DNA from: a virus
Virus record (IMG/VR): IMGVR_UViG_3300025141_000022
Coordinates: 120,914 to 184,913 of that record
DNA: 64,000 nt
Strand: one strand, 5' to 3'
How positions within the stretch are numbered: position 1 is the stretch's first letter; each line of letters starts with the position of its first letter. The notes below the pieces were generated by a model, which was not told the DNA's origin, ran no database searches, and saw only the letters and a list, made by a program, of their open reading frames with translations. Below, one piece after another: positions 1 through 64,000 of this stretch. A program made the translations under genes and the position numbers.

Positions 1-218
1 CATACTTCCCCCGCAATGTGATCCTTGTTGGTCGTCGCGGAAGCAGCTTCCTAGAAAGCGGCTATGTTTACGCTCCATATGTACCACTACAGATGACTCC
101 CACCATCTTTGGACCAGAGGACTTCGTGCCCCGTAAGGGCGTGATGACTCGCTATGCCAAGAAGATGGTACGTCCAGATATGTATGGTGTAGTCGTTGTC
201 CAGAACTTGTTAGGCTAG
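1..218 (+). CDS. gp23: Major capsid protein, C-terminal end (partial)
   Basis: The window opens inside this gene, which reads in frame from base 3 and stops with TAG at 216-218, so only the last 71 residues are visible. They contain the tract GYVYAPYVPLQ followed by a PRKGVMTRYAKKMV stretch, which resembles the C-terminal end of T4 gp23-type HK97-fold major capsid proteins (APxxPL ... KxGxxTRY). A strong terminator follows directly and the neck genes come next, which is the expected context for a highly expressed capsid gene. The internal ATG at 18 is not taken as the start because the frame is open to the window edge and the preceding residues (YFPRN) fit the family. The identification rests on this short tail only. 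Confidence 0.75.
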   Translation, partial: YFPRNVILVGRRGSSFLESGYVYAPYVPLQMTPTIFGPEDFVPRKGVMTRYAKKMVRPDMYGVVVVQNLLG

Positions 219-250
219 TCCGAAACACGATTTGAACAGCAAATCATTTA

Positions 251-288
251 AGCCCCCACATTAGTTTTAATGTGGGGGCTTTCTGTTT
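251..288 (+). terminator. Rho-independent terminator after the capsid gene
   Basis: A perfect 13-bp inverted repeat (251-263 with 268-280, GC-rich core of five G:C pairs, 4-nt loop) is followed by a T-rich tract at 280-288. It sits 33 bases after the capsid stop codon and before the neck genes, so it would end or attenuate the abundant capsid transcript. Confidence 0.9.
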
Positions 289-322
289 ATTGAAACTACT
301 TAATGTAGGAGATTCTATATAA

Positions 323-1609
323 ATGCCAACAACCCTAAGCCCCTCAAGTGACACTAATACCATTGTTTTGCCCATTACGGGCTCTGTAACGGAAGTTGCT
401 TCTGCTTGTCCGTTTGGAATCTACACAGGTTCTGCTGATTTTCTATCCGGTGCAACGGATCAGATTGCATACACATACAAGAAATTAGGCGGAGATGTAT
501 TAGATATAGAGTTGTCTTCTTCACAAGTTTATGCGGCATATGAAGAGGCCGTATTAGAATATTCATACATCGTAAACATACACCAGACCAAAAACACTCT
601 TTCCACTTATTTAGGCCACACAACAGGTACATTTAATCATAATGGAGAGCTTAAATCAGGAACTTTGTCTTCTAGCTTAAGTGGAACCCACGCTGCACTT
701 AAATATCCAAAATACGAGATATCGTATGCAAGAAGAGTTTCTGACGCATTCTCAGGAGAGGCCGCCGTTGGTGGAAGTCAGACAATGTATTCTGCCTCGT
801 TCAGTATTACGGCCAGTCGTCAGGATTATGATCTACAGAATATCATTTCTGGCGCTGCTGAGTCCAATTATGACGATGGAACTGGCAAAACAGTGCCATA
901 CGCAGGAAAAGTGGGTTCCAAAAAGGTTAAAATTCACAAAGTCTATTATAAAACTCCAAATGTTATGTGGAGATTCTTCGGGTATTATGGCGGCGTTAAC
1001 ACGGTTGGAAATCTTGGTAATTATGGTATGTTTTCGGACGACTCAACGTTCCAGATTATTCCGTCTTGGCAGAACAAGATGCAGGCGATAACATATGAGG
1101 ATAATATCTTCACTAGGGTGTCGCACTATTCGTATGAGATTGTCAATAACAAATTAAGGTTGTTTCCAACGCCCCAGGGGCCCACTGCTGATACATTTTG
1201 GGTGACGTTTACGATCCCCGAAGATCCTTTCGTAGATGATTCTGATGTAGATCATGGTATTAGCGGAATCAACAATATGAACACTATGCCATTTGAAAAT
1301 ATACCTTATGGGAATATCAACTCAATCGGAAAGCAATGGATTAGGCGATTTGCTCTATCATTAACAAAGGAAATGTTAGGTCAAGTTAGAGGAAAATTTG
1401 CAACTATCCCCATACCCGGCGAATCCGTCACTCTCAATGCAGCAGAATTGTTATCTCAAGCAAAAGAGGAGCAAGAAAAGCTCCGAGAAGAGCTTAAGAC
1501 AGTATTGGATGAACTTACTTATGCAAAGATTATGGAAACAGATGCCCAAATGATGGATTCTGCTGGAAAGATACAGGAAAAAGTGCCATTGGCGATCTTT
1601 GTAGGATAG
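323..1609 (+). CDS. Neck/head-completion protein, gp13-like candidate
   Basis: This 428-residue protein starts at ATG 323 behind an AGGAG box 11 bases upstream. It lies between the capsid gene and a gp14-like neck gene, exactly where T4-like phages carry gp13, which caps the portal with gp14 so the tail can dock. It is longer than T4 gp13 (about 309 residues), and I recognise no diagnostic motif. The residues around 45-90 (YTYKKLGGDVLDIELSSSQ, YAAYEEAVLEY) are compact and likely the conserved core. The last 60 residues form a charged predicted helix rich in E and K. Function is assigned mainly by gene order, so another virion structural role remains possible. Confidence 0.55.
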   Translation: MPTTLSPSSDTNTIVLPITGSVTEVASACPFGIYTGSADFLSGATDQIAYTYKKLGGDVLDIELSSSQVYAAYEEAVLEYSYIVNIHQTKNTLSTYLGHTTGTFNHNGELKSGTLSSSLSGTHAALKYPKYEISYARRVSDAFSGEAAVGGSQTMYSASFSITASRQDYDLQNIISGAAESNYDDGTGKTVPYAGKVGSKKVKIHKVYYKTPNVMWRFFGYYGGVNTVGNLGNYGMFSDDSTFQIIPSWQNKMQAITYEDNIFTRVSHYSYEIVNNKLRLFPTPQGPTADTFWVTFTIPEDPFVDDSDVDHGISGINNMNTMPFENIPYGNINSIGKQWIRRFALSLTKEMLGQVRGKFATIPIPGESVTLNAAELLSQAKEEQEKLREELKTVLDELTYAKIMETDAQMMDSAGKIQEKVPLAIFVG

Positions 1610-1622
1610 GGAGGGATAGAGC

Positions 1623-2123
1623 ATGTCACAAGACGACAATAATAAATGGTCCCAGCCCGCAGCGCCGCCGCCACCAATGTTTGTTGGCAAAAAAGAGCGT
1701 GATTTAGTAAAACAGGTCAATGATGAGCTAATAGAAAGAGTGATTGGCCAGCAGGTAATTTACTATCCTATTGATATGGGCAGCACCAACTTTCACTCAG
1801 TTTATGGTGAAGCTATTAATAAGAGCTTTTTGCCACCAGTTAGAGTATACGCCTTGATTGAATTTGATGGCATTAGCACCAAATACAGTAATAAGATAGG
1901 TTTGGACAAGGAAATGTCAATTACAGTGCATTTTCACAAGAGAAGATTAACCGAAGATCAAGATTTATTTGTCCGCGAGGGTGATTTTGTTCTTTACGGA
2001 GATACATATTATGAGATAGTAACATTAGCTGAACCAAAACAGATGTTCGGTCAAATAGACCACAGAATGGAAATATCGGCTAAGTGTATTAGAGCTAGAG
2101 AGGGTCTTTTCAATGCCGGCTAA
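1623..2123 (+). CDS. gp14: Neck protein, gp14-like
   Basis: This 166-residue protein starts at ATG 1623 behind a GGGAGGG box. The N-terminus is Pro-rich and disordered. From about residue 40 it follows the T4 gp14 pattern: a helix ending in a strand with YYPID, then YGEAINKSF, an FGMQ-like beta region (SNKIGLDKEMSITVHF), a REGDFVLYGDTYYEI strand pair, and a QMFGQ.DHRMEISAKCIR segment. T4 gp14 has the matching YYVPRE, FGEDLKNKF, EGDLIYFP and FYQLGQNAIRKITAGKF blocks. It would form the head-tail connector together with the upstream gp13-like protein. The reading frame overlaps the next gene by 11 bases, suggesting translational coupling. Confidence 0.7.
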   Translation: MSQDDNNKWSQPAAPPPPMFVGKKERDLVKQVNDELIERVIGQQVIYYPIDMGSTNFHSVYGEAINKSFLPPVRVYALIEFDGISTKYSNKIGLDKEMSITVHFHKRRLTEDQDLFVREGDFVLYGDTYYEIVTLAEPKQMFGQIDHRMEISAKCIRAREGLFNAG

Positions 2124-2937
2124 AGAAATAGAACTTCAACCATCCTCGTTGCAAACGATTGATGAAGCTTTATTTGAACTAATTGATGAGACAATGCGTA
2201 TTTTCTCAACTACTAACGATGGATGGAAAAAAGTCCCTGTTTTATGGGCTTCAGCCGAGCGTGCATATCAAATTAAGCACAACAAAGAGCTTAGAGACTC
2301 CAAAGGGGTATTAAAGTTGCCTTTAATAACTGTTGAAAGAACAGCAGTTTCTAAAAGCTTAACCAGAAAGGGTGCCCTGTATGCGAATGTGCCAGAATAT
2401 GGCCCAGAGGGCGGCGCGATTACAATAGGTAGGAGAATAAAGCAGGACAAGACTGCTAATTTCCAAAATGCCGACGCAAAATATAAAAGAGGACAAATTA
2501 ACTTTCCTAGAAAAAGCAAAAAGGTTGTATATGAGACATTATCAATACCATTGCCGAAATATATTGATTTGACGTATGAAGTCACGATCCAGACTGAATA
2601 TCAACAACAAATGAATGAGGTCTTAACACCATTTCTGACCAGAACAGGTTCAATTAATTATTTCACTCTTAGGAAGAACGGGCACCTTTATGAAGGGTTT
2701 ATTGACGAGGATATCTCTCAAGACAACAACACATCGGATCTTGGTGAAGAAGAAAGGACTTACAAGTCAACGATTACTATCAAAGTTTTGGGCCATATTA
2801 TTGGAGACGAAAACAACCAAGAGAAGCCAAAAATTGTTGTCAGAGAGAACGCAGTCCACGTTAGAATCCCCAGAGAACATGTACTTTTAGAGGACGAACA
2901 CCCAGATGATTGGAAAGGCGGCTTTTATCGAGAGTAA
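2113..2937 (+). CDS. gp15: Tail sheath terminator, gp15-like
   Basis: This 274-residue protein starts inside the end of the gp14-like gene. It matches T4 gp15 in its main landmarks: an early KKVPVLWASAERA block (T4 has IRVPITYASKEH), a central PLPKYIDLTYEVTIQTEY helix-strand (T4 SPIKMIYELSIFTRYED), and a C-terminal REHVLLEDEHPDDW motif (T4 ...PRDIDPEDW). gp15 closes the distal end of the sheath and tube and lets the tail join the neck. Position between neck and sheath genes agrees. The match was recognised by eye from family memory, not by alignment software. Confidence 0.8.
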   Translation: MPAKEIELQPSSLQTIDEALFELIDETMRIFSTTNDGWKKVPVLWASAERAYQIKHNKELRDSKGVLKLPLITVERTAVSKSLTRKGALYANVPEYGPEGGAITIGRRIKQDKTANFQNADAKYKRGQINFPRKSKKVVYETLSIPLPKYIDLTYEVTIQTEYQQQMNEVLTPFLTRTGSINYFTLRKNGHLYEGFIDEDISQDNNTSDLGEEERTYKSTITIKVLGHIIGDENNQEKPKIVVRENAVHVRIPREHVLLEDEHPDDWKGGFYRE

Positions 2938-2971
2938 AAATAGTAATTTTGGATTTTTGACTTTCTATAGA

Positions 2972-2980
2972 CTATTTACT
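2972..2980 (+). promoter_or_regulatory. Possible late-promoter motif CTATTTACT
   Basis: The 121-base gap before the sheath gene contains CTATTTACT within an AT-rich tract. The same core, CTATTTA[CT]T, occurs in the gaps at 7720-7728, 42348-42356 and 44084-44092, each upstream of a gene likely to be expressed late. No sigma70-type TTGACA box accompanies it. A role as phage late promoter is a guess. Confidence 0.3.
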
Positions 2981-3058
2981 ATCGAACAATATGTAAGTGT
3001 GTTTGCTAAAAAAACATATTATTTTTAGTTACTAGTATCAACGAGGAGAATACAAATA

Positions 3059-5965
3059 ATGTCAGTAAAGAAATTTCGCTTTGTATCACCAGGAATTTTT
3101 ATTAACGAAGTTGATAATTCCCAATTACCAGCGCCCGAAAGAGCTTTTGGACCGGTGATTATCGGAAGAACAACGAGAGGCCCAGGAATGAGGCCAGTTA
3201 AAGTCAATTCCTTTTCGGAATTTGTGGAAACTTTTGGGACACCAGTCGGTGGCAAGGCCGGCGGTGATGTGTGGCGAGATGGAAACAGAGTTGGGCCCAC
3301 ATATGCTGCATACGCGGCTCAAGCGTGGCTTAGAGCCAATACAGGACCAGTTACCATGGTTCGTCTTCTTGGAACCGAAAATGCCGATAAAACAAATAGT
3401 GGCCGTGCTGGCTGGGAAACTAGCGCCGGCGTTTCGCCAGATCAATCTGCTGGTGGAGCCTATGGACTCTGGGTTGTTAACTCTGGTTCGACCACAAACG
3501 GAGTTACTGGCTCTCTAGCTGCTGTTTGGTACTTAGATCAGGGCTCTATTGAACTTACAGGGACAATTCGCGGCCAAGCCGCAGGCCATGGCTCCTCGAC
3601 AATGGGTGGCACTAGCGTTCAAGGCACCGGTGTTCTAATCGAATCAATTGGGACTTCTAAAGAATTCAAGGCCATTATTAAGAATTCATCCGGCGCAGTT
3701 GTACACACAACAGCGTTCAACTTCGACCCTGATTCTGACAAATACGTTCGTAAAAGATTCAATACAAATCCGCAACTTTGCAACTCTAGTATTGCTACAG
3801 ATCAGAAGACTTATTGGCTTGGTGAAACTTTTGAAAGACACCTTGACGAATATGTTACTGGATCCGCCGCCGGCGAAAACTACGGTGTACTTCTCGGCCT
3901 CGAAAGCGGAAGTTATGAATGGAAGGACAACAGAGGTCCGTTTCAGAATGCAAGAACAGGCTATTTTATTAGTCAGGACATTACCACAAATAGTGGCAGC
4001 TATAGCCCCGAAGCTATGCAGAAGCTGTTCTACTTTGTCGGACTTGATCATGGAGCATGGTTGCAAGACAACCTTAAAGTGTCGATTGAGGATATTAAAG
4101 CTTCTAGCAACTCCTCAACGCAATATGGCTCATTTTCAGTTGTACTTCGTAGAGTAAATGACCACGACGGCGCCGTCCAAATCGTAGAAAGATTTTCAAG
4201 CTGCAACTTAAACCCTAATTCGATTGATTATGTTGCAAGAAAGATCGGTGATCAGTATGCATCTTGGAGCGATACCGAGAATAGGTATATCTGGCATGGA
4301 ATTTACCAGAACCGCTCTAGATTCCTCAGAATCGTCATGAACCAAGATGTTGATAATGGAACAACGGACGCAACATACCTCCCATATGGTATTTATGGCC
4401 CAGTTCGACCCACAGGATTCACGGTCCTCAGTGGCTCAGACAGCCTGTCTACTTATGGAAGCGACACAGCTAGTACAGCGTTAGGAAACCATTGGGTCAG
4501 AGGTTCAGACGATATCGTGAACTCCCTAGGTGCCACAGAGACAGGAAGTATAGCTTCAGATGTGTTTGTGAACGTTGGCGGAGTAGGAACGGCCGCTGCA
4601 CCAAGATTGTCCTTCACGGGCTCTTTTAGGTGGCCAGAGATTCCATTGCGCCAGACCGCTTCAGCTACAACTGAGTACTTTGGTGCCGATACAACCAAAT
4701 ACGGTGCAACCGTATCCCGACACGAAGAGAGTGTTTCAGATGTCGTCCGCCCGTTGCCAGTTAGTTTGGGAGAAACTTACAGCTTTACTCCAGATAACTT
4801 GGCGACCGAGTACTCTTGGGTATTCTCTCTAGATGACGTTATTATTTCGGGAAGTCAGGCGCATTATAGCTCTGGATCCCGTGTTGCTGGAACATCAGCT
4901 ACCGCTGTCAGTGGAACATATCAAGAAATTATTGATAATGATTATAACAGATTTACTTCTGTCTTCTTCGGCGGCTTCGACGGCTTGAACATTAAGGAAG
5001 CAGAACCTTTCGCCAACCGAGTGCTAGATGCATCTGAAAGTCAAGTTGACAACTATGCATTTCACACTTTGCGCCGCGCAATTTACGCAGTCGCAGATCC
5101 AGAGGTGATAGAGTGTAACTTAATGGCCATGCCCGGTGTTACAAATGAAACCATGACCAAGCATCTGCTTGACACATGTGAAGACCGGGCCGACGCATTG
5201 GCAGTTATCGACTTGAAGGGTGATTATAAACCTTTCACCGAAAACAGCAATTCTGAAGCTTCTAGAGTTGGAAATGTGACCACCACGATTCTAAATCTTA
5301 AGCAGCGTGGAATTAACAGCAGCTACGGTTGTTCCTACTATCCATGGGTACAAATCAGAGACACTGAGAGCAGCAAGCTATTGTTCTGTCCTCCATCTGT
5401 AGTAGCTCTTGGTACTTTTGGTAGCTCTCAGAGAAGAAGCGAGATTTGGTTCGCACCAGCAGGCTTCAATCGCGGAGGGTTGACTGAAGGTTCAGCCGGC
5501 ATCCCAGTTGTGGGTGTGCGTGAAAGGCTAACTTCGAAGCAGAGAGATGATCTATACGAAGCGAATATTAACCCAATTGCTACATTCCCAGCAGAAGGAA
5601 TTGTTATCTTTGGTCAGAAGACTCTACAAGTGACTCCTTCCGCTCTAGATAGAGTTAATGTGCGCCGATTGATGATCTACTTGAAGAAGCAAATTTCAAG
5701 ATTCGCGGCTGAGATCCTGTTCGATCAGAACGTCCAAACTACATGGGATAGATTTACCGGAAAGGTGAACCCATTCTTGGATAGTGTCAAGTCTAGACTA
5801 GGACTAACCGAATACAAGGTGGTGCTTGATAGTACAACGACAACGCCAGACTTGATTGACAGAAACGTTCTATATGCCAAGATTTTCTTGAAGCCAGCTA
5901 GAGCAATTGAATTTATCGCGATTGACTTTGTTATCACGAATACCGGAGCTTCTTTCGAAGATTAA
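3059..5965 (+). CDS. gp18: Contractile tail sheath protein
   Basis: This 968-residue protein starts at ATG 3059 after a CGAGGAGAA box. The N-terminus (VSPGIFINEVDNS, then FGPVIIGRTTRGPG) is the classic sheath opening, where the N-terminal arm threads into neighbouring subunits. The C-terminal 120 residues (INPIATFPAEGIVIFGQKTL..., then VRRLMIYLKKQI, and the final FLKPARAIEFIAIDFVIT) match the sheath C-terminal domain that contacts the tube. It is longer than T4 gp18 (659 residues). The extra length lies in the middle (about residues 130-560), rich in S, T and G, and is probably an outward-facing insertion. It forms the contracting outer cylinder of the tail. Confidence 0.95.
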   Translation: MSVKKFRFVSPGIFINEVDNSQLPAPERAFGPVIIGRTTRGPGMRPVKVNSFSEFVETFGTPVGGKAGGDVWRDGNRVGPTYAAYAAQAWLRANTGPVTMVRLLGTENADKTNSGRAGWETSAGVSPDQSAGGAYGLWVVNSGSTTNGVTGSLAAVWYLDQGSIELTGTIRGQAAGHGSSTMGGTSVQGTGVLIESIGTSKEFKAIIKNSSGAVVHTTAFNFDPDSDKYVRKRFNTNPQLCNSSIATDQKTYWLGETFERHLDEYVTGSAAGENYGVLLGLESGSYEWKDNRGPFQNARTGYFISQDITTNSGSYSPEAMQKLFYFVGLDHGAWLQDNLKVSIEDIKASSNSSTQYGSFSVVLRRVNDHDGAVQIVERFSSCNLNPNSIDYVARKIGDQYASWSDTENRYIWHGIYQNRSRFLRIVMNQDVDNGTTDATYLPYGIYGPVRPTGFTVLSGSDSLSTYGSDTASTALGNHWVRGSDDIVNSLGATETGSIASDVFVNVGGVGTAAAPRLSFTGSFRWPEIPLRQTASATTEYFGADTTKYGATVSRHEESVSDVVRPLPVSLGETYSFTPDNLATEYSWVFSLDDVIISGSQAHYSSGSRVAGTSATAVSGTYQEIIDNDYNRFTSVFFGGFDGLNIKEAEPFANRVLDASESQVDNYAFHTLRRAIYAVADPEVIECNLMAMPGVTNETMTKHLLDTCEDRADALAVIDLKGDYKPFTENSNSEASRVGNVTTTILNLKQRGINSSYGCSYYPWVQIRDTESSKLLFCPPSVVALGTFGSSQRRSEIWFAPAGFNRGGLTEGSAGIPVVGVRERLTSKQRDDLYEANINPIATFPAEGIVIFGQKTLQVTPSALDRVNVRRLMIYLKKQISRFAAEILFDQNVQTTWDRFTGKVNPFLDSVKSRLGLTEYKVVLDSTTTTPDLIDRNVLYAKIFLKPARAIEFIAIDFVITNTGASFED

Positions 5966-6021
5966 TAGATGATTTTTGAAACTAAGACACTAATTAAGAT
6001 TAAGAGGAGAACAACAAACTA

Positions 6022-6573
6022 ATGTCAGCAAACTTTTGGGGCAACCCTGAACTAGAACCAAAAAGAGCGTATAGATACACTCTAGAAATCCCCGAATTGG
6101 ATGGTGCCAAATGGATTGTAAAAAAGGTCAAGAAGCCTTCTTTTACGGTTACTGAAGCAGAGCATTCTTTCATTAATCATAAATTTTACTATCCTGGCCG
6201 CGTTGAGTGGGACAAGATCTCACTTACAATTGTAGATCCCATCTCTCCTGACGCAACTCAGAATTTGATGTCAATCCTCTCAGCAGCTGGCTATGTGTTT
6301 CCAGAAACAGAAGCTGATGCACTCTCAACCACGATTACCAAAAATGAAGCTTATCAAGCTCTCGGTGGTCAGGTTATTATTAGACAAATTAGTGGCGGAG
6401 AAGTCGGAAATCCTCAGTCAACAGTAATTGAAAAGTGGACTTTAAAGAATTGTTTCATTACAAGTGTTGATTTTGGAGAATTAGATTATGATTCTGATGA
6501 TTTGGTTAACATTGAGATAGAAATAAGGTATGATTGGGCTGTATTTGAAAAGCCTGAAGGGGAAAGTCCCTGA
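6022..6573 (+). CDS. gp19: Tail tube protein
   Basis: This 183-residue protein starts at ATG 6022 with an AGGAGAA box. Typical tube features are the NPELEPKRAYRYTLEIP opening strand, KKVKKPSFTVTEAEHSFINHKFYYPGRVEWDKISLTIVDP (written here as family blocks: KKPSF..., FYYPGRVEW, TIVDP) and a C-terminal FGELDYDSDDLVNIEIEIRYDWA segment. Length is close to T4 gp19 (163 residues). It polymerises as hexamer rings inside the sheath and carries DNA during injection. It follows the sheath gene by 56 bases, as in T4. Confidence 0.95.
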   Translation: MSANFWGNPELEPKRAYRYTLEIPELDGAKWIVKKVKKPSFTVTEAEHSFINHKFYYPGRVEWDKISLTIVDPISPDATQNLMSILSAAGYVFPETEADALSTTITKNEAYQALGGQVIIRQISGGEVGNPQSTVIEKWTLKNCFITSVDFGELDYDSDDLVNIEIEIRYDWAVFEKPEGESP

Positions 6574-6623
6574 TAATTTGGGCACCCTTTAAATATATAA
6601 CAAATAAAACACAAGAGGTATAA

Positions 6624-7484
6624 ATGCCAAGAAATAATAGATCACGCACCGGATTACCGGATGAAATGCCTGATCGCAAGCAACCAGAAGGCTCCGCACC
6701 TACAGCCTCTGGACTAGACTTTGTTGCACCTACAGAGTTTGTAGAGCTTCCCAGTGGAGGTAGATTTTACGGAGAAGGGCATCCACTACACGGGCAAGAC
6801 ACTATTGAAATTAAATATATGACAACAAAGCAAGAAGATATTCTTACTTCACAAACGTTGTTAAAAAAAGGCGTTGCGATCAACCGAATGTTGCAGTCTC
6901 TTTTGGTCACTCCAGAACTTGACGTTAAAGATCTGTTAATTGGAGATAAGAACGCCCTAACCGTAGCAGCCAGAATTAGTGGTTACGGGCCTGATTATAA
7001 AGTTCAATTGACGTGCCCTAGCTGTAATCATGTTGGCGAAGCGGCTGTAGACTTACAGCAAAGCATCACTGTAGTGGATGGTACCGATTGGGGCGAATTA
7101 GCTATTGAAAATGGTGAAAACAACACTTTTATTATAACTTTACCTAAAACTGGCGTTCGCCAACAGGTCCGTCTAATGAATGGCCATGACGAAGCTAGAA
7201 TTGTGGAAGAAGCCAAAAAACAAAAGAAGCACAAATTGGCAGTTTCGACACTAAGTGATCAAATGAAGAGGGTTACAGTATCCGTAAACGACATCACAGA
7301 CAGGGCTAGAATTTCTGATTTTATCAGTAAAATGCCAGCTTTGGACGCAAGATATTTTCGAAAAGCTTATCAAAAAGCCACTCCCTCAGTTAGATTGATG
7401 CACGATCATGTTTGCCCGCAATGCGACTACGAGTCAGACCTGGAGGTTCCGCTTCAGGCGGAGTTTTTTTGGCCTCAGTCTTAA
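6624..7484 (+). CDS. gp26: Baseplate hub / tape-measure chaperone, gp26-like (T4_baseplate family)
   Basis: This 286-residue protein starts at ATG 6624 behind AAGAGG. After a disordered 30-residue leader it has FVELPSGGRFY, the hallmark of the T4 gp26 / T4_baseplate family. Two CxxC pairs follow, CPSC near residue 134 and CPQC near residue 270, which probably bind one zinc ion. T4 gp26 is needed for hub assembly but is not kept in the virion. It lies just upstream of the tape-measure gene, the slot used by tail-assembly chaperones in other phages. The last codons run through seven T residues (7464-7470), and a 59-codon frame continues beyond the stop, so a fraction of product may be frameshift-extended. 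Confidence 0.75.
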   Translation: MPRNNRSRTGLPDEMPDRKQPEGSAPTASGLDFVAPTEFVELPSGGRFYGEGHPLHGQDTIEIKYMTTKQEDILTSQTLLKKGVAINRMLQSLLVTPELDVKDLLIGDKNALTVAARISGYGPDYKVQLTCPSCNHVGEAAVDLQQSITVVDGTDWGELAIENGENNTFIITLPKTGVRQQVRLMNGHDEARIVEEAKKQKKHKLAVSTLSDQMKRVTVSVNDITDRARISDFISKMPALDARYFRKAYQKATPSVRLMHDHVCPQCDYESDLEVPLQAEFFWPQS

Positions 7485-7488
7485 ATAT

Positions 7489-7668
7489 ATGAAATCTGTG
7501 TACGAACAGTTTTTTGCGCTGAAGTATCACGGTGGCTGGAGTTTTATTGAGGCTTATAATTTGCCGCTAGGGCTAAGAAAGTGGTTTGTGGAGCGCTTAA
7601 TACAAGAAATAGAAAAAGAATCAGAAGCGATTCAGAAAGCCAGCAAGAAGAACAACAGAAGCCGATGA
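7489..7668 (+). CDS. Small hub/tail-assembly chaperone extension (gp51-like position)
   Basis: This 59-residue frame starts at ATG 7489, four bases after the upstream stop, and has no Shine-Dalgarno box at a normal distance. The protein (YEQFFALKYHGGWSFIEAYNL, LRKWFVERLIQE) looks like an amphipathic helical domain. The open frame actually extends upstream through the T7 run at 7464-7470, so it can be reached by a +1 or -2 ribosomal slip from the gp26-like gene, as well as by re-initiation at 7489. In T4, gene 51, also a hub-assembly factor, follows gene 26. The role as tape-measure or hub chaperone is inferred from position. Confidence 0.55.
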   Translation: MKSVYEQFFALKYHGGWSFIEAYNLPLGLRKWFVERLIQEIEKESEAIQKASKKNNRSR

Positions 7669-7674
7669 GAGGTG

Positions 7675-7709
7675 AGCCAGAAAAACTCTTTCTGGCTTTT
7701 CTTTTTTTT
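7675..7709 (+). terminator. Rho-independent terminator
   Basis: A perfect 9-bp stem (7675-7683 with 7689-7697, 5-base loop) is followed by a long T tract interrupted by one C (7698-7710). It separates the gp26-like transcript from the tape-measure operon. Confidence 0.85.
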
Positions 7710-7719
7710 TACTACATAC

Positions 7720-7728
7720 CTATTTATT
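7720..7728 (+). promoter_or_regulatory. Possible late-promoter motif CTATTTATT
   Basis: This copy of CTATTTA[CT]T lies immediately after the terminator at 7675-7709 and 17 bases before the next start codon, where a new promoter would be needed. See the other copies at 2972, 42348 and 44084. Activity is unproven. Confidence 0.35.
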
Positions 7729-7744
7729 ACTAGGGGAACTATAT

Positions 7745-8101
7745 ATGAATCCTATTAAAGAAGACAAAATAGCGCCAATTATTATTGATCTAAATATTGC
7801 CGCAAAGCAAGAAATTAATGAAAGTGTTCTAAAAATGCTTGGTTCGTGGATTGAGCTTATATTGGGAAGAATGTTTGATAAGACCCCTAGCAGAAGCCAG
7901 AGGCTTAGAAATGTACGAATTAGAGGCAATAGGGCCCAAATAGACTCTTTCGCTAATGCTGTTCAAGGAGAGGCCAAGTTTATTAAAGCTTATCACAGAT
8001 ATGGATTAGATGATCCAAGAACGTACAAGACCAAAGCCAGTTTATCTAAAGCTGTGAGAAAATTTGAACAAGCTACAAAGTTAAAATGGCCTTTTGACTA
8101 G
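7745..8101 (+). CDS. Small protein upstream of the tape measure (unknown)
   Basis: This 118-residue protein starts at ATG 7745 after an AGGGGA box. It is helical and basic in its second half (PSRSQRLRNVRIRGNRAQ, then KTKASLSKAVRKFEQATKLKWPFD). No domain is recognised. It lies between the gp26-like pair and the tape-measure gene, 12 bases from the latter, so it is probably a tail-assembly factor or small baseplate protein expressed with it. Confidence 0.6.
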   Translation: MNPIKEDKIAPIIIDLNIAAKQEINESVLKMLGSWIELILGRMFDKTPSRSQRLRNVRIRGNRAQIDSFANAVQGEAKFIKAYHRYGLDDPRTYKTKASLSKAVRKFEQATKLKWPFD

Positions 8102-8113
8102 GAGGTATAAATA

Positions 8114-10753
8114 ATGGCAGAATACACTCCTGAACAGTTAGCCAGTATGAAAAACCAGATGGAGCAGCTAGAAGCGCTGTCCCGTCGTCAACGACTCAAT
8201 GAATCCGAAGCCCAACAGTTACGAGAGCTTCAGAGAAAATTGGGTGCTGATATTGCAAGATCCAAACGAGAGTTGGTGGCTGATTCAGAAAAACAACTGG
8301 CCATCGAAAAAGAGTTATTAAGCGTTGCAGATAACGCTGCTGAGCGGATTGCCGGCCGCATTGACGTTGCCGAAGCAGAATACGATTTACAAAGAAACAA
8401 ATTACAGCTTTTGCAGACCGAATTAGAGGCTCTTTATGAGGCCGATGATATCAATGAAGAGTTGATCGCAAAGAAAACAGCAGAACTCCAGTTTCAACGA
8501 GACATCACCGCCGAGACAAAAAAGACAGCCCAAGCGGTGTCGAATGTTGAAAAGGCTACCGAAAGAGTCATAGGTTCAACCCTAGGAATTAGTGATGCGT
8601 GGGAAGATACCGTCTGGGGCTCAATAATCAGCGCCGAGGACGGTTTATCACAATTTGGTGATACGCTTAAGTCAACTTTCGGTGATGTAGACAAGATGAT
8701 GGGCTCCCTAACCATGGCTGTGGTTGAGCAATCAGTATCCTTTGCGCTGATGGAGGATGACGTATTAGCCGGCTTTAACAAGGCCACTATGGCTGGAGGC
8801 AGCTATAACACCATGATACAGGACTTGGCTGACTCAAATAGACAAATTGGCGCTTCAATGCAGGATGTTGCCGACACTACTCAAACCCTACATTTAGAAA
8901 TGAGTCGATTTTCGCTCATGAGCACGGGGGCGAAGCAGGAAATGGCTGATTTTGCTATAGGGATGGAAGTGGCCGGCGTAGCGGGCGGCACCACAGCGGC
9001 TTTCCTAGATAATGCAATGCTGACTTTTGGCAAAACTGGCGCAGAGGCTATGGAGATGCAGGAGAGCATATTGGGTTTTGCTGACGCGCTTGGTGTTGCC
9101 GGCGAAGACATGATGGCAGCTTTTATCCAGGCCACCCCTCGCTTGGCGGAATTTGGCGCCGAAGGCGAAAAGGTTTTTAAGGAGTTGGCGGCACAGGCGA
9201 AAGCCACAGGAGTAGAGGTAAATTCATTAATTGGTATTGCCCAAAGTTTTGACACATATGAATCAGCAGCCCAATCAGTTGGTCAGCTAAACGCTATTAT
9301 GGGAGGCCCTCTCCTGAATACAACAGAAATGTTGCTGGCTACAGACTCCGAGAGAATTGATATGCTTGCTCAGTCGATGGAAGCTGGCGAATTGCAATGG
9401 AATCAGATGAATCGTTTCCAAAAGAAGGCTGTTGCAAACGCTGCTGGAATTACTGACATGGCACAAGCAGAAGCTATGTTTTCCCGAGGCGCAGCGGGCT
9501 TACGAGAGCACCAAGCTGCCGTTGAAGCTGAGGCCCTTGCACAAGAAGAACAGAATCGCATGCAAAAGGAAAATGTTACAATGATGAACCAAGTCATGCT
9601 CACTATGCAGGAACTGGCAGTTGCAATTCGTCCATTAATAGAATTTTTTGGAGCTTTAGCCCGTGGCGCTTCCGCAGTCGAAAACTCTACCGGTCTTGTA
9701 ACGGTTGCCGTTCGCACCAGCATCGGCGCTTGGATGGCCTACAAAGCTATCCTGATCGCGACTGGTACCACGAAGGCATCGGTCAAGGGCTTAACTTGGG
9801 CCCTGACCGCTGCGGAAATTAAACAAAATGCCGTCGCACGTTTCGGTTGGCTACTCAGGCTGAAGGATAATGTTACTACCGGTATCTCGAATTCTATCAA
9901 AGCTGTCTCTATCGGACTCTCCGCCGGCTACACCGGTGTTAAGGCAGGTGAAAATATCGTGGAAAACGCTGGCTGGGTTGCAAAGACAGCCTCTACCGCC
10001 GCAGAGTGGGCTGGCATCGCTGCGAGAAAAGTAAAGAATGTACTCGTTGGAATTTCCACACTCCTCACAGGCGCTGAAGGGGCAGCAATAGGCGGTCTTA
10101 CACTTGCAAAGGGCGGGCTCATCACCGCAACTTGGGGCGTGGTCACCGCTACCTGGGCCTCGACCGTCGCGTTCTTGGCCAGCCCAATTGGATGGGTCGT
10201 TGCCGGCGTTGCGCTACTTGTTGCTGCACTTGTTGGTTTGGTAATGTGGTTTGGTAACGTAGAAGCGGCCTGGGATGCGATGGTGACTGGCATGAAAGCA
10301 GTGGCCAAGGTCATGGCCGCTGTCATCCTCTCACCGTTTAATCTTCTCATTGCAATGGCCAATACCGCAGTTGCGGCTGCCGATAAGGTCATGCCAGGCG
10401 ATCAGTCTGGCTGGAAGTTAGACTACCTCGCCCTTCCTAAATTTGCAGCAGGTACCGATGATTTCGCAGAAGGCGGCGCGGCCGTGGTCGGTGAAAGGGG
10501 CGCAGAAATGGTAGTTCTACCACCACATTCGGCAGTTATCAACAATCAAAACACTGAAAAGATGGCCAATGCTACGCAAAACCGAGCAGCTGCCCCAGTT
10601 GCAGCCGCCGCCGCAGGACAAGGGGCAGCCCCCGCAGGCCCGCAAGCACCAGCAGGCCCAACCACGGTTATACTACAGATGAGTGATCGAGAAGTTGGCC
10701 GCGTAGTTATCGACGCAATTAGAAGAAGCCAAGTTCTAAATGTGCAGACTTAG
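8114..10753 (+). CDS. Tape measure protein
   Basis: This 879-residue protein starts at ATG 8114 with a perfect AGGAGGT box. Residues 1-150 are a long coiled coil rich in Q, E, K and L. The centre is Ala/Gly-rich with several hydrophobic helices, including a clear membrane-type segment near residues 689-713 (IGWVVAGVALLVAALVGLV). The C-terminal part has GERGAEMVVLPPHSAVIN, a common tape-measure signature, then an Ala/Pro/Gln-rich linker and a final amphipathic helix. The protein sets tail length inside the tube and may form the membrane channel for DNA entry. The position between chaperone and baseplate genes is standard. Confidence 0.9.
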   Translation: MAEYTPEQLASMKNQMEQLEALSRRQRLNESEAQQLRELQRKLGADIARSKRELVADSEKQLAIEKELLSVADNAAERIAGRIDVAEAEYDLQRNKLQLLQTELEALYEADDINEELIAKKTAELQFQRDITAETKKTAQAVSNVEKATERVIGSTLGISDAWEDTVWGSIISAEDGLSQFGDTLKSTFGDVDKMMGSLTMAVVEQSVSFALMEDDVLAGFNKATMAGGSYNTMIQDLADSNRQIGASMQDVADTTQTLHLEMSRFSLMSTGAKQEMADFAIGMEVAGVAGGTTAAFLDNAMLTFGKTGAEAMEMQESILGFADALGVAGEDMMAAFIQATPRLAEFGAEGEKVFKELAAQAKATGVEVNSLIGIAQSFDTYESAAQSVGQLNAIMGGPLLNTTEMLLATDSERIDMLAQSMEAGELQWNQMNRFQKKAVANAAGITDMAQAEAMFSRGAAGLREHQAAVEAEALAQEEQNRMQKENVTMMNQVMLTMQELAVAIRPLIEFFGALARGASAVENSTGLVTVAVRTSIGAWMAYKAILIATGTTKASVKGLTWALTAAEIKQNAVARFGWLLRLKDNVTTGISNSIKAVSIGLSAGYTGVKAGENIVENAGWVAKTASTAAEWAGIAARKVKNVLVGISTLLTGAEGAAIGGLTLAKGGLITATWGVVTATWASTVAFLASPIGWVVAGVALLVAALVGLVMWFGNVEAAWDAMVTGMKAVAKVMAAVILSPFNLLIAMANTAVAAADKVMPGDQSGWKLDYLALPKFAAGTDDFAEGGAAVVGERGAEMVVLPPHSAVINNQNTEKMANATQNRAAAPVAAAAAGQGAAPAGPQAPAGPTTVILQMSDREVGRVVIDAIRRSQVLNVQT

Positions 10754-10799
10754 TGAAAAGTTTAGCCAATAACTAGTTAGGACAGGAGAGAATATACTA

Positions 10800-11825
10800 A
10801 TGTCATCAGGTCGTGGTCATTTCGATATCTTAGGTAAACAATTTTGGGAAGTAAAAGAAGATTTTGCTGGAGGCTGGGATAATCAACGAGTCTCAGATGG
10901 CAGCACCACATTGGCTGTATCCAACAGGCATTGGACTTGGCTCCATTTTGGGCATGTACCTACTGGCAACGTTGTTAGTTTTAAAGCATTTGTGACAGGA
11001 TTCACTCAAACATTTGAACAAGTTTGGGAAGAAACTAACTCTTATGGTCGAATGGATCCAATTAAGACTTTTACAAGGACTGGAAGAAAAATTAGCCTTC
11101 AGTGGTCTGTTGTTGCTGAATCCCGCGACGATGCTTTTAGAAATATAGATCGCTGCAACGCGCTAGCGCATCTTCAATATCCCATGTACAGTGAAGATGG
11201 AATTATGCAGGCTGCACCCCTAATAAGGGTTAGGTGGATAAATATGATTAAAAATGCCGGCCATGGCTCGACTGACGGTGGTGGTGGAACCAGTGGCCAC
11301 CCCGGCCCGAATAACGGCGGAGTTGGCGGAGATACTTACGGTCTAGTTTGCACAATGAGTGGATTTACATGGGAGCCAGACATGGAAATGGGCTTTGTTG
11401 AGGGCCACGCAACCGATGGAGATGAGGGTTATCCGGCCATGGCCCCTAAATATATTAAAATGAGCACGGAACTTACTGTGCTGCACACACACAAGTTGGG
11501 ATGGAATGAAGACAAGACTCCCCGGATAGAAACCGAGACTAACAGTTACTTTGGCGCCGGCAACTTCCCCATGATGTCAGGTATGCCCTATGCAGACCCA
11601 GATGGCAGCAAAGCCCGCGCTGCAATAGAAGACTTCTTGGAAGCGGCCAGTTCTATTGGCGATGATATTGAAGAAGCCGGCGGGCTGAGCAATTATCTGG
11701 GGAACGAGCTTGGTGATATATCGGATGATCTTGTGTCGCTCATTGAGGGTGGTGCGGAGATGGCTAGCCCGGGCGTGTCCGCCATTGGAGGACTTCTTGG
11801 CCTAGGCGGTGATGACAATGATTAA
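10800..11825 (+). CDS. Baseplate tail-tube cap/initiator, gp48/gp54-like
   Basis: This 341-residue protein starts at ATG 10800 after a CAGGAGAG box. The fold-defining region (VSFKAFVTGFTQTFEQVW, YGRMDPIKTFTRTGRKISLQW, then a YPMY loop) follows the pattern of tube-cap proteins that start tail-tube growth from the baseplate, with a beta barrel related to the tube protein. A Gly-rich loop is at about residues 158-180. The C-terminal 80 residues are acidic and Gly-rich. It could equally be the gp54 or gp48 equivalent, and only one such gene is seen here. Confidence 0.65.
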   Translation: MSSGRGHFDILGKQFWEVKEDFAGGWDNQRVSDGSTTLAVSNRHWTWLHFGHVPTGNVVSFKAFVTGFTQTFEQVWEETNSYGRMDPIKTFTRTGRKISLQWSVVAESRDDAFRNIDRCNALAHLQYPMYSEDGIMQAAPLIRVRWINMIKNAGHGSTDGGGGTSGHPGPNNGGVGGDTYGLVCTMSGFTWEPDMEMGFVEGHATDGDEGYPAMAPKYIKMSTELTVLHTHKLGWNEDKTPRIETETNSYFGAGNFPMMSGMPYADPDGSKARAAIEDFLEAASSIGDDIEEAGGLSNYLGNELGDISDDLVSLIEGGAEMASPGVSAIGGLLGLGGDDND

Positions 11826-11842
11826 TAAAAGAGGACACAAAC

Positions 11843-12211
11843 ATGGCTGTTAACAATTCTAAATCAAATAGATATAATAGAAGAAAAAAAATCACTAACA
11901 CCGGCGGCAGCACTCAACAGAATCGCCGCATTTATTCTGGAGCCCCAGGATCTGGCAGAATTACGCAATTTCAAACGCCCATTTTGCTACAGCCCAGTGC
12001 GCAACAGGTAGCCAAACTAAAACTGAAAGTTCACCACTGGGCAATTGGGGATAAATATTGGAAATTAGCACAAGAACACTATGGAAACCCAGGCTACTGG
12101 TGGGTTATAGCAGCATTTAATAGAAAGCCCACAGAAGCACATGTCCACATTGGTTGTCCAATAATAGTGCCTCACCCTCTCGATAAAATTCTACAATATA
12201 TGGGTGTATAA
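11843..12211 (+). CDS. gp53: LysM-like baseplate protein, gp53-like
   Basis: This 122-residue protein starts at ATG 11843 behind AAGAGGAC. The first 50 residues are basic and disordered. The rest reads as a LysM-type fold: HHWAIGDKYWKLAQEHYGNPGYWWVI, then a Pro-rich strand with GCPIIVP near the end. T4 gp53, P2 gpX and related baseplate proteins use a LysM-like domain to hold the wedge or hub. Here it is probably structural rather than a peptidoglycan binder acting alone. It lies between the tube cap and the large hub protein. Confidence 0.7.
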   Translation: MAVNNSKSNRYNRRKKITNTGGSTQQNRRIYSGAPGSGRITQFQTPILLQPSAQQVAKLKLKVHHWAIGDKYWKLAQEHYGNPGYWWVIAAFNRKPTEAHVHIGCPIIVPHPLDKILQYMGV

Positions 12212-12230
12212 GCCCTATACTTAAATCAAA

Positions 12231-15200
12231 ATGTTAAAATCGATAAAAAACACAATCAAACGTTTCTGGTGGGATATAGTCGCTACACATCGGCTTTTGT
12301 TCCACCCCTTCACGAAGCCGGGAACAAAAGCCGACATGGTATGGTCTTGGTGCCTGTTTATTTTGTTTGTCATCTTCTTCCCCGAGCAATCGGGAGATGT
12401 TCAGCTTGCGCACCCCCTCCTCGCCGGCGTTGTCATCCTCGGCGGCATAGGAACCACCGGCTACGCAGCCTACGAGGGCCATAACGCTTATGAAGCGTAT
12501 GAGGAAGCAGAAGAGAGAGCCAGAATCGCAGCCGCCCGCGAAGCAGAACGAGCAGAAGCCCAAGCTCGAATGGATGCGGCCCAAAGCGATCTGGGCCAAG
12601 CTGAAGGAAACCGTAGAAAAGTTCAAAGATTTCTAAACGTTTATATTAAAGAAATGTCTGACATATCCTCTCGCTGGCATCGACAAGGTGGCTGGCAAGG
12701 CATGTGGGAAAATTTTGGAATAGTGGAGTCTGAGTCGCCCGGCACTATAATTGATCAAATAAGCCAACGAGGTGTAAAAGAGTTTATGACTCTTACACCC
12801 GTACAAATGTCTTTGCTGCAGCCGATGTTTCGAATATGGGTTGACGCGTCGATAATATCTCCAGCCAATCTTGCTGCGCCTTCGCCTGGGCAGGGATATA
12901 CTCTAGGACAAGCGTGGCAAACCATGCAATCCTGGGCTGGTGGGGCAGCTAATGACGCCGGAAACTATGTGCAGTTGAAGTTTCCAGATCGTTTAGCGCC
13001 GTCCGACATAGAGGCAATTCTTGACGGTGAACAAACTCGACCAAGTGGAGTGTGGTTTATATCGTTTGACTGGAAGTGGAAGGACATTGGCAATACACCG
13101 ACCATGGAAAATACCATGTTTGATTGCACGCTTAAATTTGGTTGTGAGAGCTTGGCGGCCCTCGACGCACCGCAAGATCCAACTAATCCTAGAACTAACT
13201 TTAAAGAACTTCTAAGGCCGGTGAACCCAGGAACCGCAGTCGGTTGCCGAATACAGGTCGGATGGTCGCCGCCTATAGAGACAGATATTATCGATGGGGA
13301 TCTATCAGACGCAATTCAAAATATGCAAAAAATATTTGATTGCAACATGACCGGCTATAACATTGATTTTAAAGAAAATGGAACTATTGAAGTAGAAGTT
13401 AAATACATAGCCGGCATTGATAAGGCAAACGCAGAGCCGGGAAACGATCTGCTCACTAGAGTAAGTCAAACCTATGAGGATCGTCAAGAAGATCATGACA
13501 AAACGAGAGAGGATGCTGGCCTCACTATGGGCAGCGGAGAGGGCGGCACTGAAGAAGTAATAACTATCCTTAGAGCGCTCGCATCCACTGCGGGCTCAGA
13601 TGGCCTTCGCACCGCAGAACAATCCGGCGCAACCCGCGCAAACGTAGCACGCTTGCAGGAGATATCCGGCTACTTTCAGCCACACCTTGCCGGCGGCGAT
13701 TCGAGCGCCATCGCCGGGCTCTCGTCGGACTCAATCAACGCCATTATGGGCAGTGAAACGACAAACGATGACGGCACCTATCCGGCTCCAGGTCTTAACG
13801 AAACTTATGATGGTGATCCTCGTGCATTGGCCGGTTTTGTTCTTCAACGCGCCGGCGATCTCTTCACCCTTGACGGACAACTTAAAGGAGGCACAACCGC
13901 AGCTGATCTAGAGTCGATAGTCAGATCAGTCGAAGCGGTACAACACTTTCAAGGTCAAACATTTCGTTCAGGATATCGAAATCGCATGGCCGCAGCGTAT
14001 TCGGCTATCATTAATTATCTTCATGAGAACGGTAAGATCTACATGGCCGATCTTGACATCGATCATTTAGTAGAATTAAACCAGGGCACCCTGAGTGATC
14101 CTGATTACATAGATTCTATTGAGGTAAGCAAGGTAACCGGCCTAGGCACCCACTCGGAGGCCATGTTCGACGGGGCCCTGGAGGCGATTGGAGACACCAT
14201 TGAGGTAAATGAAGAATCTCGTCGCGGCGACACTTATGGTGCCGCATGGGATGCTAACTTGACTCAATATGCTAAAGTTAACGCCGAGGACAGGACCGTC
14301 CGCGCAATGTGGTTTTATATGGGTGATGTCCTTGATTATGCTTTTGACAGACGATTCTGGGCAAGAGATGCGCAGCATTTTCACGCTCTTGTCGGGCCGC
14401 TAACACTAGCAGTTCATAAGGCAGGAGAGTCACCTGTTCCCGTTGCTATAAATTTAGCCGATATACCCGTAAACCTTCCTTCGTTCATGGTTTTCATGCA
14501 GCGCCAAATGGAGCGCAGAGGAGGTGGAAACGCTAGAGGCCAATCTGTGGTTCAAGGGCCTCTGACAGTGAAAACTTTTGTTCAGGATCTTTTTCATGAT
14601 GTAATCGTTAAGCGCCTCGGTGCCGCCGCAGACGGCGCCAGTGGAATCCGCGCATCGGCAGATCATAGCAGTGATGGCATCTTGCAAGTAGATGTTATGA
14701 CATTCATGACGGTTCCCTTCGATGATGGAACGTATCTCTTCGATGAGGGCGTAAGAACAAACCTCAGCCCCACCACAGATATCCCGATGATCTTTAGTCA
14801 TCATGTACAGGACGTTCAGAGTTATTATTACATGTTTGCAGCCTCCAACAGAGCAGAAAACTGTACGGGCGATGAAGACGCAGATCAGTTGGTGCCAATT
14901 TATCATTTACGCTATGGCAGAGAGAATGGAATCGTTAAAAATATAAAATTTACACGGGAAGACACAAAGTATTTTCAAGAGGGTGTAATCCAGGCGGCTT
15001 TTGGAGACAATACGGCCGATAGTTCGATAACCACTCAGATACGAGCCGGCTCTGCCCCGAGCTTGCTAAAGTATGTATACAGGTTGGAAGCAACGCTTTT
15101 CGGCAATGTACTTTTCCATCCTGGGTGTAAAATATACCTCAAGCCTGAATACCCAGGCACTCCGATGGATTCTGGTATTATTGCAGATCTTGGCTTGGGA

Positions 15201-15386
15201 GGTTACTATTTTATTACATCGTGTGAAAGCTTTTTAGAGGCTGGAAAGTTTGAAACTAAAATTAAGGGATACTTAGAATTGGTGTATACCGGCACAGCAC
15301 ATGGCTCTGGACAGTTTAATAGCGTGGTGGACGCATTTGGCGCTGGCACTTTTGAGGGCGGGGCCACAGGGGTTGCTGGTGAATAG
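12231..15386 (+). CDS. Giant baseplate hub-like structural protein with N-terminal membrane helices
   Basis: This is a 1051-residue protein. The C-terminal 150 residues (LRYGRENGIVKNIKFTRED, then RLEATLFGNVLFHPG, GGYYFITSCES, FETKIKGYLELVY) resemble the beta domains of gp27/gpD-type hub proteins. A similar block (WSPPIETDIIDGDLSDAIQNM) lies near residue 345. The N-terminus is odd: residues 36-52 and 62-84 are strongly hydrophobic helices, followed by an Ala/Glu/Arg-rich coiled coil to about residue 130. ATG 12231 has no good Shine-Dalgarno sequence, so the true start may differ, although no better in-frame start was found. The hub would carry the central spike. Confidence 0.6.
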   Translation: MLKSIKNTIKRFWWDIVATHRLLFHPFTKPGTKADMVWSWCLFILFVIFFPEQSGDVQLAHPLLAGVVILGGIGTTGYAAYEGHNAYEAYEEAEERARIAAAREAERAEAQARMDAAQSDLGQAEGNRRKVQRFLNVYIKEMSDISSRWHRQGGWQGMWENFGIVESESPGTIIDQISQRGVKEFMTLTPVQMSLLQPMFRIWVDASIISPANLAAPSPGQGYTLGQAWQTMQSWAGGAANDAGNYVQLKFPDRLAPSDIEAILDGEQTRPSGVWFISFDWKWKDIGNTPTMENTMFDCTLKFGCESLAALDAPQDPTNPRTNFKELLRPVNPGTAVGCRIQVGWSPPIETDIIDGDLSDAIQNMQKIFDCNMTGYNIDFKENGTIEVEVKYIAGIDKANAEPGNDLLTRVSQTYEDRQEDHDKTREDAGLTMGSGEGGTEEVITILRALASTAGSDGLRTAEQSGATRANVARLQEISGYFQPHLAGGDSSAIAGLSSDSINAIMGSETTNDDGTYPAPGLNETYDGDPRALAGFVLQRAGDLFTLDGQLKGGTTAADLESIVRSVEAVQHFQGQTFRSGYRNRMAAAYSAIINYLHENGKIYMADLDIDHLVELNQGTLSDPDYIDSIEVSKVTGLGTHSEAMFDGALEAIGDTIEVNEESRRGDTYGAAWDANLTQYAKVNAEDRTVRAMWFYMGDVLDYAFDRRFWARDAQHFHALVGPLTLAVHKAGESPVPVAINLADIPVNLPSFMVFMQRQMERRGGGNARGQSVVQGPLTVKTFVQDLFHDVIVKRLGAAADGASGIRASADHSSDGILQVDVMTFMTVPFDDGTYLFDEGVRTNLSPTTDIPMIFSHHVQDVQSYYYMFAASNRAENCTGDEDADQLVPIYHLRYGRENGIVKNIKFTREDTKYFQEGVIQAAFGDNTADSSITTQIRAGSAPSLLKYVYRLEATLFGNVLFHPGCKIYLKPEYPGTPMDSGIIADLGLGGYYFITSCESFLEAGKFETKIKGYLELVYTGTAHGSGQFNSVVDAFGAGTFEGGATGVAGE

Positions 15387-15397
15387 GAAGGATTTTC

Positions 15398-16882
15398 ATG
15401 GGAAGTAAATATTCAAACAAATCGTCTGTTGATAACAAAGAGAAATCAACGCGCACGCTTTTTCTTAACCGGAAGCGATATCGCCGCTACGGACACCCAT
15501 ATGATCAGCGCGTAGGCAAGGATCACACTATGCAAGTGCCAGAAAGCATAGTCCAATATCAGCCGGCTATAGATTTAATATATGAAAAGCCGCTTTATGG
15601 CAAAGTAGATCCTGAAGGAAATGCTATACAGCCGATAAAGTCAAAATTAGCCATGCTTTGGATGGGTGGAGGAACCCATGGCGATTTTTCTGGAAATGTG
15701 CCACTAGCTCTTGATTTTATTGCGCATGCACAAAAAGATTTCTTTAGAGAGTGGAATGATGCAGTAAAAGCCGGCAAAACAAAAACGAAAGAGGGACTTT
15801 TTGTTAACCCCACAGTTGCTCGCGGCGCAGCAGATTTTGTCGTACAGTATCAAGAGCACATCACCACACAAATGTCCTATTTCACCGGTGACTATCTTAC
15901 ATCTATAACAACCCCCTACAAGCACCGCGCACTAAATATCAGCACTTTCGACCATTTTGTTAAGGAATTTTTACGCAGTATAGACGATCCTAGATTTCCA
16001 ACAAAGATAACAAAAACTGCGTTCGCGATATGCGAAGATTCAGAGCCCAGAAACACTGCCTTGATGTTTGATATAGGTGCTGGCAAAGTTGGAGATGATA
16101 ATATCAAATATATGTGGCTAGAAGATCCAAATTGGGAAATGTTTATGAAATTAGCCGCTAGATATGGGTTTGTTGTAGATAAAAATATCCCATGGAGATT
16201 TATAGCGGATTTAGGTTCCCAGCCTATGGCTGAGTATATGGATATGTATGAAACGAATATAGATTTATTGTGGTACACGCACTATGATCGAGTTTATGCA
16301 GGCGACTTAACTACGCTTAAAGCACAATTGTCGCTAGCGTATAACAATTATGTGGCCCAATATCCCTATATAAAGAAGACAGATACAACATGGATTGGAA
16401 AATCTGGCGTTTATACTAATATGGATATGATTTCGGGAGTTTGGCCAACTCCCGCTGCCACGTCAATAAAATATGAAATACTTCCACAGTTAATATATCG
16501 CACTCCCACATCACAGCAAGAACTTGAGCTTCAATATACTGATAGTGACTGGATGCAGCTTTATATTCAAATTAGAAATATTGAATTAGGATATCCTTTT
16601 GATGATATAAAAATGCATTATGTTGCCGATGTTGCAGAACAATTGTGGAAAGCACTTGACATCACGCAAGGAATGCAGTATATTAATACTACATTTGCGG
16701 AGTATCATCTTGAAGAACATGATTTCAACGATAAATATTATAGCAACAACGCAGAAGAGGCACTGCAAGATGCGAGCGCTCGACCCGCAACTAGTGCCAA
16801 TGGCAATTTTACGACTGGTGGTTCACGAGAATCGACCAATATTGGCGGCGGTGGTGCTGGAGGTGCTTCTGGAGGGTATTAA
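15398..16882 (+). CDS. Virion structural protein (unknown)
   Basis: This 494-residue protein starts at ATG 15398, 12 bases after the hub-like gene with AGGAAGG upstream. I recognise no enzyme motif. The N-terminus is basic (RKRYRRYGH), the middle is rich in aromatic residues, and the C-terminus ends in a low-complexity Gly/Ser tail (GGGGAGGASGGY). Co-transcription with baseplate genes suggests a baseplate or head-tail structural role. Its stop codon overlaps the next start (TAATG), so it is coupled to the downstream polymerase gene at the border between structural and replication modules. Confidence 0.5.
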   Translation: MGSKYSNKSSVDNKEKSTRTLFLNRKRYRRYGHPYDQRVGKDHTMQVPESIVQYQPAIDLIYEKPLYGKVDPEGNAIQPIKSKLAMLWMGGGTHGDFSGNVPLALDFIAHAQKDFFREWNDAVKAGKTKTKEGLFVNPTVARGAADFVVQYQEHITTQMSYFTGDYLTSITTPYKHRALNISTFDHFVKEFLRSIDDPRFPTKITKTAFAICEDSEPRNTALMFDIGAGKVGDDNIKYMWLEDPNWEMFMKLAARYGFVVDKNIPWRFIADLGSQPMAEYMDMYETNIDLLWYTHYDRVYAGDLTTLKAQLSLAYNNYVAQYPYIKKTDTTWIGKSGVYTNMDMISGVWPTPAATSIKYEILPQLIYRTPTSQQELELQYTDSDWMQLYIQIRNIELGYPFDDIKMHYVADVAEQLWKALDITQGMQYINTTFAEYHLEEHDFNDKYYSNNAEEALQDASARPATSANGNFTTGGSRESTNIGGGGAGGASGGY

Positions 16883-18099
16883 TGCTTTTTCAGGCACTTG
16901 ATAATAAGAAAGAATGTGTAGGGATATATTGTAACGGAGAGCTTCTCTTCTCAGATTTGCAAATGTCTGCATTGACCGCGACATGGGACTATTCTCAACT
17001 TTTGGAAAATCAAGAACAAATAGAATACGCACACCTGTATTGTGGAAAAACTCTAGACGAGGCATGTCCAGAACACTTAGATACTCTTTGGGAAGATTCA
17101 AAACAGAAGTTAAGAGCATTTTTGCGCTCATTTCACGAAGCCAAGCTTTCATTAGACGATAACTGTTTTTACGATTTGGTACCAGATCAGTTTTTGATGG
17201 AATATTACGAATGCAGAAACAAGATTACAAACTACGTTTTAAATAATTACGAGCGTCCTGATAATTATGAATTTTTAGCTAACTTGACGAGAGTAACCAA
17301 TCAGATTGCTACTAATAAATTAAATATTGATAAGAGCAGTCTTCGACCGTTGATGTACAAATTAAAGGTTCGAAATTTTATGAAAAAGTTGGACATTGTA
17401 CGACCTTATGTTGAGTATAATATTTTCGGGACAAAAACAGGCCGACTAACGACAAAGAAAAATACCTTTCCAATATTAACATTAGATAAGGAATATCGTA
17501 GAATATTAAAACCAGCAAACGATTGGTTTGTAGAACTGGATTTTAATGCTGCGGAGTTGAGAACTATGTTGGCGCTATCGGGATTACAGCAGCCACAAGA
17601 AGATATTCATGAATGGAATATAAAAAACGTGTTTAAAGAAAATATCACAAGAGACGAAGCTAAGACAAGAATTTTTGCTTGGCTTTATGGGTCCGAAAAA
17701 GAAAGTAAGCGCCTATCTACTATAGATGCTAAAGAAATACTTAGACAAACGTACCAAAGAGAGGGAATTGTTAGCAAGCATTGGACCGGCTCACATGTCA
17801 GAACACGATTCGGTCGGACCATTCCTAGCGATAACCATCATGCTCTCTCTTATATTATTCAAAGTAGTTGTGTCGATAACGTCAATCGGCAACTCATCAA
17901 AATCCACGATAGACTTGCTAACAATACAACAAGAGTTGCATTCACCCTACACGACTCCATCGTCCTTGATGTCCCCAATGCCGAAAGAGGACTCATCCCA
18001 GAATTAATTAAATTATTTTCGAATACCGATCTTGGCAACTTTAAAGTTAATATTAGTGCTGGTAAAAATTTTGGAAATTTAAAGAGGTTAAATTTATGA
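16882..18099 (+). CDS. DNA polymerase A-family protein (polymerase domain only)
   Basis: This 405-residue protein has Pol I palm and finger motifs: GTKTGRL at about residue 178, motif A with D220 (ELDFNAAELR), the O-helix TRDEAKTRIFAWLYG and motif C FTLHDSIVLDV with H357-D358. The canonical HDE is HDS here, so the Glu next to the second catalytic Asp is Ser359. The 170-residue N-terminus shows no recognisable 3'-5' exonuclease motifs, and the protein is much shorter than T7 (704) or E. coli (928) Pol I. A 5'-3' exonuclease is encoded separately at 23041. It may be a gap-filling or primer-replacement polymerase beside the DnaE-type enzyme at 35480. It overlaps the next gene (ATGA). Confidence 0.8.
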   Translation: MLFQALDNKKECVGIYCNGELLFSDLQMSALTATWDYSQLLENQEQIEYAHLYCGKTLDEACPEHLDTLWEDSKQKLRAFLRSFHEAKLSLDDNCFYDLVPDQFLMEYYECRNKITNYVLNNYERPDNYEFLANLTRVTNQIATNKLNIDKSSLRPLMYKLKVRNFMKKLDIVRPYVEYNIFGTKTGRLTTKKNTFPILTLDKEYRRILKPANDWFVELDFNAAELRTMLALSGLQQPQEDIHEWNIKNVFKENITRDEAKTRIFAWLYGSEKESKRLSTIDAKEILRQTYQREGIVSKHWTGSHVRTRFGRTIPSDNHHALSYIIQSSCVDNVNRQLIKIHDRLANNTTRVAFTLHDSIVLDVPNAERGLIPELIKLFSNTDLGNFKVNISAGKNFGNLKRLNL

Positions 18100-18932
18100 A
18101 TATTGTTGGTTTAGGTCAGGCCGGTTGCGCAGTTGCGAGGAAATTTGCTAATTATCCTCAATATAGCGTTTATCAAATCGATGCCGGGATAAAGGGTGCT
18201 AAAAAAGATGGCATTTTTAATGTTCCCAAGCTATCTGGCGCTGAAGCGTATGAGGAAAGCTTTCCATCCACAAAGACGTTTTTTAAGAATGTGTCAGGCG
18301 ATGTCTTATTCATTCTTGCGGGCTCTGGACACATTTCAGGTGCATCATTGAGAGTTCTTGAACATCTTAGGAGGCACAATGTTAGTATTCTGTATATTCG
18401 GCCAGATACAACTTTGTTGCGCGGAGAAAGAAAGTTAATCGAAAGAATAACCTTCAATGTTTTGCAGCAATACACCAGATCGGGTGTTTTCAATAAAATG
18501 TACATAATCAACAATGTCGATTTAGAGAAAATTGTTGGCGATGTTCCACTAACAGAACACCACGATAGAATAAACGAGCTAATCACATCCACAGTGCATA
18601 TGGTTAACGTATATAGTCATGTCGAGCCAGTGTATGATTATCCTGTCGAAGATGACACCAAAGCTCGTATAGCTACAATTGGACTACTAGATGTGAACAC
18701 TGGCGAAGAAAAGTTGTTTTTTCCACTTGACTCGGTTACGGAGAAGTGTTATTATTATGCTATAAGTGATGAATCACTTAATACCGATGCGACACTGCAT
18801 AGGAAGATAACAGAGCAAATCAAAGAGAAAACTACAGAAGAACTTAATATTGGCTACTCTATTTATTCAACAGAGTATGATCAAAATTATGGGTATTTAA
18901 TTGCTAATTCTTCTGAAATTCAACTAGAATAG
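18096..18932 (+). CDS. Tubulin/FtsZ-like GTPase (divergent)
   Basis: This 278-residue protein opens with IVGLGQAGCAVARKF, the position and shape of the FtsZ/tubulin first Gly loop. At residues 71-90 LFILAGSGHISGASLRVLE stands where FtsZ has the GGGTGTG signature after a hydrophobic strand. A further strand, an R...R...I helix and an IINNVDLEKI strand-loop follow in FtsZ order. The signature loop is altered, so nucleotide hydrolysis may differ. It is shorter than FtsZ (about 380) or phage PhuZ (about 315). Phage tubulins centre replicating genomes or the phage nucleus. It is coupled to the polymerase gene (ATGA overlap). Fold assignment is by motif order only. Confidence 0.6.
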   Translation: MNIVGLGQAGCAVARKFANYPQYSVYQIDAGIKGAKKDGIFNVPKLSGAEAYEESFPSTKTFFKNVSGDVLFILAGSGHISGASLRVLEHLRRHNVSILYIRPDTTLLRGERKLIERITFNVLQQYTRSGVFNKMYIINNVDLEKIVGDVPLTEHHDRINELITSTVHMVNVYSHVEPVYDYPVEDDTKARIATIGLLDVNTGEEKLFFPLDSVTEKCYYYAISDESLNTDATLHRKITEQIKEKTTEELNIGYSIYSTEYDQNYGYLIANSSEIQLE

Positions 18933-18940
18933 GTGGTACA

Positions 18941-19201
18941 ATGAAGCAATACAAAGGAACATTTTTAAAAAAGAATGGGGAAACGAGAGAGATGAGATTT
19001 CTAAGGCTAAGTGATTTGCCAAAAGAATTTCTCGACTCTAAACTAAAAGGCGGATCAAACAAAAAGTCAAAACTGTCCGAAGGTTCAGAACTTGTGTGGG
19101 ACATCGACAGTAATGGCTTTAGGGTTTTTAATTGGGATTCCGTCCAAGGAAATATTGAAGAAAATGAAATTGAAGAATTTAATACAGAATCTGCGGGATA
19201 G
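18941..19201 (+). CDS. Small protein, unknown
   Basis: This 86-residue protein starts at ATG 18941 with TAGGTGG upstream. It has a basic first half (LKGGSNKKSKLSEG near residue 45) and an acidic tail. The pattern of short strands (SELVWDIDSNGFRVFNWD) suggests a small beta domain. No family is recognised. It follows the tubulin-like gene by 8 bases and overlaps the following membrane-protein gene. Confidence 0.6.
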   Translation: MKQYKGTFLKKNGETREMRFLRLSDLPKEFLDSKLKGGSNKKSKLSEGSELVWDIDSNGFRVFNWDSVQGNIEENEIEEFNTESAG

Positions 19202-19451
19202 GCTACCTTCTTGGAGTCGCGTCCTTAAGGTGCTTTCTATTACTATTAGATTGGCGTTGTTGGGTGTCCTCTGTTGGACAGTATATCACGCTTATATCTC
19301 TGGATATGAGAAAGGCCGCAGAGTTGGTCAATGCGAGGCGGGATGTTTGATAATGGACGGACAGCTAGACAGCGTTGATGACGACGGGATTTGCTGGTGT
19401 GTCCCGATAGAAAACGAAGAGGTTTTCATCGCACCGGTACCAGAAATTTAA
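19164..19451 (+). CDS. Small single-pass membrane protein with Cys-rich tail
   Basis: Taking ATG 19164 (weak GAAG box) gives 95 residues. The frame is open further upstream, but this start sits within the end of the preceding gene, as is usual here. A basic N-terminus precedes a membrane helix at about residues 23-45 (LSITIRLALLGVLCWTVYHAYI). A soluble domain follows with CEAGC and CWC cysteines, which could form disulphides if periplasmic. It is the last gene before a strong promoter. The function is unknown. Confidence 0.5.
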   Translation: MKLKNLIQNLRDRLPSWSRVLKVLSITIRLALLGVLCWTVYHAYISGYEKGRRVGQCEAGCLIMDGQLDSVDDDGICWCVPIENEEVFIAPVPEI

Positions 19452-19460
19452 AAAAAATGC

Positions 19461-19489
19461 TTGACAACAAGAACAGAATACGATATATT
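19461..19489 (+). promoter_or_regulatory. Sigma70-type promoter for SSB gene
   Basis: TTGACA (19461-19466) and TATATT (19484-19489) are separated by 17 bases. The block AAAAAAATGCTTGACAACA...CGATATATTATA is nearly repeated at 59463-59503, which supports a real phage promoter class. Confidence 0.85.
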
Positions 19490-19560
19490 ATAAGAAGCAA
19501 AACGAGATATTTGTCGTTTTGACTATAGGCACGACAGCCACATAAACAAATAAGGAGAAA

Positions 19561-20364
19561 ATGAAAATGTCACTTGATATGAAGAAAATGAGGTCTAAAC
19601 TAGAAAACCTCCAAAATCGCGGATCTGGGGAGCGCAATACTTTTTGGCGTCCACAGGAAGGCGAACAAACGGTACGAATTGTACCAACTGCTGATGGCGA
19701 TCCTTTCAAGGATTTCCATTTCCACTATCTAGAGGTAGATGGCAAGCGCCAATCTGTCCTTTGTCCAAAGAAGAACTTTGGAGAGAAGTGTCCCATTTGT
19801 AATTTTGCTACACAGCTTTTTCAAGAGGGTACTCCCGATAGTATCAAAATGGCGAAAACTCTTTTTGCACGCCAGCGTTTCTTTAGCCCAGTACTTGTAC
19901 GAGGTGAAGAGGAATCTGGTGTCCGTGTCTGGGGGTATGGCAAGATGGCATACGAATCCCTCCTAAATCTTGTTCTGAATCCAGACTACGGAGACATTAC
20001 GGATGTTGATGACGGTACTGACCTAAACATCCATTATGGCCGGCCCGCCGGTGCTCAATTCCCTCAAACTAAGATTCAGCCTCGCCGCCGAACATCAACG
20101 TTATGCGATGAAGCGGTTGGAGGCCCCGAGCGATGTGCCGAATTGCTAGAGAGTATTCCTGATTTCGACACCTTGTTTGAACGTCGAACCGCTGAAGACG
20201 TTCAAGCGGTTCTGGATGAGTTCATGGACTCACCAGAGGCTGGTGGAGAAACCACGAAGTACGCCGGTACTAAAACCGACACCTCTAACGTGACAACTGC
20301 TTCAAGCGTAGACCGCGCTTTTGAAGAATTGTCCACTCAACTTGGTGTTGCTTCGGGCTCATAG
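19561..20364 (+). CDS. gp32: Single-stranded DNA-binding protein, gp32-like
   Basis: This 267-residue protein starts at ATG 19561 behind AAGGAG (a second ATG at 19567 is possible). It follows T4 gp32: an N-terminal basic segment, then TFWRPQEGEQTVRIVP, a FHFHYLEVDGK strand, and a CPKKNFGEKCPIC zinc-ribbon (His plus three Cys, as in gp32). The core is an OB fold. The C-terminus is acidic overall but ends in a short Ser/Gly tail rather than the strongly acidic gp32 tail. It protects ssDNA and recruits the recombinase and helicase. It is driven by its own promoter at 19461 and followed by a terminator-like hairpin. Confidence 0.9.
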   Translation: MKMSLDMKKMRSKLENLQNRGSGERNTFWRPQEGEQTVRIVPTADGDPFKDFHFHYLEVDGKRQSVLCPKKNFGEKCPICNFATQLFQEGTPDSIKMAKTLFARQRFFSPVLVRGEEESGVRVWGYGKMAYESLLNLVLNPDYGDITDVDDGTDLNIHYGRPAGAQFPQTKIQPRRRTSTLCDEAVGGPERCAELLESIPDFDTLFERRTAEDVQAVLDEFMDSPEAGGETTKYAGTKTDTSNVTTASSVDRAFEELSTQLGVASGS

Positions 20365-20393
20365 TACCCTTCCCCCCTTGGGGGGTCCGCAGG

Positions 20394-20425
20394 GAGGCAC
20401 GGGATTACAGGTGCCTCACTTTTTC
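20394..20425 (+). terminator. Probable terminator after SSB
   Basis: A 7-bp stem (20394-20400 with 20411-20417, 10-base loop) is followed by a short T run (20420-20424). A separate C6-TT-G6 palindrome lies just upstream at 20372-20385. Together they probably end the SSB transcript. Confidence 0.6.
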
Positions 20426-20462
20426 GGGGGAACAAATAACATAATTTGGTATAGGAGGTTTT

Positions 20463-20750
20463 ATGTTTAAGAATATTATTACAGCACTTATGCTCATGTG
20501 TGCGACCAGTGGTCCAGCCATGGCAGACGGATTTAACCCTGGAGACAGGCTTAAGGTGATCGAGCGAGCCACTGGGCTGCAGCTTCATCACAGACCGCCA
20601 CCACCACGACCTAGGCCGCATCCACGTCAGCATCCACCGAGAGCCGCTGTGGCGCCTATTGTGGTGACGGTTGTAGTATTGGCGACCATCGTTATTGTTG
20701 CTAGTGCGACCCCACATCCACACCCGCACCCACATCAAGGAGTTCACTAA
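20463..20750 (+). CDS. Exported Pro/His-rich small protein
   Basis: This 95-residue protein starts at ATG 20463 after TAGGAGG. It has a clear Sec signal peptide (basic start, ITALMLMCATS core, cleavage after AMA at about residue 21). A Pro/His/Arg-rich stretch follows (residues 42-60), then a membrane helix (APIVVTVVVLATIVIVAS), then a tail of HP repeats. The histidine-rich tail could bind metal. The protein would sit in the inner membrane or periplasm. It lies between SSB and UvsX genes, an odd place for an exported protein, and a second exported His-rich protein follows UvsX. Confidence 0.65.
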   Translation: MFKNIITALMLMCATSGPAMADGFNPGDRLKVIERATGLQLHHRPPPPRPRPHPRQHPPRAAVAPIVVTVVVLATIVIVASATPHPHPHPHQGVH

Positions 20751-20751
20751 A

Positions 20752-21879
20752 ATGGCAAGAGCTAAGAAATCAAACGGAGCAGGCAAACTTTCAATCACGC
20801 AAATGCGAGATCTAATTAACAAGAAGGCCGGCCAAAATGTTGCCCACGATCTAAAAGATGAGAATCCTACTGAGGTTAAAGAATGGATCCCAACTGGCTC
20901 GCGCTGGCTGGACTCTATTGTCTGTAGAGGTAAACTAGCCGGGATCCCAGTTGGTAAGGTTGTTGAGATTGCCGGCTTAGAAGCAACTGGTAAAAGTTAT
21001 ATGGCCGCGCAGGTTGCAGCCAATGCACAGAAGCTGGGAATCGACGTTATTTATTTTGATAGCGAGTCTGCTATTGATCCAACCTTCCTTGAGAGGGCCG
21101 GCTGCGATCTAGACAAACTTTTGTATGTTCAAGCAACTTCAGTTGAGTTTGTTCTAGAGACTATCGAAGAGTTGCTGGGTTCTAACGACAATCGCATGCT
21201 ATTTGTATGGGATTCGCTAGCCCTCACTCCATCGGTATCTGACGTTGAAGGCGACTTTAATCCACTTTCATCGATGGCTGTCAAGGCAAGAATCTTGGCA
21301 AAGGGCATGTCTAAGCTTACAGTGCCCATTGCGAACTCTCAGAGCACGTTCCTTGTCCTTAACCAGCTTAAGACCAATATTACCCGATCTCCATCAGAAG
21401 CGCTTACAACGCCTTATATGACGCCTGGAGGGAAGGCTATGATCTATGCCTACTCACTTCGAATTTGGCTGACTGGTCGCAAAGCTAAAGCTAGCTTTGT
21501 GTTGGATGATAAAGGGTTCCGTATCGGCTCAGAGGTCAAAGTAAAGCTTGAAAAATCTCGCTTTGGAACGCAGGGTAGACAATGTAATTTTCGCATTCTA
21601 TGGGGAGACTCAATTGGAGTGCAGGACGAAGAAAGTTGGTTTGACGCCATTGGTGGTTCGCACAGACTTAAACGTTCCGGCGCTTGGTACGAATTGCTAG
21701 ACAAGCAAGGCGAGACAATTGGCCCAAAGTTTCAGGCCGCTAAATGGGTAGAGAGACTTGAGGACGAGACATTTAGAAAGAATGTCATGGAGATCATGGA
21801 CGAAGAAGTGATCATGAAGTTTGATAAGCGTGTGGGAAATGCTTCTGATTTTTACGAATCTGAAGAAAATTCAAAATAA
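20752..21879 (+). CDS. uvsX: UvsX/RecA-like recombinase
   Basis: Starting at ATG 20752 (AAGGAG box) gives 375 residues. The frame extends upstream but only over the previous gene. The Walker A loop is GLEATGKS at residues 75-82, and Walker B is the MLFVWDSLA strand near residue 150. A SEALTTPYMTPGGKA segment corresponds to the DNA-binding loop region, and NSQSTFLVLNQLKTNI fits loop/strand elements of the UvsX core. The length is close to T4 UvsX (391). It drives strand exchange, recombination-dependent replication and repair with gp32 and the gp41-type helicase. Confidence 0.92.
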   Translation: MARAKKSNGAGKLSITQMRDLINKKAGQNVAHDLKDENPTEVKEWIPTGSRWLDSIVCRGKLAGIPVGKVVEIAGLEATGKSYMAAQVAANAQKLGIDVIYFDSESAIDPTFLERAGCDLDKLLYVQATSVEFVLETIEELLGSNDNRMLFVWDSLALTPSVSDVEGDFNPLSSMAVKARILAKGMSKLTVPIANSQSTFLVLNQLKTNITRSPSEALTTPYMTPGGKAMIYAYSLRIWLTGRKAKASFVLDDKGFRIGSEVKVKLEKSRFGTQGRQCNFRILWGDSIGVQDEESWFDAIGGSHRLKRSGAWYELLDKQGETIGPKFQAAKWVERLEDETFRKNVMEIMDEEVIMKFDKRVGNASDFYESEENSK

Positions 21880-21950
21880 ATTAAATAAAAAATGAATATA
21901 TTAGGCTCCCAAGCGTCTAATTATTACATATGATAAAAGGAGAGAATATC

Positions 21951-22340
21951 ATGAATAGACTTATCTGTATTGTTGGATTGGCAGTGGGACTCATCGGCTC
22001 AACAGGATGCGCGACAGCGCATGCCCATCCGGTGGTAACCGCACATGTTGGTGTTACAACAACCCATGGAACAGCGCACGTTGGTACTCACAACCACCAA
22101 GCTAGACCTCAGCGGCCTGGACCCAATTATGTGTGGCGTTCCGGTACCGGCTGGGTATACCGTGCGCCTACTCGCACCCACAGGCCCAACAACGCCCAGA
22201 ACTGTAGACGACAAACTTGGGTGCCGGGACATTATGTTGGCCGAGGCCACCATCGTCGGTGGGTACATGGGCGATATATCTCTGTGTGTGCCACCCGCTA
22301 TAATAATACTAGCGATCCGTGGCGATGTCATAGGCGGTAA
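21951..22340 (+). CDS. His-rich lipoprotein with YxWVPGH-type repeat
   Basis: ATG 21951 is preferred over ATG 21930 because the AAAGGAG box (21935-21941) is correctly spaced only for it. The 129-residue product has a lipoprotein signal (IGSTGC, Cys at about residue 19), then a domain unusually rich in His and Thr. A C-terminal WVPGHYVGRGHHRRWVHGRY motif resembles the short W-PGH repeats of bacterial outer-membrane lipoproteins. It is probably anchored in the outer membrane. Why a phage makes it is unknown; surface masking or metal binding are possibilities. Confidence 0.65.
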   Translation: MNRLICIVGLAVGLIGSTGCATAHAHPVVTAHVGVTTTHGTAHVGTHNHQARPQRPGPNYVWRSGTGWVYRAPTRTHRPNNAQNCRRQTWVPGHYVGRGHHRRWVHGRYISVCATRYNNTSDPWRCHRR

Positions 22341-22353
22341 TATAAAATAATTC

Positions 22354-22382
22354 TTGACTTAGAGCCTCCCATGTGTTATTAT
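22354..22382 (+). promoter_or_regulatory. Sigma70-type promoter for dCMP deaminase operon
   Basis: TTGACT (22354-22359) and TATTAT (22377-22382) are spaced by 17 bases, 23 bases upstream of the GTG start of the deaminase. Confidence 0.75.
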
Positions 22383-22404
22383 ATTAGCACCATGGGAGGT
22401 TTTT

Positions 22405-22827
22405 GTGTCTGAAAGAGAAATAGAGCCGAGTGTTTTGTATACTGGCCGCAACAAAAGATATATTGAATATGCTAGACGGATTGCAGAGAAATCCCAGTCC
22501 CCTGATTATCGCCATGGCGCTTTGCTGGTAAAAGGCGGCCAAGTGATTAACAGTTCCTACAACAAGAATTCGTATAAGGGGTGGGCGACACGATTCAGAG
22601 ATCGATTTAGTGGCCACGCTACCCATCACGCAGAGTTGGGATGTATTCTTGGCGTAGATAGAGCAAACATAAAAGGCTCTACAATTTATGTAGCTAGGAT
22701 AGGCAAGAAAGGCGATTTGAGGATGTCTAAACCTTGCCCCATGTGTACTGAAATTCTAAAGAACATGGGCGTGAGAAAAGTAGTCTATTCTATCTCAGAG
22801 GGGCAAATTGATTGTGAAAAATTATGA
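22405..22827 (+). CDS. Deoxycytidylate (dCMP) deaminase
   Basis: This 140-residue protein uses a GTG start (22405) behind GGGAGG. It has the zinc-dependent cytidine/dCMP deaminase signature: H75-A-E77, where Glu is the proton shuttle, and P110-C111-P-M-C114. HGALLVKGGQVINSSYN at about residue 34 is the substrate-side strand. It converts dCMP to dUMP for thymidylate synthesis. No thymidylate synthase is visible in this window. It overlaps the next gene by ATGA and is transcribed from the promoter at 22354. Confidence 0.85.
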   Translation: MSEREIEPSVLYTGRNKRYIEYARRIAEKSQSPDYRHGALLVKGGQVINSSYNKNSYKGWATRFRDRFSGHATHHAELGCILGVDRANIKGSTIYVARIGKKGDLRMSKPCPMCTEILKNMGVRKVVYSISEGQIDCEKL

Positions 22828-23063
22828 AAGTTGGTGACTTAGTTAAATGGAGTATTGACCCGTCTTATTGGGGCATTATTTTAGAGAAATCTCTTGCTAT
22901 GGATGTTTATGAATCTCATCAATTACACTCCATGGAAATGTCGCCGCACGAACAGGTATATAAGATATGGTGGTACCCATTTGCTAAGAATATTGGCGTA
23001 TTTACAACTACAGATTTAATACTATTCTCGGAGGGAGAAAATGAAAAGACTTTTGATTATTGA
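22824..23063 (+). CDS. Small VGDLV-family (SH3/KOW-like) protein
   Basis: This 79-residue protein begins MKVGDLVKW, the same opening as a large tandem family at 58.4-63.8 kb. A GIILEK strand and a WWYP strand follow, the order expected of a small SH3-like barrel. It is coupled at both ends to the dCMP deaminase (ATGA) and to the exonuclease gene, which starts within it. This is the only family member outside the right-hand cluster and suggests the family is ancient in this phage. Confidence 0.65.
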   Translation: MKVGDLVKWSIDPSYWGIILEKSLAMDVYESHQLHSMEMSPHEQVYKIWWYPFAKNIGVFTTTDLILFSEGENEKTFDY

Positions 23064-24009
23064 TGCTTTGAACATGTATTTCAGAGCGTATATTGTAGAT
23101 CCAAGTTTGTCTACAAATGGCCAACCAATTGGCGGCATTAAAGGGTTTACTAAGATTCTACAAAAACAGATTCGTGAAAGCAAGCCTGACGAAGTGATTA
23201 TATGTTGGGATGGCCAAGGCGGCTCTCAAAGGAGGAAGGCTCAAAACAAGGGCTATAAAGAAGGCCGAAAGCCAATTCGCCTTAATCGCGAAATTAGAAA
23301 CCTTTCTGAGAATGAAGAAGTCGCAAACAAAGTTTGGCAGCAGACAAGGCTCATTGAATATTTGAACAACTTGTCCATTATTCAGTTGATGTTACCGGGG
23401 GTAGAGGCCGATGACATCATTAGCTATGTCTGCCAGATGCCGCATTATGCAGATTGGCAAAAAGTGATTGTGTCTTCAGATAAAGACTTTATCCAACTTT
23501 GTGACGACACTACTGTTCTCTATCGGCCAATCCAGAAGCAGGTTCTGAACTCCACTCGGATTGTTGAAGATTATGGAATACATCCAGTTAATTTTGCCAT
23601 GGCCCGCGCCATTGCTGGAGATAAGTCTGACAACCTCCCTGGAGTCGGTGGTGTTGGCTTGCCAACTATCGCTAAGAGGCTTCCATTTCTAAAAGAAAAT
23701 AAAACTTACACAATTGATGACATTACTAATTACTGTAAGGAAGTCGAAAGCAATCTTAAGGTATACAGCACCATTCTTGAAAAAAGAGATTTGATTCATG
23801 ACAATTACAAAATTATGCAACTGTACGCACCCTCTATCAGTCCACAGGGCAAAAACAAGGTAAAGTATGATGTTGAAAATTTTGTTTTTGAATTGAATCA
23901 GACAGAAATCAAGAAGATGATGATAGAAGATGGTTTCGGCGCTCTAGATCTAACTGATTTGTTTACAGCCATGAAAAGAATTGTGGCTGAGAGCAAAAAA
24001 ACAAACTAA
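23041..24009 (+). CDS. 5'-3' exonuclease (FEN / RNase H-type)
   Basis: This 322-residue protein starts at ATG 23041 behind GGAGGG. It has the FEN fold residues: LLIIDALNMYFRA (first acidic Asp), then VIICWDGQGGSQRRK, GVEADDIISYV (acidic cluster), VSSDKDFIQL (Asp pair) and the H3TH motif AGDKSDNLPGVGGVG. It corresponds to the 5' nuclease domain of Pol I and to T4 RNase H/T5 exonuclease. It removes RNA primers and flaps, and it complements the exonuclease-less PolA-family protein at 16882. Confidence 0.92.
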   Translation: MKRLLIIDALNMYFRAYIVDPSLSTNGQPIGGIKGFTKILQKQIRESKPDEVIICWDGQGGSQRRKAQNKGYKEGRKPIRLNREIRNLSENEEVANKVWQQTRLIEYLNNLSIIQLMLPGVEADDIISYVCQMPHYADWQKVIVSSDKDFIQLCDDTTVLYRPIQKQVLNSTRIVEDYGIHPVNFAMARAIAGDKSDNLPGVGGVGLPTIAKRLPFLKENKTYTIDDITNYCKEVESNLKVYSTILEKRDLIHDNYKIMQLYAPSISPQGKNKVKYDVENFVFELNQTEIKKMMIEDGFGALDLTDLFTAMKRIVAESKKTN

Positions 24010-24017
24010 TTATTATC

Positions 24018-24848
24018 ATGATGGACGCTTTTCTAGATAAATGGAAATCATATAAAACTGCCGACTTCGAACTGAAAGAACTTGTAGACCCTGAATCGGT
24101 AGCTACCTCGTCCTTTGAGGTACAGGATAGTCTACATTCCGCTTTTTGGTCAACTGAGGGCAAACTGGACCCAAAAGTTCGAAAACGACTAATCAGAATA
24201 GCTAAGAACTTTATTAAGGACTTGGAACTTTCCGAACTTGAGATAGAAGACCTGACATTTACAGGATCACTAGCGAACTACAACTGGTCTAAATATTCAG
24301 ATATAGACTTGCACATAATTGTTGATTTTTCAGCCCTTGAGGGTGACCAAGAGTTACTCAATAATTACTTTAATGCTAAGAGAGCGTATTGGAACATGAA
24401 GCACGCGATTATGATGCATGACTTCGAAGTGGAAATATACGTTCAAGATTCCAACGAACCACATACGGCATCCGGCTTATACTCCGTATACTTTGATGAA
24501 TGGATCAATACGCCGCAAAAACAAGACCCCGTTATCGATCACACAAATATAAAGGTTAAAGCAGCTGCCTTGATGGATCAGATAGACACAGCACAAGAAA
24601 TGTTCAATGACGGCGCGTACAAAAAGGTTATTGAGTATGTTGAAAAATTGCGAGAAAAAATTAAGAAATTTAGAACCTCTGGTTTAAATAATGGTGGCGA
24701 ATACTCTATAGAAAATTTAGCATTTAAAGCTTTACGAAGAAATGGGTATTTAGGTAAACTATCGGATTTGAGAATTGCGTCATATGATGAATTGATGTCT
24801 CTACATCCCGAAATGATAACCATATTAGTTGGGGAGGATGCAGGATGA
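24018..24848 (+). CDS. Nucleotidyltransferase-fold protein
   Basis: This 276-residue protein contains LTFTGSLANYNWSKYSDIDLHIIVDF near residues 75-100, the GS...DxD pattern of the Pol-beta-type nucleotidyltransferase fold, and a later FEVEIYVQD strand that could supply the third acidic residue. The C-terminal half is helical. The N-terminus (MMDAFLDKWKSYK) is reminiscent of the W-K helix at the start of the next two genes, though without the E that marks a putative cleavage site. It overlaps the downstream gene (ATGA). The substrate is unknown; it could modify tRNA, protein or a small molecule. Confidence 0.65.
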   Translation: MMDAFLDKWKSYKTADFELKELVDPESVATSSFEVQDSLHSAFWSTEGKLDPKVRKRLIRIAKNFIKDLELSELEIEDLTFTGSLANYNWSKYSDIDLHIIVDFSALEGDQELLNNYFNAKRAYWNMKHAIMMHDFEVEIYVQDSNEPHTASGLYSVYFDEWINTPQKQDPVIDHTNIKVKAAALMDQIDTAQEMFNDGAYKKVIEYVEKLREKIKKFRTSGLNNGGEYSIENLAFKALRRNGYLGKLSDLRIASYDELMSLHPEMITILVGEDAG

Positions 24849-25456
24849 ATAAAAAGTGGAAAAACTTCATTAATGAAAAAGTTTGGGCCGATTACGAAGA
24901 GCCCAAAGGTCAATGGAAAGACGTACCATTATCAGATCTTGAACACGATCCCGATGAATATGATTTAACTGACGAAATGTATAACCTAATTGCCACAGCA
25001 TATGCTAAAATCGGCGGTCATGTAAATATTAAAGGCCCAGCAGATGTTCCAGATAAATATGATCAGTGGTCAGCGGTCGATTTGGATGGTGATCCTGAAC
25101 CTGACGCTTTGCGAGTGGCATCAACCAAGCCGGCCGGAACAAAACTTACGGTTTCGGGCCACGATGGTACTCGTATAGCAAAAAATGCCTACACTGACAA
25201 AACTGCAGACATGCTTAAGAAGGATGGATATTTCGCGGAGATGTCTGACGCCATCGCGCACATTATGATTACCAGATACAATATCGAGTCGGTCAACGAT
25301 AAAGAAACAGTCGAGAAAGTTTTAGGCAAATCGGTCGATTGGGTCGGCCCTCACCCAGAGGGTAAATACCCAGAGCACACCGGGTGGTATGTTCGTAAGT
25401 TGAGCGGCAAGGTTAGTCACATGAAGATTATGCTTGGAAAGCCAAAGGTAGGATAA
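24845..25456 (+). CDS. Putative packaged internal protein with capsid-targeting-like N-terminus
   Basis: This 203-residue protein begins MNKKWKNFINEK. This looks like the T4 capsid-targeting sequence of internal proteins (MKTYQEFIAE, cut by the prohead protease after I/L-x-E). The body (LTDEMYNLIATAYAKIGGHVNIKGP, then DLDGDPEPDALRV, and a C-terminal GWYVRKLSGKV) resembles small GNAT-like or unknown phage domains, but I cannot assign an enzyme. The same N-terminal pattern starts the genes at 25459 and 54324. Injection with the DNA is inferred. Confidence 0.55.
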   Translation: MNKKWKNFINEKVWADYEEPKGQWKDVPLSDLEHDPDEYDLTDEMYNLIATAYAKIGGHVNIKGPADVPDKYDQWSAVDLDGDPEPDALRVASTKPAGTKLTVSGHDGTRIAKNAYTDKTADMLKKDGYFAEMSDAIAHIMITRYNIESVNDKETVEKVLGKSVDWVGPHPEGKYPEHTGWYVRKLSGKVSHMKIMLGKPKVG

Positions 25457-25458
25457 AT

Positions 25459-27981
25459 ATGAATATTAACAAATGGCGTAATTTCCTGAATGAAAAGAAG
25501 GAGCGCCTCCTAAGAGAAATTACAGAAGACGAGATGGAACATATTCGTGACGCTCTCGACAATATGGACAGCGGCGAAGACTTAGCTTTTTCAGAGTTGT
25601 TTGGCGACAGGACAAGAATTGTTCTCGACTTTAAAACAGCAGATAGCGAAAGCGAGTTGGGAAGATTTATTAACCTTTTTGACGTGCTTGGATACGAAGT
25701 CGATTGGCAGAAAGGACTAATATCAGCGACAAAAACATTGCAAAACACAAGCCCAGGAGGTATGTCCGACCGCATGCTCGCCATGACACATGGTGGTACT
25801 GGTGGCAAGGAGGATAGACAACGAAAGATCCAGATGAAGATCGGAAAGTTCTTCGCAAAGATTTATGATTTAGCCACAAAACAAAAGAAACTAGTTGATC
25901 AGGTTTTCAATTCTAAAGAAGCAGCGAGCCTCAAGGCTCAATATTCAACCACCGTAACAGGCGAAATGGACTGGTGGAAAAATAAACAAGCAAGGCACCT
26001 GACAGGCAACCACATCGAGGCTGGCTTAGGAGAAGAGTTGGCAGCTAGGCACTATCAGCTATACGATCAGTTGAATATGTACGTTGGCATTGACTATGGA
26101 AATGCTTTTGTAAGAGATCCATCCAGAGCAAAGAATTATATGGAGTACTGGCAAAAGAATGCCGGATACATCAAGAAGAATATAGACAAAGCCACAAGTA
26201 ATGAATACTCTATTGTTGTCACTAGGCACCCTGTTGATATTTTGCGCATGAGCGACTTTAACGCCATCCAATCTTGTCATTCGCCACCATCTAGAGGAGG
26301 TGGAGCACACTATGAGTATTACAAATGTGCAGTAGCCGAAGCTCATGGCCATGGCGCTGTGGCTTATGTGCTCAACACAGAAGACTTGTTGCACGCTACA
26401 AATACTAGTAATATAGACAGCGCAGAACAGGAGATCCAAGATGGTGAACTTTTTGCAGATGATGTCAGAGGTAGCCACGTTGGAGCCAGCATGGATCTAA
26501 CACCAATATCTCGTTTGCGGCTAAGACAAGTTAGACATTACGCATCAGATGATGTTCTTAACTCTCAAATGGGTATGGGCACGCAGATAGCCGTGCCTGA
26601 AATGCGTATCTATGGTGAGAAGATTCCTGGTTTCAGGCAACGCATCATGAAATGGGCGAGAGAGAACCAAGAGCAGGCACTCGCCAACGCCCCTAAAAGA
26701 GATGGCAGAATTGATCTGGGCCGATTCATTAAGTTTGGTGGCTCACAAGAGGACAACCAAATTGCTACTCTTCTCGGAGATTTGTATGGACACGGAAGGC
26801 TTCCGCCGGCGGCACAGAAACAGGTATTTATTGGCAATATTATTAAAGATACTCGCACCGAAGACAATTTGGATGTTAATCTTGTTGGCGGCATCTTAGA
26901 ACAGTATGAACAAGCCTGCGCAGAGATAACAGATGAGTGGAACAATAGAATGCAGGCTTGCGAGGTTGAAGCTAGAGTCGAAGACGATGGTGGCGGCAGC
27001 GTTTACATTGCCCTATATGCTTCCATGATTATCAAGTGGGACGAAGACGATTTTATCGGACTGCCAAATTATATGGACTCGCAATATGCAGTTGGCGAAC
27101 TAAATGATATAGGATACAGTTGGTTTGAAGACAAGGGTATCAGATCCCAAGTTTCTTATAAACGTTCCCAAGGTGAGGACTTCCACAAGACATACATTAT
27201 GCAGAAAATGGACATCGAAGCTGAAATGATACCTGAAATGGCGCAGCAAGCCTATGCTTATGACCCCGATGGGTTTGAGGATTTCTGTGTCGAGGTTAAC
27301 AAAATTGATGACATGTACGATGGCATTAAAGAATACCTTGAGCGCTATTATAAGCGCGAGGGCTATATGGCTGGCGGTCAATTCATGAAGCTGGCATTGA
27401 ATATTGAACATGGTGACCTTGATCCAGATTTCTGGGAAGTTGAGCTTGACGATCCATATGATCCAGAAGAAGCATATGAAGCCATGGCAAAAGTAAACTT
27501 GGAATTGGATCCCGGCTTGTATGTGATGGCATCTGGGTTTCCAATGACACCCGAAGATATGGTAAATGTATTGAACTCCCGAGAGTTCAGAACCAAGTTC
27601 CGCACAGAAGTACTAAAAGAGCCTATGAAATATGTGGGCACAGAAATGTTCTTATCCCTTCACGATGACACCAAAGCTAGTGTAGGCCGTCAGGTCAGCG
27701 CCGATGGATCTGGACGGACCAGCAAGATGTCTAATGCTGTTGACTTCGACTTTGTTATTAAGGTTACACAAGACGATCCCGAGATATTAACTAAGGTTTT
27801 TGCACGGACTGTTGAGTATATGGACGATGAAGGCGAATTTTATGATCTCGCCAACCAAACTATAAAGGGTATAATGAGAGATCAGGTTCGTGATCGATAC
27901 GCGGATCCCAAAGAGGAACCCCAAGGACTTTCCGAGTCTCATAAAGTAATGAACAGTTGGAGAAAGTTTTTAAATGGCTAA
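25459..27981 (+). CDS. Giant putative internal (injected) protein A
   Basis: This 840-residue protein begins MNINKWRNFLNEKKE, again a capsid-targeting-like start with a possible cut after L-N-E. A core at residues 250-300 (TRHPVDILRMSD, SCHS, then YYKCAVAEAHGHGAVAYV) is shared with the 1089-residue protein at 51058, as is the early FSELFGDRTRI block near residue 44. The second half is acidic and rich in D, E and Y with no recognised domain. Curiously, the last ten residues (MNSWRKFLNG) look like another copy of the N-terminal targeting peptide. The conserved Arg, His and Cys residues suggest catalysis or metal binding, but the function is unknown. Confidence 0.6.
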   Translation: MNINKWRNFLNEKKERLLREITEDEMEHIRDALDNMDSGEDLAFSELFGDRTRIVLDFKTADSESELGRFINLFDVLGYEVDWQKGLISATKTLQNTSPGGMSDRMLAMTHGGTGGKEDRQRKIQMKIGKFFAKIYDLATKQKKLVDQVFNSKEAASLKAQYSTTVTGEMDWWKNKQARHLTGNHIEAGLGEELAARHYQLYDQLNMYVGIDYGNAFVRDPSRAKNYMEYWQKNAGYIKKNIDKATSNEYSIVVTRHPVDILRMSDFNAIQSCHSPPSRGGGAHYEYYKCAVAEAHGHGAVAYVLNTEDLLHATNTSNIDSAEQEIQDGELFADDVRGSHVGASMDLTPISRLRLRQVRHYASDDVLNSQMGMGTQIAVPEMRIYGEKIPGFRQRIMKWARENQEQALANAPKRDGRIDLGRFIKFGGSQEDNQIATLLGDLYGHGRLPPAAQKQVFIGNIIKDTRTEDNLDVNLVGGILEQYEQACAEITDEWNNRMQACEVEARVEDDGGGSVYIALYASMIIKWDEDDFIGLPNYMDSQYAVGELNDIGYSWFEDKGIRSQVSYKRSQGEDFHKTYIMQKMDIEAEMIPEMAQQAYAYDPDGFEDFCVEVNKIDDMYDGIKEYLERYYKREGYMAGGQFMKLALNIEHGDLDPDFWEVELDDPYDPEEAYEAMAKVNLELDPGLYVMASGFPMTPEDMVNVLNSREFRTKFRTEVLKEPMKYVGTEMFLSLHDDTKASVGRQVSADGSGRTSKMSNAVDFDFVIKVTQDDPEILTKVFARTVEYMDDEGEFYDLANQTIKGIMRDQVRDRYADPKEEPQGLSESHKVMNSWRKFLNG

Positions 27982-28168
27982 GTTGATATTGCCGTTGCTC
28001 ATCTTGTCTGCATGTCATAAGAAAGCAGCAACGGAGCCCGAAACATATATAATAAGAGATGACGTATTAGAATCTTTAAACGAAGATGCATTTGATTCTT
28101 TGCCAGAGGCAGAACAGGACGATACAGCATCACCGGAAGAACAAGACTTATTAGACGAGGAATCTTAA
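27974..28168 (+). CDS. Small acidic lipoprotein
   Basis: This 64-residue protein starts at ATG 27974, inside the last codons of the previous gene in another frame. The signal is short with a lipobox (LLILSAC, Cys14), followed by a very acidic mature part (SLPEAEQDDTASPEEQD). It would be a lipid-anchored periplasmic or outer-membrane peptide of about 50 residues. It might act in lysis (outer spanin-like) or exclusion, but no partner inner-membrane spanin is seen next to it. Confidence 0.55.
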   Translation: MAKLILPLLILSACHKKAATEPETYIIRDDVLESLNEDAFDSLPEAEQDDTASPEEQDLLDEES

Positions 28169-28172
28169 ACTA

Positions 28173-28616
28173 ATGGAACTTATTTCTACTCACTTTTGCA
28201 AGGCTGCAAATGTTGGCTATCATGGTAATTTATTTGGCGGCACAATGCTCGCTTGGCTGGACGAGGCCGGTGCAATATTTGCCTGCCAAGCATGCGACAC
28301 ACCACGGATGGTGACTAAACGGATTTCCGAAGTAGTGTTTAACAAGCCTGTTCGTCCTGGCCAAATCATTAAAATCTATGGTGAAGTTAAAATGGTTGGA
28401 AACCGTTCTATCGTGATTCGGCTGGAAGCCCGGCGACATAGCGTGTACAACGGTTCTCAGAGAACTGTTTTGACCACTGACATGACTTTTGTTCGAATTG
28501 ATGGTGATGGAGAAGCAATTCCTATTAGCGATAAAGTGAAGAGCAAGTATAATGTCGATAACAAGCCTCTCTTGGTGGAGGAACAGGTTGATGCATATGA
28601 ACATGGTGGAGATTGA
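28173..28616 (+). CDS. Hotdog-fold acyl-CoA thioesterase-like enzyme
   Basis: This 147-residue protein has the YciA/BACH-type signature: ANVGYHGNLFGGTMLAWLDEAG at residues 12-33, with the catalytic Asp/Glu after the FGG loop, then SEVVFNKPVRPGQIIKIYGEV, the typical second hotdog strand set. It would hydrolyse acyl-CoA or a related thioester in the cytoplasm. Such an enzyme is unusual in phages. It lies in an operon-like run with a Nudix hydrolase, whose TTG start overlaps its stop codon. The natural substrate is unknown. Confidence 0.8.
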   Translation: MELISTHFCKAANVGYHGNLFGGTMLAWLDEAGAIFACQACDTPRMVTKRISEVVFNKPVRPGQIIKIYGEVKMVGNRSIVIRLEARRHSVYNGSQRTVLTTDMTFVRIDGDGEAIPISDKVKSKYNVDNKPLLVEEQVDAYEHGGD

Positions 28617-29020
28617 GTAATATAGTAGTAATTATGCAAACAGACACAGATCAAATAGGCAAAGCAGTGATTATAAAATGGCCACATGTGCTGATTTTAA
28701 AAAGATCTATGCAATTAGAAAAGTTCCCAGGTGAATGGGACTTAGCTGGTGGCCACACTATCGAGGGAGAGGATCCACTCGACGGTGTTTTGAGAGAGGT
28801 ATGGGAAGAGACAGGGTTTGTGTTATCTAATCCCGAAAAACTTTACAGTGATGGTAGAGAAGCATATTATAAAGTAATTGTTAACAGCGAGCAAGAAGTT
28901 CGATTAAGCAATGAGCACGAAGAGTATGTTTACGCCACACCAGACGAGATAGAATCTTATGAATTGCCTGATAAATATTTAAAGGCAATTAGATATGCGC
29001 TAAAAGACATTTTAGCTTGA
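28613..29020 (+). CDS. Nudix hydrolase
   Basis: The TTG start at 28613 overlaps the upstream stop and follows GGTGGAGA, giving 135 residues; ATG 28634 is an alternative. The Nudix box is complete (residues 47-69): G-x5-E-x7-REVWEETGF, which binds the metal for pyrophosphohydrolysis. The substrate could be a damaged or excess nucleotide, NAD-like cofactor, CoA, or an mRNA cap. The neighbouring thioesterase makes a CoA derivative an interesting possibility. T4 has an analogous Nudix protein (NudE). A promoter for the helicase gene begins at its stop codon. Confidence 0.85.
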   Translation: MSNIVVIMQTDTDQIGKAVIIKWPHVLILKRSMQLEKFPGEWDLAGGHTIEGEDPLDGVLREVWEETGFVLSNPEKLYSDGREAYYKVIVNSEQEVRLSNEHEEYVYATPDEIESYELPDKYLKAIRYALKDILA

Positions 29021-29045
29021 CAAAGCGATATAAACCGCTTATAAT
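29017..29045 (+). promoter_or_regulatory. Sigma70-type promoter for helicase/RNR operon
   Basis: TTGACA (29017-29022) and a perfect TATAAT (29040-29045) are separated by 17 bases and lie 29 bases upstream of the helicase start. Confidence 0.88.
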
Positions 29046-29073
29046 AAATAACAATCTTTAATACGAGGGATAC

Positions 29074-30435
29074 ATGGCAGAAGGACTCAACTTTGGTCAT
29101 TACGGAAAAAACTTCCAAGAAGGGCTATGCCAGCTAATTTTACAAGATCGGCCTTTTGCAGATCAGATAACCGAGGTATTGGATATTGATTTTCTGGAGT
29201 TAAAGTATCTTCAGATTTTCACGAAAAAGATTTTTGAGTACAGGGAAAAGTACTCTGTCCACCCAAGCTACAAGATCATGACTACGATTTTGCGCTCCGG
29301 TCTTGAAGAAGAGAACGAAGCTAGCAAGATTCAAGTTAGGGACTTCTTTACTCGTATTTATAACACAGAGGTAGAAGGTGCTGATTATATTAAGGAAACC
29401 GCTTTAGACTTCTGCAAGAAGCAAGTTCTTAAGGCCGCTATGATAAAATCGGTTAAACTTTTGAAGAATTCGTCGTATGATGAGATTGCGGCCGAAATTG
29501 ATAAGGCTTTAAAATTGGGCAGTGATACCAACTTTGGTTATGATTATATTGTCGATTTTGAGGAAAGGTTCCAAATTAAAGCTCGCTCACCCGTTACAAC
29601 AGGATGGAAAGAGATAGATGAAATCTGTAAAGGTGGCCTAGGCAGCGGCGAACTTGGAGTTGTTATTGCGCCTACTGGTGCAGGAAAATCAATGGTACTG
29701 GTCCATATCGGCACAGAAGCACTAAAAGCTGGCAAAACTGTTATACACTATACTTTGGAGTTGGCAGATACAACTATTGGAACTAGATATGATAGCTGCC
29801 TGACATCTGTTCCGCTACAGACAATTTTTTCTTTCAAAGAACAAATTTATGAAGCAGTGCAGGACATCCCCGGTAGTCTTATTATTAAAGAGTATCCAAC
29901 CAAATCGGCGTCTACTCAAACTATTAAAATGCATCTAGAAAAACTAAGACAAAGAGATATAACCCCAGACATGATCATTGTTGATTATGGCGATCTTTTA
30001 AAGCCAGTTACCGCTTTTAAAGAAAAAAGAATGAACTTGGAATCTATTTACGAAGAACTCCGCGCAATATCGCAGGAGAATAACTGCCCTGTTTGGACAG
30101 CATCTCAAACTAATCGTTCAGGGTTGAATGCGGAGGTGATCACGATGGAGTCTATTAGCGAAGCTTTTAACAAATGCTTTGTTTCAGACTTTATATTTTC
30201 TGTGTCTAGAACGATTGAAGATAAGACTAACAATACAGGAAGAATTTTTATTGCCAAGAACAGAAATGGACCCGATGGATTAATATATCCGATTTTTATG
30301 GATCCCGGCCGAGTTAAAATTGAAGTGCTACCTCCGACCGGTGAAACCCCTGGAGAGGTTGCAGCTAAGACTGCAAGAGATCAGTCTGCACTTCTCAAAG
30401 AAAAATACAAGAAATATAGGAGTAAAGAAGAATGA
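29074..30435 (+). CDS. gp41: Replicative DNA helicase, gp41/DnaB-like
   Basis: This 453-residue protein starts at ATG 29074 behind CGAGGG. The N-terminal 160 residues are helical, as in the DnaB/gp41 N-domain. The RecA-like motor has Walker A VIAPTGAGKSMVLVHIG at about residue 195, then VIHYTLEL (H1a Glu), a DMIIVDYGDLL Walker B near residue 305, a WTASQTNRSG H3 segment and an arginine-finger region near the C-terminus. The length matches T4 gp41 (475). It unwinds the fork ahead of the polymerase. No primase is seen in this window. It overlaps the RNR gene (ATGA). Confidence 0.92.
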   Translation: MAEGLNFGHYGKNFQEGLCQLILQDRPFADQITEVLDIDFLELKYLQIFTKKIFEYREKYSVHPSYKIMTTILRSGLEEENEASKIQVRDFFTRIYNTEVEGADYIKETALDFCKKQVLKAAMIKSVKLLKNSSYDEIAAEIDKALKLGSDTNFGYDYIVDFEERFQIKARSPVTTGWKEIDEICKGGLGSGELGVVIAPTGAGKSMVLVHIGTEALKAGKTVIHYTLELADTTIGTRYDSCLTSVPLQTIFSFKEQIYEAVQDIPGSLIIKEYPTKSASTQTIKMHLEKLRQRDITPDMIIVDYGDLLKPVTAFKEKRMNLESIYEELRAISQENNCPVWTASQTNRSGLNAEVITMESISEAFNKCFVSDFIFSVSRTIEDKTNNTGRIFIAKNRNGPDGLIYPIFMDPGRVKIEVLPPTGETPGEVAAKTARDQSALLKEKYKKYRSKEE

Positions 30436-32867
30436 AGGTGTATACACAACAAGAGGTTATGGCCTCTACGTTAGAGTATTTTGATGATGATGATTTAGCA
30501 GCAAACGTTTGGGTAACCAAATACGCTCTTAAGGATAAGGCTGGCAACCTGTTGGAAAAAACGCCGGATGCCATGCATCGCCGTTTGGCTAGCGAGTTTG
30601 CTCGTGTTGAGACACATTATGCTGGCGACAGAGCTTTAAGTGAGAGCGAGATCTACGAGTTGCTAAAAGATTTTAAATACATTGTGCCGCAAGGTTCCCC
30701 GATGATGGGAATCGGCAATGATCATGTAAACGTGTCATTGTCTAATTGCGTGGTGGTCGCTAGCCCAGACGACAACATTTCTTCTATCCTTGATTCTGGA
30801 AAAAGTTTAGCAAACCTTTTTAAACGCCGTTGCGGCGTGGGCATTGACGTATCTACACTACGCCCTGAAGGGGCGCCTGTTAATAATTCTGCCGGCACAA
30901 CTTCTGGTGCTTGGAGTTTCGCAGATTTTTATTCTTATGTATGTAGAATGATTGGCCAAAATGGTCGCAGAGGGGCATTAATGATTACAATGGATGTGCG
31001 CCATCCTGACATTGAGAACTTCGTTACAATGAAGCAAGATTTGACCAAGGTAACGGGAGCAAATGTATCGGTTAAGATAAGCGATGATTTTATGCGAGCA
31101 GTCGAGAATAAGGAAACATTCACCCTGCATTTCCCCATAGGCTCAGAGAACCCTAGCCACACAAAGAAGATTAACGCAGAAGAGTTGTGGAGTAAGATTG
31201 TAGAATCTGCCACAAAGACGGCGGAACCGGGCCTTCTCATGTGGGACAACATCACAAAGAATTTGCCCGCAGAAAGTTATGCCGCATTTGGCTTCAAGAC
31301 GTTAACCACCAACCCGTGCGGAGAGATCCCGCTGTCTGCATACGATAGCTGTCGCCTGACTTCCATCAACCTTAAGAACTTTGTTATTAAACCTTTTTCT
31401 AAATCGGCCTATTTTGATTTTGACAAATTTAGTGATGTAGCCGCAAAGGCAATGAGATTGTCTGACGACTTGGTTGAACTGGAAATAGAAAAGCTACAGA
31501 AGATTGTTTCTGCATGTGATACTGAAGACGAAATGGTACTTTGGGGCAAATTGATGGACGCATGTATCGGTGGCCGCAGAACCGGCTTAGGAACTCATGG
31601 GTTGGCCGACGCGATTGCATGCCTCAGCATGGCCTATGACTCCACTGCTGCGCTAGAGGTAATTGACAAGATATATGGTGCCTTGAAGCTTGCAGCATAC
31701 ACAGAAAGCTCCAGACTCGCTGAAGAGCGCGGCGCATTTCCAATATTTGATTGGGAGATGGAAAAGGATAACTCCTTTATCAAATCGCTACCAGAAGAAT
31801 TACAGTTGATGATGGCTCATGTCGGCCGAAGAAATATCTCTATTTTGACAAACGCCCCAACAGGCTCAGTATCAATTATGTCGCAGACCAGTTCTGGTTT
31901 GGAGCCTGTATTTAGGAACTCTTATACACGCCGTCGAAAGCTGAGTCACAATGACACAGAAGTCAAGGCAGATTTTGTTGATGAGCTTGGAGACAAATGG
32001 CTTGAATATGCAGTATTTCATCATAATGTCCAGCGCTGGAGAGATATGCATGGTGAGGAAAAAGAACTGCCAGACTTCTTTGTTGAAAGTGATCAAATTG
32101 ATTGGGTTCGCCGCATAGACATTCAGGCAGCAATCCAAAGGCATATTGATCACTCAATTAGCTCTACTATTAATTTACCCAAAGATACAAATCCAGACAC
32201 GGTAGGAGAGTTGTATTTTAAAGGTTGGGCAGCCGGCCTAAAGGGAATTACGGTTTATGTTGATGGTTCACGCTCTGGTGTTCTAGTAACAAACGAAGAA
32301 TCCGAAGAGTCAGCAGAGCCATTTCCACACCATAAAGCACCAAAGCGTCCCACCGAGCTTTCATGTAAGATCCATCACGCGACGATTCAAGGAGAAAAGT
32401 GGACTATCCTAGTTGGCCTACTAGAAGGAAAGCCTTATGAGGTTATGGGAGGTCTTGCTACCTATGTTGAAATTCCAACAAAATACACTGAGGGTATTCT
32501 AGTAAAGCACCCCAGAAAGTCAATGAATTCAAAGTATGATTTGCGCTTTGGTGAAAATGAAGACGAATTTGTCGTAAAGGACATTGTTAAAGTTTTTGAC
32601 AATCCAAACCATTCTGCATTTACCAGAATGATTTCTTTGGGCCTCCGCCATGGAGCCAATGTACAATATGTTGTAGAGCAGATGCAGAAGGACCGTGACA
32701 GCGATATGTTTTCGTTTGTGAAGTGTGTAGCCCGTGTGCTCAAAAACTATATTGAAGACGGGGCAGAAGCCTCAGATAAAACTTGCCCTTCATGCAGTGC
32801 AGAAGGATTGGTTTACATGGATGGATGCGTTTTATGTAAAGAATGCGGATATTCAAAATGTGGTTGA
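30432..32867 (+). CDS. nrdJ: Ribonucleotide reductase, class II (adenosylcobalamin-dependent)
   Basis: This 811-residue protein has the RNR barrel: LSNCVVVASPDD near residue 98 (first redox Cys), GVGIDVSTLRPEGAPVNNSAGTTSG as family blocks, NPCGEIPL near residue 295 with the Asn, radical Cys and Glu of the active site, and NAPTGSVS. The C-terminus has a Cys-rich tail with CPSC, CVLC and CGYSKC, as in NrdJ enzymes that receive electrons by tail cysteines. No separate radical-generating subunit (NrdB) or glycyl-radical site is present. It makes dNTPs and depends on host vitamin B12. Translation is coupled to the helicase. Confidence 0.88.
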   Translation: MKVYTQQEVMASTLEYFDDDDLAANVWVTKYALKDKAGNLLEKTPDAMHRRLASEFARVETHYAGDRALSESEIYELLKDFKYIVPQGSPMMGIGNDHVNVSLSNCVVVASPDDNISSILDSGKSLANLFKRRCGVGIDVSTLRPEGAPVNNSAGTTSGAWSFADFYSYVCRMIGQNGRRGALMITMDVRHPDIENFVTMKQDLTKVTGANVSVKISDDFMRAVENKETFTLHFPIGSENPSHTKKINAEELWSKIVESATKTAEPGLLMWDNITKNLPAESYAAFGFKTLTTNPCGEIPLSAYDSCRLTSINLKNFVIKPFSKSAYFDFDKFSDVAAKAMRLSDDLVELEIEKLQKIVSACDTEDEMVLWGKLMDACIGGRRTGLGTHGLADAIACLSMAYDSTAALEVIDKIYGALKLAAYTESSRLAEERGAFPIFDWEMEKDNSFIKSLPEELQLMMAHVGRRNISILTNAPTGSVSIMSQTSSGLEPVFRNSYTRRRKLSHNDTEVKADFVDELGDKWLEYAVFHHNVQRWRDMHGEEKELPDFFVESDQIDWVRRIDIQAAIQRHIDHSISSTINLPKDTNPDTVGELYFKGWAAGLKGITVYVDGSRSGVLVTNEESEESAEPFPHHKAPKRPTELSCKIHHATIQGEKWTILVGLLEGKPYEVMGGLATYVEIPTKYTEGILVKHPRKSMNSKYDLRFGENEDEFVVKDIVKVFDNPNHSAFTRMISLGLRHGANVQYVVEQMQKDRDSDMFSFVKCVARVLKNYIEDGAEASDKTCPSCSAEGLVYMDGCVLCKECGYSKCG

Positions 32868-32891
32868 CATCCAACCAGAATGTGATATAAT
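32864..32891 (+). promoter_or_regulatory. Sigma70-type promoter
   Basis: TTGACA (32864-32869) overlaps the RNR stop codon, and TATAAT (32886-32891) follows after 16 bases, 21 bases before the next start codon. It serves the co-chaperonin/Pol III transcription unit. Confidence 0.88.
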
Positions 32892-32912
32892 ATTAATATA
32901 AAGGAGGTAGGT

Positions 32913-33218
32913 ATGATTAAAAACCTAACATTGGCCCCAGAATATGCTGAGGTCGCAGAAATTGATGATGAAGAGTCTGAGAAGGAGCAGCGTATTGTTG
33001 AATATATTCGCTCTTTAAAGACAATCGAAGATGCCATGGAACCCTATAAAGAGCAAAAGCGAGATCTCCGTAAGGAATTTAAAGATCAGGGCTGGCTTGA
33101 TGCTGACGAACAGCGCATGGTAACTAAGGCTTATCGGCTTGTTAAAGACGAGACTGATTTAGAGCAGCTAATGGACTTTTATGAAACCATCAAGAAGGCT
33201 AGAAATGGTAAGGTGTAA
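32913..33218 (+). CDS. Small helical protein, unknown
   Basis: This 101-residue protein starts at ATG 32913 behind a perfect AAAGGAGG box. It is acidic at the N-terminus and then almost all helix (EDAMEPYKEQKRDLRKEFK). The segment faintly recalls coiled-coil DNA-binding proteins of the DUF2312/GapR type, but I cannot confirm this. It is the first gene after a strong promoter, so it is likely well expressed. Confidence 0.6.
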   Translation: MIKNLTLAPEYAEVAEIDDEESEKEQRIVEYIRSLKTIEDAMEPYKEQKRDLRKEFKDQGWLDADEQRMVTKAYRLVKDETDLEQLMDFYETIKKARNGKV

Positions 33219-33220
33219 AA

Positions 33221-33445
33221 ATGCGTCAACAGCCATACAGCCACTTGTTGTCTAAAATAAACATTACAGATAGGTGTTCTGTTATTGCAGGAGATCATTA
33301 TTATCTTCCAACCGGAACTGTTAGGGCGATGGTTGGAGATAATGTCTCTGTTGATTTTTATTGCAAATATTGTGATAAGCGCATAACAGAGTTTTTAACC
33401 AAAGCACAATACAATACTTATAAAAAACAACTTAAACAGGAGTAG
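33221..33445 (+). CDS. Small protein with CxxC motif
   Basis: This 74-residue protein has FYCKYCDKR near residue 47, a single CxxC that could bind zinc in a dimer, within a small beta-rich frame (SVIAGDHYYLPTGTVRAMVGD). It starts 2 bases after the upstream gene. It ends overlapping the co-chaperonin region. No family is recognised. Confidence 0.55.
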   Translation: MRQQPYSHLLSKINITDRCSVIAGDHYYLPTGTVRAMVGDNVSVDFYCKYCDKRITEFLTKAQYNTYKKQLKQE

Positions 33446-33447
33446 TG

Positions 33448-33750
33448 ATGAGATTTTCGCCGCTAAACAGAAATATTCATATTGAATTGAAATCCTCTGA
33501 GGATGAGCATACAACAGAATCTGGCCTTTTACTGCCCGAGGACTATAAGCCAAAGTCAGAGTACGCGCTTGCGAGGGTCATTGATGTGGCCCCTGACTGC
33601 AAGTTATCGGTATTTGACTCATCGGCCCGCTTGCGCACGTCTGGAATGTATGTCGTCGTATTGGAGTCGATGGTTGAGGAGATTACTTACGCTGGCAAGA
33701 CATTTCACGTTGTGCTAGAAAATCATGTCGTTGGGCTACTACAGTCGTGA
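33448..33750 (+). CDS. groES: GroES-like co-chaperonin
   Basis: ATG 33448 (AGGAG box at 33438) gives 100 residues; the GTG at 33445 is less well spaced. The pattern FSPLNRNIHIEL, then ESGLLLPEDYKPKSEYALARVIDVAPDC (read as family blocks) is the Cpn10 fold: first strand, mobile loop, and the RVxxVxP strand. GroES is 97 residues and T4 gp31 is 111. It would cap a GroEL ring during folding of the capsid protein. The phage also encodes its own GroEL-like protein at 46598, 13 kb away, so it could form a private chaperonin pair or serve the host ring. Confidence 0.75.
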   Translation: MRFSPLNRNIHIELKSSEDEHTTESGLLLPEDYKPKSEYALARVIDVAPDCKLSVFDSSARLRTSGMYVVVLESMVEEITYAGKTFHVVLENHVVGLLQS

Positions 33751-34610
33751 GGGACTCGGTTTATGAATATGATGAGTTAGTTATAGGGTTTACCTATAAT
33801 GCTGTGTTGTATTCGTACTTAAACGAGTTGCCAATAGTTGGCGTAGTGTATAGACCACCAATTATATTTGAGACAGCCGGTACAAGGCTTAAACGAGATA
33901 TGTACGAGGAGATGATTTTTCTCCTATCGCTGTCAGGGCTGGCTCCGTTTTCAAACATGGTCACTTCAATAAGGCTATCAGAAAATAATGTGCTAAATAT
34001 AGTTGTTGGCGAAACGACCGTGATTAAGGCTAAATTTAATAAACTTACTGTTTTTGATGAAGAGGGCTTGCAGGGCTTTGAGCCACCCATAAACCAAGAA
34101 GTTAAAAAGTATCAAGTTCTGGATTGGTTTAATGTTCGTCGTGGCATGACGCACTCGCATGACTTGTTACGGTCTGATTCTAACTTCGTTGAGTATGTAA
34201 GGTTTTATCCGACAATGAGGCTAGACGGCCACCACCCTGATAAAAAGGATTTGGTCGCCTTTTCAACGATGACGCAGGAAGAGATTGATGTATGGGAAGG
34301 CTCAGAAGCTCACGCCCGACTCAAAATATTAAAGATGATGAAAGAGGCAGGAATAAGGGGAACAAGGAATGGAAGGAATCCCCTGTATCCAGAACGTTCT
34401 TCGCAAGAGTATAAATATTATGCCGTATCGATTCAGCATGATTATCGTGAAAAGATACCAATCACTAGAGACAAGTATGAAGATACAGAAACAGTTTTTC
34501 ATAATTATCAAACAGCAGATGAGATTTTTGCAGAGAGTGATGATGAAAACAATAAATACAGTTATATAGACAAGCTTCAAAGGATGTTTTTAGAAAATGG
34601 AACAAGGTAA
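33747..34610 (+). CDS. Unknown phage protein
   Basis: This 287-residue protein uses GTG 33747, overlapping the co-chaperonin stop. The N-terminus (YDELVIGFTYNAVLYSYLNELPIVGV) looks like an alpha/beta nucleotide-binding opening without a complete Gly loop. A VRRGMTHSHDLLRSDSNFVEYVRFYP block in the middle is probably conserved. The C-terminus is acidic. It overlaps the next gene, which looks like a sugar-type nucleotidyltransferase, so the two may act in one pathway. I do not recognise the family. Confidence 0.5.
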   Translation: MRDSVYEYDELVIGFTYNAVLYSYLNELPIVGVVYRPPIIFETAGTRLKRDMYEEMIFLLSLSGLAPFSNMVTSIRLSENNVLNIVVGETTVIKAKFNKLTVFDEEGLQGFEPPINQEVKKYQVLDWFNVRRGMTHSHDLLRSDSNFVEYVRFYPTMRLDGHHPDKKDLVAFSTMTQEEIDVWEGSEAHARLKILKMMKEAGIRGTRNGRNPLYPERSSQEYKYYAVSIQHDYREKIPITRDKYEDTETVFHNYQTADEIFAESDDENNKYSYIDKLQRMFLENGTR

Positions 34611-34617
34611 AAAGAAC

Positions 34618-35502
34618 ATGTCTTCTTTTCATTTAGCGGGCATAATCCCAGTCGCCGGCCAACCACTTGATTTTGAGATGCCATGGCATGATTGTATGCA
34701 GCCTCTGGCGCCGGGCTATCTTGCAATTCATCAAGCTGTGATGCAATGCGCGACAGCCGGCTGCGAAACGATTTGGATTATTTGTCATCGGGATATGCAG
34801 CCGCTTATTCGGCACGAAGTTGGAGAACATGTTCAAGACCCAGTGTGGTTTGGCCGTCCTTCACCATTTGCATCGGAAGAGAGAAAGACTATTCCAATAT
34901 ATTATATACCAATACACCCAAAAGATAGAGATAGAAGAGACTGTCTTGGGTGGAGCGTTCTTTACGGTGCCAACTGTGCATACTGGGTAAGTCGCAAGAT
35001 GAGCAAATGGGTAATACCTGATATGTATTACACAGCCTTTCCCTATGGAGTTTTTTCACTTAAAGAACTCCGACAACATCGAAAGCAGATATCGTCCCAT
35101 GAAAAGTTCTTTCTGACATATCAGGGCGAATCTGTGCAGCAAGGTCAATATTTGGGCTTCACATTCGATGCCGAGGATTTTAAGAAAATAAGGGCCCAGC
35201 TTCGTAAAGATGGCACGGGCATGTGGTCGGGAGACGAGTTAAAAGACGGCAAATACCCGACTAAAAAATTACCAGTCGAAGAAAGATACTCGGCAAGGTA
35301 TTTTTCTCTTGACAAAGTATTTAAAAATGTTATATTAGAGGGAGCAAATAAGGCAGAGTTGTCATGGTTCTATGATATAGGATCGTGGGAAGGCTACTGT
35401 AAATTTATTGGTTCTAGTGACCGAGAAAACATAAAAAAACCGTACAATAAAATTTTGAGTTATAGGGAGTTTAACGAAGTTGGATACGATATCGAAGATT
35501 AA
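34618..35502 (+). CDS. GT-A-type nucleotidyltransferase-like protein
   Basis: ATG 34618 is preferred (AAGG about 10 bases upstream) over ATG 34597, giving 294 residues. The opening LAGIIPVAGQPLDFEMPWHDCMQPLAPGYLAIHQAV (read as blocks) and ETIWIICHRDMQPLIRHEVG mirror NTP-transferase enzymes that activate sugar phosphates: an IIPVAG strand-loop, then a helix, then an xIWIxC strand. The strict GGxGxR loop is not present, so activity is uncertain. It may be involved in nucleotide or sugar modification. A promoter-like pair lies inside it at 35309, and the DnaE start overlaps its end. Confidence 0.55.
   Translation: MSSFHLAGIIPVAGQPLDFEMPWHDCMQPLAPGYLAIHQAVMQCATAGCETIWIICHRDMQPLIRHEVGEHVQDPVWFGRPSPFASEERKTIPIYYIPIHPKDRDRRDCLGWSVLYGANCAYWVSRKMSKWVIPDMYYTAFPYGVFSLKELRQHRKQISSHEKFFLTYQGESVQQGQYLGFTFDAEDFKKIRAQLRKDGTGMWSGDELKDGKYPTKKLPVEERYSARYFSLDKVFKNVILEGANKAELSWFYDIGSWEGYCKFIGSSDRENIKKPYNKILSYREFNEVGYDIED
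35309..35336 (+). promoter_or_regulatory. Possible intragenic promoter upstream of dnaE
   Basis: TTGACA (35309-35314) and TATATT (35331-35336) are 16 bases apart inside the upstream gene, 144 bases before the dnaE start. The match is as good as the intergenic promoters, but it may be a coding coincidence. Confidence 0.4.
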
Positions 35503-38500
35503 ATTTGTTGGATTACACGCACATAGTGTTGCTGGATCTATTTTTGATGCAATAGGGTTCCCACAGGAACATATGGATTTTGCATATCAAAATGGCTGTG
35601 ATGCACTAGCCCTGACTGACCATGGTAACATGAATGGGCTTCCGTATCAGGTACTGCATGCTAAAAGAATGCAGGCAGAGGGTAAAAACTTTAAACCAAT
35701 TTTTGGCGTCGAAGCGTATTTTATACCGGATCTGGCCCAATGGCGTGAAGAATATGATCAAGCCATGGCCGACAAGAAACGCGCACGTTCTCTAAAAAAA
35801 TCATCTCAATCTGGTGCGACCATTGAAGATGAAAACGCTAGCAAGACGGCTATTAAAGACATCATCCGACGCAGAGCACACTTGGTACTGGTGGCTCAAA
35901 ACCAGACTGGCCTAAATAACCTGTTTAAATTGATTTCGGAATCTTACCAGCCAGAGAATTATTATCGTTATCCTCGAATGGATTATGCCATGCTTAAGAA
36001 ATATGGCGAAGGAATTATCGCATCTTCAGCGTGCCTAGGCGGTGTGTATGCCCAAGATTATTGGCAAAGCTGGGAACAGAATGAGGATGGCGAGCGCCAC
36101 TTTAACGAACAAGAGTGTATGCGGCGAATGCGGATTACTACAGAGAAGATGGTAGATATTTTTGGAGATAGGTGGTATGGAGAATTGCAGTGGAACAACA
36201 TTGACGATCAGCATCGTTTAAACCAATATATTATTAAGGTTGCCGAAGAGTATGGCGTAGAGCTTGTTACAACTGCTGACAGTCATTATCCAAATCCCAC
36301 CGCGTGGAAAGACCGCGAACTTTATAAGCGTCTAGGTTGGCTAGGTAAGAGTAAACCAGATTACGAAACAAATGAGTTGCCGCCTGGGGTCGAAGAGATC
36401 GGGTATGAACTATATCCTAAAAACGGAGATCAGATTTGGGAGTCTTACAAGAAGTATTCGTCTGATTGTAATTTCGAATATGATGACGGTCTTGTTATGC
36501 GCTCGATCACCAACACACACATGATTGCGCACGAAAGAATTGATAACTTTATTCCTGACAATACTGTTCGTTTGCCCGATTTTGTGGTGCCTGAAGACAT
36601 GACTGCTGATGCCGCTCTTATTAAACTAAGCCTGGAGGGGCTAAAGAATTTAAATCTCCTCCAAGAAGAGGTTTATCGTGATCGTCTAAAGCGAGAGCTT
36701 GACGTTATTGCTGACAGAGGGTTCAGCAAATACTTCCTTACGATGAAAGCCATTTCAGATCGAGCAGCAGACAACATGCTCACTGGCCCCGGCCGAGGCA
36801 GCGCAGCGGGATCGTTAGTAGCCTATGTTTTGGGAATTACTCAGGTAGATCCTATTAAATATGGTTTGCTGTTCTCGCGTTTCTTGCGCTCAGACGCAAC
36901 AGACTATCCCGATATTGATTACGATGTGGCTGACCCGATGGTGCTCAAAGAGCGCTTGATCGAGGAGTGGGGAGAAGATACTGTTGCACCGATTTCTAAC
37001 TGGAACACACTCAAGCTCAGAAGCTTAATCAAAGACATTTCCAAGTTTTATGGAATCGAGTTTACGCAAGTTAATTCTGTGACTAGTAAGATGATCCATG
37101 AGGCCATTGGCCCTGCCAAGAAGCGACATGGGATCAAGGCCGGGGTATACAGTCCCACGTTTGAAGAGGTGATGGAATTCAGTACAACGCTGCAAGCCTT
37201 TTTGAATCAGTATCCATTTGTAAAGACTCACGTCGAAGCTCTGGTTGGCCAAGTTCGTTCATGCTCTCGGCATGCCGGCGGGATCGTTGTAGCGGAAAAC
37301 CTAGATCAGTATATGCCGCTGATTAACTCTGGTGGCGTTCGTCAAACACCGTGGTCAGAAGGCCAGAACGTCAGACATCTTGAGCCAATGGGGTTTATTA
37401 AGTTCGATATTTTAGGACTCTCCACATTGAGAATGATTGACGGAGCGGTTCAACATATTTTACGAAGACATCATGGAATTGAGGACTGCACATTTGAGCA
37501 CATTAAGGATTACTATAATCAAAATCTGCATCCTGATGTATTAGACATGAGTGATCAGTCTGTGTACGAGAATATTTTTCATGCCGGCACATGGGCTGGC
37601 ATCTTTCAGTTTACTGAAAATGGAGCGCAGCAGTTTTGCACCCGTGCAAAGCCAACAAGCATTATTGATATTGCTGCTATCACATCTATTTTTCGACCGG
37701 GCCCCCTTAGCGCCAATGTCGATAAGGACTATGTAGAGGCCAAGAGGAGTCCACAATATATTAAATATATTCATCCAATTGTTCAGGAGATCACCGAAGA
37801 AACGTATGGGTTCTTAATCTTTCAGGAGCAAATTGCACTACTCGCTCATAAGCTTGGTAAGGATTTGAGCCTTGATGAAGGTAACGCGCTTCGTAAACTA
37901 CTTACTAAGAAGGGTACAGGAAAAGGCAATGATAAGAAAACGATTATTTATAAAAAGTTTATGCAAGGTTGTCAAGATAAGGGCGTCACAAAGTCGAACA
38001 GTCAAAGATTGTGGGATACTTTTGAGTACTTTTCTGGCTATGGCTTTAATAAGTCACACGCAGTGTCGTACTCAATCCTGTCGTACCAATGCGCATGGTT
38101 GATGAATTATTATCCTGCTGAGTGGATGGCAGCCTTTCTCGACAAAGAGCCAGAGTCTAGAAAGGAAAAGGCCATTAACATAGCTAAGCGCTTTGGTTTC
38201 GATATCGCCCCTCTCAACGTCAACACTTCTGGTGTAGTTTGGGAAATCGATCAGGATCAGAAAACACTAATTCAGCCACTAACTTCGATAAAGGGTTTGG
38301 GCATCGCGGCAATTGAGCAGATTATTAACAATCGTCCGTTCCAGAGTGTTGAAAGTTTCATCTTTAACGAAGAGATAGTTTACAGCAAACTAAACAAGAA
38401 GGCGCTGGATGTGTTGATTAGAAGCGGCGCAACAGACTGCCTCATTGATGGTAGGTTTACTGGCGCGAGGCACTTCTGGTCTGCTGTCGCCGTGGACCGC

Positions 38501-38935
38501 CCTAGGAAGGAGAAGAATCTAGTCGAAAATATTGAACTCTACTCCCCCGAAGGCGATTTCACAGAGGCTGAAAAAATTCAGTACCTCGTTGATTTGACTG
38601 GAGTGTTCCCCTTGAATAAGGTTATCACACTTGAGGTACAAGAAAGGCTAGAACAGATGTGTGTTCCTCCGTTGGCGGAATATGATCCAGATTTACATAT
38701 CGCGTGGTTTGTTCCAAGAAATATTATTCCGCGAAAAACAAAAAACGGTAAAGACTACTGGATTGTAGAGGTTATTGATTCGACAAGTAAATTGACAAAA
38801 ATCCGATGTTGGGGAATCCGACCGGGCCGGGACAACTTGCATATAAATAGGCCATATATGGCCAAGCTTGATTACAATCCAGAGTGGGGATTTTCAACAA
38901 GATCACTGAGGCACAATTTTAAACTTCTAGGATAA
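35480..38935 (+). CDS. dnaE: DNA polymerase III alpha subunit (DnaE-type replicase)
   Basis: A TTG start at 35480 gives 1151 residues, the usual DnaE length. The PHP domain opens with GLHAHSVAGSIFDAIG and ALALTDHGNM. The C-family palm has GPGRGSAAGSLVAYVL, YPDIDYDVAD (canonical PDFDVDF, two catalytic Asp) and KFDILGLSTLRMID (third Asp). Further blocks are FRPGPLS, FGFNKSHAVSYS-like (GYGFNKSHAVSYSILSYQ) and a C-terminal domain. This is a cellular-type replicase, rather than the B-family polymerase of T4. Together with the gp41-type helicase it makes an unusual hybrid replisome. No clamp or clamp loader is visible in this window. The stop is 4 bases from the HNH gene. Confidence 0.93.
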   Translation: MDTISKIKFVGLHAHSVAGSIFDAIGFPQEHMDFAYQNGCDALALTDHGNMNGLPYQVLHAKRMQAEGKNFKPIFGVEAYFIPDLAQWREEYDQAMADKKRARSLKKSSQSGATIEDENASKTAIKDIIRRRAHLVLVAQNQTGLNNLFKLISESYQPENYYRYPRMDYAMLKKYGEGIIASSACLGGVYAQDYWQSWEQNEDGERHFNEQECMRRMRITTEKMVDIFGDRWYGELQWNNIDDQHRLNQYIIKVAEEYGVELVTTADSHYPNPTAWKDRELYKRLGWLGKSKPDYETNELPPGVEEIGYELYPKNGDQIWESYKKYSSDCNFEYDDGLVMRSITNTHMIAHERIDNFIPDNTVRLPDFVVPEDMTADAALIKLSLEGLKNLNLLQEEVYRDRLKRELDVIADRGFSKYFLTMKAISDRAADNMLTGPGRGSAAGSLVAYVLGITQVDPIKYGLLFSRFLRSDATDYPDIDYDVADPMVLKERLIEEWGEDTVAPISNWNTLKLRSLIKDISKFYGIEFTQVNSVTSKMIHEAIGPAKKRHGIKAGVYSPTFEEVMEFSTTLQAFLNQYPFVKTHVEALVGQVRSCSRHAGGIVVAENLDQYMPLINSGGVRQTPWSEGQNVRHLEPMGFIKFDILGLSTLRMIDGAVQHILRRHHGIEDCTFEHIKDYYNQNLHPDVLDMSDQSVYENIFHAGTWAGIFQFTENGAQQFCTRAKPTSIIDIAAITSIFRPGPLSANVDKDYVEAKRSPQYIKYIHPIVQEITEETYGFLIFQEQIALLAHKLGKDLSLDEGNALRKLLTKKGTGKGNDKKTIIYKKFMQGCQDKGVTKSNSQRLWDTFEYFSGYGFNKSHAVSYSILSYQCAWLMNYYPAEWMAAFLDKEPESRKEKAINIAKRFGFDIAPLNVNTSGVVWEIDQDQKTLIQPLTSIKGLGIAAIEQIINNRPFQSVESFIFNEEIVYSKLNKKALDVLIRSGATDCLIDGRFTGARHFWSAVAVDRPRKEKNLVENIELYSPEGDFTEAEKIQYLVDLTGVFPLNKVITLEVQERLEQMCVPPLAEYDPDLHIAWFVPRNIIPRKTKNGKDYWIVEVIDSTSKLTKIRCWGIRPGRDNLHINRPYMAKLDYNPEWGFSTRSLRHNFKLLG

Positions 38936-38938
38936 GAT

Positions 38939-39466
38939 GTGAGTAAAAAATCTAAGATGAGCTTCTTTGAAAGCTTTGATCATACAGATAAGTCGGCATG
39001 GGCTACGAAAAGACTAAATGATGACGAATTCATTATAAGAAGTAGAGGTTCCCTATCTGGCAGTTGCGAACATTGCGGGCAAGAATACAGGATAAAATCA
39101 GCAACACATAAATATTGCAGTAAGGCGTGTTCCCGTCAGAGCATGAAGGATAAAAGGAAGGCAAGAGGGTTTTCGGAATATAGCGCAGGTAAATTAAGGT
39201 TTCTAGTTTTTAACAGAGATAATTTTTGCTGCATCTATTGTGGCAGGGCCACTTGGAATACGGACAATTTAATATTACATGCTGATCATATTCACCCAGC
39301 TAGTAAAGGCGGTGCCGACACTATTGATAATTTAGTTACCAGTTGTAGTGAATGTAATGTTGCAAAAGGTGCGGATTTAGTTTATAATGTAGAAGAGATA
39401 TTGGCAGAAGTGCAAAAAAGAAACAAACAAATTGGAAAATTAAAGGAGAAATTAAATGATTCTTGA
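38939..39466 (+). CDS. HNH endonuclease with zinc ribbon
   Basis: GTG 38939 follows the dnaE stop directly (AGGAT box), giving 175 residues; ATG 38957 is possible. A CEHC...CSKAC zinc ribbon near residue 38 precedes the HNH core: FCCIYCGR, HADHIHPASKGGADTIDNL and CSECNVAKG, with the Asp-His pair and metal-binding His/Asn. It might be a homing nuclease, but it is embedded without disrupting neighbours, overlaps the dUTPase gene and could act in DNA processing or packaging. Confidence 0.85.
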   Translation: MSKKSKMSFFESFDHTDKSAWATKRLNDDEFIIRSRGSLSGSCEHCGQEYRIKSATHKYCSKACSRQSMKDKRKARGFSEYSAGKLRFLVFNRDNFCCIYCGRATWNTDNLILHADHIHPASKGGADTIDNLVTSCSECNVAKGADLVYNVEEILAEVQKRNKQIGKLKEKLNDS

Positions 39467-39938
39467 ATATAGCAGAGTAAGAGAAGACGTGGTGCCACCA
39501 ACAAGGGCAAACCCCAGTGATGCAGGGTTGGACTTGTTTTTTAACCCTGAGCCTGAGAGCATCATCGTTCACGAGTTAAACGACAGTATTACAATTGAGC
39601 CTGGACAGAGCGTGTTGGTTCCAACTGGCTACAGATTTGGTGTGCCTCATGGGTATATGCTAGAGATCAAAAACAGATCTAGCGTTGCCTACAAGCGTTC
39701 TTTGCTTGTAGGGGCCTGTGTGGTCGATAGTGGATACGACGGGGAGGTCTTCGTAAACCTTCACAATGTTGGGCAAGAGCCGCAGGTTCTAAGCCCCAAA
39801 GATAAGATTGCCCAAGCAGTTCTCGTACCAGTGGTGCCCTTTAGGGCGATGGAGACACAAAACGGAAATCTATATGGTTGGTACCCGATCACCATCAGTG
39901 AAAGGGGCACTGGCGCACTGGGGAGCACAGATGAATAA
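39456..39938 (+). CDS. dut: dUTPase (trimeric)
   Basis: This 160-residue protein starts within the end of the HNH gene, after AAAGGAG. The five dUTPase motifs are visible: AGLDLF (1), IKNRSSVA (2), VVDSGYDGEVFVNLHN (3), the PKDKIAQAVLVPV strand (4) and a C-terminal RGTGALGST (5, canonical RGxGGFGST). It removes dUTP and supplies dUMP, and it works with the dCMP deaminase at 22405. Confidence 0.92.
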   Translation: MILEYSRVREDVVPPTRANPSDAGLDLFFNPEPESIIVHELNDSITIEPGQSVLVPTGYRFGVPHGYMLEIKNRSSVAYKRSLLVGACVVDSGYDGEVFVNLHNVGQEPQVLSPKDKIAQAVLVPVVPFRAMETQNGNLYGWYPITISERGTGALGSTDE

Positions 39939-40416
39939 GGCAACGCAGGCAGTATTGTTTTCCAGCAAAACTAATCTGTGGGAAACCCCGAAAGATTTTT
40001 TTGATAAATTGAATTGGAGATTTGGACCTTTTGATTTGGATCCTTGTGCGACTCCGCATAACACAAAGTGTGCCAATTTTTATACCGAAGCTGAAGACGG
40101 CCTCTCAAAGAGTTGGCAGGGTCATACAGTATTTGTTAATCCTCCGTATGGTCGAGACATTGGCAAGTGGATTAAAAAGGCTCACGAAGAAACTCAACAA
40201 GATGTGGATACGAAAGTCGTCATGCTAATTCCTGCCAGAACAGATACAAAATACTGGCACGACTATGTTATGAAGGCCGAACTTGTATTTTTTGTCAAGG
40301 GAAGATTAAAGTTTGGCGACAGCGAAAACAGTGCCCCTTTTCCATCGGCAGTTGTTGTTTTTAGGAAGCACACAAACACGGGCGGCAACCCGCTTATGGG
40401 AGCACTGGGCAGATGA
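39931..40416 (+). CDS. dam: DNA N6-adenine methyltransferase, phage Dam type
   Basis: The start chosen is ATG 39931 (GGGGAG box), overlapping the dUTPase end, giving 161 residues. The frame is open further upstream only over dUTPase. The phage N6-adenine methyltransferase pattern is clear: WETPKDFFDKLNWRFGPFDLDPCATP, then VFVNPPYGRDIGKWIKKA with the NPPY catalytic motif, and a final FPSAVVVF strand. It may methylate GATC-like sites to protect phage DNA from restriction or to mark it. It overlaps the next gene by 4 bases. Confidence 0.88.
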   Translation: MNKATQAVLFSSKTNLWETPKDFFDKLNWRFGPFDLDPCATPHNTKCANFYTEAEDGLSKSWQGHTVFVNPPYGRDIGKWIKKAHEETQQDVDTKVVMLIPARTDTKYWHDYVMKAELVFFVKGRLKFGDSENSAPFPSAVVVFRKHTNTGGNPLMGALGR

Positions 40417-40706
40417 ACCGAAAAGAGCGAAGAAGATTAAAGAAGCAGCAAGAAAAGAAAGGTAACAAAGAATTGGAAGAAAAAATAGGACTATTCGACA
40501 AGATACCAGACCGCTGCTTAACTTGTGGTCTAGATTTTGATAAGACTGATAAAGAACAGGTCACTACATGGTTCGTTGCTGTGCGAGAAAAAGAACAAAA
40601 GGTAAATTTATATTGTCCAACGTGCTGGGAGACAGCCCAAAGTCTTATAAAAGAATTTTATGATCATATGAACAGCAAATACAATGAAGAAGAAGGAGAA
40701 GAATGA
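40413..40706 (+). CDS. Small zinc-binding protein
   Basis: This 97-residue protein has a very basic N-terminus (NRKERRRLKKQQEKK) and two Cys pairs, CLTC at residues 35-38 and CPTC near residue 72, forming a probable zinc ribbon. The C-terminus is acidic. It overlaps both neighbours (ATGA with Dam and with the next gene). A nucleic-acid-binding role is plausible, but no family is recognised. Confidence 0.6.
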   Translation: MNRKERRRLKKQQEKKGNKELEEKIGLFDKIPDRCLTCGLDFDKTDKEQVTTWFVAVREKEQKVNLYCPTCWETAQSLIKEFYDHMNSKYNEEEGEE

Positions 40707-41737
40707 TGACATGGACGAAGATGGGATTAAGTTTTGATGATGTGCTGATTGAGCCACAGTTTTCTACTATTCAAACCAGAAGCGAGGTTGATATTGGAGC
40801 AGATTTAGATGCTCGCCACCATTTACAGGTGCCAGTTATATCCAGCCCAATGGATACAGTAACCGAGACGGCCATGGCTGTTGCTATGCGTAACTCGGGA
40901 GGCTTAGGCATCATTCACAGATACAACACAATCGAAAAACAAGTTGATATAATTGATCGCCTTGTAGCTGAAGACCCTAAAGCGGTTGCTGCCGCAGCTA
41001 TCGGGGTCACTGGTGACTATGAAGAACGCGCATGGGCTCTCTATGACGCCGGCGCTAGGGTTCTTTGTATTGACGTAGCTCATGGACACCACGTTCTTAT
41101 GAAGCAAGGGATTGAGAATATAAGACGCGTTCTTGGCGACGAGGTGCATATTATGGCTGGCAACGTAGCTACGCTACAGGCCACTAATGATTTGGCTGAC
41201 TGGGGAGCAAACAGTGTTCGCATTGGCATTGGAGGAGGATCCATCTGCTCCACTAGGGTTCAAACTGGTCATGGTATCCCCACCTTTCAATCAGTCTACG
41301 ATTGTGCAAAAACAGATCGCGATGTGGTTTTGATCGCTGATGGCGGTATTAAAAACTCAGGAGATATAGTCAAGTCTCTTGCAGCCGGCGCAGATTTTGT
41401 TATGGTTGGCTCACTGCTGGCTGGCACAATGGAATCACCCGGTGAGGTACACCGTTCGCCTACTGGAGAGCCACGGAAACAATATCGAGGCATGGCCAGC
41501 GCAGCCGCACAAGTTGATTGGAGAGGCAAGGCTTCCTCCTTGGAGGGTATTTCTACGACCATTCCTTACAAGGGCAGCGTAAAGCCAATAATGGAACAAC
41601 TAGCAAATGGCATTCGGAGCGGGTTTTCCTATTCGGGAGCGAGAACGGTGAAGCAGTTCCAGGCCAAAGTTAAATTTATTAGACAGACTCACTCGGCTCA
41701 GGTTGAAAGTTCAACTCACATTTTGAGAGAACTATAA
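40703..41737 (+). CDS. IMP dehydrogenase / GMP reductase family enzyme without CBS domains
   Basis: This 344-residue TIM-barrel protein opens [14 protein letters not shown] and has [26 protein letters not shown], the active-site loop [15 protein letters not shown] (Cys182), an [25 protein letters not shown] phosphate site and [10 protein letters not shown]. The MDTVTE block is IMPDH-like. However, there is no CBS insertion and no Arg-Tyr catalytic flap, and its length equals GMP reductase (about 345). It either makes XMP from IMP or returns GMP to IMP. In either case it would redirect host purines. It is rarely seen in phages. SD and ATGATG start overlap the previous gene. Confidence 0.85.
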
Positions 41738-42075
41738 TGGGCAAGAATGACGAGACTGAGGCTAAAGAGAGAATTGTTGTCCGAATTACGGAACGTGAAA
41801 AGGCTGATTTAAAGATTAAGCTTCATTCCGATGGTTTGACACTGAGCAAGTTTATGCGCACCGCTGTTGCGTCCTACTTGCAGGAAGATGACAGCTTTAT
41901 GCAGTGGGCCGATGAGCACTTATATCCCAACAGTTATATTAAAAGTAAAGCTCAAAGGGCGAAGAGTAAATCTTTGCGAGAAGAAGGGAAGCACATAAAA
42001 GACAAGTTTGTTTTAGATGAAGGAGAAGTGTCGAATATATTTGACATTATTGAAAAGGAGTATCCAGAATTATGA
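41737..42075 (+). CDS. Ribbon-helix-helix-like regulator
   Basis: This 112-residue protein begins with RIVVRITEREKADLKIKLH, then LTLSKFMRTAVASYLQ, the strand-helix-helix layout of small RHH repressors. A charged helical tail follows. It overlaps the IMPDH-family gene (TAATG) and the sigma-like gene (ATGA), so the two putative transcription factors are co-expressed. It may control phage middle or late genes. Confidence 0.6.
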   Translation: MGKNDETEAKERIVVRITEREKADLKIKLHSDGLTLSKFMRTAVASYLQEDDSFMQWADEHLYPNSYIKSKAQRAKSKSLREEGKHIKDKFVLDEGEVSNIFDIIEKEYPEL

Positions 42076-42317
42076 GGCTGTGTGAGAAGATGTGTTTGGA
42101 CAAGAATGTTTCGTGCCCAAACAAGGATTGTAGAATGTGGATAGATTATGAGGAAGATTTGAATTGCACACTAATTACTGTCAGGAAGCACGGTAATTTA
42201 ACTTTGAGAGAGGTAGCGGTGCGAGAAGGCGTTAGCTTTGTTCGAATAAAACAAATAGAGCAAAAAGCCTTAGAGAAGCTTAAGAAGAAAAATTTAGAGC
42301 TTTTCCACTCGCCATGA
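42072..42317 (+). CDS. Mini sigma-factor-like protein (region 4 plus Cys cluster)
   Basis: This 81-residue protein has five Cys in its first 31 residues (C4, C8, C15, C20, C31), which may bind zinc. The C-terminal half reads GNLTLREVAVREGVSFVRIKQIEQKALEKL, a close match to the helix-turn-helix of sigma70 region 4.2 (TLEEVGxxFxVTxxRIRQIExKALxKL). No regions 2 or 3 are present. It could be a late-gene sigma-like factor or an adaptor that binds RNA polymerase beta-flap, comparable in role to T4 gp55/gp33. The candidate late motif lies 31 bases downstream of its stop. Confidence 0.65.
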   Translation: MRLCEKMCLDKNVSCPNKDCRMWIDYEEDLNCTLITVRKHGNLTLREVAVREGVSFVRIKQIEQKALEKLKKKNLELFHSP

Positions 42318-42347
42318 CAAAAAAAGGTCATTTACCAAACTTAAATA

Positions 42348-42356
42348 CTATTTACT
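42348..42356 (+). promoter_or_regulatory. Possible late-promoter motif CTATTTACT
   Basis: This copy of CTATTTA[CT]T stands 56 bases before the acidic-protein start. The flanking ACTATTTACT-T-GAAC is also shared with the copy at 2972. Confidence 0.35.
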
Positions 42357-42411
42357 TTGAACGTACCAAGTACCGTTTTGCAAAATTATATTTTTAGGAG
42401 TAGACAATAGA

Positions 42412-42987
42412 ATGAGCACCAAAAAACCGTTACTAAATGAGAGCGTGGTTCGTAGGTTCTTAAAGCTTGCTGATGTTAAGCCCATCAATGAAGAGTGGTA
42501 TACATCAATTTATGAGCAAGAAGATGAGGAGCCCCTACCCGGCGAAGGTGAGGAAGATGCCGCACTGGAGCCCATGGAACTGGGAGAACCCGAAGCAGAG
42601 ATGCCAGAAGACGAATTGGCGGATCCCGTTGGAGATGAACCAGCTGCCGATCCAATGAGTGAAGAAGGCGTCGAGGAGTTGGTGTCCGCTATTGCCGATG
42701 CTATCCAAAGCGTGACCGGCGTAGAAGTTGGGGTCGAAGGCGGCGAAGGGGGTGAGGAACTGCCCGCCGAAGAGCCTGAAGCTGGTCTGGAAGAGCCCGC
42801 CGAACTCGGCGCAGAAGCGCCCATGGGCGACGAAGGACTTCCACCCGAAGGGGGCGCAGATCTTGGCGCAGCCGAAGAAGAGCCAGCCAATAGAGGCGGC
42901 GGCATGTACGAGGGTCAACTTACCGATGACGTTATCAACGAGGTCACCCGTCGAGTAGCAGCCCGCCTGATGAAAATCAACAGATAA
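42412..42987 (+). CDS. Highly acidic low-complexity protein (scaffold-like?)
   Basis: This 191-residue protein starts at ATG 42412 behind TTAGGAG. The first 35 residues form a basic helix (NESVVRRFLKLADV). About 110 residues of Glu/Pro/Gly/Ala-rich disorder follow (strings such as GEPEAEMPEDELADP), ending in a helix (DVINEVTRRVAARLMKI). Acidic proteins flanked by helices are found among phage prohead core or scaffold proteins, but this is only an analogy. A terminator follows, so it forms its own transcription unit. Confidence 0.55.
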   Translation: MSTKKPLLNESVVRRFLKLADVKPINEEWYTSIYEQEDEEPLPGEGEEDAALEPMELGEPEAEMPEDELADPVGDEPAADPMSEEGVEELVSAIADAIQSVTGVEVGVEGGEGGEELPAEEPEAGLEEPAELGAEAPMGDEGLPPEGGADLGAAEEEPANRGGGMYEGQLTDDVINEVTRRVAARLMKINR

Positions 42988-43014
42988 TAAATAACAATAA
43001 ACATTAAAATGGGG

Positions 43015-43052
43015 CCACAGCTATGATAACATTTAGCTGTGGTTTTATTTTA
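43015..43052 (+). terminator. Rho-independent terminator
   Basis: A 9-bp stem (43015-43023 with 43034-43042, 10-base loop) is followed by TTTTATTTT. It ends the transcript of the acidic protein. Confidence 0.82.
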
Positions 43053-43065
43053 ATGGGAGTGGTGA

Positions 43066-43443
43066 ATGGAAATAAGTCTATGGATTTTAACGGGAATAAT
43101 CATAAGTTCAATATTTGGCAGATTGTTTCTTTTGGGCAATAGAATTAAGATATACAAGCAACTAGAAGCTGACATTTTAGCTATGATAGTTAGTCTTGAA
43201 GAAGATGTGGCATACATGCGAACGCTCAAATATTTACACATGGAGCAATTTGGCGTTGACGAAAACATGCAAAAAATAACAAAGAATATGGACGAGCATG
43301 CAACAGGTATGTGGAAAGATTCAATCATCAAGAAGTTGATTTCTATGTATCCCCCCGCATTGCGTTCTACAATAGAGTACTATGACTGGTCAACGGCCAT
43401 AGAAAGTCATTCTAAAACAATACTAGACAGGAAAAACAAATGA
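43066..43443 (+). CDS. Membrane-anchored helical protein
   Basis: This 125-residue protein starts at ATG 43066 (GGGAGTGG box). It has one N-terminal membrane helix (ISLWILTGIIISSIFGRLFLLG, residues 3-24), then a charged coiled coil. The topology suggests anchoring in the inner membrane with a cytoplasmic body. It overlaps the ClpP-like gene (ATGA), so it might hold or regulate that protease. The function is unknown. Confidence 0.6.
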   Translation: MEISLWILTGIIISSIFGRLFLLGNRIKIYKQLEADILAMIVSLEEDVAYMRTLKYLHMEQFGVDENMQKITKNMDEHATGMWKDSIIKKLISMYPPALRSTIEYYDWSTAIESHSKTILDRKNK

Positions 43444-44081
43444 AGTTCAATGGTAAAACAGAGGAAGAGTCCGATGAGGGAAACGAGCCCTCTCAACTGA
43501 TAGCAGTAACACAAGAGCCAGATTTGAGAACCTTCGGTCTTTGCGGGGATCTGGATGAAGAAAAGACAGCAGACATATTGTACACAATGTTGCTGTTACA
43601 CGAGAACGGCAAACAAGAGGTACCAGTTAATCCGAAGGATTTAAGTAAAGGGACAAAAACGATTTGTGAGCCATTTGAATTTTTAATTTCAACAGCCGGC
43701 GGCGGTGCTCATGAAATGTTTGCGATTTACGATATGATGAGAAGTATTCGTCAAGATTGCACAATCAAGACTTTGGGCATGGGCAAGGTAATGTCGGCCG
43801 GCGTCATCTTATTAGCCGCTGGAACCAAAGGTGAGCGAAGAGTGGGCGAGAATTGTCGAATTATGATTCATAGTGTTATTGGTGGTCATGCTGGCGCAAT
43901 TCATAACTTGGAAAACGAGATGGACGAAGTGAGATGGTGTCAGGAGCAGTATATTAAAGCTTTATCTCGCGAGACAGATATGACGAAGGCGTATATCAAA
44001 AAATTGTTAGCTAGAAAAGTTAATGTTTATTTAACTGCTGCCGAAGCAGTTGAACTTGGTATTGCCGATAAAATTATTTGA
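43440..44081 (+). CDS. clpP: ClpP-like serine protease
   Basis: This 213-residue protein matches the ClpP fold: FEFLISTAGGGAHEMFAIYDMMRSI, GMGKVMSAGVILLAAGTKGERR with the nucleophile Ser119, and CRIMIHSVIGG with His144 exactly 25 residues later, as in E. coli ClpP. The third triad residue (Asp in ERDRFLSA) aligns with Asn195 in KVNVYLTAAEAVELG, so the triad is Ser-His-Asn. It may still cleave, or use another acid. It could be a prohead or regulatory protease or could hijack host Clp unfoldases. It is coupled to the upstream membrane protein. Confidence 0.85.
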   Translation: MKFNGKTEEESDEGNEPSQLIAVTQEPDLRTFGLCGDLDEEKTADILYTMLLLHENGKQEVPVNPKDLSKGTKTICEPFEFLISTAGGGAHEMFAIYDMMRSIRQDCTIKTLGMGKVMSAGVILLAAGTKGERRVGENCRIMIHSVIGGHAGAIHNLENEMDEVRWCQEQYIKALSRETDMTKAYIKKLLARKVNVYLTAAEAVELGIADKII

Positions 44082-44083
44082 AA

Positions 44084-44092
44084 CTATTTATT
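44084..44092 (+). promoter_or_regulatory. Possible late-promoter motif CTATTTATT
   Basis: A copy of CTATTTA[CT]T sits between the ClpP-like stop and the next start, 14 bases before ATG 44106. That is close for a promoter, so this copy may be coincidental. Confidence 0.25.
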
Positions 44093-44105
44093 GCAAGGAG
44101 TTAAA

Positions 44106-44720
44106 ATGGCAAAAGTAACGGGGTTGCATGCATTTTTTATCAAGGAACGCTATATGAAGATAATGGCAGAAAAAGGATATAGGTTTTATGACACCGAACA
44201 GGCATACAACGTTAATGTAATAGCTGTAAGAAGTGATGTTAGAACAGTGAATAAATATGATGATATGCTGCTGGTAATTTACCGAAATCCAACTAGAGAT
44301 TGGGAGATACTGTCGTATCCTATCACGACCGATCCGAGCGCATTTTACGCAAACAAAGCAAACTCTAAAGGGACAGCAGTTTTGATACCAGATCAATATC
44401 AGGATGCATATAAAATTGTTGACGACAGGTTTGTACAAGTTTCTGATAAGTCTGTGGAAATCTACAGAGAAGCGAACAAAGAGAGTCTTGACGATGAACA
44501 GGCTTCCGCAATATCGCAAGGCCATTTTGGTATCGATCTTGACGCTCCAGACGCCGAGGTAAAAATAGTGGATCGTTGGTGTGCTGGAAATCAGCTTTTT
44601 AAACGCTCGACTGATTATAATGAATTTATAAGAGCGTGTAAGAGGGCAGCTAAGAAGTTTGGAAATTGCTTTACTTATACGCTTTTGACAGAAGGTGACG
44701 TTTACGACTCCGACTACTGA
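44106..44720 (+). CDS. YkuD/L,D-transpeptidase-like phage protein with altered active site
   Basis: ATG 44106 (CAAGGAG box) gives 204 residues. The layout DWEILSYPITTDPSAFY, GTAVLIPDQYQDAYK, FGIDLDAP, then RWCAGNQLF and FIRACKRAAKKFGNCFTYTLL resembles a phage family in which FGINIHR and WSAGCQVF form a YkuD-like active site. Here the His position reads Asp (GIDLDA) and SAGCQ reads CAGNQ (Cys159-Asn162), so the usual His/Cys pair is changed. It may be a peptidoglycan-acting protein that lost or moved its nucleophile, or a binding protein. Family recall is from memory. Confidence 0.5.
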   Translation: MAKVTGLHAFFIKERYMKIMAEKGYRFYDTEQAYNVNVIAVRSDVRTVNKYDDMLLVIYRNPTRDWEILSYPITTDPSAFYANKANSKGTAVLIPDQYQDAYKIVDDRFVQVSDKSVEIYREANKESLDDEQASAISQGHFGIDLDAPDAEVKIVDRWCAGNQLFKRSTDYNEFIRACKRAAKKFGNCFTYTLLTEGDVYDSDY

Positions 44721-44729
44721 GGGAAAAAA

Positions 44730-46547
44730 ATGAAAAAAGAATTAGACACATTAATAACTGAATTTTATACGAAGGATAGCGAAAAGGTTGGATTTTCGCA
44801 AATTTGCCAGATTATTGAGGAGATTTTAGATGATCCTGCTCTTGATAAAATTATTTCAGAGGCACAAGAGAAAAGCCTCGCAGAACGCAAATTTACACCA
44901 AAGGGGGCAAAGGCCAGAGAACGAATCTTGCGACTCCCCAACGTAGTTCCGACCGAAATTTCAGTTGGACAAAGACCCGATAGTGAAGACCGCGCACAAT
45001 TTGAATTGTGGATGCAGAACATCGGAATGGATAGCGGGACAGACAGTAGCGCAGTGGCACAAAAGCTAAAAGCGATCACTCAGTTCTTTGACAGTCCAGA
45101 AGCCAACTTACGAGATGCAACAATCGCACAGACGCTTTCTTACTTGATGTTTTTAAATCAGTTCGTATGGATGCTTAAAGAGTTCAATGCTTCCGTTGCT
45201 GGGTTCTTGTGGGAGCCCTTCTTGGCTTCTTTGTTTGGTGGCAAGTCTAGACAGGTGCCGACCAGTGAAGGTGATATTGCCGACATTAGAATTGATACAG
45301 GCGAAGGCGATGCGCCAATTAGCTTAAAGATTCTAAATAAATCCGGTGCCGTAAAAGGTAGCTTTACTGACTTGGTAGATCATTTTTCTAAGGATTCATC
45401 GTGGGGCAGCGGCCCGGCCGAGATGAGGTATATTGTTGTCGTTAAGACACAAAGTTCCGAGCAAAAAACTGTATCGGCTGCTGTTTTTTGGGAATTCAAT
45501 ATTAACGCGGATAGTTTCTTTGATTGGATTGGAAATGTTCATTATCTTGAGACTGTTGAATCGGTACAGACAAGTTTCTCACTTCAAGATGCAGACAAGA
45601 AGCCATGGTTAAAGACGGGCTCCAACGCAAAGCCAGGAGCCGAAGGTAATTATGTTTGGATTCGTCATGCAACCCCAGGCAAACTTGGAGGTAGAAGTCC
45701 ACAACCAGCACGGGCTTCGTGGTTACGCCTCGCACAGATTATCGATAAGGGAGTTAGGCCCATGCCAAAGCCAGCAGATGCATTTGAGCAGATTAACCTA
45801 CAGGGAGACATAGCTGATCCTTCAGCAAAGTTGTCCGCAGAAATTTCAGCGTACAAGGCAGGCGGCAAAGCAGGTGGAAAGACACCCGGTGCTAAAGTTA
45901 GAGCTTCTTACAAAAAGACTGGTGGCACTGAAGACGATATGTTTGGTGCCGGCACTAAGGACACGGACGCTCTTTGGGGTGGAGCCGAACAATTGAATGC
46001 GTGGAGTGTTCTTGCACAGAAATTAAGAGAACAGCTGGGCGATCTCGACGGCGGCAAAAGATTTTTTAAAGCTGTAGCAGGAGACTTTTCTGGAATAGAA
46101 TCAGCCGCTGCCGAGCTTGGCCTATCGGGCAACGCACCGGGATATTCCACAGGCGCTAGCGCAATAGAAACAGATGAAGAGGTGCTGTCTGAGGGTGACG
46201 AAGGATCAGGCGGAAAGCAATTCCATATTAAGCCAGCGCACTATACCAGACTTGGTACAAATCTAGGTACTCTTAAGATCACGCCGGGTGCAGTCGAGGA
46301 CTTCTTTACTCTCTCTGCGCAACAATTGAACGAAGATTTGATAACAATGTTTAATGCTTTAGCTGATTTGACAGACAATATCGGCAGGTTCTTTTTGACT
46401 GATTGTAGTGGCGGCACTGGTGAGGATACTGCTTGCTCCCCAGCAGATGAAGCTGCCAGAAACACAGCAGGTGGCCAAGCGATAAGAGATGCGCGGGTTC
46501 TAGAAGACGCAGTGTCAGCATCGGTTAAAGGAATGACCGATAAATAA
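44730..46547 (+). CDS. Large protein with PD-(D/E)XK-like nuclease core
   Basis: This 605-residue protein starts at ATG 44730 behind GAGGG. The region at about residues 155-215 (FLWEPFLASLFGG, GDIADIRIDTGEGDAPISLKIL, then VKGSFTDLVDHF) has the order E - D - (S/E)xK of PD-(D/E)XK nucleases, with Asp in DIADI and Lys in SLK. The rest has Gly/Ala/Lys-rich linkers and a C-terminal helical part. It may degrade host DNA, act in recombination, or be a virion protein. It is the last gene before the GroEL promoter. The nuclease assignment is tentative. Confidence 0.5.
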   Translation: MKKELDTLITEFYTKDSEKVGFSQICQIIEEILDDPALDKIISEAQEKSLAERKFTPKGAKARERILRLPNVVPTEISVGQRPDSEDRAQFELWMQNIGMDSGTDSSAVAQKLKAITQFFDSPEANLRDATIAQTLSYLMFLNQFVWMLKEFNASVAGFLWEPFLASLFGGKSRQVPTSEGDIADIRIDTGEGDAPISLKILNKSGAVKGSFTDLVDHFSKDSSWGSGPAEMRYIVVVKTQSSEQKTVSAAVFWEFNINADSFFDWIGNVHYLETVESVQTSFSLQDADKKPWLKTGSNAKPGAEGNYVWIRHATPGKLGGRSPQPARASWLRLAQIIDKGVRPMPKPADAFEQINLQGDIADPSAKLSAEISAYKAGGKAGGKTPGAKVRASYKKTGGTEDDMFGAGTKDTDALWGGAEQLNAWSVLAQKLREQLGDLDGGKRFFKAVAGDFSGIESAAAELGLSGNAPGYSTGASAIETDEEVLSEGDEGSGGKQFHIKPAHYTRLGTNLGTLKITPGAVEDFFTLSAQQLNEDLITMFNALADLTDNIGRFFLTDCSGGTGEDTACSPADEAARNTAGGQAIRDARVLEDAVSASVKGMTDK

Positions 46548-46548
46548 C

Positions 46549-46577
46549 TTGACAAGTTACACAAACTTGATTATACT
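46549..46577 (+). promoter_or_regulatory. Sigma70-type promoter for groEL
   Basis: TTGACA (46549-46554) overlaps the preceding stop region, and TATACT (46572-46577) follows after 17 bases, 20 bases before the TTG start. Confidence 0.85.
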
Positions 46578-46597
46578 ATAAACACAATGGAGGAAAA

Positions 46598-48166
46598 TTG
46601 ACAAAACATTATGAATCTGGTACTGAACTAAGCCAGAAGATTTTGAAGGGTGTTAACATATTAGCTGATAATGTTGCATCCACTTTAGGCCCACGCGGTC
46701 GAAACGTGATACTTAAGAGAAACGATGCGAGGCCCATCATAACTAAAGACGGTGTAACTGTTGCCATGTTTGTCGATTTGGATGATCCAATTGAGAATGC
46801 TGGAGCGCAGATTGTCAAGCAAGCTGCAGCCAAGACAGCAAATACAGCCGGCGATGGAACAACCACCGCTACAGTTTTAGCCAGAGAAATTTTGAATCAA
46901 TCCCAGAGATATATTTTAGCCGGCTCATCGCCGGTAGAACTTAAACGTGGAATTGATAAAGCTGTTGAGGCCATAGCCGATAAGCTGAAAGAAATGGCCC
47001 GGCCGATTATGAGTGTCGAAGACATCGAACACATCGCCACAATATCAGCAAATGGGGATGAGAGGATTGGTAACATCATATCTATGGCAGTCGATCAGGT
47101 TGGCAAAGATGGTGCAATAACAGTGGAGGAAGCCCGGTCGCTACAAACTTCGCTAGAGTTGGTGGAAGGCTTTCAGTTTAAGTCGGGGTATGTATCGCCA
47201 TCGTTTATTACTGACCAGCGAAGAGGCATGGTTGAATACGACAAACCATATCTGTTGATAACAGACTATAAAGTGGACACGATTGATGAGCTTTTGCCAG
47301 TCTTGGAGCTTGTTTCACGAGAAGCGAGGCCGCTGGTTATTATAGCAGAAGAGATTTCTGGCCAAGCCCTTGCTGCGCTGATTATGAATACGACTCGCGG
47401 TACTCTTAAGGTGGCAGCAGTTAAGGCTCCGAGGTATGGAGAAGAGCGTAGGAACACACTGAAAGATTTATCCCTCGCGACAGGCGGCTGCTTCTTTACG
47501 AGAGAATCTGGTCGCAACTTATCGGATATTAAACTTGTAGATTTTGGGCAAGCCAAAAAGATAAACATTATCAAGAATCACACTACAATTGTCGGCGGTA
47601 AAGGCAACCACGAAAAGATAGAAGAAAAGATTGAAGCACTGAAGACAGAGATTCAACAGACTGAAAATCTTCATGAGTGTGAAATGTTACAAGACAGAAT
47701 CACTAGACTGGCCAGCGGGATTGCCATCATTCGTGTCGGCGCAGCTACAGAGATAGAAATGGTTGAGAAGAGACACAGAATTGAAGACGCTTTGGAAGCA
47801 GTTAAGTCTGCTCAAGAAGAGGGGATTGTGCCCGGTGGCGGCGTAGCCCTGATACGAGCAATAGAAGACTTAGATGTGGTCACATCAAATCGTGATCAAG
47901 AATTAGGTGTAGAGATTATTAAACAATCTGTTCAGGCTCCATTGAGACAAATGGCTGCCAATGCTGGCGAATCTCCTGACATGATTGTTTCAATGCTTTC
48001 CGGCGAAACAGGAAGCCGAGGGTATAATTTTGTCACTAGAGAAGTTGAAGATATGTATGAGATAGGAGTAATCGATCCGGTTAAAGTTACACGATCTGCT
48101 ATACAGAACGCTGCATCGGTATCATCAACACTGATAACAACAAATTATGCTATTGTGCAGGAATAA
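46598..48166 (+). CDS. groEL: GroEL-like chaperonin
   Basis: A TTG start (46598) behind TGGAGGA gives 522 residues (GroEL has 548). Equatorial-domain motifs are intact: LGPRGRNVILKR, ITKDGVTVA, NTAGDGTTTATVLA (residues about 83-95, ATP site), and GIVPGGGVALIRA near residue 408. The apical domain includes LVEGFQFKSGYVSPSFITDQ. The C-terminus lacks the GGM repeats that line the bacterial ring. It is phage-encoded, driven by its own strong promoter, and presumably folds capsid or other virion proteins, perhaps with the GroES-like protein at 33448. Phage GroELs are uncommon. Confidence 0.93.
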   Translation: MTKHYESGTELSQKILKGVNILADNVASTLGPRGRNVILKRNDARPIITKDGVTVAMFVDLDDPIENAGAQIVKQAAAKTANTAGDGTTTATVLAREILNQSQRYILAGSSPVELKRGIDKAVEAIADKLKEMARPIMSVEDIEHIATISANGDERIGNIISMAVDQVGKDGAITVEEARSLQTSLELVEGFQFKSGYVSPSFITDQRRGMVEYDKPYLLITDYKVDTIDELLPVLELVSREARPLVIIAEEISGQALAALIMNTTRGTLKVAAVKAPRYGEERRNTLKDLSLATGGCFFTRESGRNLSDIKLVDFGQAKKINIIKNHTTIVGGKGNHEKIEEKIEALKTEIQQTENLHECEMLQDRITRLASGIAIIRVGAATEIEMVEKRHRIEDALEAVKSAQEEGIVPGGGVALIRAIEDLDVVTSNRDQELGVEIIKQSVQAPLRQMAANAGESPDMIVSMLSGETGSRGYNFVTREVEDMYEIGVIDPVKVTRSAIQNAASVSSTLITTNYAIVQE

Positions 48167-48195
48167 TCATAATTGTCGCACTATATATTAACGTC

Positions 48196-48507
48196 ATGGA
48201 TAACAATGAAAACCAAGTAATTAAACTGAATCAAAACATAGTCGAACTTAATGGCAAGCTAGAGTTGCTGATGTCGGCTATTGATTCAGTCAAAGAAAAG
48301 CAAGACGAAATGGCTGAACATATATCTAAAATCAAAGAGGCTGTTTACAATCCTGATCAGGGTATATATGCTAGGATTAAAACCCTAGAACAGTGGAAAG
48401 AGACACACTCCAAGGCTATGTGGATCGTGTTCACAGGCGTGACGGCTCTTGTGCTCAAACAAGTATGGGATATTATATCATTAGTCGGCACCGCAACAGG
48501 AAATTAA
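48196..48507 (+). CDS. Coiled-coil protein with C-terminal membrane helix (XhlA/holin-like)
   Basis: This 103-residue protein has a long heptad-type N-terminal helix (KLNQNIVELNGKLELLMSAIDSVKEKQDEM as repeats), then YARIKTLEQWK and one membrane helix near the C-terminus (MWIVFTGVTALVLKQVWDII). This is the layout of XhlA-type phage membrane proteins that accompany lysis genes. It could be a holin or lysis regulator. No clear endolysin lies beside it. The nearest wall-related candidate is at 44106. Confidence 0.55.
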   Translation: MDNNENQVIKLNQNIVELNGKLELLMSAIDSVKEKQDEMAEHISKIKEAVYNPDQGIYARIKTLEQWKETHSKAMWIVFTGVTALVLKQVWDIISLVGTATGN

Positions 48508-48513
48508 ATTTAT

Positions 48514-48542
48514 TTGACAAACTATGGCATTTCTGTTATAGT
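48514..48542 (+). promoter_or_regulatory. Sigma70-type promoter
   Basis: TTGACA (48514-48519) and TATAGT (48537-48542) are 17 bases apart, 26 bases before ATG 48568. The promoter shows that the TTG at 48514 is not a start codon. Confidence 0.85.
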
Positions 48543-48567
48543 ATATAATGACAGTATAGGAGAAAAC

Positions 48568-49053
48568 ATGTCAGAAGAAAATGAGCAACAGCCGTCCGTT
48601 GACGGGCTAACCAGAGTGACTCTACAATACTCTGTTGCTTTGCAGGATGTTCCACGGGAAGTTTACCGCATGATACAAGACGTGGCTCAACAGTGTGCTA
48701 GCACTGCCAAGGACTTGCAAGATGCAAGCGCGACCTTGTTGGGAGAAACACAAAAATTAGGAGAAGTGCTTAGACAAAACGCTGTCACCCGAGAGACACT
48801 AAAAGAAATATGTTTTAGACTCGATGATCATGATGCTATTTTATATAGTTACTACAAGGCCATGCTCGCGGCTGAAGCTGCATCCGAAGATGTTCCAGCG
48901 CCCAGTCAACCAATAATTGAAAAGACTAGGGCCGTACCTCCCTCTCAATTGCCTTCCATCGAGCCAAACATAAGACTGACAGAGAGAGAGCCTGAATTGT
49001 CAGAGATTGACGTTTATGAGATTAACAGCGGAGAAGATTTATCTAATGACTAA
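48568..49053 (+). CDS. Helical protein, unknown
   Basis: ATG 48568 (AGGAG box at 48558) gives 161 residues. The longer frame from 48514 is rejected because it runs over a promoter. The middle is amphipathic helix (EVYRMIQDVAQQCASTAKDLQDAS) with coiled-coil character. The C-terminus is Pro/Glu-rich and probably disordered. No family is recognised. It opens a run of small genes reaching to the cupin gene at 50607. Confidence 0.6.
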   Translation: MSEENEQQPSVDGLTRVTLQYSVALQDVPREVYRMIQDVAQQCASTAKDLQDASATLLGETQKLGEVLRQNAVTRETLKEICFRLDDHDAILYSYYKAMLAAEAASEDVPAPSQPIIEKTRAVPPSQLPSIEPNIRLTEREPELSEIDVYEINSGEDLSND

Positions 49054-49075
49054 TGGTTGAAGAAAGGAGAACAAC

Positions 49076-49300
49076 ATGATGAACATGGCAAAGGGCGAAT
49101 TAGCATATCTCCCATCGGAGGTTCGCTTATACCAGACAGACCCGCAGGGTGTGCCAACTAAAACAATAACTATCAAAAGGCCCCGAAGCGTCTTAATACT
49201 GGAAAAGATGCCAGACGTAAGTTCATGTATTGTTCTTTATAACGGAGAACAATGGCACGTCGATAAAACACACACATATAACTTAACGGAGAAACGGTGA
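49076..49300 (+). CDS. Small SH3-like protein
   Basis: This 74-residue protein starts at ATG 49076 (AAGGAGA box; ATG 49079 and 49085 follow). Its strands (AYLPSEVRLYQ, SVLILEKMPDVSSCIVLYNGEQWHV) suggest a small beta barrel, similar in layout but not in sequence to the VGDLV family. It overlaps the next gene by 4 bases. Confidence 0.55.
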   Translation: MMNMAKGELAYLPSEVRLYQTDPQGVPTKTITIKRPRSVLILEKMPDVSSCIVLYNGEQWHVDKTHTYNLTEKR

Positions 49301-49602
49301 TTAAACTAGTTGAAGTACGAAGAAACAACAGGTACACAAATAATAAAGCTAACGAAGAACAATATACGCTGCATGAGGTATACATTAACCCATCTCATGT
49401 GGTAGCAATCAGAGAAGATGAACGAGCACTACAGCATCTAAGAGAAGGACTAATGCCTTCCGGCCTGGATGCTCGTCAAGGGTTTACAAAGCTGCATTTG
49501 CAGCGCGGTCAGAATGGACTGGATATAACAGTAATAGGGGATCCTGGGGTTATTGAAACCAAGATGATGACATCCATGCAGCGCGTACTTCTAAAGGGGT
49601 AA
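49297..49602 (+). CDS. Small protein, unknown
   Basis: This 101-residue protein uses GTG 49297, overlapping the previous stop. It has the short-strand pattern VYINPSHVVAIREDE, then FTKLHLQRGQNGLDITVIG, similar to small single-domain proteins with a N-P-x-x-V-x-x-I-x-x turn. No function can be assigned. The next gene starts 2 bases after its stop. Confidence 0.55.
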   Translation: MIKLVEVRRNNRYTNNKANEEQYTLHEVYINPSHVVAIREDERALQHLREGLMPSGLDARQGFTKLHLQRGQNGLDITVIGDPGVIETKMMTSMQRVLLKG

Positions 49603-49604
49603 GT

Positions 49605-50057
49605 ATGGAAATTATTTGTCATTTTAAGGACATGCGAGAGTATGGCGATCTTGTTCCCGAGGCTAAAAAGACAAAACTTGGCCGCTACCATGGCTCCTAC
49701 TATCCTATAGATGGTTTCGGGGTAACGTGTTGGGCTGTTGGTGCCTATCTGGTTGTACCTGAGTACAATAAATATATTGAGCAGGAGCTAACTGATGAAC
49801 AAATTGTCGAGGCTTGCTTGGAGTACTTGAACAAGCCGCCACCACGAAAGAAATATCAGCGCCGAGTAAGCCAGCCCCTTTACGGAACATTAAGTCTGCA
49901 CCGGTGCAGAAGCAAGGTGCCGGCAGAAGAGAACGAAGGCAATCAATGTTATGAAGTTCTATTGTTTACGGACAGAAGAAAAAATAAACACTTTTGGAGC
50001 GAAGGTCAGATAAACTATGCTCCTAGAAAACGAAAAAGAAAAAAGGCAAAGAAATGA
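49605..50057 (+). CDS. Small basic protein, unknown
   Basis: This 150-residue protein starts at ATG 49605 (GGGGTAAGT upstream). An aromatic N-terminal half (YYPIDGFGVTCWAVGAYLVV) is followed by a strongly basic C-terminus ending RKRKRKKAKK, which suggests nucleic-acid or membrane-surface binding. No family is recognised. It overlaps the next gene (ATGA). Confidence 0.55.
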   Translation: MEIICHFKDMREYGDLVPEAKKTKLGRYHGSYYPIDGFGVTCWAVGAYLVVPEYNKYIEQELTDEQIVEACLEYLNKPPPRKKYQRRVSQPLYGTLSLHRCRSKVPAEENEGNQCYEVLLFTDRRKNKHFWSEGQINYAPRKRKRKKAKK

Positions 50058-50254
50058 TTTGGACAGTTGTTACAATTAACCCTGCTCTCCAAAGAGCAGA
50101 GTATCATGTGTTTGATTCCTTTCCTCATGACGGAGAGGCAGCTTACACGCAGGCACAAAGTGCATTACCTAACTCGGTAATCGTGGCTTTGATTAAGGGT
50201 ACGCACAAGACCTCCACATATGTGCCAAACAAAGCAATTAACGTGTTTTGTTAG
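50054..50254 (+). CDS. Small protein, unknown
   Basis: This 66-residue protein starts with IWTVVTINPALQRAEYHVFDSFPHDGEAA, a strand-turn-helix layout with a second strand SVIVALIKG. It could be a small alpha/beta domain. It is coupled to the upstream gene by ATGA and ends 8 bases before the next start. Confidence 0.5.
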   Translation: MIWTVVTINPALQRAEYHVFDSFPHDGEAAYTQAQSALPNSVIVALIKGTHKTSTYVPNKAINVFC

Positions 50255-50262
50255 GAGCGGCA

Positions 50263-50610
50263 TTGTATAATATACTTATTGGTTGCCTGCTTTTCATACT
50301 TGGCCAAACGCTAGTTTGGTTCCAACTAAACTCTCAGTTTGTTTGGGATTGGTGGAAAGATAGACCCGTCCCAGCAATTATAATCTTTTCAGTACCCGCT
50401 AGCTTTTGTTTTTGGTACGGAGTGAGAATGGTCGTTGGAGAAATGAATGAGCTTTGGGGACCGAGACTGCTTATATTTGGCATGTCTTACTTAACTTTTC
50501 CACTATTAACGTGGTATTATATGAATGAGAGCATGTTTACGCCGAAGACGTTGGTGTGTGTCATACTCTCATTCGCAATCGTTGCGATACAACTTTTATG
50601 GAGAACATGA
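50263..50610 (+). CDS. Four-helix membrane protein
   Basis: The TTG at 50263 is chosen because AGGAG (50253-50257) is spaced correctly for it. The 115-residue product has four hydrophobic helices (ILIGCLLFILGQTLVWF, PAIIIFSVPASFCFWYG, LLIFGMSYLTFPLLTWYY, TLVCVILSFAIVAIQLLW). It is an inner-membrane protein that might act as a holin or in exclusion. The cupin gene starts at its stop codon (ATGA). Confidence 0.6.
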   Translation: MYNILIGCLLFILGQTLVWFQLNSQFVWDWWKDRPVPAIIIFSVPASFCFWYGVRMVVGEMNELWGPRLLIFGMSYLTFPLLTWYYMNESMFTPKTLVCVILSFAIVAIQLLWRT

Positions 50611-50966
50611 TGACAGTTGAGAAACCATGGGGTCACGAAATTAGATGGGCCGCGAACGAGAAGTACATAGGCAAGATCCTTTTTATAAAGAAGGGACACA
50701 GACTTTCAAAACAATATCACGAACAGAAAGATGAGGCTATCTATGTGCTCGATGGCTCGCTCATGATAGAGTTAGGCCCCACAGTCGAAGAGATTGGCAT
50801 CACCGAAAGTGTCAAGTTCACGCTCACTAAGGGACAGGCCCAGCGGATCCGTCCCGGTGTCGTGCATCGGTTTTGCGCTTTGTCGAAAGACGTGACATTG
50901 ATTGAAGTTAGTACGCCAGAGATGGAAGATGTAGTCAGAATTGAGGACGACTACAGTAGAAAATGA
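50607..50966 (+). CDS. Cupin protein (mannose-6-phosphate isomerase-like)
   Basis: ATG 50607, overlapping the previous stop, gives 119 residues. The start VEKPWGHEIRWAANEKYIGKILFIKKGHRLSKQYHEQKDEAIYVLDG (as blocks) contains KPWG, a signature at the start of ManA/ManC type-II isomerase cupins, and the HxH/E/H metal-site region (QYHEQKDE). A later RIRPGVVHRFCA strand supplies the last His. It may bind a sugar phosphate or act in sugar metabolism. A second cupin with the same opening lies at 57673. Confidence 0.75.
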   Translation: MMTVEKPWGHEIRWAANEKYIGKILFIKKGHRLSKQYHEQKDEAIYVLDGSLMIELGPTVEEIGITESVKFTLTKGQAQRIRPGVVHRFCALSKDVTLIEVSTPEMEDVVRIEDDYSRK

Positions 50967-50984
50967 ATATAAAAGTAGCTATAT

Positions 50985-51022
50985 CAGAGGGGTTCTTATT
51001 AAAGTGCCCCTTTTGTTTTTTG
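50985..51022 (+). terminator. Probable terminator
   Basis: A short AGGGG...CCCCT stem with a 12-base loop is followed by TTTTGTTTTTTG. The stem is weak, but the T tract and the position after the cupin gene support termination. Confidence 0.55.
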
Positions 51023-51057
51023 ATAACTAATTATTTAATGAATTGGAGTATATTACA

Positions 51058-54000
51058 ATGAACTTTTATGAGAAGTGGCGCACATTTGTGAGCCAAGTTG
51101 AGCTACGAGAATCTGCCAAGGAGGCCATCCTTGAAAGAACTGAATTACTAAACGAAATCTCTCGCGAATCAGCAGACAAAATCTATGACTGGATGGCTTC
51201 TGCTGGCGCTAGCGATTACTCATTTAATGATCTATTCGGTGGTGCCATGCGTATCGCCTTTCCGCTAGCTACTGACGATCAGCGCAAGCTCAAAAAAGCT
51301 GTCACAGCCCTTGCAGATTCCGGCTGGTCAGTTGGTGAAATGGTGCCGTGGGATGGAGGAATGCACAGTTCAAAGAAGTTCCCCATCAAGAAAGTCAAAC
51401 AAAAGCGTACCCGGCTGGCTGACGCTGGCGGTGGAGAGTATGAGGAAGAAATCGAAATAGCCGATCTGGTCCTTTCGCGAACATACACAAAGGTTATCCC
51501 TGCTGGACCCCGCAAAGGCGAAGAGATTCAGCGCACAGACAAGACCAGCATGAGCAAAGCCCTGGCCAAACTCGTCAAAGGGGGCAAGCTTGAACAAGAG
51601 ATATATGATTGGTGGCAGAAGACTCAAGTATTCTACACCAAGGATAATAACTGGCAAGACATCGAAGGCATGTTTTCTGGCGACATAGACAATGATGTAG
51701 TTATTGTTTCTCGCCACCCAGTTGATGTTTTGCGAATGAGCGACATGGGAAGTATTCGTTCGTGTCATTCTGAAGGATCGAGCTATTTTAAGTGTGCAGT
51801 AGCCGAGGCTAAGGGTCATGGCCCAATCGCATATGTGGTGCCCGAGGTCGAGTATGAAAGATTGCTCCGCGAAGAGCACAAAGAGTACCAAACAGCAGAC
51901 GATCCAGAGGCTGCATATGATGTGGATGCCCCAGCCGAGGAGCCGTCAAAGAAAAAATTATCAGACTTTGACGACGAAGAGATTTTTAGAGACAGACAAA
52001 GACAAGTCCGAGGTATCACGCCTAAAGCCCGTGTCCGTCTTAGAAAGTTTGTACACTCATACTCCCCCTCAGAACCCGATGAAGCCTTTGCGGTTCCAGA
52101 ATTAAGAACATATGGCGCTGCCCCCCCTGGCTTTACTGATGCCGTTTTAAACTGGGCGTGGGACAATCAAAAGAAAATGTTTGAGCTTGGTACCGATGTC
52201 TATGGTGCTCCAAACCCATATGATCTTACAAGATATGGTGGCTCATGGGAAGACAATCCAGACGGCGAGTTACTAAGAAAGTTTTTTGGAAAGGGAATTC
52301 CAGATTTCACAAATTATAATACCCTCAGAAATGTCCATCATGATGAAGAGGTCGAAGAAGACGAGGCCGAGCAGTTATTCAATGAATATGAAGAGCGCAT
52401 CGACGAGCTTAATGATCATGCCAATTCAACCTTGCAACATTCCAGTTGTCATGGATCTGTTGAAGACAATGGTGAAGGCATGCCCTATGTCTATGCCAGC
52501 GGCGACGTTACGATTGAGATTCCAATAAAATGGGATGGACCAATGAGCGACGAGCCCAATGGATATTATTGGCACAAGGATGACCGCGACATGGCCATCA
52601 TTCCAAAGTCTTGGGGCTCAGATTATCAATCCAAAAGAGCATTTGAGAGGGCAATCGAAGATAAGATTGATGTATACTCCGAAGAAACTAACTGGGAGAT
52701 TCGCGAACAAAAAGGTGGAGCTAGAGGAGAGCCAGATAAAACATATATTCTAGAGATCACCATGCAGTTCAATTGCGACGACTGCGACGATCCAGATTCA
52801 TATGAAAGCTTTATCGATTATATTGAAAATGATATTGATTCCAACTATGACGAGATAAGAGAGAAGATTCGACGCTCCTTGGTAGAAGAAACTTATATAC
52901 CACCTGACGACTGGGACAATCTTCAAGATGAGATTGAAGAGATGGGAGAGCAGCTAAAGAACTTTACTGTTATCGGTGATGATCCAGACAGTCCAGACGG
53001 CGAGGCGTGGTTCACATTACAAGGCGAAGGGTTTAGTGGCACACCAGATTCTCACATAACCACAGGTGCTGAGTTTCCATGGAAGACACTTTGGGGCACT
53101 CGTCATCATAATCGAGGATGGTTTGCCAGGGCATTTGACCCGCCGCATATAACGACCGGCGATCTGCGACATATGACCAGAACAGTATTTGGGATTACTG
53201 GCGATCATGTTAACAGAGGGTATCAAAACCTAGAAGGTTCCAAGCTGAAAGTCTTGTTCATGGAGAAGCTGCACGCACTTGAGAAAGCTGCGGGAGATTG
53301 GGCTTCAAGTCAAATGGCTTTGGACTTTGGTGAGAAATATAAAGCGCCAGCGTTCAAAGGAGTTGATCTTGCAAAAGATACAAAACTAACAATCGGCTTC
53401 CATATGGAAGAGAACAGGTTTGTTCAGGACGTGGGGTATATACCCGCCAGCCCCGTAAACATTGGCTATGGCATGAAGATTGTAGTTAGCCAAGCCAACA
53501 GCCGCGAAGAATTGCTGGGCGCATTTGAATTTGTAAGGTTTGTTGATAAACATGCCGATATGGTTCATAAAGCAATGGTCGAGTCGGTCGAAGACATGAC
53601 AGCCCAAGCAGTTTCGATAGGCCGCGAGGATCGCGCCCATGTCGGTGATATTAAAAGAAAGTATGAGGCTCTGATTACCAAGATTAAAGAATCCGATCTA
53701 GAACAAGGTGACAAATCCTATTGGATTGATCGTGCAAACACAGACATTCTCGGAGGGTTTCTGGGTCACAGACCGGCCAATCCTACGGCCCGAAATCCCG
53801 GTCCAGATGCGAGCAATGTCATAGGGCTATCGAAAAGCATTGATGACGCAATACAACAGCAAGCAATCGACGCAGAACGCCAGTCGTGGGATGATGCCAT
53901 GAAAGATGAGGAAGATGAGCCTACACAGCAGGAGCGATGGGTGGACGAGGAAGACGAGGACAAGGTTCGCGAAGCTATACAAAAAGCCATCTCAGTAGTT

Positions 54001-54327
54001 AACGAAAAGCAAGATCCTCACTATTCACAATATACCTATGAGTTGATCATAGATTGTATTGTCGATAAGGTCAAGGGAGGCAACCTAGCACAAACTTTGT
54101 CCGACATTAGAGGGATCCCTTATGTCACAACAGTGGCCTCAGAGCCTGTGCCGGGGAAAGAAACTCCCCAGCAGTGGGCGACAATGTTAAAGATAAAGTT
54201 TGTACGGGCTGATCGCTTGGGTCCGTATAAGTTTATGGCGTCTTCGTTAGTGCCCAAACTCAAGACAGTTCGCGGCCTTTCTAACATTAAGATCAGGACC
54301 GTTAAGAAGGTGGAGGAGTATTCATGA
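51058..54327 (+). CDS. Giant putative internal (injected) protein B
   Basis: ATG 51058 with GGAG at 51045 is preferred over the upstream TTG, giving 1089 residues. It begins MNFYEKWRTFVSQVELRE, a variant of the W-x-x-F targeting-like start; the nearest L-x-E type site is QVE or later LNE. The FNDLFGGAMRIAF block (about residue 60) and the core at residues 217-262 (SRHPVDVLRMSD, SCHSEGS, YFKCAVAEAKGHGPIAYVV) are shared with the protein at 25459. The rest is acidic, helical and of unknown fold. Its stop overlaps the HAD gene (ATGA). Two such large paralogues, both with cargo-like neighbours, suggest virion-packaged effectors. Confidence 0.6.
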   Translation: MNFYEKWRTFVSQVELRESAKEAILERTELLNEISRESADKIYDWMASAGASDYSFNDLFGGAMRIAFPLATDDQRKLKKAVTALADSGWSVGEMVPWDGGMHSSKKFPIKKVKQKRTRLADAGGGEYEEEIEIADLVLSRTYTKVIPAGPRKGEEIQRTDKTSMSKALAKLVKGGKLEQEIYDWWQKTQVFYTKDNNWQDIEGMFSGDIDNDVVIVSRHPVDVLRMSDMGSIRSCHSEGSSYFKCAVAEAKGHGPIAYVVPEVEYERLLREEHKEYQTADDPEAAYDVDAPAEEPSKKKLSDFDDEEIFRDRQRQVRGITPKARVRLRKFVHSYSPSEPDEAFAVPELRTYGAAPPGFTDAVLNWAWDNQKKMFELGTDVYGAPNPYDLTRYGGSWEDNPDGELLRKFFGKGIPDFTNYNTLRNVHHDEEVEEDEAEQLFNEYEERIDELNDHANSTLQHSSCHGSVEDNGEGMPYVYASGDVTIEIPIKWDGPMSDEPNGYYWHKDDRDMAIIPKSWGSDYQSKRAFERAIEDKIDVYSEETNWEIREQKGGARGEPDKTYILEITMQFNCDDCDDPDSYESFIDYIENDIDSNYDEIREKIRRSLVEETYIPPDDWDNLQDEIEEMGEQLKNFTVIGDDPDSPDGEAWFTLQGEGFSGTPDSHITTGAEFPWKTLWGTRHHNRGWFARAFDPPHITTGDLRHMTRTVFGITGDHVNRGYQNLEGSKLKVLFMEKLHALEKAAGDWASSQMALDFGEKYKAPAFKGVDLAKDTKLTIGFHMEENRFVQDVGYIPASPVNIGYGMKIVVSQANSREELLGAFEFVRFVDKHADMVHKAMVESVEDMTAQAVSIGREDRAHVGDIKRKYEALITKIKESDLEQGDKSYWIDRANTDILGGFLGHRPANPTARNPGPDASNVIGLSKSIDDAIQQQAIDAERQSWDDAMKDEEDEPTQQERWVDEEDEDKVREAIQKAISVVNEKQDPHYSQYTYELIIDCIVDKVKGGNLAQTLSDIRGIPYVTTVASEPVPGKETPQQWATMLKIKFVRADRLGPYKFMASSLVPKLKTVRGLSNIKIRTVKKVEEYS

Positions 54328-55172
54328 ACGACAAATGGAAGAAGTATTTATCCGAGGACGCTGGGGACATGCCACAGATATATTGTGATATGGATGGCGT
54401 ACTGGTAGACTTTGAACAGGGGATCGTTCAGCAGATTAACAGCGACCTAAAGATGCTTGAGGCACGCGGCAGCGATAAAAAGTTGGAAGCCTTGCGAGCC
54501 GCACTAAGTGAACTTGGAAGAGATTACGTTACTATAGATGACTTGCGTGGAAAGTCCATGGCAGTCAAGTCATTGAGAAATTATATGTATGCTCGCGTTG
54601 GAGATGATGAAGAGTTTTGGGCTAACCTGCCTTGGACTGAAAACGGGAGGGAGTTGTGGAGTTACATATCACAATTCAAGCCTTATATATTGACATCACC
54701 GATGCAAAAAGGTTCCGAACGAGGGAAAGAAATGTGGATTAAGATTAACCTTGATCCGATATACAAGCCAGAGAGAATTCATATGCACCATCAAAAATAT
54801 AGATGGGCCAAGGAGGATGGACGACCGAATATCTTAATTGATGATTGGACAAAAAACACCGTCCCATGGGCCAACTCTGGCGGCATCGCGATACTCCACA
54901 GAGATAGTAATCTCGGTGCAACTCTAGAGTCTTTGCAACAAGCGATGGAGGGAGATCCATTGAACGAAAGAGATTATCAAAAAGAGTCCGAGAAGATTAA
55001 AAATTATAACAAAGACCGGCATGCCTACCTAGGAACAGGTGCGAATAAATATACTGATTCTGGTGGTGCAAAACCCTCGCTTCCGACTACAAGAAGTGAC
55101 GGAAACCAACTCGGACAGTTGCCGGGTCAAGCCCGCCGCGATCTTAAGCCTAAAGGCCCTAAGAGCAAATAA
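54324..55172 (+). CDS. HAD-type 5'(3')-deoxyribonucleotidase with capsid-targeting-like N-terminus
   Basis: This 282-residue protein has the HAD nucleophile motif IYCDMDGVLVDF (Asp22, Asp24), a YILTSP motif II and a NILIDDWTKNT motif IV, typical of small 5'(3') deoxyribonucleotidases. It starts MNDKWKKYLSEDAG, the targeting-like pattern W-x-x-Y-L-S-E, so the enzyme could be carried in the head and freed by the prohead protease. The C-terminal 70 residues are disordered and Gly/Pro/Lys-rich. It would dephosphorylate dNMPs or related nucleotides, possibly host signalling nucleotides after injection. Confidence 0.75.
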   Translation: MNDKWKKYLSEDAGDMPQIYCDMDGVLVDFEQGIVQQINSDLKMLEARGSDKKLEALRAALSELGRDYVTIDDLRGKSMAVKSLRNYMYARVGDDEEFWANLPWTENGRELWSYISQFKPYILTSPMQKGSERGKEMWIKINLDPIYKPERIHMHHQKYRWAKEDGRPNILIDDWTKNTVPWANSGGIAILHRDSNLGATLESLQQAMEGDPLNERDYQKESEKIKNYNKDRHAYLGTGANKYTDSGGAKPSLPTTRSDGNQLGQLPGQARRDLKPKGPKSK

Positions 55173-55213
55173 TTCAATTTATTTGAAAAAAGATCAAATT
55201 ATTTTTTTGCCAA

Positions 55214-55249
55214 CTCAAAGGCTGTAACGGTAATAAATTAACCTTTGAG
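55214..55249. other. Stem-loop in intergenic gap
   Basis: In the 161-base gap between the nucleotidase and the exported-protein cluster, an 8-bp perfect inverted repeat (55214-55221 with 55242-55249) encloses a 20-base loop. There is no T tract after it, so it is not a standard terminator. It may be an mRNA processing or regulatory hairpin. I see no clear promoter in the gap. Confidence 0.4.
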
Positions 55250-55333
55250 ATGGCCCAAAAGCGCGTCACACTGCACAAAAAGCCGAATTACTGAAAAGCT
55301 CCCTAGTTACTTTTAGAGGGGGGCAGGACGTAT

Positions 55334-56068
55334 ATGCTTAAAAATTTGCTTTTGATTGTAGCTTTCCTATTAGCCGGATGCACGCAAATCAGCGTACCAG
55401 CGACGGACGCTCAAACCATAGCGTGTGGACAACAAGACAGTCTCGACGGCTTCGACGCGGTTAACCTCTCACGGAACGCTGACTATACACGCGATGCGGC
55501 TGTAAAGATTACAGACTTAACACGCTCCGTAAGCGGTTCTGGGACTTACCTAAAATATGGCGACAACTATATTATTTTGACTGCTGCGCATGTTGTTCGT
55601 GATAGCAGTGTAATGGTCGCATACGGAGAAGGCAGCGATGCCGAATTTGCCAAAGTTATCTATACAGATCATGAAAATGATATTGCCGTTTTACTCACCC
55701 CAGAATTAGAATCAAGAAGTTCAATCAAGTACAGAGAAACTCCACATGACGAAGTAGAAAGTCTAGTGGGAGAGGAAGTTTATTATACCGGCTTTCCGGC
55801 TGGTCACGATGCTTTAACTGTTGATGGTAGAGTCATCGGTGCATCATCGAGCGGTGATATATTGATGCATTCATACGCTTGGATGGGAGCTTCTGGTTCA
55901 GGTGTGTATGACCGACGAGGCAGACTTGTCGGGGTCTTAGTGGCTGTAGATGCCAGAAGAACACCCTATGATCCCTATGGTATGCTGCCTCCACAAATAA
56001 TAGAAGACGTGGTGCATGTAGCACCAATATGGAGACTAGACGAGGAGAGACTACGAGAAGCCTTGTAA
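55334..56068 (+). CDS. Trypsin-like serine protease lipoprotein
   Basis: This 244-residue protein starts at ATG 55334 (GAGGGGGGC upstream). A lipoprotein signal with lipobox LLAGC (Cys16) leads into a chymotrypsin/HtrA-fold protease: GSGTYLKYGDNYIILTAAHVV with His86, ENDIAVLL with Asp116, and WMGASGSGVYD with the nucleophile Ser187 in GASG. No PDZ domain is present. The enzyme would be anchored in the periplasm or outer membrane, facing host envelope proteins. It heads a run of four exported products and may remodel the surface to block superinfection or assist release. Confidence 0.85.
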   Translation: MLKNLLLIVAFLLAGCTQISVPATDAQTIACGQQDSLDGFDAVNLSRNADYTRDAAVKITDLTRSVSGSGTYLKYGDNYIILTAAHVVRDSSVMVAYGEGSDAEFAKVIYTDHENDIAVLLTPELESRSSIKYRETPHDEVESLVGEEVYYTGFPAGHDALTVDGRVIGASSSGDILMHSYAWMGASGSGVYDRRGRLVGVLVAVDARRTPYDPYGMLPPQIIEDVVHVAPIWRLDEERLREAL

Positions 56069-56081
56069 GGAGTATGTGTTT

Positions 56082-57086
56082 ATGAAGAGGTTGTTTGCCT
56101 TAATAATGATGGCTATCATGGCGGTGGGTTGCTCCCCCGACTATGGAATTATAACCGGAGGATCTTCAGAAACAGTATACGTCGAAGTCGAAGTCCCGGT
56201 CTATGTAGAAACAGAGGTGCCTTCCGATCCCGGTGAGATATGGATCGACTCCTTTGTTCAGCCTATGAGTGTTGATGGCGTTGATATTTTATGGGTTATT
56301 GATACTTCTGGCTCCATGAATATATATGATGATGAGTTGCTGGCCGGGATTGAAGCTATGATAAATGCGCTACCTGCTTCTGGTTGGCGCTTGGCGATGA
56401 CATCTAACGATCCCACTGCTGCCTCTATTGAATCACAATTCCCGCTTGTTCCAGGCGATGATGCCGAAGATGCTAAAGATATGTATGAGGCTATGGGCAG
56501 AGGTCACAGAGAAGAAGGTCTGGATGCCGCATATGAGTACATTGTTAACAACTCTTATGCACAAACGTGGCTCCGTTCCGATGCCGCTTTGTTAATAGTC
56601 CAAGTCTCTGACGAAGAGGACCAAAGCGATGATCACTTTGCGAACGTCGATGATTTCAAAAGCTGGTACGGTATGCAGAGGAACGGATCTGCATTTATGT
56701 CTAGCATCGTGACACAGGATCCATCAGTTTCGGTGTGCGAGAGAACGCCAAGTGCTATGAATGTTGGCGACAGATACATGGATGCGACAAACTATTTCAG
56801 TGGCATCATTGTGGACATTTGTGCCGAAGATTGGTCGCCCGGTGTGGCCGATGCATCGAACCAATTGGAGCCACACGAAGAATGGGAACTTACATATGAA
56901 CCTATCGAAGATTCGATCAGGGTGTTTATCAACCAACAATTAAATTGGGATTGGCATTATGACACTTCATCTCAAAAGGTTTATTTTGATGTAATCCCAC
57001 CGGCTAATGCTTGGGTTGAGATAGGTTATAGATATTTCCCCGAACAGGGAGATACTGGAGATACAGGTTGGGATACAGGAAACTAA
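56082..57086 (+). CDS. von Willebrand factor A-domain lipoprotein
   Basis: ATG 56082 (AAGGAG nine bases upstream) is preferred over GTG 56076, giving 334 residues. Lipobox MAVGC places the lipidated Cys at about residue 17. An E/V/P linker (VEVEVPVYVETEVP) precedes a vWA domain with an intact metal-ion site DTSGS (residues 74-78) after VDILWVI. The C-terminus has the GDTGDTGWDTG repeat. TGD repeats and vWA lipoproteins of this type recall outer-surface proteins of predatory or myxobacterial-type bacteria, which may hint at the host or at gene capture. It would bind protein ligands in a Mg-dependent way. Confidence 0.75.
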   Translation: MKRLFALIMMAIMAVGCSPDYGIITGGSSETVYVEVEVPVYVETEVPSDPGEIWIDSFVQPMSVDGVDILWVIDTSGSMNIYDDELLAGIEAMINALPASGWRLAMTSNDPTAASIESQFPLVPGDDAEDAKDMYEAMGRGHREEGLDAAYEYIVNNSYAQTWLRSDAALLIVQVSDEEDQSDDHFANVDDFKSWYGMQRNGSAFMSSIVTQDPSVSVCERTPSAMNVGDRYMDATNYFSGIIVDICAEDWSPGVADASNQLEPHEEWELTYEPIEDSIRVFINQQLNWDWHYDTSSQKVYFDVIPPANAWVEIGYRYFPEQGDTGDTGWDTGN

Positions 57087-57496
57087 AGCTATACTTGAGT
57101 TTCATGCTTGCGCTCACATCGTGCGCAGTCTCGCCACAAGACACAGCACATTACGAGCCAGAAGAAGACGATATGTTTGTGAATAACTGGCTATCACTAG
57201 AAACTAACAACATAGCTTTGAACCAAGTTGTCGCCAAAGGCAGTTGTTATAAGTTTTATGAATTCACTAGCGAATACTATGGCGACTATCGCAAACTATA
57301 TGGTAGAGATAGTCTTGAAGAAGGTAGTTATTTTGTGGCAGATTGGGAGAGGACGGGAACAGATTCTGTGCTGATTTCTGATAAGTATGAGCTTATTTAT
57401 GAAGAAGGCAAAGGCGACTGTTATATGGTATATGCGTATTCATCCATAATGAGTGCTGAAGGCCAAGCGTGTCCTTGCGATGAGGAGGGACAATGA
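57068..57496 (+). CDS. Small exported lipoprotein
   Basis: TTG 57068 overlaps the end of the vWA gene and gives 142 residues. The signal KLKLYLSFMLALTSC has a lipobox (LTSC, Cys near residue 19). The mature part is acidic with paired cysteines (GSCYKFYEF, GDCYMVYAY and a C-terminal CPCDEEG), consistent with disulphides in the periplasm. It has no recognised domain. It probably acts with the protease and vWA lipoproteins in the same transcript. Confidence 0.6.
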   Translation: MGYRKLKLYLSFMLALTSCAVSPQDTAHYEPEEDDMFVNNWLSLETNNIALNQVVAKGSCYKFYEFTSEYYGDYRKLYGRDSLEEGSYFVADWERTGTDSVLISDKYELIYEEGKGDCYMVYAYSSIMSAEGQACPCDEEGQ

Positions 57497-57497
57497 G

Positions 57498-57626
57498 ATG
57501 ATTCAGAAATTTAGACGCTGGCTCTGGTGGCGAGGTATTGAGGTGAGGGACTTGGTTTATGTGTCTGCTGCCTTTATCTGTCTCGGCGCGTTGATTGCAT
57601 GCGGCATAGCATCATTATTGACGTAA
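57498..57626 (+). CDS. Small membrane peptide (42 residues)
   Basis: A short frame begins at ATG 57498 one base after the previous stop, with a strong GAGGAGGG box at 57482-57489, and ends at TAA 57626. It encodes a Trp/Arg-rich N-terminus (FRRWLWWRG) and one membrane helix (VYVSAAFICLGALIACGIASLL). The good ribosome site and coupling support it as real. It could be an inner-membrane partner of the exported cluster. Confidence 0.6.
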   Translation: MIQKFRRWLWWRGIEVRDLVYVSAAFICLGALIACGIASLLT

Positions 57627-57672
57627 TACTATTTTGTTAACTAATTATCATTATTGAGGTAACATATAGGTA

Positions 57673-58092
57673 ATGTCTGATATTAAGAGCAAGAAGCACG
57701 TTAAGTCTTCGTGGGCTAGCCACTCCTCCAAGGTGGATAAATCTTGGGGTGTGGAGCATAGATGGGGATGTTTTGGTTCCATCGGTGCCAAGCTGTTGAT
57801 TATGGAGAAAGGCGGCAAGACTTCATTTAAGATGCACCCTCTAAAAAATGAGGTTTTCTATATTTTGTCTGGCAAGATATTGGCTACATATGGTAGCGAA
57901 ATATCTTTGCAAGATCCTGTCATTAGCCCTATGCAGCAACGCACTTTTACTACTGGCGAGATTTTGTGCGTGCAGAGTTGTTGCCCGTATCAGTTAGAGG
58001 CATTAGAAGATTCACAAATCATAGAGACTGGCGACGATAATCGCGATACAGTCGTCTATCTAGATGAGGAGAGTATTAAAATAAATGAGTAA
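57673..58092 (+). CDS. Cupin protein 2
   Basis: This 139-residue protein starts at ATG 57673. KSWGVEHRWGCFGSIGAKLLIMEKGGKTSFKMHPLKNEVFYILSG (as blocks) matches the cupin-2 barrel of the protein at 50607, including the K-x-W-G opening and a His in SFKMHP plus Glu in NEVFYIL. The first 30 residues are Ser/Lys/His-rich. It may bind a metal and a sugar phosphate, or serve as a sensor. The next gene starts within its last codons. Confidence 0.65.
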   Translation: MSDIKSKKHVKSSWASHSSKVDKSWGVEHRWGCFGSIGAKLLIMEKGGKTSFKMHPLKNEVFYILSGKILATYGSEISLQDPVISPMQQRTFTTGEILCVQSCCPYQLEALEDSQIIETGDDNRDTVVYLDEESIKINE

Positions 58093-58414
58093 AGACGAAA
58101 TCACGGCTGAAGATTTGAAGCCCAAGCCACCATCGAGATTAGCGCCGCAGGGCATCACGACCTTTACTGTCTGCCGCAGTGCAGATGAGTCGGGAGTGTC
58201 AGGAGAAGGCATAGTCATAGAAGGAGCCGTTTTGGGAACAGGACAGTGTATAGTTCATTGGCTGTACCCGCCGCCCAGAGGTGGTATTGCTATATTTGAT
58301 TCGATGGAAGACTTCCTAAAAGTTCACGTCCATCCTCACCCCGACAACAAGACTATTATAACTTTTCAAGATGGTTTAACATCTACTTATCCAGCAGAGC
58401 CAGCTAGTTCTTAG
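58085..58414 (+). CDS. Small protein, unknown
   Basis: This 109-residue protein overlaps the cupin gene by 8 bases. It has a Pro-rich leader and a beta-rich body (GEGIVIEGAVLGTGQCIVHWLY, then HVHPHPDNKTIITF). The Gly-Val/Ile and Trp spacing recalls the SH3-like folds that follow, but the VGDLV opening is missing. The function is unknown. Confidence 0.55.
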   Translation: MSKDEITAEDLKPKPPSRLAPQGITTFTVCRSADESGVSGEGIVIEGAVLGTGQCIVHWLYPPPRGGIAIFDSMEDFLKVHVHPHPDNKTIITFQDGLTSTYPAEPASS

Positions 58415-58476
58415 CACGACTATGCTGGTATGATGCGACACCAGGACAAAGGTTTATTTATAGGGGGTGACATGCT

Positions 58477-58791
58477 TTGGCGAATCAAGACAACATCAAG
58501 GTTGGCGATTTAGTTAGGCTGGTCCCAGAGCCAATGGCATACCCCGTTGCTCCTCATTGTAGGCGCTTAAGTCTTAAAGACTTGAAAGCCTTAGAGGAAA
58601 TAGAAACTATATCACCGGGTGAAGAACTTGGCATTGGAATGATTGTCGAACGCATCGAAGAACAGACTATTTTGCGTGAAGATGGGGTAGAACAACTTGA
58701 GATGATCAGCATTGTTAAAGTGTTTTGGTCGAAGCCGGGTCTGGAAAGGTGGGAGTTTCCAGAGGATTTAATCGTGATTCAGCCTAGTTAG
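58477..58791 (+). CDS. VGDLV-family protein (104 residues)
   Basis: TTG 58477 behind AGGGGGTGA starts a protein opening ANQDNIKVGDLVRLVPEP, followed by a longer acidic loop than in its relatives, a GIGMIVERIEEQ strand, a VKVFWSK strand and ERWEFPEDL. It is the first member of the right-hand VGDLV array and carries a 35-residue insertion after the first strand. Confidence 0.65.
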   Translation: MANQDNIKVGDLVRLVPEPMAYPVAPHCRRLSLKDLKALEEIETISPGEELGIGMIVERIEEQTILREDGVEQLEMISIVKVFWSKPGLERWEFPEDLIVIQPS

Positions 58792-58905
58792 TGTGGCAGC
58801 GCGGGCCGCCGGAAGGTTTATTTTGAGGGGTTTTTTCGCGGAAAATTTTTCACACATCGGGGAGTTGGCAGGGGCTTAAGACATAGACAACGGGGGGAAC
58901 GATGG

Positions 58906-59163
58906 TTGTTGAGTATATGCAAAGGTGACTACATTAAGTGGGTGACAGGAATAACGACATTTGCTGCATCGTCACAAGGGGAAGTTTATCCTATAGAAAA
59001 GGAGTATGCATACGGGATAGTTATTGCTGTTGCAGAGGCAATAGATATTGGTTCCGATGTCATCATCGCGTACAATGTTAATAGTGGTGACGATGAGCGT
59101 TGGTTAGTTGCATCCGTTGATGACGAAGACTACTGCATACAACTAGTTAGTAAGGTGAGGTAA
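58906..59163 (+). CDS. VGDLV-family-like protein (divergent)
   Basis: TTG 58906 (GGGGGGAA upstream; TTG 58909 is possible) gives 85 residues. It opens CKGDYIKWVT in place of VGDLVKW, then GIVIAVAEAIDIGSDVIIAYN and a DERWLVASVD strand. The order of strands agrees with the family although the key Leu-Val is replaced. The preceding 114 bases hold no gene, and no promoter or terminator is evident. Confidence 0.55.
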   Translation: MLSICKGDYIKWVTGITTFAASSQGEVYPIEKEYAYGIVIAVAEAIDIGSDVIIAYNVNSGDDERWLVASVDDEDYCIQLVSKVR

Positions 59164-59171
59164 GAGGCACC

Positions 59172-59462
59172 ATGAAGAATATAGGCAAAACGATTTCAAT
59201 AAATAACATTCGCGCCGGGGATTATGTCCGATGGCTTAAACCTATGGGAAACGCGACCGACCGCGAGTATGTCTATGGCTTGGTCTTGGACTCTATTTTA
59301 TCCGGTGCGGAACACGGCGCGGAACCATCCCTAAAGATACTCGACAACAAGGATCCATCTGGCCGAGGGATATGGTTGCCGATTCGATTGTTGGTCGAAG
59401 CTGGCTCGTTACAAATTTCACGCGGTACAAGCTGGATTATGATTGACCTGTCCGATATTTGA
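59172..59462 (+). CDS. VGDLV-family-like protein (divergent)
   Basis: This 96-residue protein starts at ATG 59172 (AGAGGC upstream). NNIRAGDYVRWLKPMG replaces the VGDLV opening, then YGLVLDSIL and a GIWLPIRLLV strand. It sits 8 bases after the previous member and ends just before a promoter. It is probably an SH3-like barrel of the same set. Confidence 0.55.
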   Translation: MKNIGKTISINNIRAGDYVRWLKPMGNATDREYVYGLVLDSILSGAEHGAEPSLKILDNKDPSGRGIWLPIRLLVEAGSLQISRGTSWIMIDLSDI

Positions 59463-59471
59463 AAAAAATGC

Positions 59472-59500
59472 TTGACAACACGACCTAAATCCGATATATT
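59472..59500 (+). promoter_or_regulatory. Sigma70-type promoter
   Basis: TTGACA (59472-59477) and TATATT (59495-59500) are 17 bases apart. The surrounding AAAAAAATGCTTGACAACA and CGATATATTATA blocks copy those of the SSB promoter at 19461. Confidence 0.88.
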
Positions 59501-59519
59501 ATATGGGTGAGGAAAAAAA

Positions 59520-59867
59520 ATGGTCGAAGAAGCATACGAACCCATCGAGATTGAATACGCCTTTAACAGTTTTGTCAAAAGGGCGGAGGCGATGGTAAAA
59601 GATTACTATACTGATCACTATACGAGTTTGGAGTTGCCTGACTTGGTAGTAAGATCGGGTCGAAAATACTGGAAGATTATCAAGGGCACAGACGAGTCTG
59701 GATGGACTGTCTGGGGATTTGTACGGAAGGAAGACGGCGCTATGTTTAAGCCCGCATCATGGAACGCCCCATTTACTAAAGGCCCCAGTGCTATCAGAGG
59801 ATACGTCACTGGACACTCAAACGGAATGAACTCAGTTACACCTTATGGAGTTGTGTATGCGAAATGA
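59520..59867 (+). CDS. Small protein, unknown
   Basis: This 115-residue protein starts at ATG 59520 behind GTGAGG, right after the promoter. A helical N-terminus (EYAFNSFVKRAEAMVKDYY) precedes a domain with WKIIKGTDESGWTVWGFVRKEDGAMFKPASW, which looks like a small beta sheet. The C-terminus is Gly/Asn/Ser-rich. No family is recognised. Confidence 0.55.
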   Translation: MVEEAYEPIEIEYAFNSFVKRAEAMVKDYYTDHYTSLELPDLVVRSGRKYWKIIKGTDESGWTVWGFVRKEDGAMFKPASWNAPFTKGPSAIRGYVTGHSNGMNSVTPYGVVYAK

Positions 59868-60060
59868 CAAACCAAAACTTAAACTAGCAGAAAATATGTT
59901 TGCCGGGTATCTGTTCCAGCAGCTTTATCCGCTGTTGATAGAGAATGACGAGAAGATCGAACGAGCTAAAAGTTTAGGACTTCACGACGAAGCCGTCGAG
60001 TTATCTTCTATTGGCGAGCAGCTTGAAACTTTGATTCCGCGAAGCACGGCACAAGCATGA
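59857..60060 (+). CDS. Small helical protein
   Basis: ATG 59857 (GGAG at 59847) is preferred over ATG 59845, giving 67 residues. It overlaps the previous gene. The protein is all-helical (LFQQLYPLLIENDEKIERAKSLG) with a turn. It overlaps the next gene by ATGA. The function is unknown. Confidence 0.5.
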   Translation: MRNDKPKLKLAENMFAGYLFQQLYPLLIENDEKIERAKSLGLHDEAVELSSIGEQLETLIPRSTAQA

Positions 60061-60302
60061 GCCACAAGGGGCGATTTCCATACTATAAACAAGTCAACTA
60101 TCGCAGAACTTTGCGCGTAGGGGATCTAGTCGAAATCGGGGTGCTGGGTGGACTGGGCGTTGTGATCAAAGTGGAAAAGTCGGAGTCGGGATGGGATCCA
60201 GCAACGATTCAGTGGTTTAACACCGGAGATCGCAATACGGTTAGCTCTCATTTGGAAAGCCTGCGCGTAGTTTCAAGGTCTTTACATTTTCTTGACAAAT
60301 AA
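60057..60302 (+). CDS. VGDLV-family protein (81 residues)
   Basis: Starting at ATG 60057 inside the previous stop codon, it has a basic leader (HKGRFPYYKQVNYRRT), then LRVGDLVEIGVLGGLGVVIKVEKSESGWDPATIQWF in blocks, the full family pattern (VGDLV - GVVI - W - IxW). Its end overlaps the TTTACA/TTGACA boxes of the following promoter. Confidence 0.65.
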   Translation: MSHKGRFPYYKQVNYRRTLRVGDLVEIGVLGGLGVVIKVEKSESGWDPATIQWFNTGDRNTVSSHLESLRVVSRSLHFLDK

Positions 60303-60335
60303 TGCTTGACAGTCGATGCCTATGTGTGCTATATT
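60281..60335 (+). promoter_or_regulatory. Triple-box promoter 1
   Basis: Three -35-like hexamers, TTTACA (60281), TTGACA (60292) and TTGACA (60306), are spaced 11 and 14 bases apart, followed after 18 bases by TATATT (60330-60335). The same layout recurs at 62348, 63078 and 63756. Confidence 0.7.
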
Positions 60336-60341
60336 ATGATC

Positions 60342-60599
60342 ATGATTGACGACAATGCCTTTTCTAACATGAAATCTAACCGGGTGGGTGGTCCATTCTG
60401 TGTAGGGGATCTTGTAGTGATCGCTGATGGCGTACACGATGAAGCTATGCCAGAAAGTCGCATGGGCGTTATTGTTGAGAGGCTTGGCGACAGCGGATCC
60501 GACTGGACTATATTGATGACCAACGGCAATCGAATGAAGTTTAACAGTTATTTCCTACATAAAGTCGTTAGCGACAAGTCCACGGGGGATGATAAATGA
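60342..60599 (+). CDS. VGDLV-family protein (85 residues)
   Basis: The start is uncertain. The frame is open from TTG 60306, but that lies in the promoter, so ATG 60342 (or ATG 60369) is taken. No strong ribosome site is seen, and the transcript could be nearly leaderless. The family core FCVGDLVVIADG, RMGVIVERLGDSGSDWTILM and a MKFNSYFL strand is clear. Confidence 0.6.
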   Translation: MIDDNAFSNMKSNRVGGPFCVGDLVVIADGVHDEAMPESRMGVIVERLGDSGSDWTILMTNGNRMKFNSYFLHKVVSDKSTGDDK

Positions 60600-60624
60600 A
60601 CAAGCGATTATAGAGAATACTTAC

Positions 60625-60795
60625 ACGCTCTCTTTTAACTAACTATAAGAGGATTACTGTGGGTTCTATGTCTTTAACGAACTCACCATGTTGACATTGG
60701 AGCACTGGAGTTTTGTGTCACATAAACCCTACGGGGAGTTAACGAAAGGATAGCGAGGCAGTCGCGGCGAAGACAGCGAGCATTAAAGAGAGCGT
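60625..60795 (+). other. Gene-poor gap with long-range inverted repeat (possible small RNA)
   Basis: Between the genes ending at 60599 and starting at 60838 there is no frame of note. An 11-base perfect inverted repeat (60625-60635 with 60785-60795) brackets about 150 bases, and a TTTTT run follows the second arm (60795-60799). This could be a structured non-coding RNA closed by a basal stem with its own terminator. I do not recognise tRNA features or a known RNA family. A TTGACA at 60691 has no good -10 partner. Confidence 0.35.
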
Positions 60796-60837
60796 TTTTA
60801 ATACTAATAACCATCACTCAACGAGGAGGGAACCAAG

Positions 60838-61134
60838 TTGGGAAAAAATACAAACAGACAGGTAATCGCGGCATGGCTAAAGGGAAGCTGCGCCACGAAC
60901 CATGGGAAATCACTCTGGACTAACGGCATCGAGCTATGGTCCTACCATCTTAAGATCGGGCACCGCACTGAGAAGACGGCACTAGTAGCTGACTACACTG
61001 CGGGTAGTGATTCGTTTCAGTCTCAGACTACATCGTGCCATGTCAACTTGGCAAAGCGAGAGGTGCCAACAATGTGCATTTTTCATCCTAGGGTTTGGGA
61101 AACGACCAACTTTGCTGATAAGATTCCATTTTAG
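60838..61134 (+). CDS. Small protein with GSC..NH pattern
   Basis: TTG 60838 with a perfect GAGGAGGG box gives 98 residues. The sequence GSCATNHGKSLWTNGIELWSYHLKIG followed by TTSCHVNLAKR resembles a small family widespread in environmental phages (GSxxxNHxxSLxTDGxxLYSYxxxIG). It has an all-beta look with conserved His, Asn and Cys. The function is unknown. Confidence 0.65.
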   Translation: MGKNTNRQVIAAWLKGSCATNHGKSLWTNGIELWSYHLKIGHRTEKTALVADYTAGSDSFQSQTTSCHVNLAKREVPTMCIFHPRVWETTNFADKIPF

Positions 61135-61143
61135 GAGTGCAAA

Positions 61144-61428
61144 ATGAAGTTCACGATTGTTGTTGATACCGAAGACGAGGAAGGCATCTTGGACACTTAT
61201 AAGATTGTCAATCACTTCTTTATGAAGTTGCCAGCCAGTCTAACGGGTGTGCAGAAGGGTCGTCACGTCAAGTATACCAAGATTCCGCTCGTTAAGATGC
61301 TACGGAAACACGCGAAGGAAGTGATTGAAGCGGCAGAGCACGGAGAAGACGGTCAGGGTCTAAGGTTCAACAAAGTCTTTGCGGATCAACTGTTCGCTGA
61401 ACAACCAGAAAACAAAACCATTAAATAA
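61144..61428 (+). CDS. Small protein, unknown
   Basis: This 94-residue protein starts at ATG 61144 (TAGGAGTGC box). It has an alpha/beta pattern: FTIVVDTEDEEGILDTYKIVNHFF then VKYTKIPLVKMLRKHAKEVI. The acidic first strand and basic helix suggest a small two-layer domain. It follows the 60838 gene by 9 bases and is probably co-translated with it. Confidence 0.6.
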   Translation: MKFTIVVDTEDEEGILDTYKIVNHFFMKLPASLTGVQKGRHVKYTKIPLVKMLRKHAKEVIEAAEHGEDGQGLRFNKVFADQLFAEQPENKTIK

Positions 61429-61440
61429 AGAGAGGGAAAA

Positions 61441-61584
61441 ATGGCTATTGGGATTCAAGTAAAACACACATCAGGACATGAGGGTGTCATTGTTGCTATG
61501 ACTGATCAACTGGCTCATGTCTTTATCATGGCTGTCGGTGGTATTGTAGAAGATACTATTGATAACTTTACGCCGATTGACTAA
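61441..61584 (+). CDS. Micro-protein, VGDLV-family-like (47 residues)
   Basis: An open frame from ATG 61441 (AGAGGG upstream) to TAA 61584 encodes 47 residues: GIQVKHTSGHEGVIVAMTDQLAHVFIMAVGG and a C-terminal NFTPID. The layout strand - GVIV - strand matches a minimal SH3-like barrel. It lies in a row with family members and has a good ribosome site. Confidence 0.6.
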   Translation: MAIGIQVKHTSGHEGVIVAMTDQLAHVFIMAVGGIVEDTIDNFTPID

Positions 61585-61587
61585 GGT

Positions 61588-61815
61588 ATGAAACAGGGGA
61601 GCAAAGAGTTTAACATAGGGGATCTGGTTAGGTTTCGCCAACCGATCCCATCCCCAAATAGTCGTACCGGAGTCGGTATTATACTAGAGGTTGCGAAAAA
61701 GAATGACCTGTGGGGAAATAAATGTTATACGATTTTGTGGTATGAAACTGGGGAAAAAACTGTAGAGTGGGCTGTCTACATAGAACTTGTAAGCCCAACA
61801 AAGGAGAGGGAATAA
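61588..61815 (+). CDS. VGDLV-family protein (75 residues)
   Basis: ATG 61588 starts 3 bases after the previous stop (CTAAGG). The protein has FNIGDLVRFRQPIP, VGIILEVAKKNDLW, YTILWYETG and EWAVYIELVSP: the complete family order of strands. The next member begins one base after its stop. Confidence 0.7.
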   Translation: MKQGSKEFNIGDLVRFRQPIPSPNSRTGVGIILEVAKKNDLWGNKCYTILWYETGEKTVEWAVYIELVSPTKERE

Positions 61816-61816
61816 A

Positions 61817-62134
61817 ATGAAAATAGGGGATCTAGTAACACTTTCGTCGTATGCGTGCGGCCTTAATCAACTGGCTCGCTGGACACCCAGTGGTCGAAGA
61901 TATTGTGCTGGCCATTGGGCCGAAGATGGCACGTTTAAGGCGGAGACTCCCAAGCCCATGGTCGGCATCGTTACCCACAAGGCAACGGGCGACTCATATT
62001 ATAATAGAGATAAAACAATGTTCCATGTTACATGGTTTATTGACGAAGATCCGCCCGTTGGCCGCGATGGACGATGGGGCTCGTCAGGGTTTTATCGCAA
62101 GGATCTAAAGTTTGTTAGCAAAATCAAAAAATAA
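61817..62134 (+). CDS. VGDLV-family protein (105 residues)
   Basis: ATG 61817 behind GGAGAGGG starts MKIGDLVTLSSYACG. A 30-residue insertion with Cys, Trp and Arg (RWTPSGRRYCAGHW) precedes VGIVTHKATGDSYYN, MFHVTWFIDE and SSGFYRKDLKFV. It is a larger member with a variable loop that could make ligand specificity differ from its relatives. Confidence 0.7.
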   Translation: MKIGDLVTLSSYACGLNQLARWTPSGRRYCAGHWAEDGTFKAETPKPMVGIVTHKATGDSYYNRDKTMFHVTWFIDEDPPVGRDGRWGSSGFYRKDLKFVSKIKK

Positions 62135-62145
62135 GGAGAAATGAT

Positions 62146-62340
62146 ATGGCTACATGCATCGAATGTGAAGAAGAATATAATGATAAACGTCTAGCTCTCG
62201 GCTATCGAACATGCCTTCGCTGCGGAGATCGATCCGCTCGCAGGGTGATTCGCACACGGACGGCAGCGAATCTTGCTGCCATGACCCCGAATCACTTTGA
62301 CGGAAAGGTCGAGGATTTGTTTGATGAGCGCCGGGATTGA
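62146..62340 (+). CDS. Zinc-ribbon mini-protein
   Basis: This 64-residue protein (AAGGAG box) has CIEC (Cys4, Cys7) and CLRC (Cys23, Cys26), a compact zinc ribbon, then a basic helix (RSARRVIRTRTAANLAAM). It is likely a nucleic-acid- or RNA-polymerase-binding peptide. It ends just before a triple-box promoter. Confidence 0.65.
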   Translation: MATCIECEEEYNDKRLALGYRTCLRCGDRSARRVIRTRTAANLAAMTPNHFDGKVEDLFDERRD

Positions 62341-62347
62341 TGGAGGC

Positions 62348-62402
62348 TTGACATTTTCTTGACAAGATTGTGCTTGCAAGTCGCATCAGCCTGTGCTATA
62401 TT
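62348..62402 (+). promoter_or_regulatory. Triple-box promoter 2
   Basis: TTGACA (62348), TTGACA (62359) and TTGCAA (62374) are spaced 11 and 15 bases, then TATATT (62397-62402) follows after 17 bases. The box nearest the -10 is the expected -35, and the other two are extra. Confidence 0.75.
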
Positions 62403-62427
62403 ATATATGTCTTAAAGGAGAAAGACT

Positions 62428-62622
62428 ATGAACTTGACCAACGAAAACAATCCTTTTGATCAAGCTGCTCTGGTATGTGAGAGTGTTATCGCTTGTATTT
62501 CTATCTTCGCCTCTCTGCGTGAAGCAGAGGGTTTGGCCGAATCAACGCCACAGGCGCGAGAGCTAGTTTTGGAGTCTTATGCTGCTGCGCTCGTTGCTGG
62601 GCAAATGGCAGCGGAAGCGTGA
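62428..62622 (+). CDS. Small helical protein
   Basis: This 64-residue protein starts at ATG 62428 behind AAAGGAG. It is acidic and helical (ALVCESVIACISIFASLREAEGLAE, ELVLESYAAALVAGQMAAEA). The mixed hydrophobic-acidic helices suggest a helical bundle or peptide partner of a host protein. Its stop overlaps the next GTG start. Confidence 0.6.
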   Translation: MNLTNENNPFDQAALVCESVIACISIFASLREAEGLAESTPQARELVLESYAAALVAGQMAAEA

Positions 62623-62834
62623 AGCGAACCGGCGCACCGAGCGTTGGCGACCTTGTAGTCCACAAACTTGATGAGGAGCGTGGTATCACCTGTATCGGCC
62701 TTGTCTTGGTATGCAGGGGTATCCAGTGCTTCATAACATGGGCCTCTCCATCAGCACCGAGAGGCTGGCACAACCGTACAAGATTAAAGGTTGTGTCTGC
62801 TGTAACACCGAGGGAGAAACATAATGGTAGATAG
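62619..62834 (+). CDS. VGDLV-family protein (71 residues)
   Basis: GTG 62619 overlaps the previous stop. The sequence APSVGDLVVHKLDEERGITCIGLVLVCRG, then CFITWASPSAPRG and TRLKVVS gives the family strands in order. It overlaps the next gene by 11 bases. Confidence 0.65.
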   Translation: MKRTGAPSVGDLVVHKLDEERGITCIGLVLVCRGIQCFITWASPSAPRGWHNRTRLKVVSAVTPREKHNGR

Positions 62835-63081
62835 AGAAGTCAACCAAGAAAACTATAAAAGCCTTGTCGGTTCGCTGCTGCGATTCCGATGCGAGGGCAA
62901 CTACCCTGAGTTTCATGGTGCTATCGGCATGGTGATCAAGCACAGCAAGCCATGGTCCGTCCGTGTGCGCTGGGTCAAGCCGGTCCATTACGCTACGCAC
63001 ACTGAACACTATAAGTTTCACGGGCCAGCTACGGTGTCCGACTTTGAACTCACCAGATTTGAGATCATCAGTGAGTCTTGA
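62824..63081 (+). CDS. VGDLV-family-like protein (85 residues)
   Basis: This protein, starting at ATG 62824 (GGGAGAAAC box), has KSLVGSLLRFRCEGNY in place of VGDLVRF, then AIGMVIKHSKPWSVRVRWVKP and FELTRFEII. The strand order is retained, with GSL replacing GDL. Its end overlaps the first box of the next promoter. Confidence 0.6.
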   Translation: MVDREVNQENYKSLVGSLLRFRCEGNYPEFHGAIGMVIKHSKPWSVRVRWVKPVHYATHTEHYKFHGPATVSDFELTRFEIISES

Positions 63082-63132
63082 CATCTTCTTGACAACTTTC
63101 CTCTTGACTCTCACCCGCACAGGTGGTATAAT
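63076..63132 (+). repeat. 57-bp direct repeat, copy 1 (promoter unit)
   Basis: These 57 bases recur without change at 63754-63810. The unit covers three -35-like boxes and the -10 of a promoter, so the two copies are a recent duplication of a promoter cassette. Confidence 0.92.
63078..63132 (+). promoter_or_regulatory. Triple-box promoter 3
   Basis: TTGACA (63078), TTGACA (63089) and TTGACT (63104) are spaced 11 and 15 bases, then a perfect TATAAT (63127-63132) follows after 17 bases. It lies 25 bases upstream of the MKVGDLV trio. Confidence 0.85.
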
Positions 63133-63156
63133 ACAGGGGTAAAAAGGGAGAGATCA

Positions 63157-63399
63157 ATGAAAGTCGGTGATTTGGTAAAAGTAAAAGACTGTACTCCCCA
63201 GCTTGATACCATGGCAGGCGCTTATCTGGATTTTGCATGTGAATGTTTTTTCTGCACGACTGGATCAAATCGTATTGGATTTGTAACTGGTCCAGCCCCC
63301 CGAAATAGTTGGCACGTCATGTTTGACACAGGAATGTGGCGACTAGATGATTTTGAAGAAGCTCGCGGAGAAGTGGAGGTGATCGGTGAAAGTCGGTGA
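63157..63399 (+). CDS. VGDLV-family protein, trio member 1 (80 residues)
   Basis: ATG 63157 behind GGGAGA opens MKVGDLVKVKDCTPQ. A Cys-containing insertion (DFACECFFCTTG) precedes RIGFVTGPAPRNSWHVMFD and MWRLDDFEEA. The first 26 bases of the gene are the same as those of the next member except for the start codon. It overlaps member 2 by 14 bases. Confidence 0.75.
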   Translation: MKVGDLVKVKDCTPQLDTMAGAYLDFACECFFCTTGSNRIGFVTGPAPRNSWHVMFDTGMWRLDDFEEARGEVEVIGESR

Positions 63400-63586
63400 T
63401 TTGGTAAAAGTAACCTTTGGCCACAGCGAAGAGGCTACGGTTGGTATTTTTATTCGTGATGATACTGTTGCTACCGGGCAGGACGAGAATGGTGACATTA
63501 TTCTCACTCGCGCATATGTGCTGTGGGAAGGCGAAGTTTACTCAACCCCCCTTGATCAGATGGAGTTGATCAATGAAAGTCGGTGA
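63386..63586 (+). CDS. VGDLV-family protein, trio member 2 (66 residues)
   Basis: GTG 63386 (GTGGAGGTG upstream, within member 1) opens MKVGDLVKVTFGHSEEATVGIFIRDD. It then has AYVLWEGEVYSTPLDQMEL. It is the shortest clean version of the fold and a good reference for the family. It overlaps member 3 by 14 bases in the same way that it overlaps member 1, showing duplication of whole units. Confidence 0.75.
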   Translation: MKVGDLVKVTFGHSEEATVGIFIRDDTVATGQDENGDIILTRAYVLWEGEVYSTPLDQMELINESR

Positions 63587-63770
63587 TTTAGTAAAGTTTG
63601 AATCTTCATTTTTTAGTGCTACCGCTGCTGAATATGCGAATCCCGGTATAATCCTTGAAGATGTTTCGCGTCCGCATCATCGACGCGCCCGTCACTTCCG
63701 AGTGATATGGGCCGATCAGAGAGTCACGACCGAGCACATGTCGTATCTTGCACTCTTGACATCTTCTTGA
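63573..63770 (+). CDS. VGDLV-family protein, trio member 3 (65 residues)
   Basis: ATG 63573 opens MKVGDLVKFESSFFSATAAEYANPGIILEDV, then HFRVIWADQRVTTEHMSYLALL. The strand order matches members 1 and 2. Its last codons run into the second copy of the 57-bp promoter repeat. Confidence 0.72.
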   Translation: MKVGDLVKFESSFFSATAAEYANPGIILEDVSRPHHRRARHFRVIWADQRVTTEHMSYLALLTSS

Positions 63771-63810
63771 CAACTTTCCTCTTGACTCTCACCCGCACAG
63801 GTGGTATAAT
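63754..63810 (+). repeat. 57-bp direct repeat, copy 2 (promoter unit)
   Basis: This copy is identical to 63076-63132. It overlaps the end of trio member 3, so the gene's last residues are encoded by promoter sequence. Confidence 0.92.
63756..63810 (+). promoter_or_regulatory. Triple-box promoter 4
   Basis: TTGACA (63756), TTGACA (63767), TTGACT (63782) and TATAAT (63805-63810) have the same 11/15/17 spacing as promoter 3. Confidence 0.85.
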
Positions 63811-63840
63811 GATGGCATATCAAGTAAGGAGATATATCAA

Positions 63841-64000
63841 TGGCTGCTAACCTTCCCCATGTAATGACGTTCGCACAAGCATGCGACTTGTTCACAGACG
63901 AGATCCTTCCAATGATCCAAGAGGCGCATGAGCAGGACGGTCAACCTGACTGGCCCGCCCGATGTGAGGCATGGAACAACTGGACGGACATGCTCTGCAA
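63841..64000 (+). CDS. Partial small protein at the window end
   Basis: ATG 63841 behind AAGGAGA opens a frame that runs off the window after 53 codons (MAANLPHVMTFAQACDLFTDEI, then Trp-rich PDWPARCEAWNNWTDML). It has a helical look and is not a VGDLV member. It is driven by triple-box promoter 4. The product is unknown. Confidence 0.65.

Follow-up and report, generated by a model that had tools for sequence, protein, structure and literature searches.

The window analysed here, 64,000 nucleotides long, is the 3' end of a 184,913-bp phage record and carries a tandem array of small genes whose products open with a VGDLV motif (Table 1). An array of about twelve such genes had been proposed for this DNA. 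The array is confirmed, but it is larger than proposed and resumes at the record's start, and about 22 members are present in the record in total. Membership was judged with a profile of 545 array proteins, all from other contigs, which was run on the genome's 1,392 ORFs, with 6,960 shuffled ORFs as the null (best score 9.3 bits). The ORFs listed in the original prediction are present where it had placed them, and this outside profile recovers 11 of its 14 genes at 13.5–35 bits, linking them above background as it had expected; these include the further member that it had noticed at 22824 beside a deaminase gene. Among the four genes that it had considered diverged versions, 62824 is supported as a member, whereas 58906, 59172 and 61441 are not linked to it by the outside profile. 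With the motif masked by cutting the first nine residues, the signal is weaker, though about ten of the genome's members remain above the top shuffled score (8.2 bits). Genes 63573 (4.0 bits), 60342 (6.4), 58477 (7.4), and 61817 and 22824 (both 8.1) fall below that level, so the N-terminal motif and the gene context are the main grounds for counting them as members. Searches of single members against Pfam and PHROGs gave no significant match, megablast against phages gave no match, and a tblastn search with two members found nothing significant among 50,697 phage records.

Table 1. Array genes, joints and promoters. Bit scores are those of the outside profile unless stated otherwise; positions refer to the window, or to the whole record where prefixed L003.
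Feature	Position	Strand	Remarks
Isolated array member	22824..23063	+	31.0 bits; 4-nt overlap with deaminase-like gene 22405-22827
Array member KVGDLVRL, 104 aa	58477..58791	+	19.4 bits; TTG start, SD GGGGGTGAC
Candidate diverged member	58906..59163	+	4.2 bits; weakly similar to 59172 (blastp 0.003)
Candidate diverged member	59172..59462	+	no profile match
Sigma-70-like promoter TTGACA-17-TATATT	59472..59500	+	
Array member RVGDLVEI	60057..60302	+	25.0 bits; 4-nt overlap with upstream ORF 59845-60060
Promoter module CTTTACATTTTCTTGACA...TTGACA-18-TATATT	60279..60335	+	
Array member CVGDLVVI	60342..60599	+	13.5 bits; start 60342 or 60369, ORF opens 60306
Candidate member, 47-aa ORF	61441..61584	+	no profile match
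Array member NIGDLVRF	61588..61815	+	26.7 bits
Array member KIGDLVTL	61817..62134	+	23.5 bits; first loop long; similar MKIGDLVTLSQYG proteins encoded in L043 and L056
Promoter module, weaker copy	62346..62402	+	
Array member SVGDLVVH	62619..62834	+	21.5 bits; GTG start; 4-nt overlap with upstream ORF 62428-62622, 11-nt with next gene
Diverged array member LVGSLLRF	62824..63081	+	15.7 bits full profile, 14.7 motif-masked; stop codon inside the promoter module 3' of the gene
57-nt promoter module, TTGACT-17-TATAAT	63076..63132	+	identical to 63754-63810
Array member with Cys insertion	63157..63399	+	33.5 bits; relatives in 12 contigs
Joint 1, GGAGGTGATCG-GTGAAAGTCGGTGATTTGGT	63374..63405	+	14-nt overlap; SD, GTG start and upstream gene's TGA stop
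Array member	63386..63586	+	35.1 bits; GTG start; overlaps each neighbour by 14 nt; relatives in 5 contigs
Joint 2, GGAGTTGATCA-ATGAAAGTCGGTGATTTAGT	63561..63592	+	
Array member	63573..63770	+	27.2 bits
57-nt promoter module, second identical copy	63754..63810	+	
Array continuation, other record end	L003:111-1598		eight complete genes
Extra array member	L003:14479		
Probable extra array members	L003:8853, L003:13921		

The joint between cassettes

Each cassette consists of one gene of about 50-105 codons, and between cassettes lies a joint of about 33 nt, TGGAGGTnATCA-RTGAAAGTCGGTGATTTGGT, at which the adjoining genes overlap by exactly 14 nt. In the upstream frame the joint encodes the last beta strand and the tail L-E-V-I-[SN]-E-S-R-stop (ESR tail). 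The same DNA also holds a Shine-Dalgarno sequence complementary to the 16S 3' end (GGAGGTGATC), and the downstream start, followed by the rest of M-K-V-G-D-L-V, begins 14 nt before the end of the upstream stop. The original prediction mentions neither the overlaps of 14 nt at 63386 and 63573 nor the identical, promoter-like 57-nt repeats at 63076 and 63754.

A set of joints was taken from loci fetched through the neighbouring MoxR gene, without use of the motif. The 14-nt overlap with the upstream ORF is found in 268 of 397 strict members of these loci, and the motif uses GGT for its Gly codon in 344/401 cases and GTC for Val3 in 253/321, compared with 548/1,773 and 375/2,023, respectively, elsewhere in the same genes. 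With pattern-fetched loci counted in, 138 contigs hold 1,084 strict genes; about 500 families are distinguished at 45% identity. A contig may hold up to 28 copies, and at least three occur in 36 of the 47 MoxR contigs. Joint DNA gave chance-level matches only among 50,697 phage records, and no cultured phage in this collection carries it. A hairpin at the joint was considered and ruled out, since windows at joints have less stable folds than those in mid-gene (-8.0 vs -10.0 kcal/mol).

Predicted fold, variation and presumed expression of the array proteins

Several analyses suggest, with moderate confidence, that the array proteins are five-stranded SH3/KOW-like barrels, as had been proposed. 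AlphaFold2 models the L003:111-278 family as such a barrel (pLDDT 82; strands at 6-9, 17-27, 30-36, 42-44 and 48-52), and the top Foldseek matches are eS4, Spt5 KOW and Tudor barrels, with a probability of about 1 and TMq of ~0.7 at weak E-values (E >=0.035). Among PDB sequences, the sub-family profile A1 finds the Spt5 KOW domain at 3.4e-5, a value summed over several weak stretches, and NusG at 0.006. The independent profile A3 finds eL21 at 0.02 and NusG at 0.11. The Pfam KOW model PF00467 has no match in the genome (controls 14/14), and 2 of 80 array proteins match it below the cut-off level (best E 0.005). Viral fold matches are dominated by A0A516 accessions. The 63157 protein carries an inserted Cys motif, C12, C28, C30 and C33, which is conserved in the family alignment and, judged by this conservation, is possibly a metal site; in the AlphaFold2 model of its family the pLDDT is 70, falling below 50 in the Cys loop.

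Inserted residues are concentrated at profile positions 10, 23 and 34, where proteins carry 6.1, 5.6 and 4.0 of them on average, and strands contain almost none. The claim that loops vary most is therefore upheld, and that of one scaffold being diversified holds for loop length. The original prediction saw in this a scaffold diversifying under selection against host defences. The variable loop lengths, the very large repertoire and the early-type promoters agree with such a view, which is possible although we are inclined to doubt it, because the arms race by diversifying selection is not seen in substitution rates: whole-gene pairwise dN/dS between orthologues, with the saturated majority of pairs left out, has a median of 0.20, somewhat above the 0.135 of non-array genes, and no pair exceeds 1, though such gene-wide values could mask a few loop sites. 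The variation looks more like the swapping of ready-made cassettes than fast change inside a gene.

The record contains nine copies of the promoter module, all in the array region and in the same orientation, and sigma-70-like promoters are confined to that region, which supports the earlier assignment of these genes to the early type. Host RNA polymerase would transcribe the array early, and translation would be coupled through termination-reinitiation at the joint. We infer that the array proteins are early host-binding proteins, whose barrels may bind host proteins, such as transcription, translation or defence factors, in takeover. The inhibitors, decoys or adaptors of the original prediction would be possible forms of such a role.

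Exchange of cassettes and its possible explanations

Alignments between contigs tend to end at the joint. Left ends fall within -15 to +14 of the start codon in 76% of cases (control 15%) and right ends within +15 to +30 in 58% (control 8%), values that in part reflect conservation of the joint itself, for which the comparison of shared cassettes provides the baseline. Cassettes common to contigs with unrelated neighbours have an identity of ~0.75-0.85 inside and of ~0.26 just past the joint. Gene order is also lost: for array pairs the gene that follows is homologous in 12% of cases at 60-75% identity and in 25% at 75-90%, compared with 50% and 59% for non-array pairs. Exchange reaches across diverged phages, since phages with MoxR proteins of 66% identity share cassettes whose DNA is 93% identical, the corresponding values in another case being 79% and 100%. 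Unrelated genes, encoding ClpP (1.6e-85), GIY-YIG (3.9e-16, 1.5e-18) and SWIM proteins, sit on the same joint; their products end in EDR or ESR if a joint follows, whereas homologues without a joint end otherwise. On the strength of these sequence comparisons, we regard the joint, its recurrence, the similarity breaks at joints, the lost order, the exchange between diverged phages and the joining of unrelated genes as established.

The reading that we favour, and consider probable, is that this region belongs to a gene-cassette array of uncultured large marine contractile-tailed phages, exchanged at joints. Each cassette starts and ends with half of the same joint, so recombination at any pair of joints would add, remove or replace one complete gene, with the genes on either side still in frame and translated. 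The joint's own homology may guide this recombination, through a phage RecA-like protein or another pathway. However, the joint serves translation and both protein ends, and its conservation alone is thus no proof of guidance.

Mosaic phage genomes whose junctions fall at gene boundaries are well known. Illegitimate or random recombination, with selection keeping the products that have intact frames and ribosome-binding sites, could explain most of the joint's conservation by function, and the joint would then be the best-working scar and no guide. We find this unlikely, because most boundaries lie at one 33-nt joint and not at varied boundary types, and because GTC dominates at Val3 though GTA too keeps the overlapping-frame Arg. 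Joints are also slightly homogenised inside contigs (0.737 vs 0.723, permutation sd 0.0026), a slight effect that could reflect genome composition. Still less probable is an origin within a single phage lineage by tandem duplication and divergence of one neighbour-overlapping gene, the joint being kept only because it is shared by two proteins and a ribosome-binding site. The N-terminus and predicted fold common to all members speak for it, as does a handful of paralogue pairs within contigs, among them a two-gene block duplicated in L056, but only 16 within-contig pairs, in 13 contigs, reach at least 50% identity, near-identical cassettes lie amid unrelated neighbours in other contigs (for instance L146:7192-7395 and L151:3474-3677, 100% aa), and the unrelated genes on the same joint strain it further. 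Integron-like site-specific recombination at the joint is highly improbable, despite a resemblance to integron cassette arrays in the small, variable genes and their shared boundary, because the record, which may be incomplete, has no tyrosine or serine recombinase (PF00589 and PF00239 absent; controls positive), and the joint is coding and, unlike attC hairpins, less folded than mid-gene windows.

On a wider proposal that builds on cassette exchange at joints, our judgement is evenly balanced: these phages may possess a new exchange system, based on a coding 'coupler' that ends one gene, gives the next its ribosome-binding site and start, and acts as the recombination joint. Through it whole genes, those of unrelated fold included, would be swapped in frame, and small barrels that interact with the host would be assembled into large interchangeable arrays. 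It has long been asked how lytic phages can trade small early genes with frames and expression intact, and this lineage would give an explicit answer in a standard joint that leaves the genes on either side translatable. The tiny barrel proteins, in several hundred families, would form a natural library that can be screened for host targets, and the joint could serve as a DNA tag to find such cassettes, and unrelated early genes too, in metagenomes.

Comparison with known systems

In the literature searched, mostly without subscription papers, no description of such arrays was found, and several known systems share some of their features. Promoter early-stem-loop (PeSL) elements reportedly lie between small early genes of T4-like phages and have been proposed as mediators of modular shuffling. 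The arrays resemble them in having short conserved sequences between small genes, with promoter modules also sitting between cassettes, whereas PeSLs are non-coding promoter-terminator elements and the joint lies in two overlapping coding regions with a ribosome-binding site. No PeSL-type pairing of promoter and stem-loop terminator was found, the joint being coding and terminator-like sites occurring at shuffle level (6 vs 4.9 expected). For PeSL cassettes in T4-like phages, PMC4503421 cites Arbiol 2010 and Comeau 2014. The same article describes the 'ORFanage' of cyanophage S-PM2, some 33 small orphan genes whose order is rarely conserved. Like the arrays, it groups small genes of poorly kept order in a marine phage, but going by the published description no common joint or fold is reported for it (PMC4503421).

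The Start-Associated Sequences of Cluster K mycobacteriophages, as described in PMC3203893, are 13 bp long and lie 5' of starts in 11-19 copies per genome. Like the joint, they are short repeats at the starts of many non-structural genes of varied families and contain SD-like bases; unlike it, they have no fixed overlap and do not code for both protein ends, and exchange at them is not demonstrated in the passages of the source consulted (PMC3203893). Their sequence, GGGATAGGAGCCC, differs by inspection from the joint consensus. The array proteins share a predicted five-stranded barrel and the pattern G-D-x-V ... G-[IV]-[IV] with the KOW/SH3-like barrels of NusG, Spt5, eS4, eL21 and Tudor, from which they differ as stand-alone phage proteins of 50-105 aa with variable loops and no Pfam KOW match in the genome. 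Integron cassette arrays have been reported in phages too (PMC9892861), and there as well small, mostly uncharacterised genes are swapped as units at a common boundary. In contrast to integrons, which need an integrase (IntI) and attC hairpins, neither of which was found here, the cassettes of these phages overlap and have one protein start in common.

Joints and membership of the array

Neighbouring members of the array, which are small VGDLV genes with predicted SH3/KOW-like barrels, meet at a joint of about 33 nt that comprises the end of the upstream gene, a Shine-Dalgarno sequence and the start of the downstream gene. The two genes overlap by 14 nt, ATGAAAGTCGGTGA, which encodes M-K-V-G-D in the frame of the downstream gene and (N)-E-S-R-stop in that of the upstream gene, and the preceding GGAGGTGATC is complementary to the 3' end of 16S rRNA. 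By searching IMG/VR twice, via the array-adjacent MoxR ATPase gene and via the joint, we obtained 166 loci. Among the MoxR-fetched loci, whose selection was independent of the motif, the 14-nt overlap is found in 268 of 397 strict members (genes with the strict start motif) and an ATGA-type overlap in 59, and the joint consensus is TGGAGGTnATCA-RTGAAAGTCGGTGATTTGGT. The start codon in these loci is GTG in 189 of the 268; Gly4 is GGT in 86% of cases versus 31% for other Gly codons of the same genes, and Val3 is GTC in 79% versus 19% elsewhere. Codon choice at these two positions tracks the joint.

All ORFs listed in the original prediction of a tandem VGDLV family are present. Using a profile trained solely on array proteins of other contigs, we recovered 11 of its 14 genes (13.5-35 bits; the top score among 6,960 shuffled ORFs was 9.3), but not 58906, 59172 and 61441. 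When the N-terminal motif was masked, 63573, 60342, 58477, 61817 and 22824 dropped to or below the best shuffle (8.2), but roughly ten of the genome's members stayed above it, so that the link goes beyond the VGDLV motif alone.

The window covers bases 120,914-184,913 of a 184,913-bp viral record. The array continues at the start of this record (L003), where the end of one member is followed by eight more (L003:111-1598). Nine copies of a module that consists of CTTGACATnTTCTTGACA and a downstream sigma-70-like promoter are present in the record; every copy lies within the array region, and all share one orientation. Such promoters suggest that host RNA polymerase transcribes the array early. 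The modules lie at both record ends with none between, so a circularly permuted genome is likely, with an array that the assembly ends have split.

Features of the array, its surroundings and related loci (plain coordinates, window; L003, start of the same record; L056 and L092, other loci)
Feature	Position	Strand	Details
Exact 14-nt overlaps between neighbouring members, this genome	63386, 63573, L003:111, 265, 571, 755, 1151, 1332		
Promoter	63104-63132	+	11/12 consensus bases, 17-nt spacer
Promoter	63782-63810	+	11/12 consensus bases, 17-nt spacer
Two promoter modules	L003:3472-3533, L003:4690-4751		identical across 62 nt; flank MoxR-like ATPase gene (3583-4656)
421-aa gene	L003:4736		after MoxR-like ATPase gene; resembles vWA/metallopeptidase-like partner
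Non-member gene in array region	59520-59867		matches DUF7717 (5e-10) and phrog_5014
Small four-Cys protein in array	62146-62340		weak match to DksA-like zinc fingers (phrog_54, E 0.015)
Protein similar to that at 62146-62340	L092 1391-1594	reverse strand numbering	directly upstream of array cassette
Two-cassette block duplicated within one genome	L056 3810-4025 + 4012-4209; 15002-15202 + 15189-15386		one copy opens MKVGDLVRMKVGDLVRM, resembling two starts fused out of phase
Tail sheath	3059-5965		968 aa, longer than typical
RecA-like protein	20776-21879		
GroEL, phage-encoded	46598-48166		phrog_5725, 6e-141

Exchange of cassettes among phages

Comparison at the sequence level demonstrated that the joint recurs, that similarity is bounded at joints, that gene order is scrambled, that cassettes are exchanged across diverged phages and that unrelated genes are joined. 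Inter-contig DNA alignment ends cluster at joints. Because conservation of the joint itself affects alignment ends, we also followed identity from shared cassettes across the joint into their unrelated neighbours; it was 0.74-0.85 inside the cassettes and 0.22-0.30 past the joint, while conservation between unrelated joints is limited to about -12 to +23. Array genes at 60-75% identity share a homologous next gene in 12% of cases versus 50% for non-array genes; at 75-90% identity the figures are 25% versus 59%. One cassette is 100% identical in protein between loci L146 and L151 and has unrelated neighbours on both sides, and L104 carries one additional cassette exactly between two that are adjacent in L092. 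Phages with MoxR proteins at 66% identity share cassettes at 93% DNA identity, and for one cassette the identity is 100% against 79% for MoxR.

Among 219 upstream genes at joints without the strict motif, 97 fail to match the family profile, and such non-family genes include ClpP (1.6e-85), GIY-YIG nucleases and a SWIM zinc finger. Their C-termini are ESR, EDR or similar, whereas homologues without a joint downstream end otherwise: ClpP ends ...YGLVDKIIT without and ...YGLVDKVVENNHRPVNNEEDEDR with the joint, and GIY-YIG ends ...DEYIYGRK and ...IKVINESR, respectively. In one Cys-rich family a member opens MQVGDYHRECG and a homologue MAADGYHRECG. The joint thus belongs to the cassette boundary and is not tied solely to the barrel fold.

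Strict members number 1,084 across 138 contigs, with a maximum of 28 per contig, and the GDLV-type proteins form some 500 families at 45% identity (single-linkage clustering), many of them singletons. Joint-type starts occur in 35 of 35 large records tested, always on one strand, and a reversed control pattern in none of the 35. The window's tail-sheath protein is present in 31 of these 35 records, mostly at 42-63% identity and in two at 36-39%. Across this lineage of uncultured large marine contractile-tailed phages the sheath has split or very long versions, and several records carry at least two copies. Two more distant, larger phages (L155, 236-kb record; L066/L093, 293-kb record) also have joint arrays; L155 shares one cassette with L160 at 89% aa identity, and the window's sheath has just 38% identity to the sheath of L155's record. 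In phage isolate records, joint DNA was found no more often than by chance. Among 84,980 species searched, the joint was found in a contig of one metagenome-assembled bacterial bin, a Flavobacteriales MAG; this contig (L176, DQKQ01000147.1) carries joint-type array genes and is probably a mis-binned phage contig, or its binning may be a host hint.

The predicted barrel proteins

The family profile reads MKVGDLVKV-loop-GIGIVVEI-loop-VKVLW-DG-loop-LEVISESR, with insertions concentrated in the three loops. AlphaFold2 predicts five strands for the L003:111 family (pLDDT 82), and the top Foldseek matches are eS4, Spt5 and Tudor barrels, with probability near 1, yet E no better than 0.035. Viral fold matches in BFVD (A0A516L*/A0A516M*) are grouped in three accession blocks, which suggests that further virus records are rich in small barrels. 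The sub-family profile A1 matched Spt5 KOW repeats (3.4e-5, a sum of weak stretches) and NusG (0.006), and an independent one, A3, weakly matched eL21 and NusG. Single array proteins matched KOW, CarD/TRCF RID and PcrA/UvrD tudor domains below or near cut-offs. RNA polymerase is the binding partner of several of these domains in known proteins, which provides a lead only. The net charge of array proteins centres near zero; thus, as a class, they fit neither DNA mimicry nor basic nucleic-acid binding. The 63157 family has an inserted conserved motif, C12...C28-x-C30-x-x-C33, possibly a metal site. With the saturated majority of pairs left out, orthologue dN/dS has a median of 0.20 over 215 pairs and exceeds 1 in none of them; the value for non-array genes is 0.135.

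Possible mechanism and known systems

We propose that recombination between joints would be guided by homology, perhaps aided by the RecA-like protein, that the overlap would permit termination-reinitiation and that the barrels may bind host factors. The main competing explanation is that recombination occurs at random and selection retains working joints. Joints are homogenised within contigs, which speaks against random recombination, but the effect, although significant, is slight and does not settle the choice. The closest described systems are the PeSL elements of T4-like phages (cited in PMC4503421) and the Start-Associated Sequences of Cluster K mycobacteriophages (PMC3203893); unlike the joint here, neither is a coding joint common to two overlapping genes. 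Integron arrays in phages (PMC9892861) are alike in outcome but unlike in parts, and they too have no coding joint common to overlapping genes. In view of these differences we place the joint array as a variant within boundary-sequence shuffling in phages, a known kind, with a fair chance that it forms a category of its own.
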